64,000 nucleotides of DNA from Persicimonas caeni. Its GTDB lineage: Bacteria > Myxococcota_A > Bradymonadia > Bradymonadales > Bradymonadaceae. Both the position numbers and the translations under genes were made by a program. Where the stretch lies: assembly GCF_006517175.1 (NCBI RefSeq), contig NZ_CP041186.1:2321001-2385000 (forward strand), in the 5' to 3' direction. Shown piece after piece: positions 1 to 64,000 of the stretch. How positions within the stretch are numbered: the first letter of the stretch is position 1; each line of letters starts with the position of its first letter. A model generated the notes under the pieces. The model was given only the letters and a program-made list of their open reading frames with translations, did not search any database and was not told the DNA's origin.

Positions 1-65
1 ACGGCATCGGGCTGCGCCTCGGTGACCACCTTAGTGATATTCGACTCTGGGTTTTCCTTGTTCAT
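1..65 (-). CDS. N-terminal fragment of an unidentified protein (runs off the left edge)
   Basis: The reverse strand has an ATG at 65-63 followed by about 21 open codons (MNKENPESNITKVVTEAQPD...) that run off the window. The start lies shortly after GAGAG, a weak ribosome-binding site. Too little is present to recognise a family. The short hydrophilic start has no signal peptide or membrane segment. It would be divergent from the methyltransferase gene at 550, separated by a repeat-rich gap. It could be chance, since only 65 bases are visible. Confidence 0.35.
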   Translation of the reverse strand, partial: MNKENPESNITKVVTEAQPDA

Positions 66-257
66 TTTGTCTCTCGAGCGATGGAGCGTGTGAGACCCGG
101 TAGTTGTGAATTGCCATTCAGCGCAATGGTACTCGATAGGTGCATAGATGCAACGCGTGAGGTGGGGCGAGGCTTCCGAGGCGACCGTTTGACGAGCTGC
201 GACCCTTCCGAGGGTGCGCTTCATCGAAGGCGCCGAAGGCGCTTCGATTTTGCTTAC

Positions 258-459
258 CCCCGGTGACGAGGTCGAGATTGAGCTCGCTTCCGGCAATGAG
301 GTTGGGATCTTGAAAACGATTTGCCGATTCGGTCGCTAGGGCGTAGGACTAAGTGCTAGTCGGTCGAAAATGCGACCTCGTCACCGAATGCTAGTCGGTC
401 GAAAATGCGACCTCGTCACCGAATGCTAGTCGGTCGAAAATGCGACCTCGTCACCGGGG
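258..459. repeat. Three 35-bp tandem repeats with a 17-bp inverted partner
   Basis: Near-perfect copies of a 35-bp unit beginning GCTAGTCGGTCG sit at 355-389 and 390-424, with a truncated third at 425-455. The unit's 3' part (CGACCTCGTCACC) is inverted at 258-274, where 17 bases are the exact reverse complement of 443-459, so a large hairpin can form. The gap from 66 to 549 otherwise holds no convincing gene. The array lies about 100 bp upstream of the methyltransferase start and could be a regulatory site or a palindromic repeat family. Confidence 0.8.
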
Positions 460-549
460 CTAAGCTCAGCCGGGCGCGCCTCGCGCGACCGGCGTAGCGC
501 CCCCCCGGCGAGGCTCGCAGCTCTACAAGACCTCAACCTTAAAGCCCCT

Positions 550-2628
550 ATGAACCTCACCTTCAAAGTCCCCGTCGAGCATCACCCCAAGACTCTCTCG
601 CAGCTTCTGCGCCGCGCGTGGCTCGACGCCACCGAGGAGCAGCTCGCCAAGGCGTTCGCCGACGGCAACGTGCGCATCAACGAGCGGCTGTCGAAGAACC
701 CAGACAAGGTGCCCTCGCCCGACGAGGAGGTCACCGCCGCGGTCGGCGCCGGCGAGGAGCCGTTCGGGCTTCCCGAAGCGGCCGAGCTCGCCCGCGGCGA
801 GGGCTGGGTGGTGGTGGAGAAGCCAGTCGGCATGCCCGGAACGCTCGATCGCGACGACCCGATGAACTCGGTCTTGTTTTTGGCCGACACGCTCGGGCTC
901 GACCGCGACACATTTACGCCGGTGTGGGAGATGCCCGCCGAGGGAGGCGGGCCGTGGCTCTTTGGCGATGATCCACAGAATGCCGACGAGCTTTTGGAGG
1001 CGTGGGCCTCCGGCGAGCTCATGATCACCTGGGTGGTGCTCACGCCGACGCCGGGGCGCGCCCAGGGGCGCATCGAGGCGGCGCACGGCATACCGATCGA
1101 CTACAGCGCCACCCAGATCCGCGAGGGCATCGCCGAGCTTCAGCTCACCCCGATGCCCCAGCAGGCGGAGTTCGAGGATGCGCCCGACCCGGTCGAGCTT
1201 GTGCTCGACGCGCTCGCCAAGGCGCAAATCCCGGTGCTCGGCGACGCGCAGCGCGGCGGCTATATGATCGACGGCGGACTTCGCCTACGCGTGACGGCGC
1301 TGTACCAGGCGGGCAGCGACCTCGCTCATAGCTGGAACCCCGACGAGGATTGGTGGCCCACCGACCCGGTGGTCGAGCTTCCCGAAGAAGAGGAAGAAGA
1401 GATCCCGCGCAAAAAGAGCAAGCGCCGCAAAGAAGAGATTGAAGAGCTTCTGGTCTCGGCCAAGACCATCGAGGTGCTCACCCGCCACGGCCACCCGTGG
1501 GTGCTCGCCGACCGCCAGACCGGCAGCCGCGGGCACCTGGCGCCCGGCAGCGTCGTCCAGCTCGTGGGCACCGACGGGGCGACCGGTCCGACTGCGCTCG
1601 TCGAAGGCACCGGCAAGCTCGCCGCGCGGGTGTGGAGCAGCGATCGCGAGGCGGCCGAATACTTCGCCGACGAGGTCGACATGCGCGTCGACGAGGCGTT
1701 TACCCGCCGCGCCGACCTGCTCGGCCAGACTCAGAAGACCGACCTCTTCCGGCTCATCCACAGCGAAGCCGACGGCCTGCCGGGCCTGCAGCTCGACCGC
1801 GTCGGCCCGCTGCTCCGGGCGACGCTGGTGGGCGCGACCGCCTTCGGCTTCCGCGAGCGCGTCTACCAGAATATCCTCGATTTCGACCCCGAGATGATGA
1901 TTCTGGAGGTCGAGCACCTGCGCGATATCCGCACCGAGGAGATGCCCGAGGCGCGCGTGGTCGCCAAAGGCGCGTCCTACGTGCGCCCCGGCGAGCGCGT
2001 CGTGGGCGTCGAGGACGGTCTGAAATATTGGTGTGAGCCGTGGGAGGGGATCGACGTCGGGTTCTTCGCCGACCAGCGCGAAAACCGCCGCCGGCTCCGC
2101 CAGATGGCCGAAGAGGGCCAAAAGTGGCTCAACTTATTCTGTCACACCGGCGCGTTCACCGTGGCGCTCTGCTCGGAGGGCTGCGAGGTCGTCAGCAACG
2201 ACCTGTCACAGCGCTATCTGACCTGGCTCGAGGAAAACCTCGACCTCAACGGGCTGCCGCAGTCGCTCAACCGCTCGGTCGCCGACGACGCGCGCGCTTA
2301 TCTCAAGCGCTCGGACGAGACCTTCGACGGTATCATCGTCGATCCGCCCACGGCCGCCGCCGGCTCGGAGGGATTCTGGTCGGTCAAAAAGGACTACGAG
2401 GACCTGCTCGTCGACTGCTTCGAGCTGCTCGCCGACAACGGCGTGATGCTGGTGTGCCGCAACGAAAAGCGCGCCTCCGACCCGCTCGAAAAGCTCGTGC
2501 GCCGCGCCGCCAAGCGCGCCGGACGCAAGGTTACGAGCGTCGAAGACGCGCCGCCCGCGCCCGATTACCCGACGATGGAGGGTTTCCCGGAAGGAGATTC
2601 GTTCGAGGGTTTGTGGGTTCGAGTTTGA
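550..2628 (+). CDS. RlmI-type 23S rRNA methyltransferase fused to S4 and degenerate RluA-like domains
   Basis: 692 aa, far longer than RlmI (about 400 aa). Residues 1-65 resemble the S4 RNA-binding domain of RluA enzymes. Residues about 85-260 resemble a RluA pseudouridine synthase: EKPVG at 90-94 matches the D/E-K-P-x-G motif. The catalytic HRLDxxTSG stretch is replaced by WEMPAEGGG (126-134), so the catalytic Asp is Pro129 and the domain should be inactive. An acidic-basic linker (about 279-299) leads to a PUA-like domain containing GHPWVLADR. A class I SAM methyltransferase domain follows, with GFFADQRENRR, the glycine loop LNLFCHTGAFT, VDPP and Cys636 in the position of an m5C nucleophile. 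The family methylates C5 of cytosine in 23S rRNA. The fused domains probably act as RNA-targeting modules (inference). No clear Shine-Dalgarno precedes the ATG. Confidence 0.88.
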   Translation: MNLTFKVPVEHHPKTLSQLLRRAWLDATEEQLAKAFADGNVRINERLSKNPDKVPSPDEEVTAAVGAGEEPFGLPEAAELARGEGWVVVEKPVGMPGTLDRDDPMNSVLFLADTLGLDRDTFTPVWEMPAEGGGPWLFGDDPQNADELLEAWASGELMITWVVLTPTPGRAQGRIEAAHGIPIDYSATQIREGIAELQLTPMPQQAEFEDAPDPVELVLDALAKAQIPVLGDAQRGGYMIDGGLRLRVTALYQAGSDLAHSWNPDEDWWPTDPVVELPEEEEEEIPRKKSKRRKEEIEELLVSAKTIEVLTRHGHPWVLADRQTGSRGHLAPGSVVQLVGTDGATGPTALVEGTGKLAARVWSSDREAAEYFADEVDMRVDEAFTRRADLLGQTQKTDLFRLIHSEADGLPGLQLDRVGPLLRATLVGATAFGFRERVYQNILDFDPEMMILEVEHLRDIRTEEMPEARVVAKGASYVRPGERVVGVEDGLKYWCEPWEGIDVGFFADQRENRRRLRQMAEEGQKWLNLFCHTGAFTVALCSEGCEVVSNDLSQRYLTWLEENLDLNGLPQSLNRSVADDARAYLKRSDETFDGIIVDPPTAAAGSEGFWSVKKDYEDLLVDCFELLADNGVMLVCRNEKRASDPLEKLVRRAAKRAGRKVTSVEDAPPAPDYPTMEGFPEGDSFEGLWVRV

Positions 2629-2667
2629 ATTTGAGGCGCCTCGGTTCCTGAAACGCCTTCTACATAA

Positions 2668-2736
2668 GCAATTAAGGACATAGGGGCTGCGAATTGCGAC
2701 GCCTTCGCGATACGCAACCCTTATGTCCTTAATTGC
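2668..2736. repeat. Palindromic intergenic repeat, copy 1
   Basis: The left arm (2668-2692) contains GCAATTAAGGACATAGGGG; the right arm (2711-2736) is its near-perfect reverse complement, across an 18-base loop. The same arms recur at 10080-10164 with a half copy at 10196-10228, so this is a dispersed family rather than a one-off terminator. It lies just after the methyltransferase stop and may also end transcription, but no T-run follows. Confidence 0.85.
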
Positions 2737-2778
2737 CCAAATAGAGGGCGCTGCTCCTCTGCAAGGCGTACAGCAGCT

Positions 2779-3123
2779 CTAGACCAACTCCGGCAGCCCA
2801 AACCACAAAAACGCGGCGATCAGGAAGTAGCCCAGACGTACGAAGGTGAGCCACTTGCCCAACTTCTTCGCCGTCTCGAAGTCTTTCTTTGCCCGCCGAG
2901 CGTTGCGCGGCAGCAGGAAGACCGCGCCGATCAGCAACCCGCCGAGCAAAAAGGGTTTTTCTGACAGTGAGCGTGTCAACACAGCGCTCGTGCTGAATAT
3001 GATAAAGAGCGCGTAGAGCACCACGCTCACAGCGATGCGTCCGTACAGAATCCGATTCTCTCGCCGGTCGTCGCTCGCAGGTTGGTCGCTCGCAGGTTGG
3101 TCGCTCGCAGGTTGGTCACTCAT
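2779..3123 (-). CDS. Small hypothetical membrane protein with a triplicated DQPAS N-terminus
   Basis: 114 aa if started at the ATG at 3123; an upstream ATG at 3174 would add 17 residues, but SDQPAS makes a better N-terminus. Three hydrophobic segments are visible: ILYGRIAVSVVLYALFIIFS, a short one around PFLLGGLLIGAVFLLP, and a C-terminal one around VRLGYFLIAAFLWFGL. Positively charged RNARRAKKD lies between the last two. The N-terminus is three perfect DQPAS repeats encoded by three identical 15-bp units (3073-3117), a recent slippage expansion. I recognise no family. It is convergent with the methyltransferase gene and divergent from icd. Confidence 0.7.
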   Translation of the reverse strand: MSDQPASDQPASDQPASDDRRENRILYGRIAVSVVLYALFIIFSTSAVLTRSLSEKPFLLGGLLIGAVFLLPRNARRAKKDFETAKKLGKWLTFVRLGYFLIAAFLWFGLPELV

Positions 3124-3353
3124 AGTTGTTCGCTCGTCGTTGCAGTCCCAGATACCTAAGAACCTTGGATACACAGCCGTCTCTTGCCACTAACACGGTA
3201 AATCACGGCTGGCCAAGCATGCCTATAAAATGTATGCGAGTTGCACGGGCAAGGCGAAGTTGCCCGTCACCCAGATAAAATTAACGAGTTCTAGGCGCGT
3301 CCCGTCGTGTCGCTGCGTTCGGGTGTGGCCTGGCAATAACCAAGGAGTCGACA

Positions 3354-4370
3354 ATGAGCAAACGAGTTACTCTGATTCGCGGTGATGGGATCGGCCCCGA
3401 GATCATGGAGGCGACCCTGCGCGTCATCGGCGCGCTGGACGTCGACATCGAATGGGACGAGCAACAAGCCGGCGCCGGCGCCTTCGAAAAGCTGGGCACC
3501 CCGCTGCCCGAAGAAACCCTGGCGAGCATCGCCGAGACCGGCGTGGCCCTCAAAGGCCCGCTCGAGACGCCCATCGGCGCAGGCTTTCGCAGCGTCAACG
3601 TCGCCATCCGCAAGCACTTCGACCTGTACGGTAACGTGCGCCCCTCGCGTGCGATTCCAGGGGTCAACACCCGCTTTAGCGACCTCGACCTCGACCTGGT
3701 GGTCATCCGCGAGAACACCGAGGGCGCCTATATCGGCATCGAGCACACCATCCCGCCGAACCGCTCCGCCGCCGAGTCGATCATCTTGGTGACCCGCCAC
3801 GGCTCCGAGCGCATCTGCAAATTCGCCTTCGAATATGCCCGGCGCCACAACCGCGACAAGGTCACGCTCATCCACAAGGCCAATATCCTCAAGGAGACCA
3901 GCGGCTTGTTTCTGGAGGTCGGCCGCCAGGTCGCCAACCGCTACGACGACATCGAGTACGACGAGGTCATCGTCGACGCGATGTGCATGAAGCTGGTGAC
4001 CAACCCCGAGCAATACGACGTCATCGTCAGCACCAACCTGTTCGGCGACATCCTCTCCGACCTGACCAGCGGTCTGGTCGGCGGCCTGGGCGTGACCCCC
4101 GGCGCCAACATCGGCGAGAACTGCGCGATGTTCGAAGCCGTGCACGGCACCGCGCCGGATATTGCCGGCCAGGGCAAAGCCAACCCCACCGCCATCATGA
4201 TGGCCGCGGTGATGATGCTCGAGCACCTCGACTACGACGCCGAAGCCCAGCGCATGCGCGAAGCCACCCATAAGGTGGTCGGCCGCGGCGAAGAGGTCAC
4301 CGGCGACCTCGGCGGCTCGGCGAGCACCGAAGAGTTCACCGACGCTGTGTTGCGTGAGTTGGGTGCGTAG
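3354..4370 (+). CDS. icd: NAD-type isocitrate dehydrogenase (isocitrate/isopropylmalate dehydrogenase family)
   Basis: 338 aa, the usual length for the short NAD-IDH/IMDH type and shorter than E. coli NADP-Icd. It should oxidatively decarboxylate isocitrate to 2-oxoglutarate in the TCA cycle. Visible motifs are RGDGIGPEI near the N-terminus, substrate-loop residues S80 and N82, FDLYGNVRPSR (89-99), ENTEGAYIGIEH (120-131), K175, D208, GDILSD with D232 and D236, and the cofactor motif HGTAPDIAGQGKANPTA (264-280). The Asp-Ile pair after HGTAP and the ENTEGxYxGIEH motif fit NAD use and isocitrate rather than isopropylmalate. AAGGAG at 3342-3347 gives a strong ribosome-binding site. Homoisocitrate or isopropylmalate dehydrogenase is possible but less likely. 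Confidence 0.92.
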   Translation: MSKRVTLIRGDGIGPEIMEATLRVIGALDVDIEWDEQQAGAGAFEKLGTPLPEETLASIAETGVALKGPLETPIGAGFRSVNVAIRKHFDLYGNVRPSRAIPGVNTRFSDLDLDLVVIRENTEGAYIGIEHTIPPNRSAAESIILVTRHGSERICKFAFEYARRHNRDKVTLIHKANILKETSGLFLEVGRQVANRYDDIEYDEVIVDAMCMKLVTNPEQYDVIVSTNLFGDILSDLTSGLVGGLGVTPGANIGENCAMFEAVHGTAPDIAGQGKANPTAIMMAAVMMLEHLDYDAEAQRMREATHKVVGRGEEVTGDLGGSASTEEFTDAVLRELGA

Positions 4371-4380
4371 TACGGAAGGC

Positions 4381-4558
4381 ATAGCTTTGCGGCGCCCCCC
4401 ATCCGCCCTGCGCTTCGCTCCGGGCACCTTCCCCCGGGGGAAGGGATTCCTTAGCTAGAACCACATTGGTCGCTTTTCGCAAGGAAATCCCTTCCCCTCG
4501 GGGAAGGTGCTGAGCGCGTAGTTTAGCGCGAAGCGGATGGGGGGCCCCGCATAGCTTT
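4381..4558. mobile_element. MITE-like palindromic element with 8-bp flanking direct repeats
   Basis: ATAGCTTT occurs at 4381-4388 and 4551-4558, the appearance of a target-site duplication (an 11-bp match if flanking bases are included). Between lie about 162 bp with terminal inverted repeats: GCGGCGCCCCCCATCCGC at 4389-4406 against its reverse complement with one mismatch at 4533-4550. A second inner inverted pair is CACCTTCCCCCGGGGGAAGG with its partner around 4483-4509. It encodes no protein, so any mobility would depend on a transposase elsewhere. It fills the gap between icd and the zinc-ribbon gene. Confidence 0.7.
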
Positions 4559-4572
4559 GACTCACTCTAGGC

Positions 4573-5631
4573 TCAATTCAACGAAACGAGCTTGCTCCCA
4601 TCGCTGCTGCAGTAGGCCGCGTGGCCGCCGTGCTCGGCGCCGCACTCGCCGCAGACCTTGCGGCGGGGGCCGAAGCCGCGCGCCGGGAACTCGGTCACGC
4701 GCATGTTGACCACCGGCATGAACACTTCGCCGTCGTTGGGGCAGAAGGCCACGCCCGGCGCGCCGTATTCGCGGCAGGTCGGGCAGATGGTCAGCGGGAT
4801 GGCCGGTTGGACGTGGGTGGAGTCCGACGGGTCGATCTCGACCAGCTCGTGGCCGTCGTTCGGGCAGAGCATCTCGTCGTCGGCCTCCCCTTCCCATCCA
4901 CAACTCTCACAGGCTTTGAACGCCGGCGCGTTGTCGGCGCGAGCGCGGGTGTCCTGCATCAGCGGGAGGCCGTCGTGGTAGCAGTAGTCGACGCCTGGCG
5001 GGTAGCGGCGCTCGCAGCCGGTGCATACCAGCCGCTCGAGGCCGTCGGCCCTCTGGGCGCGTCGGCGCCGCCGCGGCTTGTGGGCCGGCCGAAGCGCCGT
5101 CGAATCGTAGGGGCAGACCAAGATGGTGGCGGGGAAGGTACGCGAGCACTTGGGGCACTCGCGCTTGGGCTCGGCGAACTGCTGCTGGGGCGTAAAGCCG
5201 ACCTCGGAGGTGCCCAGCGCCTCGAGCACACTGTCGGGCGCGCCCGATTTCTGCTCCGAGGCCCCCTCGCTTCGCCGGCCCGAGGCTGCAACCTGACGGT
5301 GGTTCGAAAAGTCGGACTCGGTGACGGGGGCGAACCCGTCGAAGTCGAAAAGCTCCTGCTCTCGGCGCTGCCGGCGACGCACGAAGAAATACCCGCCGAA
5401 CATGCCCAGACCCAGCGCACAGGCCGTTCCGAGCAGTACATACCCGAGATTCTTGCGCTCCAACGACTCTTCAGCCGCGCCTTCAGCCGGCTGCTGATCC
5501 GCCGACTCCTGAGCGAGCGCCGTGCCCGAAATGCCGAGCAAGCCCAAGATCCCGAGCAGACAAGCGAGCGCACTGAGCGCCAGCGAGCGCTTCAAGCGAC
5601 TGAGGATGCGACCTTTTCGCGATTCTACCAT
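4573..5631 (-). CDS. Membrane-anchored protein with five tandem zinc-ribbon-like modules
   Basis: 352 aa. The N-terminus is a signal peptide (basic MVESRKGRILSRLKR, hydrophobic core, ALAQ cleavage site). A transmembrane helix follows at about 62-84 (YVLLGTACALGLGMFGGYFFV), then RRRQRREQ, so the C-terminal bulk should be cytoplasmic. Five CxxC...CxxD modules follow: CPKC/CPYD, CTGC/CYHD, CESC/CPND, CPTC/CPND and CGEC/CSSD. Each replaces the fourth zinc Cys with Asp, mostly followed by Gly. The repeats suggest a metal-binding scaffold; no catalytic domain is visible. It lies 39 bp downstream of mtnA on the same strand and may be cotranscribed with it. Function unknown. Confidence 0.82.
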   Translation of the reverse strand: MVESRKGRILSRLKRSLALSALACLLGILGLLGISGTALAQESADQQPAEGAAEESLERKNLGYVLLGTACALGLGMFGGYFFVRRRQRREQELFDFDGFAPVTESDFSNHRQVAASGRRSEGASEQKSGAPDSVLEALGTSEVGFTPQQQFAEPKRECPKCSRTFPATILVCPYDSTALRPAHKPRRRRRAQRADGLERLVCTGCERRYPPGVDYCYHDGLPLMQDTRARADNAPAFKACESCGWEGEADDEMLCPNDGHELVEIDPSDSTHVQPAIPLTICPTCREYGAPGVAFCPNDGEVFMPVVNMRVTEFPARGFGPRRKVCGECGAEHGGHAAYCSSDGSKLVSLN

Positions 5632-5670
5632 GTACTCGCCTGCAGGAGAGGTGACGTCGGCCCGAATATA

Positions 5671-6732
<1,062 letters not shown>

Positions 6733-6802
6733 TTGTTCCTCCAGAATCTCACGTAGATCTTATGATTTTTGAACAACAACAGGCTTTTTGAACCGGTTAT
6801 TA

Positions 6803-6934
6803 GTTCTTGGTTCTTGGTTCTTGACGGCTGAAACGTGCAGCTCGATTGGACTGCAGTAATTTTCGAGAGTCACTGCCGTTATGAATGAGCAAGAGACCTC
6901 GATTCGCAAGAACCAAGAACCAAGAACCAAGAAC
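6803..6934. repeat. Inverted arrays of a 7-bp repeat in the gatB-mtnA gap
   Basis: GTTCTTG is repeated three times in tandem at 6803-6823, and the reverse complement CAAGAAC four times at 6907-6934. The two arrays face each other across about 85 bp and can form a long low-complexity hairpin just past the gatB stop. It could terminate gatB transcription or be slippage-prone sequence. The rest of 6733-6938 shows nothing else. Confidence 0.8.
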
Positions 6935-6938
6935 CAAC

Positions 6939-8396
6939 TCACCGATCTTCGTCGAGGCGATCTCGTAGCATTTCATTGGCAAGCTGGGGGTTAGCCTGTC
7001 CTTTGGTGGCTCGCATGACCTGCCCGACGAACCAACCGACGATATTGGTGTTCCCTTCCCGATAGGTGGCCACCTGGTCGGGATTATCCGCGATGATGCC
7101 GTCGATGATCTCGCCGAGCGCGCCCTCGTCCGAGATCTGTTTCAACCCCTTCTCCTCGACGATTTCTTCCGGATCGCCGCCCGAGGCGAGCATCTCCTCG
7201 AAGACCTGCTTGGCGATCTTGCCGCTGATGACGTCCTCGTCGATCAGACGCACGAGCTTGCCGAGCTCGGGCGGGCGCACCGCGACCGTCTCGATGGTCG
7301 TCTGGGCGTCCAGGCGCCCCAGCAGCTCGTTGATCACCCAGTTGGCCACGCCCTTCGGGTTGTCCGCGTAGGCGTCGACGGCCTGCTCGAAATACTCGGC
7401 CAGGAGCCGGTCGTCGGTGAGCACGCCGGCGTCGTAGGCGCTCAGCTCGTACTCCTCCTGGTAGCGCGCGCGCTTTTCGGCCGGAAGCTCCGGCAGCGAC
7501 TCGCGCACCTCCTCGCGCCACGCCTCGTCGATCACAATCGGCGGCAAGTCGGGCTCCGGGAAATACCGATAGTCGTGCGACTCCTCCTTGGAGCGCATCG
7601 CGAACGTCTCACCCTTCGACGGGTTGTATAGCCGCGTCTCCTGGACGACCTCCCCGCCCGCCTCGACGAGCTCGATCTGGCGGTCGATCTCGTAGTTGAT
7701 CGCGTCTTTGATGAACTTGAACGAGTTGATGTTCTTGAGCTCGGTGCGCGTGCCCAGCTCCTCCTGGCCCTTGGGCCGGATGGAGACGTTCGAGTCGCAC
7801 CGAAACGACCCCTCCTGCATGTTGCCGTCGGAGACGCCCAGGTAGACGACGATATTGCGAAGCTCCTTCAAGTAGGCGACCGCCTCGTCCGCCGAGCGCA
7901 TGTCGGGCGCGCTGACAATCTCGATGAGCGGCACCCCCGCCCGGTTCAGATCGACCAGGCTATACGGCCGATCCTCGACGTGCGTCGACTTGCCGGCGTC
8001 CTCCTCCATATGAATGCGCACGATGCCGATACGCTTCTTCTCCTCGGAGTCCTCCAGCTCGATGTCGAGGTGGCCGTGCTCGCACAACGGGTACTCGAAC
8101 TGCGAGATCTGGTAGCCCTTGGGCAGGTCCGGATAGAAGTAATTCTTGCGCGCAAACTGGCTCCACTCGCGCACCTCGCAGTTGAGCGCAAACCCCGCCC
8201 GCATCGCATACTCGACCGCCGTGCGATTGAGCACCGGCAACACCCCCGGCAGCCCCAGGTCGACCTCGCTGACCTGCGTATTCGGCTGCGCCCCATAGGC
8301 CGCCGACGCCGAGCTGAAGATCTTCGACTTCGTCTGCAACTGGACGTGCACCTCCAGCCCGATGACGACTTCGTATTTGTCTCTCAGATTTGCCAT
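6939..8396 (-). CDS. gatB: Asp-tRNA(Asn)/Glu-tRNA(Gln) amidotransferase subunit B
   Basis: 485 aa, standard for GatB. It phosphorylates and transamidates mischarged Glu-tRNA(Gln) and/or Asp-tRNA(Asn) as part of GatCAB. The start [20 protein letters not shown] is the family signature, followed by [24 protein letters not shown] and [15 protein letters not shown]. The C-terminal helical YqeY-like domain ends in [12 protein letters not shown]. It is the last gene of gatC-gatA-gatB on the minus strand, separated from gatA by 212 bp of hairpin repeats. Confidence 0.97.
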
Positions 8397-8418
8397 AGTC
8401 TATTGCCCCAAAGGAGGA

Positions 8419-8607
8419 TTTACCACGGGGAGCACGGGGACACGGGGAGAACAACAAAGCTTTTCTCCGTGCCCCTATGTACTCAGTGGTGAACTCGCCA
8501 TTTCTTCTTCTAACTCGAGTGTTTCACTACGGGGAGCGCGGAGACACTGGGGACAGCTACATAAAGCCTTTCTCCGTGTCCCCGTGGCCCCCGTGGTGAA
8601 TTCGCCG
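8419..8607. repeat. Two tandem hairpin elements between gatA and gatB
   Basis: Two related palindromic units lie at about 8419-8500 and 8522-8607. Each opens with a purine-rich CACGGGGAGCACGGGGACA-type arm and closes with the complementary TCTCCGTGTCCCCGTGG-type arm, then GTGGTGAA. Arms within and between units are similar but diverged. They sit inside the gatCAB operon, where transcripts from gatC must read through. Confidence 0.75.
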
Positions 8608-8608
8608 C

Positions 8609-10039
8609 TTATGCCTCCACCACCGCACCAATCGCCAGCATCGTCTCCTCGTCGAACGCCGGCGCGAGCACCTGCAAGCCCACGGGTAAGCCCGCGGCGG
8701 TCGCGCCGCAGGGGACGCTCATGCCCGGCAGCCCTGCCAGGTTGCACGAGATCGTGAAGATGTCTTCCAGGTACATCTGCAGCGGGTTCTCGCTCTTGTC
8801 GCCCAGTGCGAACGCCGGGGTCGGCGCGGTCGGGGCGACGATGGCGTCGACCTTGTCGAAGGCGTCGTCGAAGTCCTGGCGGATGAGCGTGCGCACCTGT
8901 TGGGCCTTGCCGTAGTACTGGTCGTAGTAGCCGGCCGACAGCACGTAGGTGCCCAGCATGATGCGGCGTTTGACCTCGTCGCCGAAGCCCTCGGAGCGCG
9001 AGTTTTCGTACATCTCGACCAGGTCCTCGCCCTCGGCGCGAAACCCGTAGCGCGCGCCGTCGTAGCGGGCGAGGTTGCTCGAGGCCTCGGCGGTGGCGAT
9101 GAGGTAGTAAGTCGCCACGGCGTACTCGGTGTGCGGCAGCGAGACCTCGACGAGCTCGGCGCCCTGGGCTTCGAGGTCGTCGATGGCCGCGCGCACCAGC
9201 GCGCCGACCTCGTCGTCGACGCCGACCTCGGAGGCGAAATACTCTTTGGGCACGCCCAGCTTGAGCCCCTCGACGCCGCGGCCGACCGCGTCGGTGAACT
9301 TGGGCACGTCGCGCCGGGCGCTGGTGGCGTCGCGCGGGTCGAACCCGCAGATGACCTCGAGCAGGCGCGCGGCGTCGTCGACCGAGCGGGTCAGCGGACC
9401 GACCTGGTCGAGGCTCGAGGCGAACGCGATGAGCCCGTAGCGGCTCACCCGCCCGTAGGTCGGCTTGACGCCCACCACCCCGCAGTGGCTCGCCGGCTGG
9501 CGAATGCTGCCGCCGGTGTCGCTCCCCAGCGCGGCGACGCACTGGTTGGCGGCCACGGCCACCGCCGAGCCGCCCGACGAGCCGCCGGGCACCCGCTCGG
9601 GGTCGTGCGGGTTGAGCGCCGGGCCGAAGAACGAGTTCTCGTTCGACGAGCCCATCGCGAACTCGTCGAGGTTCGTCTTGCCCACCAAGATCGCGCCTGC
9701 GTCCTGGAGCCGCTCGACGACCGTGGCGCTATACGGCGCCTCGAACTCGGCGAGCATCCGACTCGCCGCGGTCGTCTGCCCGCCTTTGACGCACAGGTTG
9801 TCTTTGACGGCGACGGGCACACCCGCCAACGCGCCGAGCTCGGCGCCATTCTGGCGCGCCTCGTCGACCGCCCGCGCCTCGGCGAGCACAGCGTCGCGCT
9901 CGCGCACGCTGATGAAGGCGTTGAGGTTCTCGCCGGCCTCGATGGCGTCGAGCACGGCGCCCGCCGCGTCCTCCGCGGTCGCCTCGCCGGCCTCGAAAGC
10001 CTCGATGAGTTCGGAGATCGTTTTTGCGTTTAAGCTCAT
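8609..10039 (-). CDS. gatA: Asp-tRNA(Asn)/Glu-tRNA(Gln) amidotransferase subunit A
   Basis: 476 aa amidase-signature protein that hydrolyses glutamine and channels ammonia to GatB. The Ser-cisSer-Lys triad is visible as K79 (VPVAVKDN), S154 (GGSSGGSA) and S178 ([10 protein letters not shown]), the same numbers as in characterised GatA proteins. The start [19 protein letters not shown] is typical of the family. It is transcribed after gatC across a 242-bp gap that contains a palindromic repeat. Confidence 0.97.
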
Positions 10040-10067
10040 AACGTTATCTATTGTAGGCCTTCAGAAA

Positions 10068-10259
10068 TCGAGGCGCCCTCTACATAGGCAATTAAGGACA
10101 TAGGGGTTGCGAGTTGACGGTGATGGACGATTCGCAACCCCTATGTCCTTAATTGCTTATGTAGCAGGCGTTGCAAATCATCCATCCGTCCCAACTCGCA
10201 ACCCTCAAATCCTTAATTGCTTATGTAGCAGGCGTTGCGAATCGTCCATCACCCTCAAC
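10068..10259. repeat. Palindromic repeat copy 2 plus a 64-bp tandem duplication
   Basis: Arms 10080-10112 and 10132-10164 are 33-bp inverted repeats with one mismatch and a 19-base loop, containing the same CAATTAAGGACATAGGGG core as 2668-2736. The right arm starts a 64-bp unit (10132-10195) that is repeated with changes at 10196-10259, so the element consists of a hairpin plus an extra half-site. It fills the gatC-gatA gap. Confidence 0.87.
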
Positions 10260-10281
10260 TCGCCAATTCAACTCGGCACCA

Positions 10282-10572
10282 TCAATCTTCCACGACTTTC
10301 GGCACACGAAACTGCCCGGCTTCGCTCTCGGGCGCATTGTGCAACACCTCGTCGTGATCGAGCCGCTGCTCGACCTCGTCGTCGCGCAGCCGCGACTCGA
10401 GCGCCACGGCGTGCGTGGTCGGCTCGACATCGGTCACGTCGAGCTCGTCGAGCTTGTCGACGTAGTCGAGAATCGAGCTCAGATCCTCGCGGTAATGCTC
10501 GACCTCGTCTTCGTCGAGCTCGATCCGGGCGAGCCTGGCGATATGCAGGACTTGTTCGCGTGAAATAGCCAT
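10282..10572 (-). CDS. gatC: Asp-tRNA(Asn)/Glu-tRNA(Gln) amidotransferase subunit C
   Basis: 96 aa, the usual size. This small helical subunit wraps between GatA and GatB and stabilises the complex. The N-terminus MAISREQVLHIARLARIEL and the middle DLSSILDYVDKLDELD are family signatures. A strong ribosome-binding site (GGAGGAACG) precedes the ATG. It is the first gene of the gatCAB cluster on the minus strand. Confidence 0.95.
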   Translation of the reverse strand: MAISREQVLHIARLARIELDEDEVEHYREDLSSILDYVDKLDELDVTDVEPTTHAVALESRLRDDEVEQRLDHDEVLHNAPESEAGQFRVPKVVED

Positions 10573-10654
10573 CGTTCCTCCGTTTGCGGGACGGGTGGTT
10601 CATAGCATTTGGGCGGCGTGAAATCGAGCCTCTAGACCGAGCCCACGCCGTCTG

Positions 10655-10870
10655 CCTCCTCTCCGCCCGAAGGGAAGGAGAGGATTGAGGAGAGGACTCC
10701 CTTTCCACGCAGCGAAGCAAGTGGAGAGGGACCGAGGGAGAGGCTTTTTCGAGCGCCGACAAAAGCACCTCCTCCTGGATCCTCCTCCGTTCCGCTACCG
10801 CTTCACGGAAGAGGACACCTCTCCTTAATCCTCTCCCTCCCTTCGCTGCGCTACGGGTGGAGAGGAGACA
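10655..10870. repeat. Pyrimidine/purine palindromic repeat cluster (CTTCGCTNCGCTACGG family)
   Basis: Several inverted pairs of the type CCTCTCC...GGAGAGG with CAGCGAAGCAAG-like linkers run from 10655 to about 10752 and again at 10814-10870 (CTTCGCTGCGCTACGGGTGG). The same family occurs at 29466-29816 and 61427-61673. The gap 10573-10956 contains no gene besides this and must hold the promoters for gatC and the lipoprotein operon. Confidence 0.75.
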
Positions 10871-10956
10871 CATCACAATACGAACCTTATTTGAGCCACA
10901 CCCCAACTTCACATATCCTGCCCACATAGCCGTCCAACTCCACCCGGGCCACCACG

Positions 10957-11616
10957 ATGAAACTCCGATTACGCCTCGCCCCACTCCTACTTGCCCTGGC
11001 AGCCGCCTTCCTGCTCGCCGGCTGCGTCAACGTCGCCGGCGGCAGCCTCGGTGTGTCGCTGCTCGTCTTTTTGGTCGCCCTGATGGGCCTGGGCGCCGCC
11101 GCCTGCAGTGATGACACCTCTGAGGGCCGAGACACCGGCTGGCAGGTCGGCGAAGATACCGGCTCGGACGCCGACGACGCCGACGATGCGACCGACACGC
11201 AGGACGGCCGATGGGAGTCGTGCTGCGAGAACGGTCGCGTCGACTCGTGCTTCTGCCCGGCCGGCATGGCCTGCAATTACGGCATGTACACCGATTGCGG
11301 CGACGGCACGTGCTCCTACGACCCGCAGGGGTGCTACGACACCGGGGACGCCGGCGATGTGTCGGACACGACCGACACGACCGACACGACGGACACCTCG
11401 GATACCTCCGACACGACCGACACGGCCGACACCTCCGACGTCACCGACGAGCCCGATGGAACCTGGGAGCCGTGCTGCCAAGACGGACAGGTCGACACGT
11501 GCTTCTGCCCGGCGGGCGTGGCCTGCAACTACGGATGGTATACCGACTGCGGCGACGGCACGTGCGTGATGGGCGGCGGCGGCCAAGACGAATGTAAAGT
11601 TGACGCGGGAATGTAA
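10957..11616 (+). CDS. Lipoprotein with two Cys-rich modules joined by an Asp/Thr linker
   Basis: 219 aa. A signal peptide ends in the lipobox LLAGC (Cys23). A second hydrophobic stretch (SLGVSLLVFLVALMGLGAAAC) follows. Two homologous 36-residue modules (about 86-122 and 170-206) each read W-E-x-C-C, then S/TCFCPAG, ACNYG and YTDCGDGTC. The linker is dominated by DT repeats. Such lipoproteins are common in Myxococcota-like genomes and are probably surface-exposed; the DT linker would be a flexible stalk. It is the first gene of a tight operon: only 3 bp separate its stop from the diiron gene. Function unknown. Confidence 0.85.
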   Translation: MKLRLRLAPLLLALAAAFLLAGCVNVAGGSLGVSLLVFLVALMGLGAAACSDDTSEGRDTGWQVGEDTGSDADDADDATDTQDGRWESCCENGRVDSCFCPAGMACNYGMYTDCGDGTCSYDPQGCYDTGDAGDVSDTTDTTDTTDTSDTSDTTDTADTSDVTDEPDGTWEPCCQDGQVDTCFCPAGVACNYGWYTDCGDGTCVMGGGGQDECKVDAGM

Positions 11617-11619
11617 ACG

Positions 11620-12420
11620 ATGAGCCACAAAGCAAGCTTCGCCGGCGGCATCTTCGCCGACTTTCACGACGAACTGATGGGCGTCGACATCGACTTCGAC
11701 GCCTTCGACCCCTCTCGATTCGACGACGACCTGGTCCACCAAGCGCGCCACGTGTGGCTCGAGCGTTTCCAGACCGAGTTTCGCTCCACCCAGATCATGA
11801 CGCGGTTCATGACCGAGGTCCTGGGCGCCGGCGACCCCGTCGACGTCTACGCCGGCTGCGTCGACCTCATCGAAGACGAGGTACGCCACGCCGCGCTGTG
11901 CGCCGGCATGTGCGGCGCGCTGGGCGTCGAGGCGCGCTTTCCCGACCCGGTCGCCCTGCAAGATCCCGAGCGCTTTCTGCGGGCGCCGATGGGCGAGCGC
12001 GCGCTGCACACCGCGATCACCATGGTGGCGATCAACGAGTCGCTGTCGTTCGGCTTCATCACCGACCTGCGCGAGCGCTGCGGGGAGCCGACGGTGCGCG
12101 CCGTGCTCGACGCGACCGTCGAGGACGAAGAGGGCCACCAAGATTTCGGCTGGATCTACATCGAAAAGTCGCTCGGGCGCTTCCCCCGCTCGACGATGAA
12201 CGCCTGGCGGCACCTCGTGCAGACGACCCTGAAGACCCACCTCGACGCCGCCGGCCCCATTCTGGACGAGATGAGCGACGACGCCAAAGATCTGGCGAAG
12301 TGGCCCGACGCCGAGCGCGTCCAACTCGGCCTATACAGCCCGCAGCGTCAGGCGCTAGTCTTCCAGAAGACCTACCAAGAGGTCGTCAAACCGAAGCTCG
12401 AAAAGCTCGAGCTTCTGTAA
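11620..12420 (+). CDS. Ferritin-like diiron protein
   Basis: 266 aa, cytoplasmic and helical. The two-iron ligand set of the ferritin-like four-helix bundle is complete: E54; E87 with H90 (EDEVRH); E140 (INES); E170 with H173 (EDEEGH). Families with this arrangement include AurF-like N-oxygenases and other diiron oxidases, but I cannot assign a substrate. It starts 3 bp after the lipoprotein stop and ends 25 bp before the His-rich membrane protein, implying translational coupling. Its neighbours suggest it oxidises something in, or made by, the membrane partner (inference). Confidence 0.83.
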   Translation: MSHKASFAGGIFADFHDELMGVDIDFDAFDPSRFDDDLVHQARHVWLERFQTEFRSTQIMTRFMTEVLGAGDPVDVYAGCVDLIEDEVRHAALCAGMCGALGVEARFPDPVALQDPERFLRAPMGERALHTAITMVAINESLSFGFITDLRERCGEPTVRAVLDATVEDEEGHQDFGWIYIEKSLGRFPRSTMNAWRHLVQTTLKTHLDAAGPILDEMSDDAKDLAKWPDAERVQLGLYSPQRQALVFQKTYQEVVKPKLEKLELL

Positions 12421-12445
12421 CGAGCTTCCGCAGGCAGTCGGACCC

Positions 12446-13516
12446 ATGGCACAAGCAACCGCACAACAACCCAAAGCGATCTTCCACCCGTGGGTCGACG
12501 CGCTGGCCATCGGCGGGCTGTCCATCGGGTTCATCACCTTCCTGTTGCTCGTCGAGCCCAACTGGAACTCGAGCCAGGTCGCCGAGCAATTCGTCATCCT
12601 GTCGGCCCTGCTCAACTGGCCGCACTTCATGGCGACCTATTTTCTGCTCTATGGCTCCAAGGAGACCGTGGAGCGCTACCCGTGGTCGACCAAGTGGATG
12701 CCGCTGCTCTTGGGCGCGTACTGCCTGGCCACGATCTTCATCGCCCCCTACTCCGAGATGCCGCTCAACCTGGCGCTCTTCTCGGCCGGCGCGTATCTGG
12801 CCTGGCACTACACCGGCCAGACCTGGGGGATGATGGCCACCTTCTCGTACCTGGGCGGCGCGCCCATCGACGACTCCGAGAAGAAGTTCTTGCGCCTCAG
12901 CCTGCGCCTCTTGTTGGTCTGGCACCTCGTCTGGTTCCTGTTCCACCCGCCCGACTACGGGCTGCACGAGACGCTGCTGCCCAAGTACTACCTGGTCTAC
13001 CGCTCCGCCTCGATCATCTTGATCGGCGCCGGCATCATCCTGGGCGGCTACGGGATGTACCGCTACATCAAGCGCATCGAGCGCACCCCGCCGATCCGCG
13101 TGCTCATCCCGTTCGTGTCGATCTGGCTGTGGTACGCGCTCCTGGCGGTCTACCCGTTCGCCATCTTCTGGGTGCAGCTGTCCCACGCGCTGCAGTACCT
13201 GCTCTTCCCGGCGCGCGTCGAGGTCAACCGCAAGGAGAAGCAAGCCGCCGACGCCGACGCCCGAGGCGGCCGCTCCTGGCTGCAACTGGCCGGCTACGCA
13301 GTGCTCCTGCTCGGCAGCGGCGTGCTCATCTTCGAGGGCTTCCCTCGCCTGCTCGAGTGGACCGTGCCGCTCGTCGGCGCCGGCGTCACGCTCGCCCACA
13401 CCAAGGCCGCCATCGGCGCGTTCATCAATATCCACCACTTCTTCGCCGACGGCGCCATCTGGAAGATCAGCAACCCGGCGGTGCGCGGCGAGTTGTTCTC
13501 GCACCTCAAAAGATAA
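12446..13516 (+). CDS. Polytopic membrane protein with conserved-looking His motifs, unknown
   Basis: 356 aa with about eight hydrophobic helices. Histidines lie at or near helix ends in motif-like contexts: NWPHF (57-61), WHYTGQ (120-125), SHALQY (246-251), AHTK (317-320) and NIHHFFADGAIW (328-339). Distributed His plus an HH...D motif recalls membrane metal enzymes such as desaturases or hydroxylases, but the classical HxxxH/HxxHH desaturase boxes are absent. It is the third gene of the operon with the lipoprotein and diiron protein. The 42-bp tandem array follows directly. I do not recognise the family. Confidence 0.8.
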   Translation: MAQATAQQPKAIFHPWVDALAIGGLSIGFITFLLLVEPNWNSSQVAEQFVILSALLNWPHFMATYFLLYGSKETVERYPWSTKWMPLLLGAYCLATIFIAPYSEMPLNLALFSAGAYLAWHYTGQTWGMMATFSYLGGAPIDDSEKKFLRLSLRLLLVWHLVWFLFHPPDYGLHETLLPKYYLVYRSASIILIGAGIILGGYGMYRYIKRIERTPPIRVLIPFVSIWLWYALLAVYPFAIFWVQLSHALQYLLFPARVEVNRKEKQAADADARGGRSWLQLAGYAVLLLGSGVLIFEGFPRLLEWTVPLVGAGVTLAHTKAAIGAFINIHHFFADGAIWKISNPAVRGELFSHLKR

Positions 13517-13572
13517 GCCGCACTCGGGACGCACGCGGTCGCCGCCCGAGCGACTCGACCGCCTCCGCGATC

Positions 13573-14090
13573 GACCGCGCTCGCCCCACGCCGCAACTCA
13601 CCGCCTCCGCGATCGACCGCGCTCGTCCCGCGCCGCCCCTCACCCTCGCCCCGATCGAGGCCGCTCGTCACCATCGTCACTCCACCCTCGCCTCGATCGA
13701 CCGCGCTCGTCCCCGCCGCAACTCCTCCCCAAGAGCAGACGACCGCGCTCGTCCCACATCGAAGGTGCACCCCCGCGCCGAACGACCGCGCTCGTCCCGC
13801 CCGAAGGTCACCCATAACTATTAACGACCGCGCTCGTACCATGCCGAAGGTGAACCCCTACGCTCAACGACCGCGCTCGTCACGCCCGAAGGTCACCCAA
13901 AAATCCCGACGACCGCGCTCGTCCCGTGCCGAAGGTGAACCCCTGCGCCCAACGACCGCGCTCGTCCTGCCCGAAGGTCGCCCCAAAATCCCGACGACCG
14001 CGCTCGTACCGTCCAAAGGTCACATGAAAATCCCGACGACCGCGCTCATTTCCGCCGAGGGTCCCCCTTCGGCGGCGACGACCGCGAGCA
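13573..14090. repeat. Thirteen-unit tandem array with a strict 42-43 bp period
   Basis: The core GACCGCGCTCG starts at 13573, 13615, 13657 (degenerate), 13699, 13741, 13784, 13826, 13869, 13911, 13954, 13996, 14038 and 14080 (degenerate). Spacing is always 42 or 43. From about 13760 a second core, CCGAAGGT, falls in each unit about 19 bases after the first. Units alternate between two spacer types (GTGAACCCC and GTCACCCAA forms). The period equals four turns of B-DNA. No reading frame here looks like a protein. The gap 13517-14277 otherwise carries only the palindrome at 14123-14232. Confidence 0.9.
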
Positions 14091-14122
14091 TCTCGGCCCC
14101 CTTTTCGGTGCGGGAGCATCTC

Positions 14123-14232
14123 GAGGCTGTCGCAAAAGCCTTTGGAGGCAGTGCTTCCAGCGCTGGTTGCAGGAGCGTGCGGCCCTGCTCCCAGGGCAAG
14201 ATGCCCTGCCTCCAAAGGCTTTCGACAGCCTC
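14123..14232. repeat. Long inverted repeat between the 42-bp array and the sulfatase gene
   Basis: The left arm (14123-14151; GAGGCTGTCG, then AAAGCCTTTGGAGGCAG) pairs with the right arm (14206-14232; CTGCCTCCAAAGGC, then GACAGCCTC). The loop contains smaller GGGCAAGATGCCC-type hairpins. It could terminate the sulfatase gene, whose stop is at 14278 on the minus strand, or be another mobile palindromic element. Confidence 0.8.
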
Positions 14233-14277
14233 ATCTTGCCCTCGTTGGCGAGAGCTGGAAGCACTCGCACCGAAAAC

Positions 14278-16245
14278 TCACTCACAAGGCACGCCCGCCA
14301 ATCCAAACTTCTCGTCGAGCTCGCCCAAGACCTCCCGGGCGGCCGACGACTCCCGGCACGCCCGCTCGATCAACGCCTCGTCGCGCGCCTCCAAAGGCTC
14401 GCCCATGCGCCGGCTCTCGAACGACTCGAGGCCCTCGACGTCGAAGGCGTGCGGCCGGTTCAGGTTCTTGCGCAGGTAGACGTAGCGGTCGGCGGCGTGG
14501 ATGGCGACGCCGCGCACCTCGGGGACGCGCGAGGCGGTGAAGCAGTAGGTGAGCCGGTCGTCGGGCGCCGGGTGCAGCAGGCTCTGGCCGTCGGGCTCGA
14601 CGACCGGCGGCATCGACCACAGCTCGAGCACCGTCGGCAAGATGTCGACGTGGGAGCTCAGCTTACCGGTGTTGGCGGCGAGGACGCCGCGGTCGACGCC
14701 CAATCTCTGCTGCCATTCTTTGGGCACGTACATCAGCATCGGGGTTCGGGCGTAGACCGGCTCGCACGAGGAGACGCGCGCGCCCTGGAACATCGCCGGC
14801 TCGTCGCGGCGCAGGGCCTTGTGGCCCGCGCGGTATTTGGCCTCGTTGAGCTCGATGGCGTGGTCGCTCACGAAGATGACCACCGTCGAGTCGAGCCGGC
14901 CCTTCTCTTCGAGCGCGTCGAGCACCTTGCCGACCGCCGCGTCGCTTCGGGCCATCGCCGCGTCGTAGCGGTCGACCGACCCCTCGATGGGCCACGAGAC
15001 GTCGTCGAGCGCGTGGTAGGGGAAGTGGGTGGCGTTGAGCTGGAAGATGCCGAAGAAGGGCTCGGCTTTGGCCGAGGCGTCGCCGATGAGCTCGACGACC
15101 TTGTCGGCGGCTTCGAGGTCGTCGCCGCCGGCGTCGTTGACGACTTCGAGGCCGAGCGCCTCGGCGTCCCAGAAGGCGTCGGGCGGCTGGTGGTCGATAT
15201 AAAAGCCGGTCAGGTTCGCCCAGCCCCACGGCTGCGCGCTGACCAAAAAGGTCTCCATCTCGGCGGCCTGGGCGTATTGCCAGATGACCGGCGCGCTCCG
15301 GAGCACGTCGGCCGGAGCGGCGTAGTGCTTGCCCAACAGGAGTCCCATGCCCGAGGCGAGTGTGGCGGCGGCGTTGGCGGTGTGGCGTTGGAAGGCGAAG
15401 ACCTCGTCGGGCCGCCTCTGCGCGAACCCGGCCATCGCGGGCGTCGTCGCACGACCCGGCTCGCCCCACAATTGCGTGCGGTCATTGCGCACGCTCTCGG
15501 CCAAGATCAACAGCACCGACGGGCGCTCGCTCGGCTCGTTCGGATCGTTCGGCTCAGAGGCGACGGGCGGGACTTCGGTGCGCTCGGCGGGCCGCATCAT
15601 GATCGAACTGACCCCCTGCGCATAGAAGCTCACGCCCTGCTCGCCGACTTTGAGCAGCCGGATATCGGTGGGGTACGGCGTCCACGGGTTCTCGACGACC
15701 GACGGCCACGTCGTCCACACCACGAGCGGCACCGACAGCACCGCCGCCCCGGCAATGAGGCGTCGGTTGCGGCGAGGCGCTTCGGGCTCGGCGTCGTCGA
15801 TCGCGCTGTAGAGCGCGGCGGCCAGCCAGACGATGGGCAGCAAGATGAGCGCGGCGAGCCAGCCGGGCGAGACGCCGGCCATGGCGAGTTCGATGGCGTA
15901 GAGGGGCTCTTCGAGCAGGAAGGCGACGACGGTGGCGGCCGGGTCGTAGTGGCGAAGCGTGCGAAACCGCCACGACGCCACGATGAGCACGCCCAGCGGC
16001 ACGACGACCAGCGGCAGCAGAATCCAGCGAAGCCGCGAGCCTTTGACCAGGCTCACCAGGCCCCACCAAAGCGCGACCGACAGGCCCACCGACCCCAGAA
16101 ACCAGGGCCAGAAGACGATGGGCTCGCGGGCGTGCTCCTGGACCCAGCGAAACTCGAAGTCGCCAATGAGGATGGTCAGAGGGATGAGCAGCAGCGCCCC
16201 GATGCGGGCGAGTCGTCCCGTCTTGTCTTCGGCGCGCTGTGCCAT
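14278..16245 (-). CDS. Membrane-bound sulfatase-fold protein (LTA synthase/phosphoethanolamine transferase type)
   Basis: 655 aa. The N-terminal 180 residues carry four to five membrane helices; a soluble alkaline-phosphatase-superfamily domain follows from about 240. Visible are SVLLILAESVRNDR with its first metal-ligand Glu, RHTANAAATLASG where the nucleophilic Thr is expected, QLNATHFPYH, and VSDHAIEL in the position of the SDHGE metal motif. Such enzymes transfer phospho-headgroups onto lipids or glycans at the outer face of the inner membrane, or hydrolyse sulfate/phosphate esters; the exact substrate is not readable. It lies 26 bp downstream of the UbiB-family gene on the same strand, so the two are probably an operon. 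Confidence 0.82.
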   Translation of the reverse strand: MAQRAEDKTGRLARIGALLLIPLTILIGDFEFRWVQEHAREPIVFWPWFLGSVGLSVALWWGLVSLVKGSRLRWILLPLVVVPLGVLIVASWRFRTLRHYDPAATVVAFLLEEPLYAIELAMAGVSPGWLAALILLPIVWLAAALYSAIDDAEPEAPRRNRRLIAGAAVLSVPLVVWTTWPSVVENPWTPYPTDIRLLKVGEQGVSFYAQGVSSIMMRPAERTEVPPVASEPNDPNEPSERPSVLLILAESVRNDRTQLWGEPGRATTPAMAGFAQRRPDEVFAFQRHTANAAATLASGMGLLLGKHYAAPADVLRSAPVIWQYAQAAEMETFLVSAQPWGWANLTGFYIDHQPPDAFWDAEALGLEVVNDAGGDDLEAADKVVELIGDASAKAEPFFGIFQLNATHFPYHALDDVSWPIEGSVDRYDAAMARSDAAVGKVLDALEEKGRLDSTVVIFVSDHAIELNEAKYRAGHKALRRDEPAMFQGARVSSCEPVYARTPMLMYVPKEWQQRLGVDRGVLAANTGKLSSHVDILPTVLELWSMPPVVEPDGQSLLHPAPDDRLTYCFTASRVPEVRGVAIHAADRYVYLRKNLNRPHAFDVEGLESFESRRMGEPLEARDEALIERACRESSAAREVLGELDEKFGLAGVPCE

Positions 16246-16256
16246 GGATTGGGTCT

Positions 16257-16288
16257 ACTTCTTGCGGAACATCACTTCTTGCGGAACA
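16257..16288. repeat. Tandem duplication covering a stop codon
   Basis: ACTTCTTGCGGAACA occurs at 16257-16271 and 16274-16288 (17-bp unit), duplicating the last codons and stop region of the UbiB gene. The duplicate lies in the 26-bp gap before the sulfatase gene. Confidence 0.8.
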
Positions 16289-18014
16289 GGCGCATGAACG
16301 GTTCGAGCCGAAGCTTCGAGCTGGCCGAGCCGCCCACGATATGCCAACTGAGCGCCCACCAGAACAGCGCCAGCGCGATGATGGCGAGCAGGATGCCCAC
16401 GATCATCATCACCGAGACGCCCGAGATCATATAGTCGTAGCCGCGCAGGATGAGCGCGGCGGCCACCGCCAGGCCGGCGGCGATGATCCCCAAAAAGAGG
16501 CGCGTTCCCAGCGTGTTCAAAAAGGTGCCGATCTCGTCGATCGACTCGTTTTTGATGGTGATGGTGAGGTTTCCGCCCTCCAGATCCATCAAGATCTGGT
16601 CCATCTGCTGGGGGATCTGCTGGACGAAGCCCGAAAAGCCCATCGCCGAGTTCATCACGCCCTGCATCACCTTGCGCGCCGAGAACCGGCGGGTGGCCAG
16701 CTTTTTGGCGTACGGCATGCCTTTTTTCATGATGTCCATGTCGGGCTCGAGCTCGCGCATGATGCCCTCGATGGTCATCGCCGCCTTGGTCAGCACTGCG
16801 TAATTCGTGTTGATGCGGATGCGGTGCTTTTGGGCGGCGTTCATCGTCTCCTGGACGAACTCGCCGACTTCGATGTCGCCGAGGTTCATCGCCAGGTATT
16901 TGTTGCGGATGCGCGTGATGTCGGCCTTGAACTCGCGCAGGTTCACCCGGCCGACGGGATAGCCCATGCTCAACAATGAGCGCGACACGCCGTCGACGTC
17001 GCCGGTGAGGATGGTCAAGATCAGGTCGATGAGGTCGTCCTGTTGGCTCTCGCTCAGGCGGCCGACCAGTCCGAAGTCGATGAAGACGATGGTGTCGTCT
17101 TCGCGCACCATGATGTTGCCCGGGTGCGGGTCGCCGTGGAAGAACCCGTCGTAGAGCACCATCTTGACCATGGCCTCGAGCAGGGTGTCGAGCACGCGAA
17201 TAGCGCGCTCCGAGCCGCCCTCCAGGCTGGCGAGCTTGTCGGCGTCGATGAACTCCATCGTCAAGATCTGCGAGGTCGTGTACTCGTGCTCGACCTCGGG
17301 CACCTCCACGGTGGGCATCTCGGCGAAGTTGTTGCCGAACTCCTCGATATTCTGGGCCTCTTGGAGAAAATCGAGCTCGTTGAGGATGGCGCGCTCGAAC
17401 TCGCGCACGATGGCGGTGGGCGTGTACAGCTCGACCTCCTCGATGGTCGCCTCCAGAAAGCGCGCCAGGTAGTAGAGGATGTCGAGGTCGCTGCGGATTT
17501 TCTCGGAGATGCCGGGCCGCTGGACCTTGACCACCACCGCGCGCCCGCTGGGGAGCACGGCGCGGTGAGCCTGGCCGATGGAGGCGGCGGCGAGCGGCTT
17601 CTCCTGGAACTCCTCGAACAGCTCTTCGATGGCGCCGTCGAGGTTCGACTCGACCTGCTCGCGCACCTGCTCGAAGCTTAGCGCGGGCACGCGATCCTGC
17701 AGGTTTTTGAGCTCGTCGATGAACTCGGGCGGCAGGATATCGGGGCGCGTCGACAAGACCTGGCCGAGCTTGACGAAGGTCGGGCCCAGGTCCTCGAGCA
17801 CGTTGCGAAAACGCACTGCCGCTTCGCTGCGGTCGCCGCCGAGCAGGTCGCCGTCGTCCTCGAACTCGACGACGTCGGCGCCGCCCGAGTCGCCCAAGAA
17901 GCGACCCAGCCCCGCCCTGCGCGCCACCGCCGAGAAGCCGTGGCCGGTGAGCACCCCGCTGATTTCACGAAGTCGCCGAATATCCTGAACGGCGGTCTTG
18001 ACCGGAGAAACCAT
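16272..18014 (-). CDS. UbiB/ABC1/AarF-family atypical kinase
   Basis: 580 aa from the ATG at 18014 (MVSPVKTAVQDIRRL); a longer reading to 18161 lacks family similarity. UbiB-type proteins are ATP-dependent regulators needed for ubiquinone synthesis or other isoprenoid lipids at the inner membrane. Motifs are FVKLGQVLSTRPDILP (the KxGQ region), the Ala-rich loop AAASIGQAH, VKVQRPG, the catalytic-loop HGDPHPGNIM and FIDFGLVGRL (DFG). Two C-terminal membrane helices follow (LFLGIIAAGLAVAAALIL and VSVMMIVGILLAIIALALF). Predicted operon: this gene first, then the sulfatase-fold gene. Divergent from the GNAT gene across about 240 bp. Confidence 0.93.
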   Translation of the reverse strand: MVSPVKTAVQDIRRLREISGVLTGHGFSAVARRAGLGRFLGDSGGADVVEFEDDGDLLGGDRSEAAVRFRNVLEDLGPTFVKLGQVLSTRPDILPPEFIDELKNLQDRVPALSFEQVREQVESNLDGAIEELFEEFQEKPLAAASIGQAHRAVLPSGRAVVVKVQRPGISEKIRSDLDILYYLARFLEATIEEVELYTPTAIVREFERAILNELDFLQEAQNIEEFGNNFAEMPTVEVPEVEHEYTTSQILTMEFIDADKLASLEGGSERAIRVLDTLLEAMVKMVLYDGFFHGDPHPGNIMVREDDTIVFIDFGLVGRLSESQQDDLIDLILTILTGDVDGVSRSLLSMGYPVGRVNLREFKADITRIRNKYLAMNLGDIEVGEFVQETMNAAQKHRIRINTNYAVLTKAAMTIEGIMRELEPDMDIMKKGMPYAKKLATRRFSARKVMQGVMNSAMGFSGFVQQIPQQMDQILMDLEGGNLTITIKNESIDEIGTFLNTLGTRLFLGIIAAGLAVAAALILRGYDYMISGVSVMMIVGILLAIIALALFWWALSWHIVGGSASSKLRLEPFMRLFRKK

Positions 18015-18250
18015 AATGCGTCCAACTGCAAACGTACCGCGTGGGCCGGCGCCTTCGGGGGGCGCCTCAAGCCAAATAACCCGTACAACATTCGTGCCCA
18101 CAGTGCGTTTGGCAAGGTAGCATGGTGGTGGGCAGGCGCAAAGAAAGACGACTTGGCGCAATAGTTGACAATCGATCGGGGGCGACTGAAAATGGCGGTT
18201 GCGTCAAAAAGCTCGACGCAGCGGTAAGCCCCCTGCACGATGTTATTCGT

Positions 18251-19210
18251 ATGAAGCTCACGCTGGCCCGTCCAGAACACGCCGAACACGTCGCCGATTT
18301 TTATCGGGCGATCCACGGCCCTGATTTCCCCCATCAGGAGATGTTTTCGCGCCAGACTGTCGAGCGTCTGCTGCGCGACGGCGAGTTGGCGGTGGTCATC
18401 GCCTCGCAGAACCGTCGCATCATCGGCTGCGGCATCAGCTTTCCGCAGGCGTGGAACCAGTCCCTCGAAATCGGCACCCTGTCAGTCGACAGCATTCCGC
18501 AGCGCGGCGAGGTGGGCAAAGCCTTGTTCGAGGCGATGCGCCGGCTCGGTTTCAAGTCCTACGGGCTGGTCTACTTTCGGGCGAGCACCGAACGCACCTT
18601 CAAGCGTGCCCGCAAGATCGGGGCGACGACCTGGGGCTTTCGGCCCGCGCCCGGATCACGTGATTTCGACAAGTCGGAGCTTCTGCTCGGCTTTTTCAAC
18701 CCCGACGCCAGCGCCCCGCGGGTGCAGCCGCCCGACAACCTGATCAGCCGGCTCCCCTTCGCCGCGCGGATCGTCGACGCGCTGCCCAACGCCGACCAGC
18801 ACATGGAGTACCCCAAGGCCTACCCGGTGGGTGAGCCGCGGGGCACGGGCATGCCGGTCATCTCGGGGCGCGTGTGGCCGACGTACCACTCCAAGGGCAA
18901 CTACGTGAGCATCGAGAGCTCGGCGGGGCGCTATCCCATCGAGATCATTCGCGAGTTCACCAGCAAGGTGCGCCAAAAAGGCGTCTCCGACATTCGCCTG
19001 ACGCTGCCGGTCAACCAGGAGCAGGCGTTCATCGACCTGCTCGACTTCGGCTTCCAGCCCGTGGCCTACCTTCCGGGTTGGTACCTTCGCGGCTCGCACC
19101 GCTTCGACTGCGTCCAGCTCGTCGCCGGCCTGCCCAGGGTCCCCCGCGGGGCGAGCTCGTTCATGGAGCGCGCCGCGGCCAAGATCATGGACGGCCTCGC
19201 CGTCGAATAG
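18251..19210 (+). CDS. GNAT-family N-acetyltransferase-like protein
   Basis: 319 aa from the ATG at 18251 (MKLTLARPEHAEHVADFY). The N-terminal half has the GNAT order: alpha1 after the first strand, ELAVVIASQNRRIIGCG as central strands, and LSVDSIPQRGEVGKALFEAMRRLG as acetyl-CoA motif A (Q-R-G-x-V-G). The C-terminal half (about 170-319) repeats a strand/helix pattern ending in VSDIRLTLPVNQEQAFIDLL and a GFQPVAYLPGWY strand, perhaps a second degenerate GNAT domain. Substrate unknown. The in-frame stretch back to 18122 is probably not translated. Confidence 0.75.
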   Translation: MKLTLARPEHAEHVADFYRAIHGPDFPHQEMFSRQTVERLLRDGELAVVIASQNRRIIGCGISFPQAWNQSLEIGTLSVDSIPQRGEVGKALFEAMRRLGFKSYGLVYFRASTERTFKRARKIGATTWGFRPAPGSRDFDKSELLLGFFNPDASAPRVQPPDNLISRLPFAARIVDALPNADQHMEYPKAYPVGEPRGTGMPVISGRVWPTYHSKGNYVSIESSAGRYPIEIIREFTSKVRQKGVSDIRLTLPVNQEQAFIDLLDFGFQPVAYLPGWYLRGSHRFDCVQLVAGLPRVPRGASSFMERAAAKIMDGLAVE

Positions 19211-19315
19211 CGGCGAAATTGCAAAACCAGCCATTTAGAGTCACAATAAAACGCACAGTCTCAATGTGCTCAACGCACTTGTTGGCTTTTGGCCGCTTCT
19301 CCGAGAGGCACGCGC

Positions 19316-21355
19316 GTGACTCGAGCCCGCACATCCCCCGACTCGACCCGGCGTCGATGGGCACCTTTGGTGCTCTTGGTGTCGATATGCGTGTTGTTCG
19401 CGTGGGGATGTGATCTGGCGGGCATCCCCGGCCCCGAGGTCCGAGACACGGGGCTGAGCGACGTCGAAGAGCTCGAGCAGGTCTGCACGCCCCGCGCGCG
19501 CCGATGCTTTGCGGGCTCGGTCATCGCCTGCAACGCCGACGGCACCGTCGAGAGCGAGTATGCGTGCGGGCGCGGCGAAGCCTGCGACGAGGGTTATTGC
19601 AAGGCCGTCAGCACCCAGTGCGATCCCGAAGGCCAAGCCGACGGCATCCCGTTCAGCGTCTCGAAGACCCAACTGGTCTTCGACACCGGCCAAGACCTCA
19701 AGAAGGTCACCGACGCGGTCACCCTGACGAACTGCACCGACAGCGTCCTGCGGCTCGACAATATCGCGATCGAAGATCCCAACAGACTGCCGATCAACGA
19801 CTTCTTCGAGCGCGACGGTGTCTTCCACCTGACCCGCGGGAGCGATCTGGAGGATGCCGAGCTTCGCGCCTTCGAAGAGTTGACCATCGCGGTGAGCTAC
19901 AACCCGCGCTATGCGTTCTCGGAGACATCCCACCAGCGAGGCGAACTCGAGCTGACCACCGTCGACGCAGACTACCGCAGTCATACGACAACGCTCGAAC
20001 TGATCCCGAAGACCGACTGCGTCACCGTCTCGCCCGGCGTCGACCTGGGCATGATCGACACGCAGGTCGCCGGCAGCGTCTACATCCAAAACTGCGGCAA
20101 TGAATCGATCGAGGTCCTCGGCATATCGGTCGAGCCCGACAAAGCCGAGACGGTCGTCTACGCGGACGTGCACCTGCTCGACCCGCAGCCCACGCAGCGA
20201 TTCGAGCTGGCCAGCGGTGAGATCCAGGAGGTCACCTATACGGTGGTGCCCTCCGGCTACGGACCCATCAATCGGCAACTCGTCTTCGAGCTGGGCGAGC
20301 CGGCTCGGTTCGCGGACGCCACCCCGTCGATTCAACTCACTGGCCATTCGGTGTCTCAGTCGTGCACCGCCAACACCCTCGACGCGCCCACGGTGTGGAC
20401 CGAAGACGCCGACGGCGACGGTCGCACCGAGGTCGAGGTCGACGCCAACTGGTCGGGCGAAGTCGAACGCGGCCGCACCGTTCACTTCCAGATGAACCCG
20501 ACGCCGTCGTGGCTGGGCAAGCCGGTCTTCCGGCTGGTGCCCCCGGCGGGCAGCCGCGCGACGCTCGAAGCCCCGTCCGATTCGATCTTTCCGCTGGGCA
20601 AACTGCAGTTCGAGACCGACGTCGCAGGGGTCTACGAAGTGCACATGAACTACCTGAACGCCAACTCGCGGCCGATGTGCGACGGCGAGGGACAGCAAAC
20701 GGTGCTCGAGCTCTTCGCTCGCCCCACCGCCGATCTGTACGTCGATCTGCAGTGGATCACGCTCGGCGATCAGATTCGAACCGACGTGGGCTACGGGCGC
20801 GGCGCCGACCTCAACCTGCACCTGACGGCCACCGACGACGATCACCTCTCTCCGAATTGGGGCGACAAATACGAGGCCTGCCTCGGCTTTGGCGAATACC
20901 CCACCGGCGAGGCCGGCGAGCGCTACGACATGGCCAACTGCAGCAGTTCGGGGGCCGAAATCCACTCGCTGAGCGTCAGCGGCGCTCACCGCGAGATCAT
21001 GACGGTTGCGCAAACCGACCGGCGCTACTACCACATCGGCGCGCAGGTCTGGAGCATCGCCGACTTCTACGCCAACGCCCAGGCGAGGGTGACCATCTGG
21101 GCCAACGGCCAGCGGGTCGACTCGCACGAATGGGTCAACGACCAGTGGGCGAATGTCTTGTGGGCCGAGGGCGACAACCCGGACGAGCAGATGTGGGCTA
21201 ACGAGCCCCCGCCCGACGAAGAGACACAGGACGAGATGCTCCAAAGGACGTACCTCTTGGGCAAAGAGAACTTTTGGCCCTTTGCGGTGTGGGACGCCCA
21301 GGAACAAGAGCTCTTGCTGTACCCGTTCCGCCGCTTCAACAATACGTTTCCGTAG
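19316..21355 (+). CDS. Large lipoprotein with Ig-like/choice-of-anchor beta domains
   Basis: 679 aa if started at the GTG at 19316, which has GAGAGG 8 bases upstream; a TTG at 19289 is a weaker option. The signal peptide (RRRWAPLVLLVSICVLFAWGC) ends at a lipobox Cys. A Cys-rich segment follows (CTPRARRCFAGSVIACNADG...CGRGEACDEGYC), of a kind common in myxobacterial lipoproteins. Two beta-rich repeats come next: LTNCTDSVLRLDNIAIEDP and YIQNCGNESIEVLGISVEP, typical of ASPM/choice-of-anchor Ig modules. A DADGDGRTEVEVDANW segment looks Ca-binding. Likely a surface-exposed binding protein. The FG-GAP lipoprotein gene starts 65 bp downstream. Confidence 0.8.
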   Translation: MTRARTSPDSTRRRWAPLVLLVSICVLFAWGCDLAGIPGPEVRDTGLSDVEELEQVCTPRARRCFAGSVIACNADGTVESEYACGRGEACDEGYCKAVSTQCDPEGQADGIPFSVSKTQLVFDTGQDLKKVTDAVTLTNCTDSVLRLDNIAIEDPNRLPINDFFERDGVFHLTRGSDLEDAELRAFEELTIAVSYNPRYAFSETSHQRGELELTTVDADYRSHTTTLELIPKTDCVTVSPGVDLGMIDTQVAGSVYIQNCGNESIEVLGISVEPDKAETVVYADVHLLDPQPTQRFELASGEIQEVTYTVVPSGYGPINRQLVFELGEPARFADATPSIQLTGHSVSQSCTANTLDAPTVWTEDADGDGRTEVEVDANWSGEVERGRTVHFQMNPTPSWLGKPVFRLVPPAGSRATLEAPSDSIFPLGKLQFETDVAGVYEVHMNYLNANSRPMCDGEGQQTVLELFARPTADLYVDLQWITLGDQIRTDVGYGRGADLNLHLTATDDDHLSPNWGDKYEACLGFGEYPTGEAGERYDMANCSSSGAEIHSLSVSGAHREIMTVAQTDRRYYHIGAQVWSIADFYANAQARVTIWANGQRVDSHEWVNDQWANVLWAEGDNPDEQMWANEPPPDEETQDEMLQRTYLLGKENFWPFAVWDAQEQELLLYPFRRFNNTFP

Positions 21356-21420
21356 AACTTTCGATCCAACCGGCGAGACAATCGCCCGAATGCTTTTTGA
21401 GATGTTTTTTGGGAGTACCT

Positions 21421-23790
21421 ATGAGTAGTAGATGGATGCTGATGGCGCCAATCGCAGCGCTCACGTTCGCCACCGCCTGTGGTGGATGTGATGAAACGAC
21501 GGCCACCGGTGCGAATAACTCCCAAACCGAGGAGGACGCTGGCTGGTGCGTCGACGGCGATTGTGCCGACGCAAGCGACGTCAGCAGCGACTTGGACGCC
21601 CAGGATAGCTCGCTGGATGGCTCATCGGACGACGCGTCCGATGTCGAGACCGACGCCGAGCAGTGCGCCCCCGAGAATCAGTGCGCTGCCGAGTGCTGCG
21701 CCAGCGACGAGTTGTGCCTGCGAGATTCGTGCGTGACTCCGGGCGCCGACTGCCAGACCAACCGCGACTGCACTAGCAGCCAGATCTGTGAGCCCACCTT
21801 GGGCAAGTGCATCCCCGACCCGGGCATCGTGTGCGAGTGGCGCCCCCCCACCCAGGTCTTCGACCCGGAGGTCGACCTGGCCTGGAAGGACGACGCCAAC
21901 ACGCCTGCGCCCGAGTACAAACAGGTCATGATGACCCCGGCGGTCATCGACATCGACGAAAACGGCTCGCCGGATATCGTCTTCTCGACGTTCCAGGGGA
22001 GCGCCTACAACGGCCCCAGCGTGCTGCGAGCCATCGACGGGGAGACCCATCAGCCGATCTTCGATTTGACCGATCCCGCCAAGCACGTCGCCGGGTCGGC
22101 TTCGCTGGCCATCGGAGATATCGACACCGACGGACGCAATGAGATTGTGGCGGTGCGCCCGCACTCTAGCGGGCTGATCGCCATCGACGACCACACCACC
22201 GGCTGGGCGGTCATGTGGGAGACCGGCTCGCACGCGATGGGTTGGGACGGCGCCTCCCTCGTCGACCTCGACGCCAACGGCCAAGTCGAGATCGTGGGCG
22301 CCAACGGCGTGTTCGCCGGGATGACCGGCACCCCCTTATGTGAGGGCACCGGGATTCGAAACACCCCGCTCAACTCGACGACCGCCGACCTCGACGACGA
22401 TGGCTTCCAAGAGATCATCGCCGCCAACGGCGCGTTCGACTTCGAGCCAGACGGTCAGGGCGGGTTTACCTGCCCGAAGTACTGGAACTACGACGATGGC
22501 GACAACGGCTTCCCGGCGGTGGGTGACTTCGGCACGTTCACCAACGGCCAGCGCCTCTTCGGCCAACTCGACGGCGTCCCCGAAGTCGTGCGCACTCGCG
22601 GCAGGGAGATCGAGTTGTTCAACGGCCAGACCGGCGAGAGTATCTGGACGGCGACCCTGCCGGGGACCGGTCACCCGATTCATTCCGACTCGACGTGCTC
22701 GAACACCAGCGGCATCGGCGCGCCCACCGTGGCCGACTTCGACGGCGACGGCGCCCCCGAAATCGGCGCCGCCGGTGCCTGCTTCTACGTGGTCTACGAC
22801 ACCGACGGCACCATGATGTGGAAACACGCCTCCCAGGACTTGTCCAGCCGGGAGACCGGCTCGTCGGTCTTCGACTTCCAGGGCGACGGCAAAGCCGAGG
22901 TGATCTACGCCGACGAATGCTTTATCCGCGTGTATGACGGCGCCGGCAATGGTGACGGCACCACCGAGGTGTTGTTCAAGCGCTCGCATTCGTCGGGCAC
23001 CACCCGCGAGCTGCCGGTGATCGTCGACGTCGACAATGACTACCACGCCGAAATCGTGCTCATCTCCAACGACTACTCGAGCGTGGGCAGAGGCTGCGCA
23101 AACAACTGGCCCGACTACGGCACCCTGGGCGGCGAGGAACGCGGCATTCTGGTCATCGAGGACAAGGAGAACCGCTGGGTGTCGACCCGCCCGGTGTGGA
23201 ACGAGTACTCATATCACGTCACCAACGTGTGTGACGGCAGCGACGACCAGCTGTGCGCCGGGCGCCAGAACAAAGTCGGCGCCATCCCCATCGGCAAAAA
23301 GGCCAACTGGAAGCTCGATTACCTCAACAACTTCCGCCAGAACGTGCAGGGCGAGGGGCTGTTCAACGCCCCGGACCTGCAGATCACCAACGTCAAGACC
23401 GAATGCGACGGCAACGGGCTGACCTTGCGGCTGACCGTGGCCAACCGCGGCACCCAGGGCGTGCGCGCCGGCGTCGAGATCGCGGTGTGGGTGACCGTCG
23501 ACGGCACCGAGCAGTTCTTGACCACGCTGGTGACCACCCAGGACTTGCCCCCCGGCGGGCGTGAAACGATCGAGTACGTGTGGGCCGACGCGCCCGACCC
23601 GGCCGGCCAGACCATCTCGGTGCGCGCCGTCGCCGACGGCAACGAGGCCGGCGAGCAGCAGCATAACGAGTGCAAAGAGGACAACAACGAGACGCTCAAC
23701 GACGTCACCTGTGCATGCCAGGAAAACACCGACTGCGACCCGGCCGAGTTCTGCTCCAACAACGGCCAATGCTTGCCCATCGACGGCTGA
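21421..23790 (+). CDS. FG-GAP/VCBS beta-propeller lipoprotein with CARDB domain
   Basis: 789 aa from the ATG at 21421; GGGAG lies a few bases upstream. A signal peptide ends in FATACGGC. A Ser/Asp-rich stalk and a Cys-rich segment (CAPENQCAAECCASDELC) lead into seven FG-GAP-like blades with DxDxxGxxE calcium motifs: IDIDENGSPDIV, IGDIDTDGRNEIV, VDLDANGQVEIV, ADLDDDGFQEII, ADFDGDGAPEIG, FDFQGDGKAEVI and VDVDNDYHAEIV. A CARDB-type Ig domain follows (LQITNVKTECDGNGLTLRLT), then a C-terminal Cys-rich tail. Probably a calcium-stabilised surface propeller for adhesion or polymer binding. Paired with the preceding lipoprotein gene. Confidence 0.88.
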   Translation: MSSRWMLMAPIAALTFATACGGCDETTATGANNSQTEEDAGWCVDGDCADASDVSSDLDAQDSSLDGSSDDASDVETDAEQCAPENQCAAECCASDELCLRDSCVTPGADCQTNRDCTSSQICEPTLGKCIPDPGIVCEWRPPTQVFDPEVDLAWKDDANTPAPEYKQVMMTPAVIDIDENGSPDIVFSTFQGSAYNGPSVLRAIDGETHQPIFDLTDPAKHVAGSASLAIGDIDTDGRNEIVAVRPHSSGLIAIDDHTTGWAVMWETGSHAMGWDGASLVDLDANGQVEIVGANGVFAGMTGTPLCEGTGIRNTPLNSTTADLDDDGFQEIIAANGAFDFEPDGQGGFTCPKYWNYDDGDNGFPAVGDFGTFTNGQRLFGQLDGVPEVVRTRGREIELFNGQTGESIWTATLPGTGHPIHSDSTCSNTSGIGAPTVADFDGDGAPEIGAAGACFYVVYDTDGTMMWKHASQDLSSRETGSSVFDFQGDGKAEVIYADECFIRVYDGAGNGDGTTEVLFKRSHSSGTTRELPVIVDVDNDYHAEIVLISNDYSSVGRGCANNWPDYGTLGGEERGILVIEDKENRWVSTRPVWNEYSYHVTNVCDGSDDQLCAGRQNKVGAIPIGKKANWKLDYLNNFRQNVQGEGLFNAPDLQITNVKTECDGNGLTLRLTVANRGTQGVRAGVEIAVWVTVDGTEQFLTTLVTTQDLPPGGRETIEYVWADAPDPAGQTISVRAVADGNEAGEQQHNECKEDNNETLNDVTCACQENTDCDPAEFCSNNGQCLPIDG

Positions 23791-24057
23791 ACGCCGGTTA
23801 AACCGAGGGCGACTTGCCGATTCGCGCATGGCTCGCTAAGATTCGCTTAACCATACGCACATACCTGCTGTCACGACGGAGCCGTGGCTGCACTTCAAGA
23901 CGGTCTTGGACCGGCCAGAACTCTGGTAACAGCCTAGCTCCCCTGCGTTTCTAGCTATGCGTGTATGGTGCGGGTCTGTGGGGCTCGCGCGGCTCTCGAG
24001 GTGCGAGAGCGCGAAAATGTATAGTGCATCATGTGCAACGGTTCAGGAGACGGCATC

Positions 24058-24267
24058 ATGGCAGAGACGTACAACGGCAAGGTCAAGTGGTTCAGCGAGG
24101 AGAAGGGTTACGGGTTTATCTCCCGTGACGACGGGGAAGATGTTTTCTTCCACTACTCCTCCCTGCAGGTTCCCGGATTCAAGACGATCCAGGACGAGGC
24201 GGAAGTCCAGTTCGAGATCGAAGACGGTCCCAAAGGCCCCAAAGCGGTGAACGTCCATCCGCAATAA
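24058..24267 (+). CDS. Cold-shock domain protein
   Basis: 69 aa from the ATG at 24058, preceded by CAGGAGA; an in-frame ATG at 24031 is unlikely. A single OB-fold with RNP1 (KGYGFIS) and RNP2 (VFFHYSSL) after NGKVKWFSE. CspA-family proteins bind single-stranded nucleic acid and melt mRNA structure. It is monocistronic, with a bidirectional terminator 24 bp downstream. The upstream gap 23791-24057 probably holds its promoter and a structured 5' leader; I see no clear promoter hexamers. Confidence 0.95.
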
Positions 24268-24290
24268 GGGCAACCACATAGCAGCAACGC

Positions 24291-24322
24291 AAAAAGCCCG
24301 GCTCCTGCGAGCCGGGCTTTTT
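24291..24322. terminator. Bidirectional intrinsic terminator (cold-shock gene / TonB receptor)
   Basis: AAAAAGCCCGGCTC, a CTGC-containing loop and GAGCCGGGCTTTTT form a perfect stem with an A-run on one side and a T-run on the other. It serves both the cold-shock gene (plus) and the TonB receptor gene (minus). Confidence 0.93.
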
Positions 24323-24347
24323 GCTGTTCTCGAGCTCTCGAGCTTCT

Positions 24348-27275
24348 CTAGAACCGTCCGTTGACGCCCAGCGTGGGGATGATCGGCAGGCTCGGCACCG
24401 GCGCCGACTCGGTCGAGTCGTAGTTGTACTGACGGCCCTCTTCGTTGACCGCGTTGTAGGCGTTGAGCACCTCGATGTAGGCGCCGATGATGAAGGTGTC
24501 GAAGATGAACTTCTTGTCGATGCGCACGTCGAGCTGGTGGAAGGTGCCGTTGCGCGCCGACAGCGTGGAACCGTAGACCGGGTCGTAGTCGTCCTCGTCG
24601 GCGTCCCACACCGAGCCGACCACCGGGGTGTACGGGGTGCCGGTGACCAGGCGGAAGCGCGACGACACGTCGATGTCGTACGGCAGGTTATAGCCGGCGA
24701 CCATCGTCAGGATGTGGGTCTGGTCGTAGCGGAACGGCTCGTAGGCGTCCTCGAGCGGGTCGTAGCGCTCGGCGCGGCTCAGCGTGTAGGAGACCCAGCC
24801 GAAGAACCGGTTCTGCGGGTAGTGTCGCAGCAGCAGTTCCAGTCCGTAGGCGCGCCCTTCGCCCAGGTTGTTGTACAGGACGTTCTCCGCCGTGCCGTCG
24901 TCGGAGATATTGACCGCCGAGGTCGGCTCGACCAGGTCGAACATGTCGCGGAAGAAGAGCGTGCTGTCGAGTTCGACATAGTCGAGGATGCGCCACTCGC
25001 TGCCCACCGCGTAGTGCATCGCCTTCTCGAAGGTGATCTTGTCGGTGCCAAAGACCGTGCCCGACTCGTTGGGAAGCGGCGGCTGGGTAAACAGACCCAC
25101 CCCGCCCTTGAGGGTCAGGTTGTCGAGCATCTTCCAGCGCGAGGAGATACGCGGCGACACCGAGGTGCGCCGGATCTGGCCGTAGTAATCGGCGCGAATG
25201 CCGGGAATGATCTTGAGGGTCTCGAACGGCTCGTACTCGGCCTCGGCGTAGACCGCCGGCTGCAAGATCGGGACGGTCTCGTCGGCGACCACGCCGTTGG
25301 GCGACAGGTTCACCCCGCCGTTGCCGTCGTCGCCGAAGTCGCTGTTGCGGTCGCGATCGGAGCGCGGCAGCTGCAGCTCGTAGGCGGCCGCGCCCAGCTG
25401 CAGGTCGGCGCCGAAGCGCAGGTTCAGGTTGTCGGCCGCCTCGATGCGGAAGTCCTCGCGGATCTGGGTCTGGTAGTAGTCGATCGTCAAGTACAGGTTG
25501 TCGGCCGCCTCGAAGCCGGCGCGGTTCAAGCCGAACGAGGCGCTGAAGTCGCTCTCGATGGGCTCGCCCTCGGGCCTCCACTCCCAACGGACCTGTCCGC
25601 GGTGGAAGAGCTGGCCGAACGACGCGCCCGTGACCTGCACGTTCGTGTTGCCCTGCGGCTCGTCGTCGTCGAAGACGGTGGCGATCTTGTCGTCGGAGCC
25701 GTACAGAAACAGCTCGAATTTGTGTGCGTCGGTCGCCCGCCAAGTCAGCCATCCCTGATAGTCGTAGTAGCGCGGCGAGACGGTCACCTGGTCGGTGAGT
25801 TCGTCGGGCGCGAGCACCGGGAGCACCGCGTCGATATAGCTTCGTCGAGCCGACAGCGCGAAGCTGACGTTCTCGCTAATCGGCCCCTCGAATTGAGCGG
25901 TCGCGTCGATCAGGTCGATCTCGGTGAACCCGTGGAAGCGGTCGTCACGCGGCGAGCGCGTGCGCAGCGCCACGACGCCACCGGTGGCGCGGCCATAGTA
26001 GGCGCTGAAGTTGCCCGGGTAGAAGTCGACGCCCTCGAGCATCTCGGAGCTGACGACGGCCGGCCCGCCCAAAAAGTGGAAGACCAGGGGGATGGTGTCG
26101 CCCTGCAAGAAGACCTGGGTGTCTTCAGGCGCCGCCCCGCGCACCACGAGGCTGCCGGCCACGTACGACGGCCGGGCCACGCCGGGCATATTCTGGACCA
26201 CGCGCACCACGTCGCCGCCGGTGCCCGGGATGCGCCGAAGCTCCTTGAGGTCGATGCGCTGCTTGCTCACCTCGCGCTGCTCGCGCTGCGCGGTCGTCTT
26301 GACGGTGTACTCGTCGTAGTACTCGGCGCGCAGATAGAACGTGCCGCTGGTTACTTTGTCGGTGTCGACGGTCTCCTCGGAGCTGAACGACTCGTAGCTC
26401 TCGGCGTCGAAGACCAGCCGGTACTTGCCCGGCTCGAGGCCGCGGAAGGCGAACTTGGCGTCGGCGTCGCTGTAGGTCTGGCGAATCTGGTCGCCCGTCT
26501 CGGGGTCGACCACCTGCACCTCGACGCCGGCCAGCGGCTTGCGCGTGCCCGCCTCGCGCACCTCGCCGCGCAGGTTGATGGGCGACTTGCTGAACCGGTA
26601 GGTCACGTCGACCGTCTCGCCCGAGCCCAGCTCGACCTGTTCGCTGCGGTCTTTGTAGGCGGTCGGCGAAATCATCACCGCGTAGGGTCCGGGAGGCACG
26701 TCGCTGAAGGTGAACGTGCCGTCGCTCTCCGAGGGCATCTGCGCCTCGGGCGCCGGCTCGTACTCGTCGCCGACGTACTTGATCGCCACCGTGGCGCCCG
26801 CGATGGGCTGGCCGGTGTCGGCGTCGACGACTTTGCCCTGGAAGGTCGCAGGCATCAGCGGCAGCGAAAACCCGATCGCAAAGTCGAGGGTCACCGGCGC
26901 CGGCTGGTTGTTGATCTCGGCGGGGGTGAACACGAACTGCTTGGCCGCCTCCACCGCGGCCTGGTCGAGTCCGTAGCCCAGCCCCTCGAGCACCTCGACC
27001 TTGGTGACCTTGCCGGTCGCCGAGATCGTCAGCCGAAGCTTCACCTGGCCCTCGATGCGGTTCTCGACCGCCTCGTCGGTGTACTCGGCCTGGGCCTGCT
27101 CGACGAGTTCGGGCGCCTTCGTCAGGCGCACACGCCCCTGCTGCGGGCCCTGCTGTGCGGACTCATCGTCCTGCTCGCCGGTCTCCTCCCCGGTCTCCTC
27201 CTGGGCCTGCTGGGCAAACCCCGTCGCGGGCATCCCCACCCCAACAAGCGCCACTATCAGCAACCAATGCTTCAT
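24348..27275 (-). CDS. TonB-dependent outer-membrane receptor with fused TonB-C-like and carboxypeptidase-regulatory domains
   Basis: 975 aa from the ATG at 27275, which has AGAAGG 9 bases upstream. A signal peptide ends in GFAQQ. Residues about 50-140 resemble a TonB C-terminal domain (EGQVKLRLTISATGKVTKVEVLEG...VEAAKQFVFTPA). Two CarboxypepD_reg-like beta-sandwiches follow (FQGKVVDADTGQPIAGATV; LRGEVREAGTRKPLAGVEV). The plug begins around IPGTGGDVVRVVQNMPGV, and the 22-strand-type barrel ends in Phe (LGVNGRF). It should import a large or scarce substrate using TonB energy; the ligand is unknown. It follows the lipoprotein gene at 27303 by 27 bp, so that lipoprotein may be a surface partner. 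Confidence 0.92.
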   Translation of the reverse strand: MKHWLLIVALVGVGMPATGFAQQAQEETGEETGEQDDESAQQGPQQGRVRLTKAPELVEQAQAEYTDEAVENRIEGQVKLRLTISATGKVTKVEVLEGLGYGLDQAAVEAAKQFVFTPAEINNQPAPVTLDFAIGFSLPLMPATFQGKVVDADTGQPIAGATVAIKYVGDEYEPAPEAQMPSESDGTFTFSDVPPGPYAVMISPTAYKDRSEQVELGSGETVDVTYRFSKSPINLRGEVREAGTRKPLAGVEVQVVDPETGDQIRQTYSDADAKFAFRGLEPGKYRLVFDAESYESFSSEETVDTDKVTSGTFYLRAEYYDEYTVKTTAQREQREVSKQRIDLKELRRIPGTGGDVVRVVQNMPGVARPSYVAGSLVVRGAAPEDTQVFLQGDTIPLVFHFLGGPAVVSSEMLEGVDFYPGNFSAYYGRATGGVVALRTRSPRDDRFHGFTEIDLIDATAQFEGPISENVSFALSARRSYIDAVLPVLAPDELTDQVTVSPRYYDYQGWLTWRATDAHKFELFLYGSDDKIATVFDDDEPQGNTNVQVTGASFGQLFHRGQVRWEWRPEGEPIESDFSASFGLNRAGFEAADNLYLTIDYYQTQIREDFRIEAADNLNLRFGADLQLGAAAYELQLPRSDRDRNSDFGDDGNGGVNLSPNGVVADETVPILQPAVYAEAEYEPFETLKIIPGIRADYYGQIRRTSVSPRISSRWKMLDNLTLKGGVGLFTQPPLPNESGTVFGTDKITFEKAMHYAVGSEWRILDYVELDSTLFFRDMFDLVEPTSAVNISDDGTAENVLYNNLGEGRAYGLELLLRHYPQNRFFGWVSYTLSRAERYDPLEDAYEPFRYDQTHILTMVAGYNLPYDIDVSSRFRLVTGTPYTPVVGSVWDADEDDYDPVYGSTLSARNGTFHQLDVRIDKKFIFDTFIIGAYIEVLNAYNAVNEEGRQYNYDSTESAPVPSLPIIPTLGVNGRF

Positions 27276-27302
27276 CCCTTGCATCCTTCTAAGCTTATCC
27301 AT

Positions 27303-28487
27303 CTATTCGAGCTCCCACGCCACCACGCGCAGCCGACGCTCCACAAAGTCGAGCCCCAGCCGCCCGTCGCGAATCACCGACCAGACGTACACGTCGCAGC
27401 CGTCGCCGATGCCGTCGTCGTTCGAGTCGACCTGGTCCGGGTTGTAGAGCGGCGCGCAGTTGTCCGACGCGTTGCTCACCCCGTCGTTGTCGTAGTCGCT
27501 CTTGCTGGCCTTGAAGGGGACGCTGAAGGTCGTCGTGCCCGCCTTCTCGAGGGTGTTCTGCTCGTCGATGAAGAGCCCGCGCGAGTCGCCCAGGTCGCCC
27601 GCCGAGGCGAACCAGCGAAACTCGAGGCCCTCCGATTCGGGCGGCAACAACTCCTGCTCGGAGCCTTCGGGCGCCGGCGGCCGCCAGGTCTCGATGCTGA
27701 AGGGGTCGACGTCGGAGAGCACTTCGAACGGGATATTGGCGACGATGGGGGTGGGCGCGTCGGCGGGCAATTCGTGCCAGTCTTCGAGCAAATCGGGGTT
27801 GGTCTCGGCCACCCAGTCGAGCTCGTCGCGCACCTTGTCGGCGTCCTCGGGCTTCTCGAGACGAATGCCGATGCCGGTCACGTCGGGGTTTTCGTTCACC
27901 GGCGTCTCGTCGGTGGTCGCCAGCACCACGCGCTTGCGGGCGACGATCTCGTCGTCGGGCGTGGTCGCGACCATGCGCACCGACACCTCGAAGCCCCTCG
28001 AGCAGTCGAGCGTCGGGATGACGCCGCCCAGCCCCGACTGCGCGCCAGCGTCGGCGGCCGCCTGCACGATCGCCTGGCAGAAGCCCGCGATCACCTCGCG
28101 GCTGGCCGGGTACTCGAACTCGACGCTGGGGTCGGTGCCCAGATCGAAGAAGTCGTCGGGCAGCGGCGGCGGCACCGGCTCATCCTCGGGCGCCTGCTCG
28201 GCCAAGATCTCGTTGATCTGCTCGACGGTGACCGGGCACTCGTAGCGATCTTGGACCGACACGCGAAACGGGCACCACTCCCAGCGATAACTGACCTGTT
28301 CGCCGGCCGGGTCGTGGCTCAGCGCGCTGAGCGTGGTCGACTCGCCTTCGTCGAGGGTCACCGGATCTGCCTTGATGGCCAGCACTCGAAACTTGTTGAC
28401 TTTCCAGTAAGGGTCGAAGTCGGGGCCGCAGGCGCCCAGCGCGAGCAGGGCTGCCAGCAGAAGACTCCGAGAAACCACCGCATTCAT
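27303..28487 (-). CDS. Lipoprotein with thrombospondin type-3-like calcium repeat, partner of the TonB receptor
   Basis: 394 aa from the ATG at 28487; starts at 28499 and 28508 are also possible. The lipobox is LALGAC. The middle is Ig-like and unassigned. Near the C-terminus, DYDNDGVSNASDNC and DSNDDGIGDGCD are thrombospondin type-3 calcium-binding repeats. It is transcribed just before the TonB receptor (27-bp gap), which suggests a surface-exposed substrate-binding or plug-lid role like SusD, though there is no SusD similarity (inference). Confidence 0.8.
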   Translation of the reverse strand: MNAVVSRSLLLAALLALGACGPDFDPYWKVNKFRVLAIKADPVTLDEGESTTLSALSHDPAGEQVSYRWEWCPFRVSVQDRYECPVTVEQINEILAEQAPEDEPVPPPLPDDFFDLGTDPSVEFEYPASREVIAGFCQAIVQAAADAGAQSGLGGVIPTLDCSRGFEVSVRMVATTPDDEIVARKRVVLATTDETPVNENPDVTGIGIRLEKPEDADKVRDELDWVAETNPDLLEDWHELPADAPTPIVANIPFEVLSDVDPFSIETWRPPAPEGSEQELLPPESEGLEFRWFASAGDLGDSRGLFIDEQNTLEKAGTTTFSVPFKASKSDYDNDGVSNASDNCAPLYNPDQVDSNDDGIGDGCDVYVWSVIRDGRLGLDFVERRLRVVAWELE

Positions 28488-28559
28488 TGGCCGTCTCATT
28501 GTCGACATTCGTGGTAAAAGTGCGCGAATCCAACGGCCACATCATGCATAACCCGTCGG

Positions 28560-29438
28560 TCAATCTCCAGTGCGCTTTCTCATTAGATGCACCGACAGCC
28601 ACCAGAAGAACGAAGAAAGAGCGGCGAGCCCCGCCATGAGCATCAGGAGTTGGGGGATCTCGATGGGCGCGTTCGGGTCGGCGGCCTCGGGCATGATCTC
28701 GGGCAGGACCACCGCGTTGGTCGTGTTGACCACCGCGTGGGCGACAATCGCGGGGATGAGGCTCCCGCTACGGATGGTGATATGGGCAAAGAACGCCCCC
28801 AAAATGGCCAGGCCGATGGCCGACACCGGGTTGACGTGGAACGCCGAGAACAAGATCCCGTTGACCACCACGGCCACCCCGACCCCTTCGACCTTGCGCT
28901 CCTCCTGCAGGATGGTCCCGCGAAACAACGCCTCCTCGCAGATCGGCGCCGCCACGCACACCCCGATGATCCCGAGCACGCGCTCCACCCCGCTCGCCTC
29001 GAGCAACAACTCGGCGATGCGCTCGCTGTAGGCCTCGGCCGACTCGGCCATCCACGGGCTCAACTCAACCAGGAGCGCGGCGATGGTGTTGGCCAAAAAC
29101 CCCAGCCCGATCGCGGCCAGCGCCAGGGCCACATACGCCCCCACCGACGCCTTCGGCCGCAGGCTCGGCCACCCGGCGGCGGCGTCCTTCGTCACCCAAC
29201 GCCAGATAAACGCCGCCCCCAAAATGGCGACGACCTCGCTGATGATCGTGGTCAGGTGGAAGCCCACCACCTGGAGCACGACCGCGCTGACGAACACGAA
29301 GAACACGAAGCTCAGAAAATAGAGCAGGTAGGCGCCGGCGTTGCTGTTTCGGATGCTGTTGCGGAAGGAGGACACAGGGGGCCTCGTCTGGGGGTTGGGT
29401 ACCTCGTCGGATTTAAGCGCGTTGGGGTTTGATTTCAA
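28560..29438 (-). CDS. CPBP-family intramembrane metalloprotease
   Basis: 292 aa with about seven to eight membrane helices. The CPBP (Abi/CAAX protease-like) motifs are EEALFRG, FSAFHVNP and AHAVVN, giving the Glu/His ligands of an intramembrane glutamic or metallo-type protease. Bacterial members cleave membrane or lipidated substrates, or give bacteriocin immunity. The start is uncertain: TTG at 29438 and GTG at 29375 are both possible and neither has a good ribosome-binding site. Confidence 0.88.
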   Translation of the reverse strand: MKSNPNALKSDEVPNPQTRPPVSSFRNSIRNSNAGAYLLYFLSFVFFVFVSAVVLQVVGFHLTTIISEVVAILGAAFIWRWVTKDAAAGWPSLRPKASVGAYVALALAAIGLGFLANTIAALLVELSPWMAESAEAYSERIAELLLEASGVERVLGIIGVCVAAPICEEALFRGTILQEERKVEGVGVAVVVNGILFSAFHVNPVSAIGLAILGAFFAHITIRSGSLIPAIVAHAVVNTTNAVVLPEIMPEAADPNAPIEIPQLLMLMAGLAALSSFFWWLSVHLMRKRTGD

Positions 29439-29465
29439 GAGTGAACCGTTTGTGGTTGAGGGAAG

Positions 29466-29816
29466 GGGCCTCTCCCTCGATCCCTCTCCTTCCCTTCGCT
29501 TCGCTACGGGTGGAGAGGGCGTTTGGGCCTCTCCCTCGATCCCTCTCCTTCCCTTCGCTTCGCTTCGGGTGGAGAGGGGGGCCTCTCCTCGGTCCTCTCC
29601 TTCCCTTCGCTTCGCTACGGGCGGAGAGGAAGATGTCGTTCAATCGATCTCTGTACAGAGTGCGATATTGCTCTATCGATCTCTGTACAGCGTACGCCAA
29701 GGCAACATCTTCCTCCCCTGCGCGAAGCAAAGCGTAGCGTAGGGGAGGACCGAGGAGGGGACTCCTCCTCCGCGCAGCGAAGCGAAGTGGAGGAGGACCG
29801 AGGAGGAGGACCGCCG
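29466..29816. repeat. Composite palindromic repeat cluster upstream of dnaE
   Basis: Three tandem units of GGCCTCTCC...CTTCCCTTCGCTTCG...GGAGAGG lie at about 29466-29519, 29525-29580 and 29580-29630. A 16-bp direct repeat, ATCGATCTCTGTACAG, occurs at 29643-29658 and 29674-29689. Inverted GGAGGACCGAGGAGG units follow to 29816. GAGGAAGATGT at about 29627 is inverted at about 29705, so the 16-mers sit in a hairpin loop. The gap 29439-29889 has no gene; the dnaE promoter must lie here. Confidence 0.8.
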
Positions 29817-29889
29817 ACATGGACAAATCCCCACCGTCTCAGCTACCATCCCCCCGTCGTAACCAGCCCCCCGACTCCCGACGACAACC

Positions 29890-33447
<3,558 letters not shown>

Positions 33448-33455
33448 TATCGGAG

Positions 33456-33480
33456 CGAGGGCATCTTGCCCTCGTCATTT
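33456..33480 (+). terminator. Possible dnaE terminator
   Basis: CGAGGGCA and TGCCCTCG (33456-33463, 33467-33474) form an 8-bp stem with a 3-base loop, followed by TCATTT. The T-run is weak, so it may act as a Rho-assisted or partial terminator. Confidence 0.5.
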
Positions 33481-33507
33481 CGGTGCGTTTGGGTGCGCGA
33501 CGTCCTC

Positions 33508-33748
33508 CCCCCCCAGCTCCGCTTCGCTACGCAGGGGGCTATCAAAATTTGGATTCCGCCCAAGGGCTCCAGGTGGCGAGGGTCTTTGGTTTGCGTGAGG
33601 CGCACGCCACCTGAAGCTCCCAGGCAACTCCCTCCAACGAGCACGCGATACCGAACGCGCAAGGCCGCCGCACGGCAAGCTCGCAGAGCGTAACCGCGAT
33701 TTGATAGCCCCCTGCGCAGGGAGCGCGTAGCGCGACCGGAGCTGGGGG
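33508..33748. repeat. Palindromic element containing the first 110-bp direct repeat
   Basis: The left arm 33511-33546 (CCCCAGCTCC...GCAGGGGGCTATCAAA) is the inverted form of the right arm about 33701-33748 (TTTGATAGCCCCC...GGAGCTGGGG). Bases 33639-33748 match 36256-36365 with three differences in 110. No gene is present in 33448-33785. The two copies are in the same orientation and bracket the lipoprotein gene. Confidence 0.85.
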
Positions 33749-33785
33749 GCGCGACAAACCTGCAAGGCAAACATCAAAAAACAAC

Positions 33786-36173
33786 CTACCTCGCCACGTC
33801 ACACCCCTCGCGCAACACCATCAGCCGATCTTCCAGATACGCGTGGTTGACGTACATCAACGTCGGATCTTCGCCCAACCACCAGACCGTGGCCGTTCCG
33901 TCGGCCTGCACCGACGTTCGGTAGCGGCCGAGCGCGGTGCGCGCCACGATATACTGGGGCCCCTCGCCGGGCCACGGCTCGCCGCGCAAGGTCAGTTGCA
34001 CCTCGGCGTGATGCAGCGGCAGGTCCCACGACAGGTCGCCGTCTTCGGCGACTTCGACCCATCGAGTCAGGCCGGGCGCATGGCGGTAGCGTCGATGGTT
34101 GGTAAGTCCGCCCAGGGAGAGGTCGAAGCGATATTGACCGGGGAACGCGTCGAAGGCGAAGCCGGTCGGTCCAGTCGCGGCGAACTCGAATGCGGCGGAC
34201 TCTCTATCGTGGTGCGCGCGCGGATAGTGAACCCGCAGCGGGCCGTGGAAGACGGACGTCTCGTCTGAATATGTCTCGCCCACATAAGGCGAAAACGCTT
34301 CAGCCGCCGGTATCGCCCCGCCATCGGCGGTCAGCTCGCCGGACACACGCACCACCTTCATGTCGAAGTCGCGAGTCATCTCCTCGTCGCCCACCTCCAG
34401 GTATGGGTCGAGGACATACCCTCCCGGAGGCAGCGCATCACTATGGGGCGCCTCCAGCGACGTCGGCAGGCCTCCATAGAGGACCACACGGTAGATGCCC
34501 GGGCGGATCTCGACCTCGTATTCGGCTTCCCCAGCCGACGACAAGACCGACCCCAACCGCTGCGCCGTCGCCACGCGCCAGCAGGTTCCGCGCTCACCGC
34601 TCAAACATTCGAAGGCCACGTAGCCACGCATGTCGTCGCCGAGGGTGTTGTCGGGCATCGGGGCGCCGTCGACGGTGATCGTGCCGTGCACCTTCGTTCG
34701 CACGTCGATATCGCCGAGATCGACGAGCAGGTCGTCGATCGGCGTGTTGCCCACCTCGAGTTCACGCAGCGTGGTGCGCGGCAGATAGGAGGCTCGATCG
34801 CCTTCGTATTGGTCGATGGCGACCGCGTAGTCGCCGGGTGGCAGCACCGTCTCGAAGCGGCCGTCGACGACGCTCGCCGTGTGCCACAACGGGGACCCAC
34901 CGCGGCGGGTAAACCACACCATCGGCGGCACCTCTTGGTCCGGGACCGGCTCGACGCGGCCCCGCACGGCCACCAGCCCCTCGCCGAGGGTCATCTCGAT
35001 ACGTTCGTCGCCGGCGAGCGAGAAGGTCTGAGTCTCGACAAGGGTGGGGTCTTCGCCCAACCCACCAACCCAGGCGCGCAGCTCGTAGTCACCGGCGACG
35101 AGTGTCTCGCTGAATTGCCCGTCGTCGAGAAAGAGCTCGACGAGTGGCTCGTCGCGACCCTCGATGCGGATTTCGACCATCGTCATCAGATCTTGCGGCA
35201 GGTCGTCTCGCAAGCGCACCTGCCCCGACACCGTGGCCAGATCGACGGGCACCGTCCACGAGGTATCCTCGTCGACGGTACGCGGCCCGTCGAGCAGCAT
35301 GCCCGAGAGAGTGCGCACTCGATAGGTGCCGGGGAGCACCGTGAGGGTCATCGGCTCGTCGTAGTGGGTCTTGGTGATCACCTCGACATAGCGCTCTCCC
35401 GACGTCGTCTGGGCGAGCCGCTCGACAGTCACGGCACGGAGCGCCCCGCTCTCGCGAAGGCGCTGCGAGACGTCCAACGACATATCGAGGTGAATGGGTC
35501 CGGAGACGTCGACGTCGAGGGTGCGCTCACCGGCGACGACCAAGTCGGAGGCGACCCACTCCCCGTGCGCGAAGATGACGGGCGCAAAGCCTTCGACGCC
35601 AGTCACATAGACGTCGTAGGTCCCCGGGTGGAGCTCCACCTGGTAGCGGCCCTCCCGGTCGGTCAAGACGTCTACCCGCGCCCGGAACTCACCGCGGTTG
35701 GCTCGGTTGATAAAGCGAAGCTCGGCCATCGGCTCGCGTCCGGTCAACGGCTGCCCGTCCATACGAACTTGGCCGCTGACGACATGCCTTTGAATGTCGA
35801 AGGAGAGCGACTCGCCGGCCACCGACTCGCTGGCCTCGGCTCCTTGGGCGCAGATCGACTCGCACCGCCCCTCCACGCAGACCTCGTCGTCGGAGCAATC
35901 GAAGCAGGCCGAAGGAGCCTGTCCGTTCCAGTCCGGCACCCCGGAACATTCACTGACGAGGTAGCCGGTACACGACGCGTTGCAACGCAACTCACCGCCC
36001 GAGAAGCCAAAGCTCTGGCAGTCGCGCCCGCCCAACTCCACCCCGTCGCAGGCTTCATCCCCGCTGACGCGGCCGTCTCCACAAAATCCCGAAGACCTCG
36101 ACGCGTCGTCGCACCCGGCGAGCACCCACAACACGACCGCGACCGACAACGAGCAGACAATTCGAGCAAACAT
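33786..36173 (-). CDS. Large lipoprotein of repeated carboxypeptidase-regulatory-like beta domains
   Basis: 795 aa from the ATG at 36173 (MFARIVCSLSVAVVLWVLAGC, lipobox Cys21); open frame further upstream is repeat sequence. After the anchor comes a DUF4215-like Cys-rich module (FCGDGRVSGDEACDG...CNASCTGYLVSEC) and CFDCSDDEVCVEGRCESIC. At least four beta-sandwich repeats follow, of the form VSGQVRxxGxPL...GRYQVELHPGTYDVYV, VSGQVRLRDDLP, VRGRVEPVPDQEVPP and VHGTITVDGAPMPDN. It is probably a surface stalk or carbohydrate/peptide-binding protein. It stands alone between two 110-bp direct repeats and has no enzymatic motif. Confidence 0.82.
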   Translation of the reverse strand: MFARIVCSLSVAVVLWVLAGCDDASRSSGFCGDGRVSGDEACDGVELGGRDCQSFGFSGGELRCNASCTGYLVSECSGVPDWNGQAPSACFDCSDDEVCVEGRCESICAQGAEASESVAGESLSFDIQRHVVSGQVRMDGQPLTGREPMAELRFINRANRGEFRARVDVLTDREGRYQVELHPGTYDVYVTGVEGFAPVIFAHGEWVASDLVVAGERTLDVDVSGPIHLDMSLDVSQRLRESGALRAVTVERLAQTTSGERYVEVITKTHYDEPMTLTVLPGTYRVRTLSGMLLDGPRTVDEDTSWTVPVDLATVSGQVRLRDDLPQDLMTMVEIRIEGRDEPLVELFLDDGQFSETLVAGDYELRAWVGGLGEDPTLVETQTFSLAGDERIEMTLGEGLVAVRGRVEPVPDQEVPPMVWFTRRGGSPLWHTASVVDGRFETVLPPGDYAVAIDQYEGDRASYLPRTTLRELEVGNTPIDDLLVDLGDIDVRTKVHGTITVDGAPMPDNTLGDDMRGYVAFECLSGERGTCWRVATAQRLGSVLSSAGEAEYEVEIRPGIYRVVLYGGLPTSLEAPHSDALPPGGYVLDPYLEVGDEEMTRDFDMKVVRVSGELTADGGAIPAAEAFSPYVGETYSDETSVFHGPLRVHYPRAHHDRESAAFEFAATGPTGFAFDAFPGQYRFDLSLGGLTNHRRYRHAPGLTRWVEVAEDGDLSWDLPLHHAEVQLTLRGEPWPGEGPQYIVARTALGRYRTSVQADGTATVWWLGEDPTLMYVNHAYLEDRLMVLREGCDVAR

Positions 36174-36255
36174 CACGCACCCCAAATTATGGCGGGAGGT
36201 TGAAATCGCCCGACTATAGCGATTGCGGGGGGTGGGGGCAAATGGTTGGGGGGCA

Positions 36256-36365
36256 GAGCACGCGATACCGAACGCGCAAGGCCGCCGCACGGCAAGCTCG
36301 CAGAGTGTAACCCCGATTTGATAGCCCCCTGCGCAGGGAGCGCGTAGCGCGACCGTAGCTGGGGG
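36256..36365. repeat. Second copy of the 110-bp direct repeat
   Basis: From GAGCACGCGATACCG to AGCTGGGGG this is 97% identical to 33639-33748 (three substitutions). It begins 83 bp upstream of the lipoprotein start codon at 36173. Unlike the other copy it has no inverted left arm. Confidence 0.9.
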
Positions 36366-36445
36366 TGTGCAGAACGCATAAGCGCTCACAAGCCCTTCAG
36401 CGCAATATCGACCGCGCCAAGGAGCGTTCGCGAGCCCTCGAAAGA

Positions 36446-36630
36446 GCGGTCGACCGCGACGCTGTGCGTTCACGAACGTCGCGTGGAGCGGTCGACCGCA
36501 CAAAAAAGGGCTCGCGAGGCCTCCATCGGTCGGTCACCCGAACCGGGGGAGGGCTCGCGAGCCCAAAAAACTGCGGTCGATATCGCTCGAAGGTGTTCTA
36601 GAGCGTTTCCGAGACCGGTCGACCGGTCTC
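36446..36630. promoter_or_regulatory. Cluster of perfect GGTCGACC-centred palindromes
   Basis: GCGGTCGACCGC occurs at 36446-36457 and 36488-36499. A perfect 20-bp palindrome, GAGACCGGTCGACCGGTCTC, lies at 36611-36630. A diverged half is at about 36655 (GCGGTCGACACTG). GGGCTCGCGAGCCC (36551-36564) is a further palindrome, with related halves at about 36427 and 36508. This resembles clustered operator sites, but it could be a repeat family. The gap 36174-36680 holds no gene. Confidence 0.5.
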
Positions 36631-36680
36631 CGAAGTGTTCTGACACACTCGTAGAGCGGTCGACACTGAACGCCCGTTCA

Positions 36681-37505
36681 CTACTCGCCGGGCTCGGGGT
36701 CGGTCACGTCGTCGACCGGGTCTTCGACGACGTCTTCGCCGGTTTGCGGGTCGACGTCGGGAAGGAGGCCGGAGCCGCGGTTGCGTTTGTAGAACGCCGC
36801 CGCCCGGTCGTTCTGGATGGCGAACGGGCCCAACACGGCGCTGCGCGCCTCCAAGTCGGCCTGGCCGGGGGTCGGCCAGGTGCCGTTGACCCGGTGGATG
36901 GCCTCGATCATCTTCGCCTCGATCTCGTCTTCCATCTGGCCAAGCTGCTCGGTGGTGGGGGCGGCCTCGGTGTCGACCTGGGAGCTCATCGCCTCGCGGA
37001 AGGCGGCGAAGTCCTCTTTGAGCACGGTGAACGACGCCTCCAGCCCGCAGGTGCGGATGTCGGGCAGGTGGTTGGCTTCGAGCTCGGCGATGATGGAGCT
37101 GAGCATCGCCTCCTCCTCCTCGCGGGTGGCGTTGGTCACCGAGTACACCTCGACGTCCAGGGGGCCTTCGAGCAGGTTGTGGGCCGACTGGCCGCGCGGC
37201 GAGTCGGGGCCGTGGTCTTCGAGCTCCATCTCGGTGCGGCTGACGAAATTCGAGAAGCTGCGGTCGACCTTTTTGTCGCGCACGTTCAGCTGGGGGTCGG
37301 CCTTGGTGTTGCGCGCGGCCTTCCAGGCGCGCTTGGCGGTGGTGTAGTCGACGGTCATCTGCAGAAGTTGGTCGAAGGTGTCGACCACGGGCGCCGGGGC
37401 GCCGACGTCCTCGGCGGCCTCCACGGCGCGGCGAGCCGCCCACTGCACCCGCGACGGCGGCAGCTTGTAGGACGTGAAGAATTCGCTGATCGGAACAATA
37501 CGCAT
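36681..37505 (-). CDS. Hypothetical helical protein, unknown function
   Basis: 274 aa from the ATG at 37505, with a very good site (GGAGGGG) upstream; the ATG at 37574 is less likely. No signal peptide or membrane segment. The sequence is mostly charged helices, for example VDYTTAKRAWKAARNTKADPQL and TREEEEAMLSSIIAELEAN, ending in an acidic tail (DVVEDPVDDVTDPEPGE). I recognise no domain. It lies 150 bp upstream of the hybrid kinase gene's stop on the same strand. The downstream side faces the palindrome cluster. Confidence 0.75.
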   Translation of the reverse strand: MRIVPISEFFTSYKLPPSRVQWAARRAVEAAEDVGAPAPVVDTFDQLLQMTVDYTTAKRAWKAARNTKADPQLNVRDKKVDRSFSNFVSRTEMELEDHGPDSPRGQSAHNLLEGPLDVEVYSVTNATREEEEAMLSSIIAELEANHLPDIRTCGLEASFTVLKEDFAAFREAMSSQVDTEAAPTTEQLGQMEDEIEAKMIEAIHRVNGTWPTPGQADLEARSAVLGPFAIQNDRAAAFYKRNRGSGLLPDVDPQTGEDVVEDPVDDVTDPEPGE

Positions 37506-37654
37506 ACATCCCCTCCATCTGGCATCGCGCAGCTCTGCCGGGAGCATGCCTATCACGCCCCCGTGTCGCTGCATCTCTTTATTGACGTAACGACACCGTA
37601 GCAGATGCTCGCCGAGGGCTCCACGCCCGTTTTACCCGCCCTCTTCCTCCCCCT

Positions 37655-40204
37655 TCACGACTCCAAAACCCCCGCCAACACCTCACGCAGCTCCGACGGC
37701 GCGATGGGCTTGCGCATGATCGTGTGCGCCGAGGCGCCCGCGGCGCCAAGGTCGTGCTCGTCGCTGTAGCCGGTCAGCAAGAGCACGGGCAGCTCGGGGG
37801 CGAGGTCTTCGAGGCGCTCCAAGAGCTCGAGGCCGTCCATCACCGGCATGATGATGTCGGAGACGACCGCGCCGATGCGCTCGCGGTGGTCGCCCCAGAT
37901 GTCGAGGGCGTCGCGGCCGTTGCTGGCGACCAGCACGTGGTAGCCGCCGCGCTCGAGTCCGCGCACCAGACTTCGGCGCACCAGGGGGTTGTCGTCGACG
38001 AAGAGGAGCGTGGCCCGGTCGTCGGCGGCGCGGACGGTCGCGTCGGGGGTCGGTTCCTCGCCGGCGCGCTGCTCGGGGGTCGCCTCGGGCAGCCAGATGG
38101 TGAATTCGCTGCCGCGGCCCGGGGTGCTGGCCACGTCGATGTAGCCGCCGCTCTGGGTGACGATGCCGTGCACGCTGGCCAGCCCCAGCCCCGTGCCCTT
38201 GCCCTCCTCTTTGGTGGTGTAGAACGGCTCGAAGATCCGGTCGATGATGTCGGCCGGGATGCCCACGCCGTCGTCGTGCACCGAGATGACGCCGTAGCGT
38301 CCCGGCGCGAGCTTCCCGGGCGCGTGTTCGCCCAGGGTCTCCCAGCGGCTGTACAGCTCGATGCGTCCCTCGCCGTCGACGGCGTCACGGGCGTTGAGCA
38401 CCAGGTTCATGATCACCTGCTCGAGCTGGCCCGAGTCGACGAAGACCTCCAGGTCGCCGGCGTCGAGTTGGATGTCGAGGTCGATGGGCGCGTCGATGAC
38501 CCGACGGCACAGCTTGGCAGTACGCTGCACGACCGAGTCGAGGTGGACCACCCTCGATTCGAGCACCTGCTGGCGGCTGAACGCCAGCAACTGGCTGGTC
38601 AGCGCCGCCGACTGCCCGGCGGCCTCGTGGATGTCGACGGCGTCGACGCGGCGGGGATCGTCGGCCGCCAGATCTTCGAGCAGAAAGCTCGAGCACGCCG
38701 AGATGACGTTGATCAGGTTGTTGAAGTCGTGGGCGACGCTGCCGGCCAGCCGCCCCAGGGATTCCATCTTCTGGGCGCGCCACAACTGCCGGCGCGTGGC
38801 CTCGAGCTCGCGCTGGGCGCGCCGCTCCTCGGTGCGGTCGCGCAAGATCGCCTGGATCACTTTGCGATCGCCCAGGTCGATCAAGGCCGAGGAGTTCTCC
38901 ACGATGATCTCGCGTCCGTCGGCGCGTGTGAAGGTCACATCGTAGAGGGCCGGCTCGCCCTGCTTCCAGCGCTCCCACTTCTCCTGGGTGGCCTCCAGCT
39001 CTTCGGGCGCGATGAACTCCGAGAAATGCGAGCCGCGCAGCCGCTCGAACGTGGTCCCGAACATGTCCACCATGCGCTGGTTGCAGTCGATGAGGTACCC
39101 GTCGAGATCGGAGATGACGATGGCGTCGGTGGAGTTCTCGAACAGCACGTCGTACTTGAGTTGGGTGAGCGTGAGCTCTTCGCCGGCGGCCAGGTGGCGC
39201 TCGCGAAAGTGCTCGACGCGCTCGGCGAGCCGCTGCTGCTCGCGCATCTGCTCGCTTACGTCCCGGGTCACCCCGGAGATGCTGTGGGGACCGGAGTCGT
39301 TCTCGACGACGAAGGCGCTACTGCTCACCCACTTTTGGACGTCCCCTTGTGCGTCGACCAACCGGTAGACGAGGCTCATCTCCTGGCCCGAGGACAGGTC
39401 GGCGATCGCGTCGGCCAGCTCGGCGCGGTCGTCGGGATGCACCTGCTCCAACCACCAGTCCGGCTCGTCGAACCACTGCTCGCGCGAGATCCCCCAGACC
39501 TTCTCGATGGCGGGGCTGACGTAGATGGCCTCCTTGAAATCGGCCGATCGAATCCAGAAGACATCGGAGAGGTGGGCGGTGAAGCGGTCGAGCGCAGCGC
39601 TGACGGCCAGACTCTCGGATCGCTGCCTGGCGAGTTGGTCTTCGGTCTGGTCGGCGCGTCGTCGCGAGCCGCGCAGGCGCAGAAACTGCTCGAGTTGACG
39701 GGTCAGCGCCTGCATCGCCTCGATCTGCGTGGCGCTGAGCTGTCGGGGGCGGGTGTCGAAGACGCACAAGGTGCCCACCGCGACCTCGTCGAGCGTGATC
39801 TGAAAGCCGGCGTAGAACCGGATATGGGGAGGCCCGACGACGAAGAGGTGCTCTCGAAACCGCTCGTCCTCCCGGGCGTCCTCGACGATCAGGGGCTCGT
39901 CTCGACGCAGCGCATGCTCGCAGAACGACCCCTCCCGCCCGGTGTGCTCGACGGACAAGCCCTTGCGGGCCTTGAGCAAATGGCGCTCCTTGTCCGGCAG
40001 TGAGCAGGCCGCCATGGGCACCTCGCACAGGATGGAGGCCAATTCGACGATATCGTCGAAGGTCTGCTCGGACTCGATGTCGGGCAACTCCAGCTCGGCC
40101 AAGATGGCCAAGCGCTGCGCTTCCTTGTCGAGCAATGATGGTTCGTCGAGCAATGATGGTTCGTCGAACGGTGACTGCGAAGAGGGATTGCGATCGTCTG
40201 ACAT
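37655..40204 (-). CDS. GAF-PAS-PAS hybrid histidine kinase with C-terminal receiver
   Basis: 849 aa from the ATG at 40204 (MSDDRNPSS). Order: GAF domain (about 25-190), PAS 1 (DVFWIRSADFKEAIYVSPAIE), PAS 2 (DAIVISDLDGYLIDCNQRMV), a HisKA-type dimerisation region with GSVAHDFNN (His492), and HATPase_c with NLVLNARDAV, DDGVGIP and KGTGLGLASVHG. The receiver has acceptor Asp in VVSDIIMPVMDG (about 783). No transmembrane segment: a cytoplasmic sensor. No separate output regulator is adjacent. The next gene upstream is a close paralogue. The N-terminus has a short EPSLLD tandem repeat. Confidence 0.93.
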   Translation of the reverse strand: MSDDRNPSSQSPFDEPSLLDEPSLLDKEAQRLAILAELELPDIESEQTFDDIVELASILCEVPMAACSLPDKERHLLKARKGLSVEHTGREGSFCEHALRRDEPLIVEDAREDERFREHLFVVGPPHIRFYAGFQITLDEVAVGTLCVFDTRPRQLSATQIEAMQALTRQLEQFLRLRGSRRRADQTEDQLARQRSESLAVSAALDRFTAHLSDVFWIRSADFKEAIYVSPAIEKVWGISREQWFDEPDWWLEQVHPDDRAELADAIADLSSGQEMSLVYRLVDAQGDVQKWVSSSAFVVENDSGPHSISGVTRDVSEQMREQQRLAERVEHFRERHLAAGEELTLTQLKYDVLFENSTDAIVISDLDGYLIDCNQRMVDMFGTTFERLRGSHFSEFIAPEELEATQEKWERWKQGEPALYDVTFTRADGREIIVENSSALIDLGDRKVIQAILRDRTEERRAQRELEATRRQLWRAQKMESLGRLAGSVAHDFNNLINVISACSSFLLEDLAADDPRRVDAVDIHEAAGQSAALTSQLLAFSRQQVLESRVVHLDSVVQRTAKLCRRVIDAPIDLDIQLDAGDLEVFVDSGQLEQVIMNLVLNARDAVDGEGRIELYSRWETLGEHAPGKLAPGRYGVISVHDDGVGIPADIIDRIFEPFYTTKEEGKGTGLGLASVHGIVTQSGGYIDVASTPGRGSEFTIWLPEATPEQRAGEEPTPDATVRAADDRATLLFVDDNPLVRRSLVRGLERGGYHVLVASNGRDALDIWGDHRERIGAVVSDIIMPVMDGLELLERLEDLAPELPVLLLTGYSDEHDLGAAGASAHTIMRKPIAPSELREVLAGVLES

Positions 40205-40378
40205 AGTCGAACTACTGCCTCGAAGTTCAGTCAGGCTCGCGAAACGATGCGCACCGAAAGGAGCCTGCAGATGCAATACACGCCGGGCGGCGGTGATGAT
40301 GTACGTACAACGAAGCTATAATGCATAAAAACCGTGTAAAGTCACAGTGTCTTACAGTTCTGATAATTCGTCGAATTT

Positions 40379-42490
40379 TCAGGCCACCGGCGCCCACCCC
40401 TCGCCCGCGTCTGCGGCCAGGTGAGCCGACAGCGCGTCACACAGCTTGGCCGGCGAGATCGGCTTGCGCAGAATCTCGTCGGCCTGGCGGCTCGACGGGC
40501 CCAGACCGCGCCCCTCGGCGTAGCCGGTCAGCAAGAATACCGGCATCTCGGGCGCCTGCTCTTTGAGCGTGTCGAGCAACTCGAGGCCATCCATCGCCGG
40601 CATGATCACGTCCGAGACCACCGCCGCGATCTGGGAGTCGTGCCGCCTCCACATGTCGAGCGCCTCGCGGCCGTTGGCCGCCGTCAGCGTGCGATAGCCG
40701 CCGCGCTCGAGCCCGCGCACCAGGCTGCGGCGCACCAGCGCGTTGTCGTCGACCAACAAGATCGTGGCACGCTGCTCGCTGCGAGCCTGCGCGCCCTCCA
40801 GCTCGGAGAACTCCAGGTCGCGTTGGTCCTCGGTCGCCTCGGGCAGCCAGATCGTAAACGCGCTGCCCTTACCCGGGGTGCTGTCGACGTCGACGTAGCC
40901 GCCGCTCTGGGTGACGATGCCGTGCACGGTCGCCAGGCCGAGGCCGGTCCCCTTGCCGTCCTCCTTGGTGGTGTAAAACGGCTCGAAGATGCGCTCGATG
41001 TCGTCGGGCTCGATGCCCACGCCGTCGTCGCGTATCGAAATGACGCCGTATCCTCCCGCGGGCCGCGACCCGGACACGCCCGCGCCAAGCGTCTCGTGGC
41101 GGGTGTGGATCTCGATGCGTCCGCCCCCCTCGACGGCGTCGCGAGCGTTGAGCACCAGGTTCATGATCACCTGCTCGAGCTGGCCCGAGTCGACGAAGAC
41201 CTCCAGGTCGCCGGCGTCGAGTTGGATGTCGAGGTCGATGGGCGCGTCGATGACGCGACGACACAGCTTGCCGGTGCGCGACAAGACGCTGTCGAGGTGG
41301 ACCACGCGCGACTCGAGCACCTGCTGACGGCTGAAGGCGAGCAGCTGGCGGGTCAACGCAGCCGACTGCTCGGCCGCCTCGCGAATATCGAGGGCGTCGT
41401 CGCGGCGGGGATCGTCGGCGTCTAGATCTTCGAGCAGGAAGCTCGAGCACGACGAGATCACGCTGAGCAGGTTGTTGAAGTCGTGGGCGATGCTGCCGGC
41501 CAGACGCCCCAGGGACTCCATCTTCTGGGCGCGCCAAAGCTGCTGGCGCGTGGCGTCGAGTTCGCGCTTGGCGCGCCGCTGCTCGGTGTGGTCGCGCACG
41601 ATCGCCTGGACGACTCGGCTATCGCCCAAGTCGACCTGGCTCGACGAGACTTCCACGAACGACTCGTTGCCCTCGCCGTCGACCAACGTCATCTCGAAGA
41701 TGACCGCCTCGCCACGCAGGCGCTTCTCCCAATTCTCGTAGGCGACGTTCAGGTCACGGGGGTGGACGAACGCCGGCCAGTGCGTGCCGCAGATCTCTTC
41801 GTAGGGGCGGGCGAACAACTCCACGGCGCGGCTGTTGCAGTCGATGATGTGGCCGTCGAGATCGAAGATGACGATCCCGTCGTTGGAGTTTTCGAAGAGC
41901 AGGTTGTACTTGAGTTGGGCGTTGGTCAGCTCTTGTCCGGCGGCCTTGTGGCGCTGCTCGTACAGCGTGGCGCGCCGAGCCAGGCGCCGCTGCTCGAGCA
42001 CCTCCTCGGTCACGTCGCTCGTCAGCCCGGCCACGAAGTCGGGGCCGTCTCGGTTTTCGACCAGAAACGCGCTGGCGCGCAGCCACTTGCGGACCTCGCC
42101 GTCGTCGTCGACGAACCGGAAGTTGAACGAGCGACTCCCGTCGGCCGGCATCTGCGAGAACGCGTCGAGCAACTCTTGGCGCTCGTCGGGATGGACATGC
42201 TCGGACCAGGCGGCCGGGTTTTCGAGCAACTCCTCGCGTGAGATCTCCCAGATATTTTCGAGCCCGGGGCTCGCGTAGATCGTCTCGCTCAGATCCTGGG
42301 TAAAGATCCAGAGCACGTCGGGGATATGCGCCGTGAACCGGTCGAGCACGGCGCTGAACGCGCGAATCTCGGAGCGCTGCCTGGCGAGTTGGTTCTCGGC
42401 ACGATCGATGCGGCGCAGCGAGTCGCGCAGGCGTTGGAGTTGCTCTTCGTGCTCGAGGGGAAGCGACCGGTTCTGGGACTCGTCCTGCAT
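40379..42490 (-). CDS. PAS-PAS hybrid histidine kinase with C-terminal receiver (paralogue of the neighbour)
   Basis: 703 aa. It matches the neighbouring kinase in both PAS domains, kinase core and receiver but lacks the GAF domain. PAS 1 is DVLWIFTQDLSETIYASPGLE; PAS 2 is DGIVIFDLDGHIIDCNSRAV; the H-box is GSIAHDFNN (His336). ATPase motifs are NLVLNARDAV and KGTGLGLATVHG; the receiver motif is VVSDVIMPAMDG. A 110-bp stretch (41145-41254) is identical at DNA level to 38391-38500 of the neighbour. It is divergent from the M16 peptidase gene and separated from the other kinase by 174 bp that show no gene. Confidence 0.93.
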   Translation of the reverse strand: MQDESQNRSLPLEHEEQLQRLRDSLRRIDRAENQLARQRSEIRAFSAVLDRFTAHIPDVLWIFTQDLSETIYASPGLENIWEISREELLENPAAWSEHVHPDERQELLDAFSQMPADGSRSFNFRFVDDDGEVRKWLRASAFLVENRDGPDFVAGLTSDVTEEVLEQRRLARRATLYEQRHKAAGQELTNAQLKYNLLFENSNDGIVIFDLDGHIIDCNSRAVELFARPYEEICGTHWPAFVHPRDLNVAYENWEKRLRGEAVIFEMTLVDGEGNESFVEVSSSQVDLGDSRVVQAIVRDHTEQRRAKRELDATRQQLWRAQKMESLGRLAGSIAHDFNNLLSVISSCSSFLLEDLDADDPRRDDALDIREAAEQSAALTRQLLAFSRQQVLESRVVHLDSVLSRTGKLCRRVIDAPIDLDIQLDAGDLEVFVDSGQLEQVIMNLVLNARDAVEGGGRIEIHTRHETLGAGVSGSRPAGGYGVISIRDDGVGIEPDDIERIFEPFYTTKEDGKGTGLGLATVHGIVTQSGGYVDVDSTPGKGSAFTIWLPEATEDQRDLEFSELEGAQARSEQRATILLVDDNALVRRSLVRGLERGGYRTLTAANGREALDMWRRHDSQIAAVVSDVIMPAMDGLELLDTLKEQAPEMPVFLLTGYAEGRGLGPSSRQADEILRKPISPAKLCDALSAHLAADAGEGWAPVA

Positions 42491-42695
42491 ACTGCAACCT
42501 ATGTGGGAGGGGGGCCAGTTATTGGATGCAGCTCGTGCAACGGGCGTAGCAAATAAATCTCGCGCGCCCTGTACCGTTTAGACAGCCCGACCTCGGCACC
42601 GGCCTTGCCCACGAAATAGTTTCACCCTAGAAGTTGCTTATCGACTGTGGCCCCAACGGCCCTCCATGCACCCATCAGCAGTAAGAGTGACCAAG

Positions 42696-45542
42696 ATGAC
42701 CCCATATAAGTTGTCCGCCGCCGCCATCGCCGCGGCTCTGCTCACCTCGACCAGCATGGGCTGCGCCGGCTCGAGCGCGGCGACCAGCTCGCCCGCGCAG
42801 GACGCTGCCCCCAAGGAAGCTTCGGCCGACGAGGCCTCCCAGCAGGAGGCCCAGGCCGACCAGACGCTTCCCGAGGTGGAGATTCCCTACGAGAAGTTCA
42901 CCCTCGACAACGGCCTGACGGTGCTCGTCCATCAGGACAAAAAAGCGCCGGTGGTCGCCGTCAACGTCTGGTACCACGTCGGCTCCAAGGACGAGAAACC
43001 GGGCAAGACCGGCTTTGCGCACCTCTTCGAGCACCTGATGTTCCAGGGCTCGGAGAACTACAAGGGCGAGTATTTCGAGCCGCTCGAGAAGGCCGGCGCC
43101 ACCGACATGAACGGCACGACCAACCGCGACCGCACCAACTACTTCCAGACGGTGCCCAAGAGCGCGCTCGACGTGGCGTTGTGGATGGAGTCCGACCGCA
43201 TGGGCCACTTCCAGGGCGCCATCTCCCAGGAGCGCCTCGACGAACAGCGCGGCGTGGTCCAAAACGAGAAGCGCCAGGGCGAAAACCGCCCGTACGGCAA
43301 AGCGTGGCGGATGATCCCCGAGAACACCTACCCGCAGGGCCACCCGTACTCGTGGTCGACCATCGGCAGCATGGAGGACCTCGACGCCGCCTCGCTCGAG
43401 GACGTCAAGTCGTGGTTCGATGAGTATTACGGCGCCTCGAACGCGGTGCTGACGCTCGCCGGCGACATCAGCGTCGAGGAGGCCAAGGAGAAGGCCGAGA
43501 AGTTCTTCGGCCACATCCCCGCCGGCCCGGCCGTGCCGCATCGCGGCCCTTGGATCGCCAAGATGGACGAGCGCAAGGAGCTCGACACCTACGACCAGGT
43601 GCCGCAGGCTCGCGCCTACTACGTCTACAACGTGCCGCAATACGGCTCGGAGACCACCGAGCACCTGCGCCTGGCCGCCGACCTTTTGGGCGACGGCAAG
43701 AACTCGCGCCTCTACAAGCGCCTGGTCTACGAAGACCAGATCGCCACCGACGTCTTCGTGTGGCTGTGGGAGGGCGAGATCGGCTCGCAGATCTTGATGG
43801 GCGCCGACGCGCGACCCGGCGTCGAGCTGGCCAAGGTCGAGAAGGCCCTCGAAGAAGAGGTCGCCCGCTTCGCCAAGGAGGGGCCGACCGAAGAGGAGCT
43901 CGCCCGCGTCAAGATGTCGAATTTCGCCGAGACCGTCTCCGGCCTCGAGAAGGTCGGCGGCTTTGGCGGCAAGAGCGACCGACTGGCCCGCGGCGAAGTC
44001 TTCTTGAGCGACCCGGGCGCCTTCGAGAAGTTGCTCGACGTGCAACGCGACGCCACGGTCGAGCAGGTGCGTGAGGCGACCGCCGAGTGGATGGGCGACG
44101 GCGTCTTCGTGTTGCGCGTCTATCCCGATCCGAACCACAAGGCTGCTGCCAAAAAGAGCGCGGCCGATCGCAGCAAGGTCCCCGAGCCGGGCCAAGCGCC
44201 CAAGCTCGACCTGCCCGACCTGCAGCGCGCAAAGATGTCGAACGGCGTCGAGGTCGTGTTGGCCGAGCGCCACGACGTGCCGATGGTGCGCCTGCGCCTG
44301 ATGGCCGACGGCGGCTACGCGGCCGACCCCAAGGACAAGCTGGGCGTGGCCAAGCTGACGATGGACGTGCTCGACGAGGGCACCGAGAACCACAGCTCGC
44401 TGGAGCTGGCCGCCGAGCTCGAGAAGCTGGGCGCCGGCCTGTCGAGCGGCTCGAGCCTGGAGACGGCGTATGTGAGCATGCGCGCCATGACGACCACGCT
44501 CGACCCGGCGCTCGACCTGTTCGCCGACGTGGTGCTGCGACCGGCGTTTGCCGACGAGGAGATCGCGCGGCGCAAAAAGCAGCTCTTGGCCAGCATCGAC
44601 CAGGAGACGGCCCGGCCGCGCACCCGCGCGCTTCGCCTGCTCGGCCCGCTCGTCTACGGTGACGCGCACCCTTACGGCGTGCCGCTGACGGGCTCGGGCA
44701 CCAAGGCGTCGGTCGAGGCGCTCGAACGCGACGACCTCGTCGCCTACCACGCGCGCCAGTTGCGCCCCGAGAACGCGACCATTCTGGTCGTCGGGGACAC
44801 GACGATGGAGCAGATCAAGCCCAAGCTCGAAGAGCGCTTCGGCAAGTGGAAGGCCGCCGAGGCGAAGGCGCAGGTCCAGAACGGTCAGATTGCCAAGCAC
44901 GACAAGGTGCGCGTCTTCCTCATCGACAAGCCGGGCGCCGAGCAGTCGCTCATCGCCACCGGCAACGCCTTCGACGAGCGCAGCGGTGTCGACCAGCTCG
45001 CCGTCGAGGCGATGAACACGGTCATCGGCGGGGCGTTCAGCTCGCGGCTGAACATGAACCTGCGCGAGGACAAGCACTGGTCGTACGGCGCGCGCTCGTT
45101 CGTCTACGAGACCAAGGGCAAGCAGCTCTTCGGCGCCTGGGCGGGTGTGCAGTCCGACAAGACGAGCGAGTCGATGGTCGAGATCAAAAAGGAGCTCGAC
45201 GCCTACCTGGGCGACAAGCCGATCACCGAGGCCGAGCTGGCCAAGACCAAGCAGAACAAGACCCGCAAGCTGCCCGGCCGCAACGAGACGACCGGCCGAC
45301 TGCTCGGAAGCGTCGCCGAGATCGTCAAGTTCGAGCTCCCCGACGAGTACTGGGACACCTACACCGACCGCATGAACGAGTTGACCGTCGAGGGGGTTCG
45401 CAAGACCGCCGGCGAAGTCATCGCCCCCGAGCGTATGACCTGGATCGTCATCGGCGACCTCGACAAAATCGAGGAGAAGGTGCGCGCGCTCGAATTCGGC
45501 GAGGTGATCGTGCTCGACGAGGAGGGCAAGCCGGTCAATTGA
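42696..45542 (+). CDS. M16-family metallopeptidase lipoprotein, two fused halves
   Basis: 948 aa from the ATG at 42696 (MTPYKLSAAAIAAALLTSTSMGC, lipobox Cys23), preferred over the ATG at 42666. The first M16 half carries the inverted zinc motif HLFEH (109-113) and a downstream Glu region (NEKRQGENRPYG). The second half (about 510-948) has the fold but no HxxEH (GVAKLTMDVLDEG), so it is the inactive clamp half. This matches pitrilysin-like proteases acting on small peptides or misfolded proteins in the periplasm or outer membrane. The start of the mature protein is a Ser/Ala/Glu-rich linker. Confidence 0.93.
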   Translation: MTPYKLSAAAIAAALLTSTSMGCAGSSAATSSPAQDAAPKEASADEASQQEAQADQTLPEVEIPYEKFTLDNGLTVLVHQDKKAPVVAVNVWYHVGSKDEKPGKTGFAHLFEHLMFQGSENYKGEYFEPLEKAGATDMNGTTNRDRTNYFQTVPKSALDVALWMESDRMGHFQGAISQERLDEQRGVVQNEKRQGENRPYGKAWRMIPENTYPQGHPYSWSTIGSMEDLDAASLEDVKSWFDEYYGASNAVLTLAGDISVEEAKEKAEKFFGHIPAGPAVPHRGPWIAKMDERKELDTYDQVPQARAYYVYNVPQYGSETTEHLRLAADLLGDGKNSRLYKRLVYEDQIATDVFVWLWEGEIGSQILMGADARPGVELAKVEKALEEEVARFAKEGPTEEELARVKMSNFAETVSGLEKVGGFGGKSDRLARGEVFLSDPGAFEKLLDVQRDATVEQVREATAEWMGDGVFVLRVYPDPNHKAAAKKSAADRSKVPEPGQAPKLDLPDLQRAKMSNGVEVVLAERHDVPMVRLRLMADGGYAADPKDKLGVAKLTMDVLDEGTENHSSLELAAELEKLGAGLSSGSSLETAYVSMRAMTTTLDPALDLFADVVLRPAFADEEIARRKKQLLASIDQETARPRTRALRLLGPLVYGDAHPYGVPLTGSGTKASVEALERDDLVAYHARQLRPENATILVVGDTTMEQIKPKLEERFGKWKAAEAKAQVQNGQIAKHDKVRVFLIDKPGAEQSLIATGNAFDERSGVDQLAVEAMNTVIGGAFSSRLNMNLREDKHWSYGARSFVYETKGKQLFGAWAGVQSDKTSESMVEIKKELDAYLGDKPITEAELAKTKQNKTRKLPGRNETTGRLLGSVAEIVKFELPDEYWDTYTDRMNELTVEGVRKTAGEVIAPERMTWIVIGDLDKIEEKVRALEFGEVIVLDEEGKPVN

Positions 45543-45566
45543 AGCCGGTCAATTGAAGCCGGCTGA
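45529..45566. repeat. 14-bp tandem repeat spanning the M16 stop codon
   Basis: AGCCGGTCAATTGA occurs at 45529-45542 and 45543-45556, with a partial third (AGCCGGCTGA) at 45557-45566. The first copy contains the gene's TGA. Confidence 0.85.
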
Positions 45567-45712
45567 CTAAGGCGACGACGATTGTGAAGAAAAATTTGTG
45601 CCCGGACTTTTGCCTGTTACCCTTGGGCGACAGACGCGCTCGGCTTTGTAGTGCATTCACGGATGAATGCGGTCAGCGCGTCGGATGACCCCAGATTCCA
45701 CGGAGAGGAAGT

Positions 45713-46123
45713 ATGGAAGCAGTCATGAGTAACGATCGTCGTCGTCGTCGCAGCGAGAAGACCCACGAAGCGGTGTACTACCAGCTCGACCACGTCCGTC
45801 AGAAGCACGGGCTGGGTTTCCTGGTCCTGGCCAACGACGAAGGCGTCTTCGTCGCCGGCGCCGGCGAGAAGGACCGCGACGAGGTCTTCGCGGCCTATGC
45901 TGCCGAGATGGCGCAAGCCGACTCCGCCTACCGCCAGAAGCTCGAAGCCGAACTGCACGAGTACCTCTTCGGCCCCGACGCCGACACGGTCGTCGACGTA
46001 CGCAGCTTCAAGATCGATGATATGCCGATGTACCTGTGCGCCGCGGGCGCTGCGTCGAGCAGCTCCGACGACGCGCTCGAGCACACCATCAACGGCGTGC
46101 AGCGGATCTTCCGCACCACCTGA
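45713..46123 (+). CDS. Small cytoplasmic protein, possibly roadblock/LC7-like
   Basis: 136 aa with a clear GGAGAGG site 5 bases before the ATG. After a basic start (SNDRRRRRSEK) comes YYQLDHVRQKHGLGFLVLANDEGVFVAG followed by a helix DEVFAAYAAEMA. It ends with strand YLCAAG and helix ALEHTINGVQRIF. The order helix, two strands with a D/N-x-x-G turn, helix, strand resembles roadblock/LC7 folds such as MglB, but similarity is only visual. It is monocistronic with a good terminator at 46182-46213. It sits beside the GYF/zinc-ribbon genes, the type that meets MglA/MglB in Myxococcus (context only). Confidence 0.65.
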   Translation: MEAVMSNDRRRRRSEKTHEAVYYQLDHVRQKHGLGFLVLANDEGVFVAGAGEKDRDEVFAAYAAEMAQADSAYRQKLEAELHEYLFGPDADTVVDVRSFKIDDMPMYLCAAGAASSSSDDALEHTINGVQRIFRTT

Positions 46124-46181
46124 AATATCTAAAAGAAGTCGCGTCACCGAACTCTAGCCGACGATCGGAGCGACGCGAGAG

Positions 46182-46213
46182 AGGCGCTGGGGCTACTGTC
46201 CCAGCGCCTTTTT
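46182..46213 (+). terminator. Intrinsic terminator after the small gene
   Basis: AGGCGCTGGG and CCCAGCGCCT (46182-46191, 46200-46209) pair across 8 bases and end in TTTTT. The hairpin overlaps the last codons of the convergent zinc-ribbon gene. Confidence 0.85.
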
Positions 46214-47722
46214 GAGTTTGTCGGCTTGGTAGCTGGCGATGGAAGCCTTCGAACCGCCCGGAAAGCGGCTCAGGTAGTTCTGGTAGGCGTCGAGCGCAGC
46301 CTGGTGATTCCCCTGCTCGCGCTCGGCCTTGCCCAGCCCGATATAGGCGTCGCCGTAGCTGGGGTTGTAGTTGAGGGCCTTGCGAAATTGGGCGCTGGCG
46401 GCAGCCGGGCTGCCCAGGGCGAGCAGCGACCAACCCAGGCCGGTGATCGCCTCGACGTTGTTGCGCTCCTCTTCGAGCACCGCGTGAAATTTCTGGCGGG
46501 CTCGGCGCGGATGTCCCGCCTCCAGGTAGCGCTTGGCCTTGGCCAACAACTCCTCGGCGTCGGGCTCTTCGGCAGCCTTGACCGCCGCCTCGATCGCCAC
46601 GGCGACGCTCTCTTCGAGCTTGGGACCTGCGGCCGCGATCCCGGCGGCGAGGTGCTTGGCGTTCTCCTTCTGCGCGCTGTCCAGCGCGTTGGCCACGGCC
46701 CCGTCGATGCGCTCGCGCGGAGACGCCTCTTTCTTTTCGGGCTCGCGCTCCTCGTCGGCCTGCTCGGCCTCGGCGATGTCGACGACCTCGGACTCGGCCT
46801 GCGTCGGCAGGTATTCGTCGATCAAGTCGGGGCGAGCGAAATAAACGGCGGCACCTCCGCCAGCCACCACGAGCAGCATCACCGCGACCACGATGGGCCA
46901 ACGACTCTTTTGAGGCTCGTAGTCGACCGCGTCATGGCGCCCCGTACCTTCGAGTTCACCGAGAGACGAGCCTTCACCAAAGCTCCACTCGTCGTCCTCT
47001 TCGAGGTCGTCGCTCGCCGAGCCGAACGCGCCGGTCTGCAGGCGTACCTGTGGCTGAGGAGCGCTTGGCTGCGGGGCGCTCGGCTGCGGGGCACGCGGTT
47101 GCTGGGGAGCAGCCTGCGCGGTGGCCTCACCCGAGGCGTTCCGCTGGGGTGCGGGGGTCTGTGAGCGAGGCGGATCGGTCGGGCTTGGTGACGGCTCGGA
47201 GCGCGAAGGTTGGGAGCGTTCCGGGCCCGCAGGCCCGCCCTCGGCGCCGCGTTTGGGCGCCTCGAGTCCGAACTGCTGGGAAGTCTTGACCTTGGAGCGA
47301 AAATCCGGCTCGGACGCAGGCTCGGGAGCGCTCGGCAGTTGCTGCTCGGCGCCACGCCGTTCGGCTGCGTGCGAGGCGCTGATGCTCGAGATGCTCTCGA
47401 CGGCCTGAAAAATCGGCATGAACTCGCCGATGTCGGCCAGGCGCTTCCACTTTTTGCCGGTGCGCGAGACCTGGTCGGCCTTGGTGACCTTGCCCTGCAA
47501 GATCCACTGGTGCAGCTCGTCGAAGCTCGAAAAGTAGAGGATATCGCCGCTGGTCGTGTTCTTGACCATCCAGCGGCGCTGGTTTTCCTGGCTCAACGCT
47601 GCGTGGGTCTGCAGCCGAAAGACATGCTCGCACTGACTGCACTTGAGCGTCGCGGCGCCGCCACGAAGCTGACGTGCGTCGATCTCGTACAGCGTGTCAC
47701 ACTGTGGACAGCGAACGTCCAT
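46193..47722 (-). CDS. Zinc-ribbon/GYF-like/TM/TPR membrane protein (AgmX/GltJ-like cytoplasmic part)
   Basis: 509 aa from the ATG at 47722. Residues 1-37 are an MJ0042-type zinc ribbon (CPQC...CSQC). A GYF_2-like domain follows directly (about 50-110; RRWMVKNTTSGDILYFSSFDELHQWI). A long Pro/Ser/Gln-rich disordered region comes next. One membrane helix (WPIVVAVMLLVVAGGGAAVYF) leads to a predicted periplasmic C-terminal part with TPR helices (AEELLAKAKRYLEAGHPRRA and SYGDAYIGLGKAEREQG). Myxococcus GltJ/AgmX has the same zinc ribbon, GYF and TM order. It is the downstream member of a tandem pair. Confidence 0.86.
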   Translation of the reverse strand: MDVRCPQCDTLYEIDARQLRGGAATLKCSQCEHVFRLQTHAALSQENQRRWMVKNTTSGDILYFSSFDELHQWILQGKVTKADQVSRTGKKWKRLADIGEFMPIFQAVESISSISASHAAERRGAEQQLPSAPEPASEPDFRSKVKTSQQFGLEAPKRGAEGGPAGPERSQPSRSEPSPSPTDPPRSQTPAPQRNASGEATAQAAPQQPRAPQPSAPQPSAPQPQVRLQTGAFGSASDDLEEDDEWSFGEGSSLGELEGTGRHDAVDYEPQKSRWPIVVAVMLLVVAGGGAAVYFARPDLIDEYLPTQAESEVVDIAEAEQADEEREPEKKEASPRERIDGAVANALDSAQKENAKHLAAGIAAAGPKLEESVAVAIEAAVKAAEEPDAEELLAKAKRYLEAGHPRRARQKFHAVLEEERNNVEAITGLGWSLLALGSPAAASAQFRKALNYNPSYGDAYIGLGKAEREQGNHQAALDAYQNYLSRFPGGSKASIASYQADKLKKALGQ

Positions 47723-47797
47723 GGTAGGTGTTTCCAATGGGGGCCCGGAGCGGCCCAGCCCGGCGCGGCGGGGCGGCCGGATGAGTCAATACGGCCG

Positions 47798-49384
47798 CTA
47801 CTCGTTACTGGCGGCTTCGCCAGCTTCATCGCCCGGATCTTCGGAGGCCGTCAACTCGGCGACTTTCTTCTTGGCCGCCTCGGCTTCTTTGTCCTGGCCC
47901 ATTTCCGCGTACACCTCGGCGAGCATCTCGTAGATCTCGACGCGCTCGGGAGTGAGCAACTTGGCGTTTTGCAGCTTCTCGGCGGCCGTCTGCAGTCGGT
48001 TGTTCTTGACGGCGCGCTCGGCATCGTCGATGAGCCGGTTGACCTCTTTGACCAGCTTGGGATTGGGGCCGCTCTCCTCCTGGGCGACCTCCTCTTGCTG
48101 GGCCTCGTTTGCCGGCGCAGCTTGCTCCTGGGGAGCCGGCTTCTGGGCCTGCTCTTCGGGCTGAGTCGACTTCATCCCCAGCACTTCGCCCTTGATGTCG
48201 TAGATGCCGAACATCTGGACGCTGAGGCCGCCGGCGACAAGGAGCAGCACCAACACCACGCCCCACAAGAGCACGTTCCATTTACCGTCACGCGACGGCG
48301 GACGGTACTCCTTGGGCTTGATCTTTTTGCCGGGCGGCTCCGACGAGGGCGACGGCACAGGCGCCGACGGCGCCGGAGTCTGGCTCGCCAGCGAGTTGCC
48401 GGGCATGCCCGCGGCGCCGGCGCCCGGGCCACTGGGCGGCTGCTGCGGCGCCGGCGACGGGTTGTTTTGCTGGAACGAAGGCGGCTGCTGCGGGCCACTC
48501 TGGGCCGGGCCGCTCGAAATCTGCGGCCAAGCGCTGAGCGCGTGGAACGTGTCGCCGTCGCCCGAAAGCTCGTAACCGTCGAGGTCTTCTCGGTTCGACA
48601 GCCAGTTTTTGAGGCTCTTGGTGTCGGGAAACTCGTAGGTCAGCCCGAAGTTGGTCTTGAGCTTCCACGGCCCGTCGTGGTCGGCGTTCGGACCGGAAGG
48701 CCCGTCGGCTGCTTCGAACGGAGCGGCTTGGCCGCCTGCGTCTCGTTGGCTCTGCTGTTGACTCTGCTGCTGGCTCGGCTGTTGCGCCGGCTGGCTGGGC
48801 TGAGCAGGAGCGGGCTGCTGATTCTGTTGGGGCTGCGGTTGCGACGGCGCCTGCGGCGCGTCGGCGGGTTCGAACGGAGGCTTGGACTCGGCCGACGAAT
48901 CGTTGAAGCCGAAGTTGTCGAGCATGTCACCGGAGACGACCTCGGTGGGCGCCCCCTCGTCCATCGACGAGCCTTGGTGGCCACCGGCGTTGCCCTGCCC
49001 CATGCCCGGAAGACCGCCGTCCTCGAAGGGATTCTTCATCTCGACGGTGCCGTCGTCCGGCGCGTCGGCGCCGTTGAGAAAGTCGGGGATCGAATCGCCC
49101 GACATCACCTCGGTGGCGGCCACGCCGTCGTCTGCACCACCTTGCGGCGCGCCTCCACCCTGCTGCATCTGGTTGACCAGCTTGTTCAGATCGGGGCGGA
49201 AGGCGACCGAGGTCTTGTCCTCGAGGTCGTCGGAGGCAGGCGCGCTCGGAGCCGGGTTCTGCTCCTCGGGATAGACGATGAACTTATGCTGACATGACGG
49301 GCAGGTGATCTTACCTCCCGATGCCGGCACATTGGCATCGTTGACGCGGTACCGAGATGCACAACTGGGACACTGGACAATCAT
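47798..49384 (-). CDS. Zinc-ribbon/GYF-like/TM/TPR membrane protein, paralogue of the previous
   Basis: 528 aa. Residues 1-36 are an MJ0042 zinc ribbon (CPSC...CPSC). A long Gln/Pro-rich disordered segment (about 40-235) precedes a GYF-like domain (GPWKLKTNFGLTYEFPDTKSL). One helix follows (WNVLLWGVVLVLLLVAGGLSV), then a TPR-type C-terminus (AERAVKNNRLQTAAEKLQNAK). Order thus differs from the neighbour, where GYF sits next to the zinc ribbon. Predicted topology is N-in, C-periplasmic. The gap to the downstream paralogue is 75 bp, so they are likely cotranscribed, this gene first. Confidence 0.86.
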   Translation of the reverse strand: MIVQCPSCASRYRVNDANVPASGGKITCPSCQHKFIVYPEEQNPAPSAPASDDLEDKTSVAFRPDLNKLVNQMQQGGGAPQGGADDGVAATEVMSGDSIPDFLNGADAPDDGTVEMKNPFEDGGLPGMGQGNAGGHQGSSMDEGAPTEVVSGDMLDNFGFNDSSAESKPPFEPADAPQAPSQPQPQQNQQPAPAQPSQPAQQPSQQQSQQQSQRDAGGQAAPFEAADGPSGPNADHDGPWKLKTNFGLTYEFPDTKSLKNWLSNREDLDGYELSGDGDTFHALSAWPQISSGPAQSGPQQPPSFQQNNPSPAPQQPPSGPGAGAAGMPGNSLASQTPAPSAPVPSPSSEPPGKKIKPKEYRPPSRDGKWNVLLWGVVLVLLLVAGGLSVQMFGIYDIKGEVLGMKSTQPEEQAQKPAPQEQAAPANEAQQEEVAQEESGPNPKLVKEVNRLIDDAERAVKNNRLQTAAEKLQNAKLLTPERVEIYEMLAEVYAEMGQDKEAEAAKKKVAELTASEDPGDEAGEAASNE

Positions 49385-49618
49385 TCCGAGAGCTGCTCCG
49401 TGATGGACGTCGAGATCGTTCGGCTACCCCGCTTCAGACCGGCGACCCGAGTGATGTGAGCGTGCCGGAATGGCTTTGGAGAGTAACCGGTCGCATTAAA
49501 TCACACGTGGGGGGGTCACGCAAGAGATCACCCCTATTCAAACACGCTCAGGCGGGCATAAACGCTCCGGTTCCGGCTCCCGGCTGGTATCTCCAGCCAC
49601 CTGCGCTACGATACGTCC

Positions 49619-50251
49619 ATGAGCGCCACGACCCCCATCCAGTTCTCGACCCCCCGACGCCTTCGGCTCAGACGACTCACGGTGGCTGATCTGGCGGCGA
49701 TAGGCTGGATTGACGCGCATCCCGGCGTGTGCCGCTTCGAACCCCTGGCCGCCCGTGAGCGCCTCGTCCAGCTGATCGCTTCTTATCCAAGCGCCCAGTT
49801 CGCCGTGGAGGTCGACCATCGCCTCGTGGGAGCGCTGATGGGCTTTCCGAGCGAATCGGGACCGCCGATGTGCAGCCAACCCTGGGAGGCGCTGACAGCG
49901 CCATTTGGTGCGGCCGAGCTCGACGTCGACGGCACCGTCCTGATCGGCGAGGGCGCGGTATGGCGCGACGTGCTCGAGGACGACCAGATCGATCACCTGC
50001 TCTGTGTGGGCCGAAAAGCAGTGGTCCAGCAACTGGGCCTCGACGAGACCGTCAGCGTGGTGTGCGCGTCGAGTTGGGCTGCGTGGCGCGATCGGTTGGC
50101 GCCACAGGCGTTTGTCCAGCAGGTGCATGCCGGCGGGATCAGCGATCGGGCGATCGCTGCATACGTGCGGGCCGGATGGGCGATCCGTGGGTTCTGGGAG
50201 GACGCAGAGACCTTGAAAGTGCTCGTGCGTTGGGAAAACCGGCGGCGATAA
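49619..50251 (+). CDS. Probable GNAT-like acetyltransferase
   Basis: 210 aa. The start RLRLRRLTVADLAAIGWIDA, the strand AVEVDHRLVGALMGF and the end AAYVRAGWAIRGFWEDAETLKVLVRW follow a GNAT order. Motif A is weak, so the assignment rests on overall pattern. No neighbour suggests a substrate. The preceding gap 49385-49618 shows nothing notable. Confidence 0.6.
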   Translation: MSATTPIQFSTPRRLRLRRLTVADLAAIGWIDAHPGVCRFEPLAARERLVQLIASYPSAQFAVEVDHRLVGALMGFPSESGPPMCSQPWEALTAPFGAAELDVDGTVLIGEGAVWRDVLEDDQIDHLLCVGRKAVVQQLGLDETVSVVCASSWAAWRDRLAPQAFVQQVHAGGISDRAIAAYVRAGWAIRGFWEDAETLKVLVRWENRRR

Positions 50252-50311
50252 GACGGCGGCGTGGCCCTCGAGCTCGAGCAACGCCCCTTCCAGGAAATAT
50301 CGCCAAGAAAT

Positions 50312-50344
50312 ACCGAAGCCCGCGCCTCACGGCGCGGGCTTCGG
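50312..50344 (-). terminator. Hairpin terminator after atpE
   Basis: ACCGAAGCCCGCGCC and GGCGCGGGCTTCGG form a long perfect stem with a small loop in the gap between the convergent GNAT-like gene and atpE. It can act in both directions; T-runs are weak (ATTTCTT on the atpE side). Confidence 0.75.
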
Positions 50345-50369
50345 AGATCTCTACTCAATCGAGCTTGGC

Positions 50370-50744
50370 TCAGCCAGCGAGCTGCTGGACGAGAGTAGCG
50401 GCGTCGATCTGGTTCGTGATCAGGATCGTGATAACGAACGCGTAGATGACGAGCGACTCGATAAGAGCCAGACCGAGAATCAGCGGGGTGAGAAGCTTAC
50501 CGCTGGCGCCCGGGTTGCGAGCGATGCCCTCGAGGGCAGCCGCAGCAGCGCGGCCCTGGCCGAGCGCGCCACCGATGGCAGCCAGGCCGATGCCGAAGCC
50601 GGCAGCAACCGCCATCCAGGAGAACATGGTGAAGATGTTGTCGCCAGCGGCAACTGCAGCGTTCTGAGCGAAGGCCGAGGTGCTCCACAGAGCGATGACA
50701 CCGAAGGTGCTAAGAAAAGCGATGACTTTGTTTTTGGACAGCAT
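50370..50744 (-). CDS. atpE: ATP synthase F0 subunit c
   Basis: 124 aa, longer than a usual subunit c (about 80) because of an N-terminal signal-like extension (MLSKNKVIAFLSTFGVIALWSTSAFAQ). The hairpin follows: helix 1 with GGALGQGRAAAA, loop ARNPGA, helix 2 with the ion-carrying Glu in LALIESLVIYAFV. The Gln and Glu-Ser of ion-binding rings are present, but the Thr typical of Na+ rings is Leu, so proton coupling is more likely (inference). A strong site (GGAGGA) precedes the start. Confidence 0.95.
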   Translation of the reverse strand: MLSKNKVIAFLSTFGVIALWSTSAFAQNAAVAAGDNIFTMFSWMAVAAGFGIGLAAIGGALGQGRAAAAALEGIARNPGASGKLLTPLILGLALIESLVIYAFVITILITNQIDAATLVQQLAG

Positions 50745-50880
50745 AGACGAATCCTCCTAACTCCAGCGCTTGCTATATTTGATTCGCGGCCTCATGCCGC
50801 CTGCGCCGTTGGTTGGTATGGTGAACGGTCCACGTAATTATGGGCGACGACCTTTCAGCAAAGTTATGTCGCCCCGCTTC

Positions 50881-51663
50881 TTAATGCCCTTCGTGCGATA
50901 CTGCAAGGGAGATGTAGATCGACGAGAGCAGGCAAAAGACAAGGGTCTGAATAATCGAAACTAGTAGACCCAGGAACAAAAAGGGTACGGGAAGCAAAGC
51001 CGGGACTTGCACAAGCCCGGCGGCCAAGTCGCCGAACACCCCGAGCACCATGTGGTCACCGGTCATATTACCGGTAAGACGCACAGCGAGGCTGATGGGG
51101 CGGAAGGCGTGGCCGATGAGCTCGATGACGAGCATCAGCGGCGCGATAAACCAAATGGGGCCCAGGAAATGCTTGAGATAACCCATGCCGTGCTCGCGCA
51201 GGCCGGCCACGTTATAGACCACGAAGACGACCGCCGAGCAGGCGAGGTTGGTGTTCAAGTTCTGGGTCGGCGGCAAAAAGCCGGGGATCAAGCCCAACAG
51301 GTTGCTCAGGAGGATGAACACCGCCAACGCGCCGATGAGCGGGAAGAACTTTTTGGCGTTCTCCTTGCCCATCATCTCGGTCATCAACCCGAGGGTCGCG
51401 TCGAAGATCACCTCGAAGAAGTTACGTACGGTCAACTTCCCGTCGGGGATCATCGCCTCTTCTTTGCTGGCGTATTTACGCCGGGCGATCAATCCCAAGA
51501 TGACGATGAGCACCGTGACGACGCCCGCCATGACCACGTGATTGATCGTGACGGTGCCGGTGGCGTTCAAAAGCGGATTGCCGAAGATCTCGTTGAAACC
51601 CTCGCCGTGATTGCGCTCGGCGATTCCGGGGGCCACTAGATCGAGAAAAGTGTAGTCTGCCAT
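50881..51663 (-). CDS. atpB: ATP synthase F0 subunit a
   Basis: 260 aa membrane stator subunit forming the proton half-channels. The essential Arg is in SLAVRLTGNM, and the family signature LNTNLACSAVVFVVYN precedes it. Helices fit a six-helix topology. It lies 4 bp after the subunit-I-like gene and 136 bp before atpE on the minus strand. Confidence 0.96.
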   Translation of the reverse strand: MADYTFLDLVAPGIAERNHGEGFNEIFGNPLLNATGTVTINHVVMAGVVTVLIVILGLIARRKYASKEEAMIPDGKLTVRNFFEVIFDATLGLMTEMMGKENAKKFFPLIGALAVFILLSNLLGLIPGFLPPTQNLNTNLACSAVVFVVYNVAGLREHGMGYLKHFLGPIWFIAPLMLVIELIGHAFRPISLAVRLTGNMTGDHMVLGVFGDLAAGLVQVPALLPVPFLFLGLLVSIIQTLVFCLLSSIYISLAVSHEGH

Positions 51664-51667
51664 CGGT

Positions 51668-52081
51668 TTACAAACTCTCGGTGTCGCCGTCCTCTACAAG
51701 GTCGTCTTCGCGGCCCATGTACAGGGCCAACTGCCAGACGATAGCCAAGAGGAACGTGCTGTACCCAATGATATAGCCGAAGACGTTGGCGCCGACGATG
51801 ATCACGAAGACGAACGTCAGCACGAACAAGACAAACAGCTTGATGACCAACAACAGGGACCAAAAGGCGGAGCTGGTACTGCCCTGCGCCCCGGCCTGCA
51901 GTATCTTGCGGCTGATCCAAGAGACCACCCGCAGGTTAAACGCTCCCACCAACACGCCCAGGCCCACCGAGCCGGCAAAATGCACCGACATGACCCACCA
52001 GCCGATCAGCGCCGACACGGCGCCGATGATGAGGGTCTTCCAGAAGAGCCCGTCGACAAATTTGGTCTCGAGCGAGGTCAT
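51668..52081 (-). CDS. ATP synthase subunit I-like membrane protein
   Basis: 137 aa from the ATG at 52081 (MTSLETKFVDGLFWK); an open frame to 52141 overlaps atpZ and is unlikely. Four hydrophobic helices are visible, with LVGAFNLRVVSWISRKILQ between the second and third. It lies between atpZ and atpB with gaps of 10 and 4 bp. Position and size match the AtpI-type assembly factor, although sequence identity to AtpI is not obvious. Confidence 0.8.
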   Translation of the reverse strand: MTSLETKFVDGLFWKTLIIGAVSALIGWWVMSVHFAGSVGLGVLVGAFNLRVVSWISRKILQAGAQGSTSSAFWSLLLVIKLFVLFVLTFVFVIIVGANVFGYIIGYSTFLLAIVWQLALYMGREDDLVEDGDTESL

Positions 52082-52091
52082 GATGAAGCTG

Positions 52092-52364
52092 TCACTCCAA
52101 AAAACGTTTGGCCACGCGATAGATGTGCCACAGCACACCAACCAGTCCCAAGAGCACCATGACGATGACGCCCCAAGGGTGAGTGCCGAACTGGCCGTCG
52201 ATCAGCGCACCGACGATATAGCCGCCGATGATGAACCCGACAAATTCGAACCCGAGGGCGCCAAAGACCCCGGCGACTAACCAGGGAGAGCGCTCTTCGG
52301 TGGGCTGCTCATCGGCGTCTGACGAAGCCGGTCTCTTAGGCACTTTGCTCTTCGAGTCCGTCAT
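52092..52364 (-). CDS. atpZ: AtpZ/AtpI-type F0 assembly protein
   Basis: 90 aa from the ATG at 52364, which has AAGGAG 8 bases upstream. A hydrophilic N-terminus leads into two helices (WLVAGVFGALGFEFVGFIIGGYIVGALID and PWGVIVMVLLGLVGVLWHIYRVAK). The short GQFGTHPWG turn is typical of AtpZ/AtpI. First gene of the atpZ-I-atpB-atpE set, read toward lower coordinates. F1 genes are not in the window. Confidence 0.85.
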   Translation of the reverse strand: MTDSKSKVPKRPASSDADEQPTEERSPWLVAGVFGALGFEFVGFIIGGYIVGALIDGQFGTHPWGVIVMVLLGLVGVLWHIYRVAKRFLE

Positions 52365-52494
52365 CAAGTCAGCTCCTTGCGAGCGGCCCGCCTCAGCCGG
52401 CTTGCACCCCGTTTTTTGGGGCGCCGGCCACGCGGCGGCGATTGACTAACACAGGGGTAGGTGTGCGTCAACTGGGTAGTTAGACGCTTCTTTC

Positions 52495-52533
52495 ACAAAC
52501 AAAAACACCCGGCTCGTCAAAGCGAACCGGGCG
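52495..52533 (-). terminator. Intrinsic terminator after gyrA
   Basis: On the minus strand, CGCCCGGTTCG, a small loop and CGAGCCGGGTG are followed by a TTTTTGTTTG tract, between the gyrA stop and atpZ. Confidence 0.85.
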
Positions 52534-52558
52534 TTGTTGTAAGGCTGTGAGGCGAAGC

Positions 52559-55135
52559 TTATTCCTCTTCACCTTCATCGAGTTCGTCCTGCAGGTCTTC
52601 GGCGATGGACGACTCCTCGCCCGCCTCACCGGCGGCCTCTTCGGCGTCAATCTCGGCGCCCTCGACGCCCTCGACGCCCTCTTCGTCTTCCTCGTCGTCG
52701 GTCTCGGCCAAGCGAGCCATGCTGACGACCTTTTCGCTGTCGTCCGTGACCATGACTTTGACGCCCTGGGTATTACGCCCGTAGGTCGAGATCTCGCCGA
52801 CGCGGGTGCGCAGGATCTGGCCCTGGTCGGTGATGAGCATCAGCTGGTCGTCGTTGTGCACCAGCCGGGTGCCAACCAGGCGGCCGTTGCGATCGTTGAC
52901 CTTCATCGTGATGACGCCCTTGCCGCCTCGCGACTGCTGGGGGTACTCGTCGATGATGGTGCGCTTGCCGTAGCCGTTTTCGGTGATCGTGAGGATCGTC
53001 AGATCTTCGTCACGCTCGGTGGGCAACACCTCCATGCCCACCAGCTCGTCTTCACCCTTGAAGCGCATGCCGATGACGCCGGTGGCCGTGCGGCCCATGG
53101 GGCGCGCGTCGGACTCGTGGAAGCGAATCGACTGGCCGTTCTTGCTGACCATGAAGATGTCGTCATCGCCCTCGGAGAGGCGCACCGAGACGAGCTCGTC
53201 GCCCTCTTTGATGTTGAGCGCGATGATGCCGCCCGAGTGCACGTTCTGGTAGGCGATCAGCTCGGTCTTCTTGATGATGCCGTTGCGGGTGGCGAAGACG
53301 ACGAATTTGTCCTCGTAGAAATCGTCCGAGGCCAAAATGGTCTGGACCGTCTCGTCTTCCTCGAGGGGCAGCAGGTTAGCCACGTGGCTTCCCTTGGTGG
53401 TGCGCGAGCCCAGAGGCAGCTCGTGGGTGCGCAGCATGTACAGCTTTCCGATCGAGGTGAAGATCAAGATATTCGTGTGCGTCGAGGCCACGAACATATC
53501 GGTGACGAAATCCTCGTCCTTGGTCCCCATGCCGCGCTTGCCGCGGCCACCGCGACGCTGGGCGCGATACTCGTCCAGCGGGGTACGCTTGGCGTAGCCC
53601 TGGTGGCTCAAGGTGACGACCATGTCTTCTTCGGCGATGAGATCTTCGAGCGACAGCTCGCTGACGTCGTACAAGATCTCGGTGCGACGCTCGTCGCCGT
53701 ACGACTCTTTGACCTCGACGAGCTCGTCCTTGATGACACCCATCATCTTCTGCTCGTCGGCCAGAAGGCTTCGCAGATATTCGATGGTGGCGCGCACCTC
53801 GGCCAACTCTTCCAAGATCTTTTCGCGCTCGAGGCCGGTCAGCTTCTGCAGGCGCATGCGCAGGATGGCGTCGGCCTGACGCTCGCTGAGCTCGAAGCGC
53901 TCCATGAGGCCGGCCTGCGCCTCCGACGGCGAGTCGCTGGCGCGGATCAGCGCGATGACCTCGTCGAGGTAATCGAGCGCGATCTTGAGACCTTCGAGGA
54001 TGTGGGCGCGATCTTCGGCCTTGTTCAGCTCGTAGATCGTGCGGCGGGTGACCACGTCACGACGGAAGTCGATGAAGTGGTTGAGCACCTCTTTGAGGCT
54101 CATCACCTGGGGCTGACCGTTGACAATCGCCAGCATGATAATGCCGAACGACGACTGCATCTGGGTCATCTTGTACAGGTTGTTCAACGTGATCTCGGGC
54201 ATCACGTCGCGGCGAAGCTCGATGACGATGCGCATGCCCTTGCGGTCGGACTCGTCGCGCATGTCGGTGATGCCGTCGATCTTCTTGTCGCGCACCAGCT
54301 GGGCGATCTTCTCGATGAGGCGCGCCTTGTTGACCTGGTAGGGCAGCTCGGTGACGATCAGGCTCGACTTGCCCGACTTCTCGTTGTGCTCGATCTCGAC
54401 CCGAGCGCGCATGCGGATGACGCCGCGGCCGGTCGAGTAGGCCTCTTGGATGCCCTTGGCGCCGTAGATCATCCCTGCGGTCGGGAAGTCCGGGCCGGGC
54501 ACGATCTCCATGAGATCGCCCACCGTCATGTCCGGGTTCTCGATGAGGGCGACGGTCGCCTCGATGACCTCGGCCAAGTTGTGCGGCGGGATATTGGTCG
54601 ACATACCGACCGCGATACCCGACGAGCCGTTGACCAGCAGGTTGGGCACCTTGGCGGGCAGGACCGACGGCTCTTTTTCGTTGCCGTCGTAGTTGGGCAC
54701 CCAGTCGATGGTGTCCTTGTCGATGTCCGCCAGGAGCTCTTCGGTCACCCGGTTCATGCGAACTTCGGTATAACGCATCGCCGCGGCCGGGTCGCCGTCG
54801 ACCGAGCCGAAGTTGCCCTGGCCGTCGACCAGGGGCACGCGCATGTTGAAGTCCTGGGCCATGCGCACCAGGGCGTCGTAGACCGCCGAGTCACCGTGGG
54901 GGTGGTATTTACCGATGACGTCGCCGACGACACGCGCCGACTTTTTGTAGGCCGCGTTCCAGCGGTTTCCCAGCTCGTGCTGGCTGTACAAAATACGCCG
55001 GTGGACCGGCTTGAGGCCGTCGCGGACATCCGGCAGGGCACGCCCGATGATGACGCTCATCGCGTAATCGAGGTACGAATGACGAATCTCGTCCTCGATA
55101 TTTACGGGAATGACGTTTGCCGACTCATCTGCCAT
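52559..55135 (-). CDS. gyrA: DNA gyrase subunit A
   Basis: 858 aa. It breaks and reseals DNA through Tyr in [11 protein letters not shown]. The quinolone-determining region reads [17 protein letters not shown], with wild-type Ser and Asp at the usual resistance positions. The GyrA box [11 protein letters not shown] shows it is gyrase rather than ParC, and the six-bladed C-terminal pinwheel follows. An acidic tail of about 50 residues ([14 protein letters not shown]) ends the protein. GAGGAGAG precedes the start. gyrB is not in the window. Confidence 0.98.
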
Positions 55136-55824
55136 AAGGGTCTCTCCTCAAGACGTAAGCAAACGCCCCACCCGAGCGCGGCCACAGGCCGCATGGGCGG
55201 GCGCTCACCGAAAAACTACTTGTAAAAATCGTAGGTTGCTCGCTGCGAGCGCTGAGTCGCTAGCTAGCTTCGAGTCCCACATTCGCACCGAGAGCGCCGC
55301 GAGGCTATCAATAACGATCCCCACGGGCAAGCGCGACAAACAAATCAGCGTCGCCCTGAAACCTTCTGAAGCGTGGGCGCATCCTACAAGTCGAATGGTT
55401 ACTGGTCTGGATGGGCACCTAACCGAGGCGCGAGACGCCTCGAGCACGTGCGCGCGCCCGATGCAAGCGGTGGGTCGCAAGGATCTCTTGTCCCGCGCAG
55501 TTCGCTGGTTAGCTTCTCCCTAGATTCGAACGAGCCGTCGAATCCGGGAGGGCAGCACGACTCGCAGTGATTGAACGAGCGACCATCGCGCGTCATTCCA
55601 GCCAAAGCCATGATCTTGGCAAGCGTTGCACCACAGGCACTCCGGGGTTTCGACCCCCGATGTCACCCGCCCGGGGCGGCCCGGGTGAAAAAATACAACT
55701 AGTTTGAAACCTTTTGGCTTAGAACGCTTCTAAACAGAGAAGGCTTGAGGTTTCAGCCCTCGTGGTCGAGTCGACTCGACCGGCTCGATGCGAGCGCTTT
55801 AAAATAGATCGAAAAGGAGTCACC
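55136..55824. other. Long divergent intergenic region gyrA / sigma factor
   Basis: About 690 bp with no convincing gene. It must hold both divergent promoters. A GC hairpin (TCACCCG...CGGGTGA, 55663-55688) and a small GGGGTTTCGACCCC hairpin (about 55644) sit 140-180 bp before the sigma-factor start and may belong to its leader. A TTGAAA at 55704 is a possible -35 but has no good -10 partner. Confidence 0.5.
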
Positions 55825-56526
55825 ATGATCAAGCTCAACCAATTCAACCGCGAGCTCGGCGAAGGCGCTGACGACTCGAAGATGATGGTCTTTCAAGAGA
55901 CCGCCATGGGTCACCTGGACGAGTTATACGCCACGGCGCTGCGCTACACCAAAAACGAAAAGGACGCCGAAGATCTCGTCCAAGAGACCTTCTTGAAGGC
56001 GTATAATAATTGGGACCGGTTCGAGCAGGGCACCAACTGCCGTGCCTGGTTGTTCACGATCCTGACCAATACATTCATCAACAAGTATCGTCGCAAGAAG
56101 AAGGAGCGCGAGATCCTCAATGCGGACGACCTGCGTCCCATTGAGCAGTACTTCTTCAACCGCGAGAAGACCAACTTTTATGACAACCCCGAGCGCGAAA
56201 CGCTGCACAAAGCGTTCAGCAAGGACGTCAAAGAGGCGCTCGAGTCACTCAGCGAGGAGTTTCGGATGGTCGTGGTCTTGGCCGACCTGAACGACTTCTC
56301 CTACAAGGAAATCGCGCATATCTTGGACTGCCCGGTGGGCACGGTGATGAGCCGGCTGTTCCGAGGCCGCAAGATGATGCGCCAGGCACTGGTCGACACC
56401 GCCTACGAGCGCGGCATCATCCGCGACCGTGAGCCGTTTTTGTACGACGACTCCAACCGCACCCGTCGCTCGGTGCGCAAGGCCAAGCTCAAGGAGCGCC
56501 GCAGCGACGAGAAAGAAGTCGCCTAA
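55825..56526 (+). CDS. ECF-type RNA polymerase sigma factor
   Basis: 233 aa from the ATG at 55825, with AAGGAG at 55814-55819. Region 2 is LYATALRYTKNEKDAEDLVQETFLKAYNNW followed by the -10-reading RAWLFTILTNTFINKYRRK. Region 4 is LNDFSYKEIAHILDCPVGTVMSRLFRGRKMM. An extended acidic/aromatic linker between them (about 95-135) and a basic tail (RSVRKAKLKERRS) are longer than usual. No anti-sigma gene is adjacent. It ends 6 bp before the convergent HD-GYP gene's stop. Confidence 0.94.
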   Translation: MIKLNQFNRELGEGADDSKMMVFQETAMGHLDELYATALRYTKNEKDAEDLVQETFLKAYNNWDRFEQGTNCRAWLFTILTNTFINKYRRKKKEREILNADDLRPIEQYFFNREKTNFYDNPERETLHKAFSKDVKEALESLSEEFRMVVVLADLNDFSYKEIAHILDCPVGTVMSRLFRGRKMMRQALVDTAYERGIIRDREPFLYDDSNRTRRSVRKAKLKERRSDEKEVA

Positions 56527-56532
56527 GGCGGA

Positions 56533-57654
56533 TCACTCGCCCAGCGATGTAGCAGCCATCGAGGCGGCGTCGAAAGACGTCGCCTCGGCTGTTTCTTGTG
56601 CAGTTTCTTGCGAGTTGACCCGGGAGGGAGTGGCGGGTCGCGAGATCCCTTCGAGCGCCTTCCAGCGCTGGGCCTTGGAGGACTGGCCCTGACGGTCGCG
56701 CGCGATCTCGCGCACGAAAACCTCGACGACCTGCGGGTCGAATTGGGTGCCCGCGAACGCCTCGAGCTCACGCACGGCCACGTCGTGCGGCAGCGCGCGT
56801 CGGTAGGCGCGGTGGGAGGTCATCGCGTCGTAGGTGTCGGCCACGGACAAGATCCGCGCCATCAGCGGCGTCTCTTCGCCGACCAACCCCAACGGATATC
56901 CCTTGCCGTCCCAACGCTCGTGGTGGTGGTAGACCCCGGGGATGAGCTCGTGCATGAACTCGATCGGCTCGAGCATCCATTTGCCACGGGTGGTGTGGCT
57001 CTTGAACATCTCGTACTCCGACTCGGTCAGCGGCTCGGCCTTGTTGAGGTCCTCGAAGCGAATGCCGAGCTTGCCGATATCGTGCACGAGCGCGGCGTCG
57101 GCGATGGTGTCGACTTGCTCGTCGCTCAGCCCCATCCCCTCGGCGATCATACGCGCATAGCGGCTGACCCGCTCGGAGTGGCCGCGTGTGTAGGGATCTT
57201 TGTCTTCGAGTAGATTCGCAAACGCCTGCACCGTCTGCTTGAGCACGTCCTTGAGGTGGACGTTTTCGGCCTCCAGGCGCTTTTGCTCGAGCCCCCGCTC
57301 CAAAAGCCCGATGACCTCGCGCACCTTGAACGGCTTGAGCACGTAGTCGTACGCCCCGTTTCGCATCGCCGCGGTCGCGGTCTCGACCGTGCCGTACCCG
57401 GTCATCATCACCGGCACGAGGTGCGGGGCGAGTTCTCCGAAGCGCGCGAGCACCTCGAGTCCGTCCATCCCCGGCATCTTCAAGTCGATGAGCGCGGCGT
57501 CGAATCGCTGCGCCACGATGGCTTCGAGCGCCGCCTCACCGTTGGCCACCGCCACCACATCATAGCCCTCCACCGTCATGAAGTCCTCGAGGACTTCGCG
57601 AATGCTACGCTCGTCGTCGACGACGAGGACTCTTGTGGGGGCTTGGGATGACAT
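56533..57654 (-). CDS. Response regulator with HD-GYP domain
   Basis: 373 aa from the ATG at 57654. The receiver domain (1-125) has the acceptor Asp in ALIDLKMPGMDG. The HD-GYP domain follows with GHSERVSRYARMIA, HDIGK, the HHHERWDGKGYP signature and VADTYDAMTSHRAYR, giving complete metal and catalytic motifs for cyclic-di-GMP hydrolysis. The C-terminus is Ser/Ala/Thr-rich and disordered. No kinase or GGDEF protein is adjacent, so it is likely an orphan. Confidence 0.94.
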   Translation of the reverse strand: MSSQAPTRVLVVDDERSIREVLEDFMTVEGYDVVAVANGEAALEAIVAQRFDAALIDLKMPGMDGLEVLARFGELAPHLVPVMMTGYGTVETATAAMRNGAYDYVLKPFKVREVIGLLERGLEQKRLEAENVHLKDVLKQTVQAFANLLEDKDPYTRGHSERVSRYARMIAEGMGLSDEQVDTIADAALVHDIGKLGIRFEDLNKAEPLTESEYEMFKSHTTRGKWMLEPIEFMHELIPGVYHHHERWDGKGYPLGLVGEETPLMARILSVADTYDAMTSHRAYRRALPHDVAVRELEAFAGTQFDPQVVEVFVREIARDRQGQSSKAQRWKALEGISRPATPSRVNSQETAQETAEATSFDAASMAATSLGE

Positions 57655-57783
57655 ACAGCGTCTGCGTAAAAAAGAAAGCAATGCAAGCAGTTGCGACTGT
57701 GCCGAAATGTAGCACACGGTGGGTCAGTGCGTCAAATTTTGAGGGAGCTCGTCCGAGCTAAAAGAGCATGCCTTGTAGAATTG

Positions 57784-57965
57784 CAGCGCCAGCTATTAGG
57801 GGCATGGGCTGAACTACGCCCACGCGGAACAACAATTTGAGGGTCGTGTCATCAACCACATGAGCCGCATCGAGACGACACTCAAACAAATAAGCCGCAT
57901 TGAAACGACCCTCTAATTGCAGTTCCGCGCCGCTGTTCAGGCGCGCCCTAATAGCCGGCGCTGCG
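57784..57965. mobile_element. MITE-like imperfect palindrome
   Basis: About 70 bp at each end form an imperfect inverted repeat: GCAGCGCCAGCTATTAGGGG from 57784, matching the reverse complement of CCCTAATAGCCGGCGCTGC ending at 57965. The inner parts (ACGCGGAACAACAATTTGAG against GGCGCGGAACTGCAATTAGA) also match. The centre has two 30-bp tandem units (A-GCCGCAT-GA-ACGAC). It occupies most of the gap 57655-58045, upstream of the barrel gene. Confidence 0.75.
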
Positions 57966-58045
57966 CTCCTGCCCCCCCTCCGTTCTTGCCACACTCCCGT
58001 CGCCTCATGTAAACCATACGAAACACAACTTGCGACGTTGGTCTC

Positions 58046-59587
58046 ATGAATACCCTTTCCAAAGCCATCCTTCCTCTCCTCTGTCTCTCCTTGCTCGTCC
58101 CGGCAACGGCCTTCGCCCAGGAGGACACCGTTCCGCAGGGCGAGCAAGCCTCGACGACCGCCGAGGACGACGACGACACGTCTCCGAAGCTCCTCTACCG
58201 TCTTTGGGGAGATCTGGCCGACAACCCCACCTTTGCGGCCGGCGACGGTGAGCGCACCGCCTTGCGCCAGTTGATCCGCGGGCGCATCGACATGGACAAC
58301 GAGGAGTTCAGGATGGTCGCCGAGGTCGACCTGTTCGCCGGGCGACTCGCCGGCGACAGCGATCCGGCGGTGCCCGAGGACGCGCAGTCGGGCACCCAGG
58401 CGAGCCGCGATCTTTTGTCGAGCGGGCGCCTGATCGACCCGCGCGAGTTCTACGCGCAGTGGCTCACCCCCGTGGGTCAGTTGCGCGGTGGCCTGCAGAC
58501 GAGCCAGTGGGGACTGGGAATCTTGGCCAACGGCGGCTCGACGCAGACCGAGAGTCTCTTCAACCAACACTTCGGCGGCGACCGGGTCATCCGCGCCGTC
58601 TTCGCTACCGCCCCGCTCCGTCCGCTCTCCGAGAAGAGCTTTCTCAAAGACGTCTACCTCGCCGTGGGCGGCGACTACGTGTGGCGCGACGAAAACGCCG
58701 ATCTCTTGGCCGGCGATCAGGCGCTGCAGGGCATGAGCGCGATCCTGTACGACACCGAGCAGACCAAAGGCGGCACCTACGTCGTCTACCGCAACCAGAC
58801 CGACCGCGACGACGACTTTCTGGAGATCTGGGCGTTCGACGTCTACGGCGACCACACGATGAGCGTGGCCGATGATTTCGAGGTCCGCGCCGCCGCCGAG
58901 GCTGCCTTTTTGACGGGCACGTCCAACCGCTCGCTCACCCAAGACGGCCAGCCCGTGTCGGTCACCGGCCTGGGCGCCGCCGCCGAACTCGGCGTGCACT
59001 ACGAGCCGGCCAAGCTCGGCCTCGAGCTTCGCAGCGGCTACGCCTCGGGCGACGCCAACACCGACGACGACACGCTCTACCGCTTTCGGTTCGACCCCAA
59101 CTACAACGTCGGACTGGTGATGTTCGATTACTACCTGCCGGCGGTCACGCGCACGAGCGTGAGTGCCATCCACGATCCCGCCCGCAGCGGCGAGGCGCCC
59201 AAAGGCGTGGGCGGATTGGTCAACGACGGCGGCATCGAAAACGCCCTGTACCTGAGCCCGCGCGTGCTCTACGGCTCGGAAGACGGCTTTTTGGCAGGCT
59301 TCAGCTTCTTGTGGGCGCAGGCCGATCAGCCGGTCTTCGATCCGTACAACTCCTTCGAAAATGGCGGCGTGCCCACCGGCATCAACGGGCGCAGCCCCGC
59401 CTCCAAAGATCTGGGCATGGAGTTCGACGCGGCCATGCAGTACCGCTTCGAGCCGGTCGACGAGCTGACGCTGGAAATGAAGGGCGAATACGGTATCTTC
59501 TTCCCCGGCGAAGCCTTCGAAGACGCCTCTGGCGCCCCGCAGGGTGCGCAGAGCTTGGCCCGAGTGCGCATGAGCGTGCTCTGGTAG
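58046..59587 (+). CDS. Outer-membrane beta-barrel protein
   Basis: 513 aa. A signal peptide (MNTLSKAILPLLCLSLLVPATAFAQ) and an acidic linker (TTAEDDDDTS) lead into alternating amphipathic strands ending in Trp (ARVRMSVLW), typical of an outer-membrane barrel. DPREFYAQWLTPVGQLRGGLQTSQWG and YYLPAVTRTSV recall alginate-export/porin-like and myxobacterial OMP families. It should form a channel or export pore. The glycosyltransferase gene begins 19 bp downstream, so they are probably cotranscribed. Confidence 0.8.
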   Translation: MNTLSKAILPLLCLSLLVPATAFAQEDTVPQGEQASTTAEDDDDTSPKLLYRLWGDLADNPTFAAGDGERTALRQLIRGRIDMDNEEFRMVAEVDLFAGRLAGDSDPAVPEDAQSGTQASRDLLSSGRLIDPREFYAQWLTPVGQLRGGLQTSQWGLGILANGGSTQTESLFNQHFGGDRVIRAVFATAPLRPLSEKSFLKDVYLAVGGDYVWRDENADLLAGDQALQGMSAILYDTEQTKGGTYVVYRNQTDRDDDFLEIWAFDVYGDHTMSVADDFEVRAAAEAAFLTGTSNRSLTQDGQPVSVTGLGAAAELGVHYEPAKLGLELRSGYASGDANTDDDTLYRFRFDPNYNVGLVMFDYYLPAVTRTSVSAIHDPARSGEAPKGVGGLVNDGGIENALYLSPRVLYGSEDGFLAGFSFLWAQADQPVFDPYNSFENGGVPTGINGRSPASKDLGMEFDAAMQYRFEPVDELTLEMKGEYGIFFPGEAFEDASGAPQGAQSLARVRMSVLW

Positions 59588-59606
59588 ACACCGTACACAT
59601 CCCGAC

Positions 59607-61418
59607 ATGACCGACTCCAAACGCACCTACTGGCGTCCCAAGCCCCTCGATCGCTGGGACTGGCCCATCGGCGCGGCGGTGCTCCTGGGCACCTTCGCGC
59701 TCTTGATGGCCACCCTCGACATGGGCTTCACGCGCGACGAGAGCTTCTATTTCCACGCCGCCTACGAGTATATCGGCTGGTTTGAAGAGCTGTGGGACAA
59801 CCTGCTCGCCGGCAACCTCGCCGAGAGTTTCACCAAGGCGAACGTCGACAAGCATTGGAGCTACAACCCCGAGCACCCCGTGCTCGTCAAGACGCTCTTT
59901 GCGCTGAGCCACAAGCTGTTCCACGACAAGCTCGAGTGGCTCAGCCACTCCGAGGCGATGCGCCTGCCCGGGGTCGCCTTCGGGGCGATCACCGTCTTCT
60001 TCACCTACCTGTTCGGCCGGCAGACCTTCGGCCGCTTCGCGGGCCTGATCGCCGTCGGCGCCCTCCTGTTCCAGCCGCGCTTCTTTTTCCACGCCCACTT
60101 GACCGTCTTCGACGTGCCCGTGACCGCGCTGTGGCTGATGGTGGTCTACGCCTACTGGCGAAGCTACGAGAGCAAGGGGTGGGCGGTGGCCACCGGCGTG
60201 CTGTGGGGCCTGGCGCTGTCCGCCAAGCTCAACGCCTTTTTCCTGCCGCCGGTGCTCTTGCTGCACTGGTTCTTCGTGCACTGGCGTGAATTCGGCTTCA
60301 AGCGCGACGAGGCGGGCGCGCGGCTCAAAATCCCGCCGGTGCCCTGGGCGTTCGTGGCGATGGCCGTCATCGGGCCGATTCTGTTCTACGCGCTGTGGCC
60401 ACGCCACTGGTTCGACACGTGGAACCGCGTGGAGTGGTACCTGAACTTCCACCTCAAGCACGTCCACTACTTCGTCTGGTACTTCGGCGAGCGCCTCGAT
60501 CTGCCCCCATTCCCCATGGCCTTCCCGTGGGTGATGACGGCGGTGACCGTGCCCGCGACCATTCTGCTCTCGTTCGTCCTGGGTATTTGGGCAGCCGCAC
60601 GCCAGTGGCGCTTCGTCGACTGGGCCAAGCAGTGGTACGCCGCGCTTCGCCGGCGCGAACTCCCCAACACCAAGGACCCGCGAGCGGGCTTCGACCCCAA
60701 GGGCACCGGGCTTCTGTTGGCGATCAACTTCCTCTTTCCGATCGTCCTCATCGGCATGCCCGACACGCCCGTCTTCGGCGGCACCAAGCACTGGATGCCG
60801 GCGATGCCGTTTATGGCGATGCTCTCGGGCGCCGGCGTGGCCATGGCGTGCGCCATGACGATGCGTGCGCTCCACGAGTACAAGGAGAGCCTGGTCCGAC
60901 CGGCCGTCGGTTGGACCGTCGCCGGCCTGCTGACGGTCTCGGTGCTCGGCCCGGCGGTCTATGCGACCTGGTACAGCCACCCCTTCGGCACCAGCTACTA
61001 CAACGAGCTCATCGGCTCGTACCGCGGCGCCGCCGACTCCCAGATGATGCGCCAATTCTGGGGCTACACCGCCCGCCAGGGCCTGCCCTGGCTCGACGAG
61101 CACGCCCCCAAAAACGCGCGTGTGTGGACCCACAACACCACCGGCTACGCCTGGAATATGTACCGGCGAGACGACATGGTCCGAAAAGACCTGCGCGGGT
61201 CGAGCTACCGGGGCAGCCAATACGGGCTCTTCCACCACCAGCGCGCCTTTGTCTGGCCGCTCACGCGACTGTGGAACGAGTACGGCACGATGGCCCCGGC
61301 TCATGTGGTCAGCATCGACGGGGTGCCGGTGTTGAGCATCTACGAGCGACCGGGGACGCGCGAGAAGGCGAAACAGCGCGAAAAGACAAAGAAACAGCGC
61401 GAAAAGACAAGAGAGTAG
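59607..61418 (+). CDS. GT-C membrane glycosyltransferase (PMT/ArnT-like)
   Basis: 603 aa with about ten to twelve membrane helices. The first loop contains DMGFTRDESFYF, where the Asp-Glu pair fits the catalytic acidic motif of GT-C enzymes. Later soluble parts include HFGTSYYN-type YSHPFGTSYYNEL and a C-terminal periplasmic region. These enzymes transfer sugars from polyprenyl-phosphate donors to lipids or proteins. The extreme C-terminus is a low-complexity KQREKTK/KQREKTRE repeat encoded by tandem units near 61370-61412. Confidence 0.83.
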   Translation: MTDSKRTYWRPKPLDRWDWPIGAAVLLGTFALLMATLDMGFTRDESFYFHAAYEYIGWFEELWDNLLAGNLAESFTKANVDKHWSYNPEHPVLVKTLFALSHKLFHDKLEWLSHSEAMRLPGVAFGAITVFFTYLFGRQTFGRFAGLIAVGALLFQPRFFFHAHLTVFDVPVTALWLMVVYAYWRSYESKGWAVATGVLWGLALSAKLNAFFLPPVLLLHWFFVHWREFGFKRDEAGARLKIPPVPWAFVAMAVIGPILFYALWPRHWFDTWNRVEWYLNFHLKHVHYFVWYFGERLDLPPFPMAFPWVMTAVTVPATILLSFVLGIWAAARQWRFVDWAKQWYAALRRRELPNTKDPRAGFDPKGTGLLLAINFLFPIVLIGMPDTPVFGGTKHWMPAMPFMAMLSGAGVAMACAMTMRALHEYKESLVRPAVGWTVAGLLTVSVLGPAVYATWYSHPFGTSYYNELIGSYRGAADSQMMRQFWGYTARQGLPWLDEHAPKNARVWTHNTTGYAWNMYRRDDMVRKDLRGSSYRGSQYGLFHHQRAFVWPLTRLWNEYGTMAPAHVVSIDGVPVLSIYERPGTREKAKQREKTKKQREKTRE

Positions 61419-61426
61419 AGTCGCGT

Positions 61427-61673
61427 AACATCTTCCTCCCCGCGCGAAGCGCAGGGGAGGACCGAGGAGGGGCCTCCTCCTCCGCGAGCAAAGCGAAGTG
61501 GAGGAGGACCGAGGAGGAGGAGGACAGGCGTACATGAAACAAGTAGACGTATAAGAAGTCGAACAGCCTCTCCCTCGGTCCCTCTCCATTTCGCTTCGCT
61601 ACATGGAAAGGGAGTCCTCTCCTCAATCCTCTCCTTCCCTTCGCTTCGCTACGGGCGGAGAGGAAGATGTCGG
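61427..61673. repeat. Palindromic repeat cluster, third copy of the CTTCGCTTCGCTACGG family
   Basis: Starts with ACATCTTCCTCCCC and ends with GGAGAGGAAGATGTCG, so the ends are inverted. Between lie GGAGGACCGAGGAGG units with inverted partners and CTTCCCTTCGCTTCGCTACG. The same pieces occur at 29466-29816, and a diverged set at 10655-10870. Nothing else is seen in 61419-61752. Confidence 0.8.
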
Positions 61674-61752
61674 TGTGGCAGGAGTTTTAGATCGTTCGGG
61701 CGTCGCCTCCGTTAGAACCATCCGAACCGACGGATGAACCTACGGAGCTCCC

Positions 61753-62469
61753 ATGAACCGCCTTACCCAATCGACCGCCCTGCTCGTCCTGCTCACCACC
61801 CTCGCCCTGGCCGGCTGTAGCAACGCCGGCAAGTCGGCCGATTCCGCCATGCAATCCGAGGCCGTGGCCCGCTCCTCGGGAGGCGGCTTCACCGGCAGTG
61901 ACGAAGCGAGCGAGTCGGGCGGCGAAGCCCGCATCGACGGGCGAAAGCTCAAGCGCAACGCCTGGCTGACCGTCGAGGTCGACAACGAAGACGATATCCC
62001 CAAGACCATCGAAAAAGCCCGGCAGTTGGCTCAGAACGCCAACGGCTATATCCAGAGCGCGTCGACCCACTCGGTGACCATGATGGTGCCGACCGAGCGG
62101 GCCGAGAACTTCCTCGACGAGTTGGCGGCGCTGGGCGAGGTCACCGACAAGCACGTCAGCGTCGTCGACGTGACGTCACAGTACGTCGACCTCGAGATTC
62201 GCATCGACAACCTCGAGAAGACCCGCCAGCGCCTGCAGCAACTGCTCGCCCAGAGCGCCAAGGTCCAAGATGTGTTGGAGGTCGAAAAGGAGTTGTCGCG
62301 GGTGACCATCGAGCTCGAACGGCTCAAAGGTCAGATGCGCACCATGAAGCGCGAGACGACCTACGCGAGCATCCGCCTCAACGTCGAAGAGGAAGTCACG
62401 CCCGGGCCGCTCGGCTGGGTCTTCTACGGCGGCTACAAGGCCGTCAAATGGTTGTTCGTGTGGGATTAA
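61753..62469 (+). CDS. DUF4349 lipoprotein
   Basis: 238 aa. The lipobox LALAGC gives a lipidated Cys22. The DUF4349 domain is recognisable: NAWLTVEVDNEDDIPKTIEKA, GYIQSASTHSVTMMVPTE, a coiled-coil IRIDNLEKTRQRLQQLLAQS with VLEVEKELSRVTIELERLKGQMR, and TTYASIRLNVEE. A C-terminal hydrophobic stretch (GPLGWVFYGGYKAVKWLFVW) may be a membrane anchor. Its stop overlaps the convergent gene's stop by 4 bp. Family function unknown. Confidence 0.9.
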   Translation: MNRLTQSTALLVLLTTLALAGCSNAGKSADSAMQSEAVARSSGGGFTGSDEASESGGEARIDGRKLKRNAWLTVEVDNEDDIPKTIEKARQLAQNANGYIQSASTHSVTMMVPTERAENFLDELAALGEVTDKHVSVVDVTSQYVDLEIRIDNLEKTRQRLQQLLAQSAKVQDVLEVEKELSRVTIELERLKGQMRTMKRETTYASIRLNVEEEVTPGPLGWVFYGGYKAVKWLFVWD

Positions 62470-63068
62470 TCCGCCCGCACCAATACGAACCACGCGTCCA
62501 TCGGCTTGCCCTTGTAGGCGCGGCCGATGGTGCAGTGCTGCGAGACCCGCCGAAGGCGATCGACCATGCCGTGATAGACGAATCGGCCCAGTCGCGCTTT
62601 GTTGCTGATGATCTTGGGCCACTCGTCGGGCCGCTCGGTGGGGAGCTCGCGGTAGTCGATCCAGACCTCGCCGCTCTCTTCATCCTCGTAGGCCACGAAG
62701 TAGCCGGGACCGGTAAACGGCGACATCGTCTGGTGGTTGTAGCCCCACAGCACCTCGCGATTCGACTGGCGCTGGTCGCGGCTGGGTCGGCAGAAGCGCT
62801 TCTGGAACTTACGAAACGCCGGCAGCGTGTTCTGCCCCTCGTGGATGACCTCCTCGAGTGAGCCTTTCTCGGACGGCACGATGTGCTCGATGTCCACCCG
62901 GCGCCCTTCCGCGGCCTCGAAGAGACGCTTCTGAATCTTGGGAGTGAACTCGCGAATCGCCTGCACCCGCTGCTCGTGAGTCGCCTCGTCGAAGGCCGAT
63001 TCCAGCGCGTCACAGTCGATCTGATCGGCGGTCACAAGATCCAAAATCTGGGTCGAGACACGGCTCAT
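62466..63068 (-). CDS. Hypothetical protein, unknown family
   Basis: 200 aa, with AAGGAAG upstream of the ATG at 63068. No signal peptide or membrane segment. Features include EGRRVDIEHIVPSEKGSLEEVIHEGQ, KFQKRFCRPSRDQRQSNREVLWGYN, a Tyr/Asp-rich central GYFVAYEDEESGEVWIDYREL, and KARLGRFVYHGMVDRLRRVS. The sequence ends as a basic/aromatic beta region (AYKGKPMDAWFVLVRAD). It resembles no fold I can name. It is convergent with the DUF4349 gene and lies upstream of the foldase gene on the same strand. Confidence 0.78.
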   Translation of the reverse strand: MSRVSTQILDLVTADQIDCDALESAFDEATHEQRVQAIREFTPKIQKRLFEAAEGRRVDIEHIVPSEKGSLEEVIHEGQNTLPAFRKFQKRFCRPSRDQRQSNREVLWGYNHQTMSPFTGPGYFVAYEDEESGEVWIDYRELPTERPDEWPKIISNKARLGRFVYHGMVDRLRRVSQHCTIGRAYKGKPMDAWFVLVRAD

Positions 63069-63204
63069 AGCACCACTTCCTTGCGCAGCAGGGATACTGA
63101 ACGGTCAGTCGGTTTTGGTACAACGAGCCGATCATAGGGCCGAGGGTCGCAGGTGTCCAGCCATCAACGGCCGAGACCCCACGACCCCGAAACCCCGACC
63201 CACC

Positions 63205-64000
63205 TCACTTCACGTTCTCGGGGTGAAGCTCGACTTTGGTGTTCGCGCGCAGGTCGCTCAACAGGCTTTGGAGCGCCTGCTGGACGCGCTGGTTGCGAAG
63301 CTTGTTCTCGAGTTGGTCTTTGACCTCGTCGTAAGCCACCGTACCAGCCTCGCGCTCGTCGACCTTCTTAACGAGGTGCCAGCCGAACTGGGTTTTGACC
63401 GGCTCGGAGACCTGGCCCTTCTCGAGGTTGAAGGCGACCTCCTCGAATTCGGGGACCATGCGGCCGCGGCCGAACCAGCCCAGATCGCCGCCCTGGTTAG
63501 CCGACGGGCCCTGCGAGTGCTCCTCGGCGAGCTTGGCGAAGTCGGTGCCCTTGGCGGTCGCCTTCTTACGAATCTCGAGGGCCTCTTTGTGAGCCTTCTC
63601 CCAAGCAGCCTCGTCGGCTTCGGGCTCGACTTTGATGAGGATGTGGCGCGCGTGCACCTGCTCGGGGCGATTGAACGCCTCTTTGTTCTCCTCGTAGAAG
63701 CTCTTGACTTCCTCGTCGCTCGGATACTCCATGCCGCGCTTGACCAGAAGTTGCTCGATGGCAAGCGACTCGCGCACCGAGTCACGGAACTCTTCTTTGG
63801 TGATGCCGAGGTTCTTGACCATGTCGTCGAGCGAGCCCATCTGGCCGTTGAGCTTGGCGTTGGCCTCCTCGAACTGGGCGCGGATCTCTTGGACGCGCTC
63901 CTCGAGCTTCTCTTCGCTCACCTCGATATCGGCCTTCTCGACGGCGCGGTCGATGAGCTCGCGGTCGACGATCTTGCTGATGATCTGGTCTTTGACCTGG
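63205..64000 (-). CDS. PpiC/SurA-type peptidyl-prolyl isomerase (C-terminal part, runs off the right edge)
   Basis: At least 265 aa are visible and the frame stays open at 64000; the gene's start is outside. The first part is the SurA_N-like chaperone helices (IISKIVDRELIDRAVEKADIEV, MVKNLGITKEEFRDSVRESL). The parvulin domain follows: VHARHILIK, AEEHSQGPSANQGGDLGWFGRGRMVPEFEEVAF and VKTQFGWHLVKK. It is expected to fold outer-membrane proteins in the periplasm. An in-frame GTG at 63921 is internal, not the start. Confidence 0.93.
   Translation of the reverse strand, partial: QVKDQIISKIVDRELIDRAVEKADIEVSEEKLEERVQEIRAQFEEANAKLNGQMGSLDDMVKNLGITKEEFRDSVRESLAIEQLLVKRGMEYPSDEEVKSFYEENKEAFNRPEQVHARHILIKVEPEADEAAWEKAHKEALEIRKKATAKGTDFAKLAEEHSQGPSANQGGDLGWFGRGRMVPEFEEVAFNLEKGQVSEPVKTQFGWHLVKKVDEREAGTVAYDEVKDQLENKLRNQRVQQALQSLLSDLRANTKVELHPENVK

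Follow-up and report, generated by a model that had tools for sequence, protein, structure and literature searches.

We found that, in Myxococcota, a gene for a Cys-module lipoprotein and a gene for a ferritin-like diiron protein are conserved together as a translationally coupled pair, a conclusion that is well supported by the genomes compared below. We propose, in a reading that we hold to be evenly balanced between right and wrong, that the two genes are a maturation unit in which the diiron enzyme oxidatively modifies its lipoprotein partner as a ribosomally made substrate. The pair was found in a 64,000-nucleotide stretch of the Persicimonas caeni genome (the window), where a gene for a polytopic membrane protein follows it (Table 1). 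All three genes are on the + strand, spaced by 3 bp (lipoprotein to diiron gene) and 25 bp (diiron to membrane gene), with a strong coding bias (GC3 of 0.84, 0.88 and 0.94, respectively), in agreement with the layout given by a first-pass annotation of this DNA. The P. caeni genome is a single contig of 8.05 Mb and carries one full-length copy of the lipoprotein/diiron pair. Pfam and NCBIfam searches with each of the three proteins returned no model at its cut-off, and the membrane protein fits no known family. No match was found in a PDB sequence search with the single window proteins or in a search of viral contigs, and a promoter scan of the window region found no sigma-70-like site, a result that is uninformative. 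The gene calls, the lipobox and modules, the diiron ligands and the conserved membrane histidines are not chance features.

Table 1. Position of the genes and of the Cys modules in the window.
Feature	Position	Strand	Description
Cys-module lipoprotein gene	10957..11616	+	219 aa; proposed precursor/substrate; ORF and sequence
Cys module 1	11203..11334	+	DGRWESCCENGRVDSCFCPAGMACNYGMYTDCGDGTCSYDPQGC; profile of 22 modules, E 9e-21
Cys module 2	11455..11580	+	DGTWEPCCQDGQVDTCFCPAGVACNYGWYTDCGDGTCVMGG; profile of 22 modules, E 4.5e-22
Ferritin-like diiron oxygenase/oxidase-type protein gene	11620..12420	+	266 aa; alignments, AlphaFold2 model, fold and profile matches
His-conserved polytopic membrane protein gene	12446..13516	+	356 aa; H121, H247, H330, H331 and D335 invariant; model pLDDT 87

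The lipoprotein, with its signal type called by pattern, bears an LAGC lipobox at C23 (11023-11025) and, after a short loop, a second hydrophobic segment ending in A-C at C50 (11104-11106). The duplicated Cys modules reported by the first-pass annotation were recovered by profile. Across 22 modules, the consensus of about 40 residues reads xGxWExCCxDGxIxTCxCPAGAACNYGWFxDCGDGTC, with G2, C8, C18, P19, C24, N25, Y26, C32 and C37 invariant. Modules of this C-x-C-P-x4-C-N-Y class occur in 1-4 copies per protein, two in the window lipoprotein, and the linkers between its segments and modules are acidic, low-complexity and rich in Thr and Asp. The ORFs upstream of homologous enzymes show the same organization, with a two-hydrophobic-segment N-terminus followed by modules; the lipoproteins of L098 and L099 lack the first segment and start with an ordinary signal peptide. 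In three lipoproteins (L083, L084 and L182), the linkers contain long near-perfect repeats of the DTDVAQ/DVGDSGT type, which suggests length variation by slippage. Neither the window lipoprotein nor its counterparts in sister clades belong to a Pfam or NCBIfam family above cut-off. A MYXO-CTERM surface protein, which would end in a Cys motif, a transmembrane helix and a basic tail, was considered and rejected since the lipoprotein ends in ...GGQDECKVDAGM and has no C-terminal helix. The sole PDB match to the Cys module, the disulfide-rich plant peptide jasmintide js3 (E 0.04), was taken as chance or convergence.

The diiron protein carries a ligand set composed of E53 (11776), E87 (11878), H90 (11887), E140 (12037), E170 (12127) and H173 (12136), that is two E-x-x-H pairs and two Glu. 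The four Glu are invariant and both His are conserved in at least 90% of 52 sequences with identities down to ~20%. The complete site described in the first-pass annotation thus stands, with its first Glu corrected from E54 to E53. The AlphaFold2 model (pLDDT 97) is an all-helical, ferritin-like four-helix bundle that superposes on VlmB (azoxy synthase), ADO (aldehyde deformylating oxygenase), the archaeal PaaA-like protein SSO1313, R2lox and PaaA with Z scores of ~15-16 over 190-227 residues. Furthermore, the family profile matches AurF, DesA2, ADO and MiaE. The Pfam AurF model (PF11583) gave weak matches in 28 of 52 relatives (best 1e-8) and none at E 0.01 in the window protein itself. Because its best fold matches are VlmB, ADO, PaaA and R2lox and its profile matches are those listed above, the diiron protein, which is a member of a large Myxococcota family, is predicted to belong to the O2-activating oxygenase/oxidase branch of the ferritin-like fold rather than to the storage ferritins. 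It has no evident signal peptide and is therefore probably cytoplasmic. In one relative, L093 (9780-10577, - strand), both His ligands are replaced, by Gln and Arg, and a gene for a GMC-type oxidoreductase lies upstream where the lipoprotein would be; a change of function is possible. P. caeni also encodes a second, weak ferritin-like match (410 aa, E 1e-5), a different and longer protein without such a lipoprotein partner.

We observed that the module lipoprotein and the close enzyme are strongly associated across 377 Myxococcota genomes: 16 carry both, 1 the module only, 6 the enzyme only and 354 neither (p=2e-22). The module profile alone, with E values up to ~1e-5, finds 17 genomes, the seventeenth being the module-only case, in which the contig breaks right after the lipoprotein. 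In 17 of the 23 enzyme-clade relatives sampled, as well as in the window, the lipoprotein gene directly precedes the enzyme gene in the same orientation, with stop-to-start distances of -4 to +52. Around 20 enzyme relatives (40-75% identity, up to 10 kb on each side), the Cys-rich lipoprotein is the only widely recurrent neighbour family, and no other enzyme, carrier, reductase, metal transporter or regulator gene recurs in these flanks. A search of genome contigs with two peptide patterns specific to the window enzyme clade returned 8 MAG loci, all matching loci already found (6 titled Myxococcales or Lujinxingiaceae, 2 without clear phylum). The module-lipoprotein partner is missing at enzyme-clade loci L086, L093 and L140. 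Three further members of the clade, L096, L138 and L139, have no CNY partner and a different or no clear lipoprotein; other lipoprotein-like ORFs lie upstream in L096 and L139 and on the opposite strand in L138, and could possibly represent a further partner class. Conversely, module lipoprotein G190:C88 stands alone. In genome G196, the lipoprotein encoded at L185 (3892-4101, - strand) is 69 aa long, has one Cys module and lacks an adjoining ferritin-like enzyme, and a similar weak module match was seen in G111, from the same genus.

More distant relatives of the enzyme (20-35% identity) frequently occur in several copies per genome. For the wider family, the small ORFs directly upstream were read at 120 sampled loci, which were then scored by automatic rules. 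In a first set, a lipobox-bearing ORF lay within -20 to +60 bp at 30 of 60 loci compared to 8 of 262 controls (p=1.5e-18). Six motif classes were distinguished: CNY modules, C-terminal GPxxPPxM tails, repeated N-x-P, NPKGSxY, RPxCGN and GFILS ends. With classes first drawn up by eye on these loci and rules set only afterwards, an upstream ORF bearing one of the six motifs was found at 74 of 120 loci versus 31 of 354 control genes, 27 of the 354 controls matching the loose GPP rule. The CNY and CGN classes (17 and 6 of the 120 loci, respectively) were absent from the 354 controls. By these rules, 45 loci had no recognised motif partner and one more lay at a contig edge; perhaps the small ORF was missed at some of the 45, and related motifs were seen by eye at L114 and L126 (NPKGSRY) and at L201 (INPDA repeats). 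Several motif classes often show 4-nt overlaps of the ATGA type. The motifs lie, in 1-4 copies per protein, within otherwise low-complexity lipoproteins, and between clades the partners have no domain in common, only short motifs. When the motif classes were mapped on the tree of 117 enzymes, 5 changes were needed, the minimum possible (mean of 34.9 with shuffled labels), a congruence that vertical descent of a fixed gene pair alone would also produce. Each enzyme clade thus has, by the motifs of its upstream ORFs, its own kind of partner. The recurrence of motif lipoproteins before diiron enzymes, with a motif that follows the clade, suggests an undescribed family of protein-modifying enzymes in Myxococcota.

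The membrane protein belongs to a separate family. Among 25 relatives (22-57% identity), the four His and the Asp listed in Table 1 are invariant and H60 is nearly so; since this conservation holds at such identities, a metal or haem site within the membrane is plausible. The His clusters, which had been described as unlike the classical desaturase boxes, align as PHF, WHY, HALQ and HHxxxD, and a membrane desaturase or hydroxylase was rejected because HxxxH and HxxHH boxes are absent from this pattern. Brp/Blh carotene dioxygenase (PF15461), suggested by PHG/WHF-like motifs, is likewise polytopic with several conserved His in its helices, but the profile-profile comparison (hhalign probability 0.2%, E 0.3) led us to reject it, and PF15461 has no match in the P. 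caeni genome. The family has no Pfam, NCBIfam or PDB match, and a fold search with the AlphaFold2 model gave matches that are weak, partial and not interpretable (Foldseek E of 0.07 or more), the best being VIA (Z 8.3 across 103 residues that form a helical stretch of TTYH2) and NarI (7.6). Members are widespread in Myxococcota (L003-L030), occurring in 67 of 377 genomes; multiple copies per genome are frequent, as are forms of 550-600 aa.

The genes next to the membrane gene differ in every relative, and it adjoins the diiron gene only in P. caeni, where it is probably co-transcribed with the pair. The 4-20 kb of flanking DNA retrieved for each of 20 membrane homologues contained no relative of the diiron protein. 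In the reverse direction, the only diiron-enzyme locus with a nearby member of the membrane family is L130; the paralogue there is distant, longer and encoded on the other strand, and it bears a repeat-like C-terminal extension. Only one genome of 377, P. caeni itself, has both a close membrane homologue and the enzyme, indicating no co-occurrence (p=0.63). The membrane protein is therefore a separate, lineage-specific neighbour and no conserved part of the system. The first-pass annotation had proposed a paired soluble and membrane metal chemistry; as the diiron and membrane genes are not kept together in other genomes, that pairing is not supported as a conserved feature, and the undescribed association that it saw in all three genes reduces to the lipoprotein and diiron genes, which are kept as a unit.

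In the pathway that we infer, from substrate to final role, the first gene would encode a lipoprotein precursor with repeated short motifs (two C-P-x4-C-N-Y modules with an acidic low-complexity linker) and the coupled second gene a cytoplasmic ferritin-like diiron oxygenase or oxidase. The enzyme would bind the newly made precursor in the cytoplasm, where its diiron centre would activate O2 and oxidise residues in each module, Asn-Tyr or the module Cys being the candidates. Oxidation would precede Sec export and lipidation, and the modified Cys-module lipoprotein would then be shown on the cell envelope. Extended to the phylum, the same idea would describe an undescribed class of ribosomal-peptide maturation in which each diiron enzyme, commonly one of several in a genome, modifies its own co-encoded lipoprotein at a clade-specific motif, a generalization that we advance tentatively and with some doubt.

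A lipoprotein substrate is favoured over a small-molecule pathway by the lack of a third conserved gene, by the repetition of motifs within proteins of low complexity and by the change of motif with enzyme clade. In such a pathway, which we regard as unlikely but a serious contender, the enzyme would oxidise a lipid, an aldehyde or an amine, and the lipoprotein would separately bind, sense or display the product. This agrees with the nearest folds, since ADO, AurF, PaaA, R2lox and VlmB are, so far as characterised, small-molecule enzymes; yet the additional enzyme, carrier or reductase genes do not recur around the pair, and partners that share only short, clade-dependent motifs are hard to fit to a generic binding protein. 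Metal or redox homeostasis, in which a ferroxidase- or rubrerythrin-like protein would accompany a Cys-rich, metal-binding surface lipoprotein, seems improbable. The Cys-rich modules and a match to Rubrerythrin (PF02915) below threshold (21.1 bits against a gathering cut-off of 22.8, E 4e-4) are consistent with it, whereas the fold and profile matches point to oxygenases, the diiron protein has no rubredoxin domain, and no metal transporter or regulator recurs nearby. Furthermore, Cys is scarce or absent in the sister-clade partners of the NxP, CGN and FILS types, which argues against general metal storage.

Close loci do share neighbours by descent, as L090 and L091 share several, and the pairing could in principle be a relic of vertically inherited neighbours with no functional link. 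We consider this very improbable because the pair is kept at identities as low as ~40% and in several families, with every other neighbour changing around it, and because overlapping stop and start codons are common across unrelated motif classes. A three-gene pathway in which a surface partner would join a soluble diiron protein and metal chemistry within the membrane could draw on the 25-bp gap and shared strand in P. caeni and on the conserved His and Asp of the membrane protein, but it is hardly credible and, as a conserved system, largely refuted by the neighbourhoods and genome counts given above. Several observations also count against the lipoprotein being the substrate of the enzyme: the 45 loci without a motif partner, the absence of the lipoprotein at L086, L093 and L140, the different or unclear lipoproteins of L096, L138 and L139, the solitary G190:C88, the loose GPP rule, and the fact that vertical inheritance of a fixed pair would yield clade-congruent classes as well.

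MNIO/DUF692 enzymes, an unrelated iron family, modify lipoprotein precursors that are recognised by a short conserved motif and encoded in very short clusters; DAG-RiPPs such as DybA/DybH and NedA/NedB/NedC are RiPP-lipoprotein hybrids, and their authors predicted further RiPP-lipoproteins beyond MNIO (PMC12636315). The window pair appears analogous to these systems in design: a small precursor with a lipoprotein signal carries a short conserved motif, single or repeated, and its gene shares a very short cluster with that of an oxidative non-haem iron enzyme. At the level of genes, the lipobox, the modules and the coupled candidate enzyme make it a candidate RiPP-lipoprotein hybrid in the wide sense. 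In contrast, the enzyme is a TIM-barrel MNIO in DAG-RiPPs and a ferritin-like helical bundle here, which places the window pair outside the MNIO class; the motifs also differ. A literature search found no description of ferritin-like enzymes with RiPP or lipoprotein partners in a limited collection, where absence is no proof.

AurF, VlmB, ADO, PaaA and R2lox share with the window protein the fold (Z 15-16) and the two E-x-x-H pairs with two Glu, but are only 10-15% identical to it, and no Pfam model matches the window protein at the gathering cut-off. These enzymes act on small molecules and, to our knowledge, have no coupled lipoprotein. Should the lipoproteins prove to be substrates, the editing of proteins would be added to the small-molecule chemistry for which this widespread diiron fold is known, and ferritin-like oxygenases would be a new family of maturases acting on RiPPs or proteins. 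Myxococcota, which are predatory, social bacteria, would then carry many lipoproteins with different modifications on their surface. The same reading would account for a large set of genes that match no Pfam or NCBIfam family. Since P. caeni carries a single full-length copy of the pair, the substrate question is directly testable in this species.

Finally, a GC-rich imperfect repeat array (CGACCGCGCTCGTCCC...) with a spacing of ~42 or 85 bp was observed at 13530-14086, between the membrane gene and a convergent sulfatase-like gene (14278-16245, - strand).

Follow-up and report, generated by a model that had tools for sequence, protein, structure and literature searches.

Genes B and A of Persicimonas caeni, two same-strand open reading frames at 46193-49384 (minus strand) of the window (the whole 64,000-nucleotide stretch of contig NZ_CP041186.1 that was analysed), are probably, by a modest balance of the evidence, an ancient tandem of paralogous bitopic inner-membrane adaptors that would act as a cytosol-to-envelope scaffold, separate from GltJ and independent of MglA. 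This reading draws on the observed domains, tandem order, conservation and gene context of the pair, on its difference from GltJ and on the presence of pairs in genomes without detected MglA. The features of the locus are as follows.

Gene B, 47798..49384, minus strand: first of the pair, 528 aa; zinc ribbon, long linker, putative GYF, Pro-rich stretch, transmembrane segment, weak TPR.
B zinc ribbon (residues 1-36), 49277..49384, minus strand: Zn_ribbon_4 E=3.6e-14; Cys set intact in 19/19 aligned orthologs.
B GYF-like domain (residues ~238-290), 48515..48673, minus strand: conserved block in A2/A4; AlphaFold2 blocks with pLDDT 90-94; GYF rows in Foldseek.
B predicted transmembrane segment (residues 371-389), 48218..48274, minus strand: hydropathy and flanking charges.
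B weak TPR region (residues ~447-512), 47849..48046, minus strand: TPR_19 E=0.0049; hhalign against A TPR, probability 96%.
Gene A, 46193..47722, minus strand: 75 nt downstream of B, 509 aa; zinc ribbon, putative GYF, Pro-rich linker, transmembrane segment, TPR.
A zinc ribbon (residues 1-36), 47615..47722, minus strand: Zn_ribbon_4 E=2.4e-12; PDB profile match to the GltJ zinc ribbon 7zok, E=0.002.
A predicted GYF domain (residues ~50-105), 47408..47575, minus strand: profile-profile comparison and AlphaFold2/Foldseek.
A predicted transmembrane segment (residues 277-295), 46838..46894, minus strand: hydropathy 2.46.
A TPR region (residues ~390-490), 46253..46555, minus strand: TPR_16 E=2.9e-13; 20/20 orthologs.
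P0003, 45713..46123, plus strand: 136-aa neighbour, roadblock-like at best, convergent to the pair and judged outside the system.
atpE, 50370-50744, minus strand: upstream neighbour across much of the order; listed for context.
atpB, 50881-51663, minus strand: upstream neighbour across much of the order; listed for context.

The zinc ribbon was detected in all 20 A and all 19 B orthologs (Pfam, E<=1), and its four-cysteine pattern (CxxC...CxxC) is unbroken in every ribbon-positive ortholog of both. Hydropathy revealed one hydrophobic segment per protein. In 17 of 20 A and 15 of 19 B orthologs Lys and Arg are more numerous ahead of this segment than behind it, an excess which suggests that in both proteins the N-terminus is cytosolic and the C-terminus periplasmic. 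TPR repeats are clear in A (20/20 orthologs) and weak in B (TPR_19 E=0.005; 9/19 orthologs at E<=1), and two B orthologs (L026 and L096) stop shortly past the membrane segment and have no TPR. The start of gene A is better placed at ATG 47722 than at TTG 47737, since the aligned orthologs start with M-(D/E)-x-x-C.

Evidence for the GYF domain came mainly from profiles and models. Pfam GYF_2 matched A below its cut-off (E=0.075) and did not match B. In profile-profile comparisons the A region scored 20.3 against the GltJ-like GYF, above all 20 column shuffles (maximum 15.5) at a probability of just 18%, and 24.9 against the B region, also above all 20 shuffles (maximum 17.8) at a probability of 50%; the B region gave no match to the GltJ-like GYF. 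When AlphaFold2 models were searched with Foldseek, A retrieved the GYF structures of GltJ (7z3c, probability 0.99) and GIGYF2 (7rup, 0.98) at E of 0.1-0.2, its top row being a non-GYF TOC-TIC chain, and B retrieved 7rup (0.94) together with 1wh2, 7ruq and 3fma at E of 0.17-0.5, its top row being a non-GYF HNH endonuclease. In these structure comparisons VIA Z was below 8 and Foldseek E 0.1 or worse for both proteins. The models support a GYF fold in A and, more weakly, in B. The tandem of zinc ribbon/GYF/TM/TPR proteins proposed in the sequence-only reading was borne out for both proteins, with the GYF weaker in B and the B TPR weak, and the different placement of the GYF that it described is evident in the gap between ribbon and GYF, which is 9-18 residues in the 20 A and 62-301 in the 19 B orthologs.

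The GYF regions of A and B match the fold of the adaptors GIGYF1/2, SMY2 and CD2BP2, which are eukaryotic, whereas A and B are bacterial. Eukaryotic GYF adaptors bind Pro-rich peptides of the PPG type. PPG was considered as a ligand within the linkers and rejected (7/19 against 9.5 expected in B; 3/20 against 5.3 in A); as the linkers of neither protein are enriched in it, docking of A to B through the GYF is without support here.

B and A appear to be paralogs of ancient origin: in hhalign comparisons their zinc ribbons matched with a probability of 98% and their TPR regions with 96%, and their GYF regions scored above all 20 shuffles. Within the order Bradymonadales, A matches at E<=0.001 were found in 26 of 26 genomes, 25 of them strong, the matches in G018 being of TPR or ribbon type only. 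B matches were found in 24 of 26 genomes, and in G004 and G005 A is present and B was not detected. In the 19 pairs measured, A follows downstream of B on the same strand after a gap of 0-111 nt. Outside the order, A was found without detected B in 17 of the 20 stretches examined, one of which (L139) has almost no upstream sequence; in L133 pcrA adjoins A with no B in between. Across the phylum, A3 matched in at most 255 of 377 (E<=1e-6) and A4 in at most 112 of 377 (E<=1e-4), counts that are upper bounds because other zinc-ribbon or GYF proteins may match. The neighbours within the order include the F0 ATP synthase gene atpB (12/18 loci) and gyrA (10/18). Outside it, the 37 loci compared showed glmU (11), pcrA (11), mtnA (8) and glmS (5), names given after testing one member of each against NCBIfam, and the gene order glmU-pcrA-B-A recurs in several lineages.

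A bacterial zinc ribbon/GYF module is known from GltJ, a component of the gliding machine. GltJ/AgmX of Myxococcus xanthus (7zok for the ribbon, 7z3c for the GYF; NF033761), from the same phylum, has in common with A and B an N-terminal MJ0042-type zinc ribbon, a GYF, a low-complexity linker and a single TM. The C-terminus of GltJ is an AgmX/PglI (TonB-like) domain and its gene belongs to the glt cluster, whereas A and B end in TPR, are encoded elsewhere as a tandem pair and occur also in genomes without detected MglA. The AgmX/PglI C-terminal domain (NF033768) gave no match at E<=1 in P0001 or P0002, and with NF033761 (cut-off 450 bits) P0002 scored 23.3 bits and P0001 did not match. A separate GltJ-like gene of the same genome contains the AgmX/PglI domain and scores 156 bits with NF033761, below the 450 cut-off; it belongs to a glt-like cluster at 5.36 Mb, ~3 Mb from the pair at 2.37 Mb. 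None of the 26 order genomes passed the NF033761 cut-off, sub-cut-off matches were found in 4 of 14 control genomes, and a search for the GltJ family at E<=1e-50 in 282 phylum genomes was uninformative, with no match anywhere, controls included. The pair was rejected as a GltJ on its lack of the AgmX/PglI domain, its score far under the cut-off and the better candidate elsewhere in the genome. The resemblance to GltJ pointed out earlier holds for the cytosolic half, a zinc ribbon and GYF before one TM being of the same kind, and does not extend to the identity of the pair. These results indicate that A and B form a separate, uncharacterised family, widespread in Myxococcota, that is not GltJ; no description of a zinc ribbon-GYF-TPR pair was found among the literature matches listed.

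The small adjoining gene read as possibly MglB-like (P0003) is indeed adjacent, and its roadblock identity is suggestive only. No Pfam domain, Robl_LC7 included, matched it at E<=1, 2 of the 15 members of its family matched Robl_LC7 (best 0.005), an hhalign comparison with MglB scored 19.9 against a shuffle maximum of 14.7 at a probability of just 2.5%, and a PDB profile search returned no roadblock structure at E<=1. It was rejected as a member of the locus: the gene is convergent to the pair, and no neighbour of its type was found at any of the 17 other loci, although 16 of these reach at least 4.4 kb past A. Its family is scattered through the order.

MglA and the Glt/Agl set, proposed earlier as a genome-wide check, are represented in P. 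caeni by an mglBA operon (PDB sequence matches: MglA E=1e-81, MglB E=3.5e-48) and the glt-like cluster. The review PMC12288465 lists GltJ as an MglA effector. The pair could be a variant of GltJ, a scaffold for polarity or gliding that depends on MglA/MglB and whose cytosolic zinc ribbon and GYF read the MglA-GTP gradient. The GltJ-type module, the presence of the GltJ GYF structure among the first Foldseek matches of A, the nearly constant co-occurrence in the order (MglA and strong A each in 25 of 26 genomes) and the description of P. caeni as gliding agree with this proposal, which we nevertheless consider unlikely, as the pair lies outside the glt-like cluster, lacks the AgmX/PglI C-terminal domain and occurs in four draft genomes (G033, G156, G223 and G328) where MglA was not detected at E<=0.01. 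At that threshold G033 and G223 gave no match, and EF-Tu-type GTPases were the sole matches in G156 and G328. The complete architecture in both proteins was found in G033 and G328 only; in G156 and G223 B has no TPR and the ribbons are weak. The sequence-only reading, which proposed a variant polarity or envelope-machine scaffold, had itself named pairs in lineages without MglA as evidence against it, and their presence in these drafts therefore argues against an obligatory MglA scaffold; a link of the pair to MglA is possible.

Pairs in genomes without detected MglA are also in agreement with a role in the growth of the envelope at large (assembly of peptidoglycan or of the outer envelope) rather than motility, with the TPR holding periplasmic assembly factors. 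Wide conservation in the phylum and the UDP-GlcNAc synthesis genes that adjoin the pair outside the order (glmU at 11 loci, glmS at 5) favour such a role; pcrA, mtnA and rplU, however, are neighbours too, as are gyrA and ATP synthase genes within the order, a mixture that resembles a housekeeping context and not a pathway, and we hold this role to be improbable. That the tandem is an ancestral Myxococcota envelope scaffold, predating or independent of MglA polarity, from which GltJ took its zinc ribbon-GYF module as gliding evolved, is likewise a doubtful proposal.

Short motifs stand in the otherwise variable linkers: W[ST][LFIM][GAE] in 15 of 20 A orthologs (shuffled mean 0.11, maximum 2) and D.T.E[MIV].NP in 13 of 19 B orthologs (shuffled 0), both picked post hoc from the alignment of orthologs that are not independent. 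The B linker also carries acidic-Thr-x-(V/I/M) repeats. FHA domains are readers of phospho-Thr sites, and these repeats might be Ser/Thr-kinase sites, read by FHA domains, that regulate assembly. The 19 B orthologs contain 35 matches against 2.9 in shuffles (maximum 8), at a density of 1.72 per 500 aa, compared with 0.19 across 634 background ORFs, and some GltJ-like proteins have similar motifs after the GYF. The pattern, however, was chosen post hoc from the alignment; outside the order it is not enriched in B (6/20; shuffled mean 3.06, maximum 7) and was not upheld as a phylum-wide trait of B, the matches in A (15/26; shuffled mean 6.57, maximum 13) fall in many cases within the zinc ribbon, and the total of 6 in GltJ-like proteins is inside the shuffle range (maximum 8). 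Such a phospho-switch is very improbable.

As adaptors between cytosol and envelope, A and B would each present a cytosolic zinc ribbon and GYF on a flexible linker, cross the membrane once and end in a periplasmic TPR, clear in A and weak or lost in B. We infer that the zinc ribbon, the GYF and short motifs of the linker may recruit cytosolic partners, that the TPR may hold envelope or periplasmic partners, and that A and B may act jointly as the scaffold. ZitP of Caulobacter (2nb9) is described in PMC5182063 as a bitopic protein whose cytosolic zinc ribbon, at the N-terminus, is required to contact the polarity scaffold PopZ, and which has a DUF3426 region as its periplasmic part; A and B share the N-terminal ribbon and predicted bitopic topology but end in TPR. 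DUF3426 gave no Pfam match at E<=1 in either protein. To our knowledge, ZitP has no GYF domain. SgmX, from the same phylum, is a TPR effector of MglA and works on type IV pili together with it; in A and B the TPRs are predicted to be periplasmic.

A and B add two conserved, uncharacterised genes in myxobacteria and bradymonads, and the pair makes the origin of the GltJ control module testable. Its different periplasmic end and its presence without detected MglA suggest that the zinc ribbon/GYF module is a general device for docking the cytosol to the envelope.

The domain architecture of genes A and B of Persicimonas caeni was analyzed in the window (G000:C1:2321001-2385000) and in aligned orthologs. 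The two genes lie 75 nt apart on the same strand, with the small protein P0003 encoded beyond A:

47798-49384, minus strand: gene B, 528 aa, first of the pair
46193-47722, minus strand: gene A, 509 aa, second of the pair
45713-46123, plus strand: P0003, convergent with A

An intact four-Cys zinc ribbon begins both proteins and was kept in all aligned orthologs (20/20 A and 19/19 B). Each protein has one hydrophobic segment, with a K/R excess on its N-terminal side in 17/20 A and 15/19 B orthologs, and this flanking bias suggests a cytosolic N-terminus and a periplasmic C-terminus. TPRs were clear at the C-terminus of A (20/20 orthologs) and weak in B, where TPR_19 was matched at E<=1 in 9/19 orthologs; the region is missing from the B proteins of loci L026 (genome G006) and L096 (G007), which stop right after the transmembrane segment (TM). 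The zinc ribbon, GYF domain, single TM and TPR region that the sequence-only reading had assigned to both genes were recovered, the TPR of B being weak and its GYF domain only probable. The different placement of the GYF domain was also confirmed, since it lies 9-18 residues after the ribbon in A orthologs and 62-301 residues after it in those of B.

In the sequence profile search, Pfam GYF_2 matched A weakly (E=0.075) and did not match B. Profile-profile comparison placed the A domain above all 20 shuffles against both the GltJ-like GYF (probability 18%) and the B domain (probability 50%); the B domain gave no match to the GltJ-like GYF. The AlphaFold2 model of A residues 1-120 (pLDDT 79) matched, among PDB structures, the GltJ GYF (7z3c, prob 0.99), human GIGYF2 (0.98) and the ZitP zinc finger (2nb9, 0.99), all at E 0.1-0.2, with a TOC-TIC chain ranked just above them; VIA Z was 5.7, 5.2 and 4.5 for these three, 6.2 for the TOC-TIC chain and 6.0 for a TIC chain, all of them low enough to arise from chance arrangements. 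The B domain model contained blocks with pLDDT 90-94, and its early PDB matches were GIGYF2 (prob 0.94) and other GYFs together with an HNH endonuclease and topoisomerases, with VIA Z of about 4. We take the A domain to be a GYF domain, and the B domain is probably one as well.

The resemblance to GltJ/AgmX, the Myxococcus gliding-motility protein, stood only in part. The ZnR/GYF docking module is related, whereas the AgmX/PglI C-terminus is GltJ's and is absent from the pair, as is nearly all of the score of NF033761, the NCBIfam model of GltJ; identity of the pair with GltJ was ruled out on these grounds. A separate GltJ-like gene is also present in the genome, a single contig of 8,047,206 bp. 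P. caeni (Bradymonadales) is described as a flagellated, gliding predator (PMC7188933). A search for mglA and a Glt set elsewhere in this bradymonad genome, as the sequence-only reading had proposed, found mglA and a glt-like cluster. The glt-like cluster (L083, G000:C1:5358000-5377900) contains two OMP_myx_plus barrels above their curated cut-offs, genes for a GltC-like protein, a GltE-like lipoprotein, and CglF-like and GltJ-like proteins whose matches fell below theirs, and a large TPR protein of 1156 aa. The GltJ-like protein (688 aa) has a zinc ribbon, GYF_2 (E=4e-16) and the AgmX/PglI C-terminus; NF033761 also gave weak matches in 4/14 control genomes. L083 further encodes (16310-17761, plus strand) a 483-aa protein whose N-terminus resembles, by eye, a GYF-type segment and which had no Pfam or NCBIfam match at E<=0.01. 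At L084 (8066-10432, minus strand) the gene order is ybaB-recR-mglB-mglA, mglB adjoining mglA, and the products matched solved structures of MglB (E=3.5e-48) and MglA (E=1e-81).

MglA was found in 25/26 genomes of the order, the exception (G019) being a fragmented draft, and in 294/377 genomes of the phylum at E<=1e-20. Among pair-bearing genomes, MglA had no match at E<=0.01 in G033 or G223; for G156 and G328, EF-Tu-type GTPases were the best matches. Both proteins of G033 and G328 have a zinc ribbon, GYF-like match, TM and TPR, with pcrA- and glmU-like genes upstream of the pair as in relatives having MglA; in G156 and G223 the ribbons are weak and B has no TPR. Absence of MglA from these four is likely, although not certain, because all are drafts of 90-97% estimated completeness (contamination 8% in G328). 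The sequence-only reading had held that pairs in lineages without MglA would refute its scaffold proposal, and these genomes argue against an obligatory MglA scaffold, leaving untouched possible MglA binding where MglA exists.

A was matched in 26/26 order genomes, strongly in 25, G018 having TPR- or ribbon-type matches only; B was matched in 24/26, with none in G004 and G005. In all 19 pairs measured in the order, both genes were on one strand and B preceded A. At 18 order loci the neighbours included atpB (12) and gyrA (10), in the order gyrA-atpB-atpE-B-A; this context was not found in four f2 genomes with long stretches (L097, L098, L099, L102), a fifth, G023, being left out. In the window (50370-55135), gyrA stands beside the F0 ATP synthase genes atpB and atpE together with two small ORFs (51668-52141 and 52092-52367) without NCBIfam matches, as in 10/18 order loci. 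A-like proteins also occur beyond the order, throughout the phylum. They combine ZnR and GYF with, in most cases, a single TM, and their C-terminus is TPR-like (judged by eye in one set of stretches and by profile in another). A B-like gene was directly upstream of A in 3/20 such stretches, and in 11/19 usable stretches of which every source genome had been selected for a B match; a twelfth, L194, was partly masked. The ribbon, GYF and TPR resemblance between A and B makes them look like an old tandem duplication.

P0003, noted as a small possible roadblock protein, does adjoin the pair in the window and its roadblock nature is suggestive only; it is convergent, and no family member lay beside the pair at 17 loci checked (16 reaching at least 4.4 kb past A), while the family has one to four matches per genome in 26/26 order genomes.

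Within the order, and picked after the alignment was seen, the linker motifs W[ST]-L-G (15/20 A orthologs) and D-x-T-x-E-(M)-x-N-P (13/19 B orthologs) were far above shuffles. They fit the behaviour expected of binding sites in disordered linkers; the acidic-Thr motif of B, strong within the order, failed an independent test outside it. The 37 outside-order loci compared had nearby glmU-like (11), pcrA-like (11), mtnA-like (8), glmS-like (5) and rplU-like (5) genes, and the fullest arrangement, glmU-glmS-pcrA-B-A-mtnA, occurs within the class. The glmS/glmU neighbourhood hints at a role in envelope growth, although the remaining neighbours are plain housekeeping genes.

No description of the B-A pair was found among the papers listed. 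B-A is a real, conserved pair of putative bitopic ZnR/GYF adaptors with a docking module related to GltJ, yet it is not GltJ. Each protein would carry its docking module in the cytosol on a flexible tether, cross the membrane once and hold partners through a periplasmic TPR.
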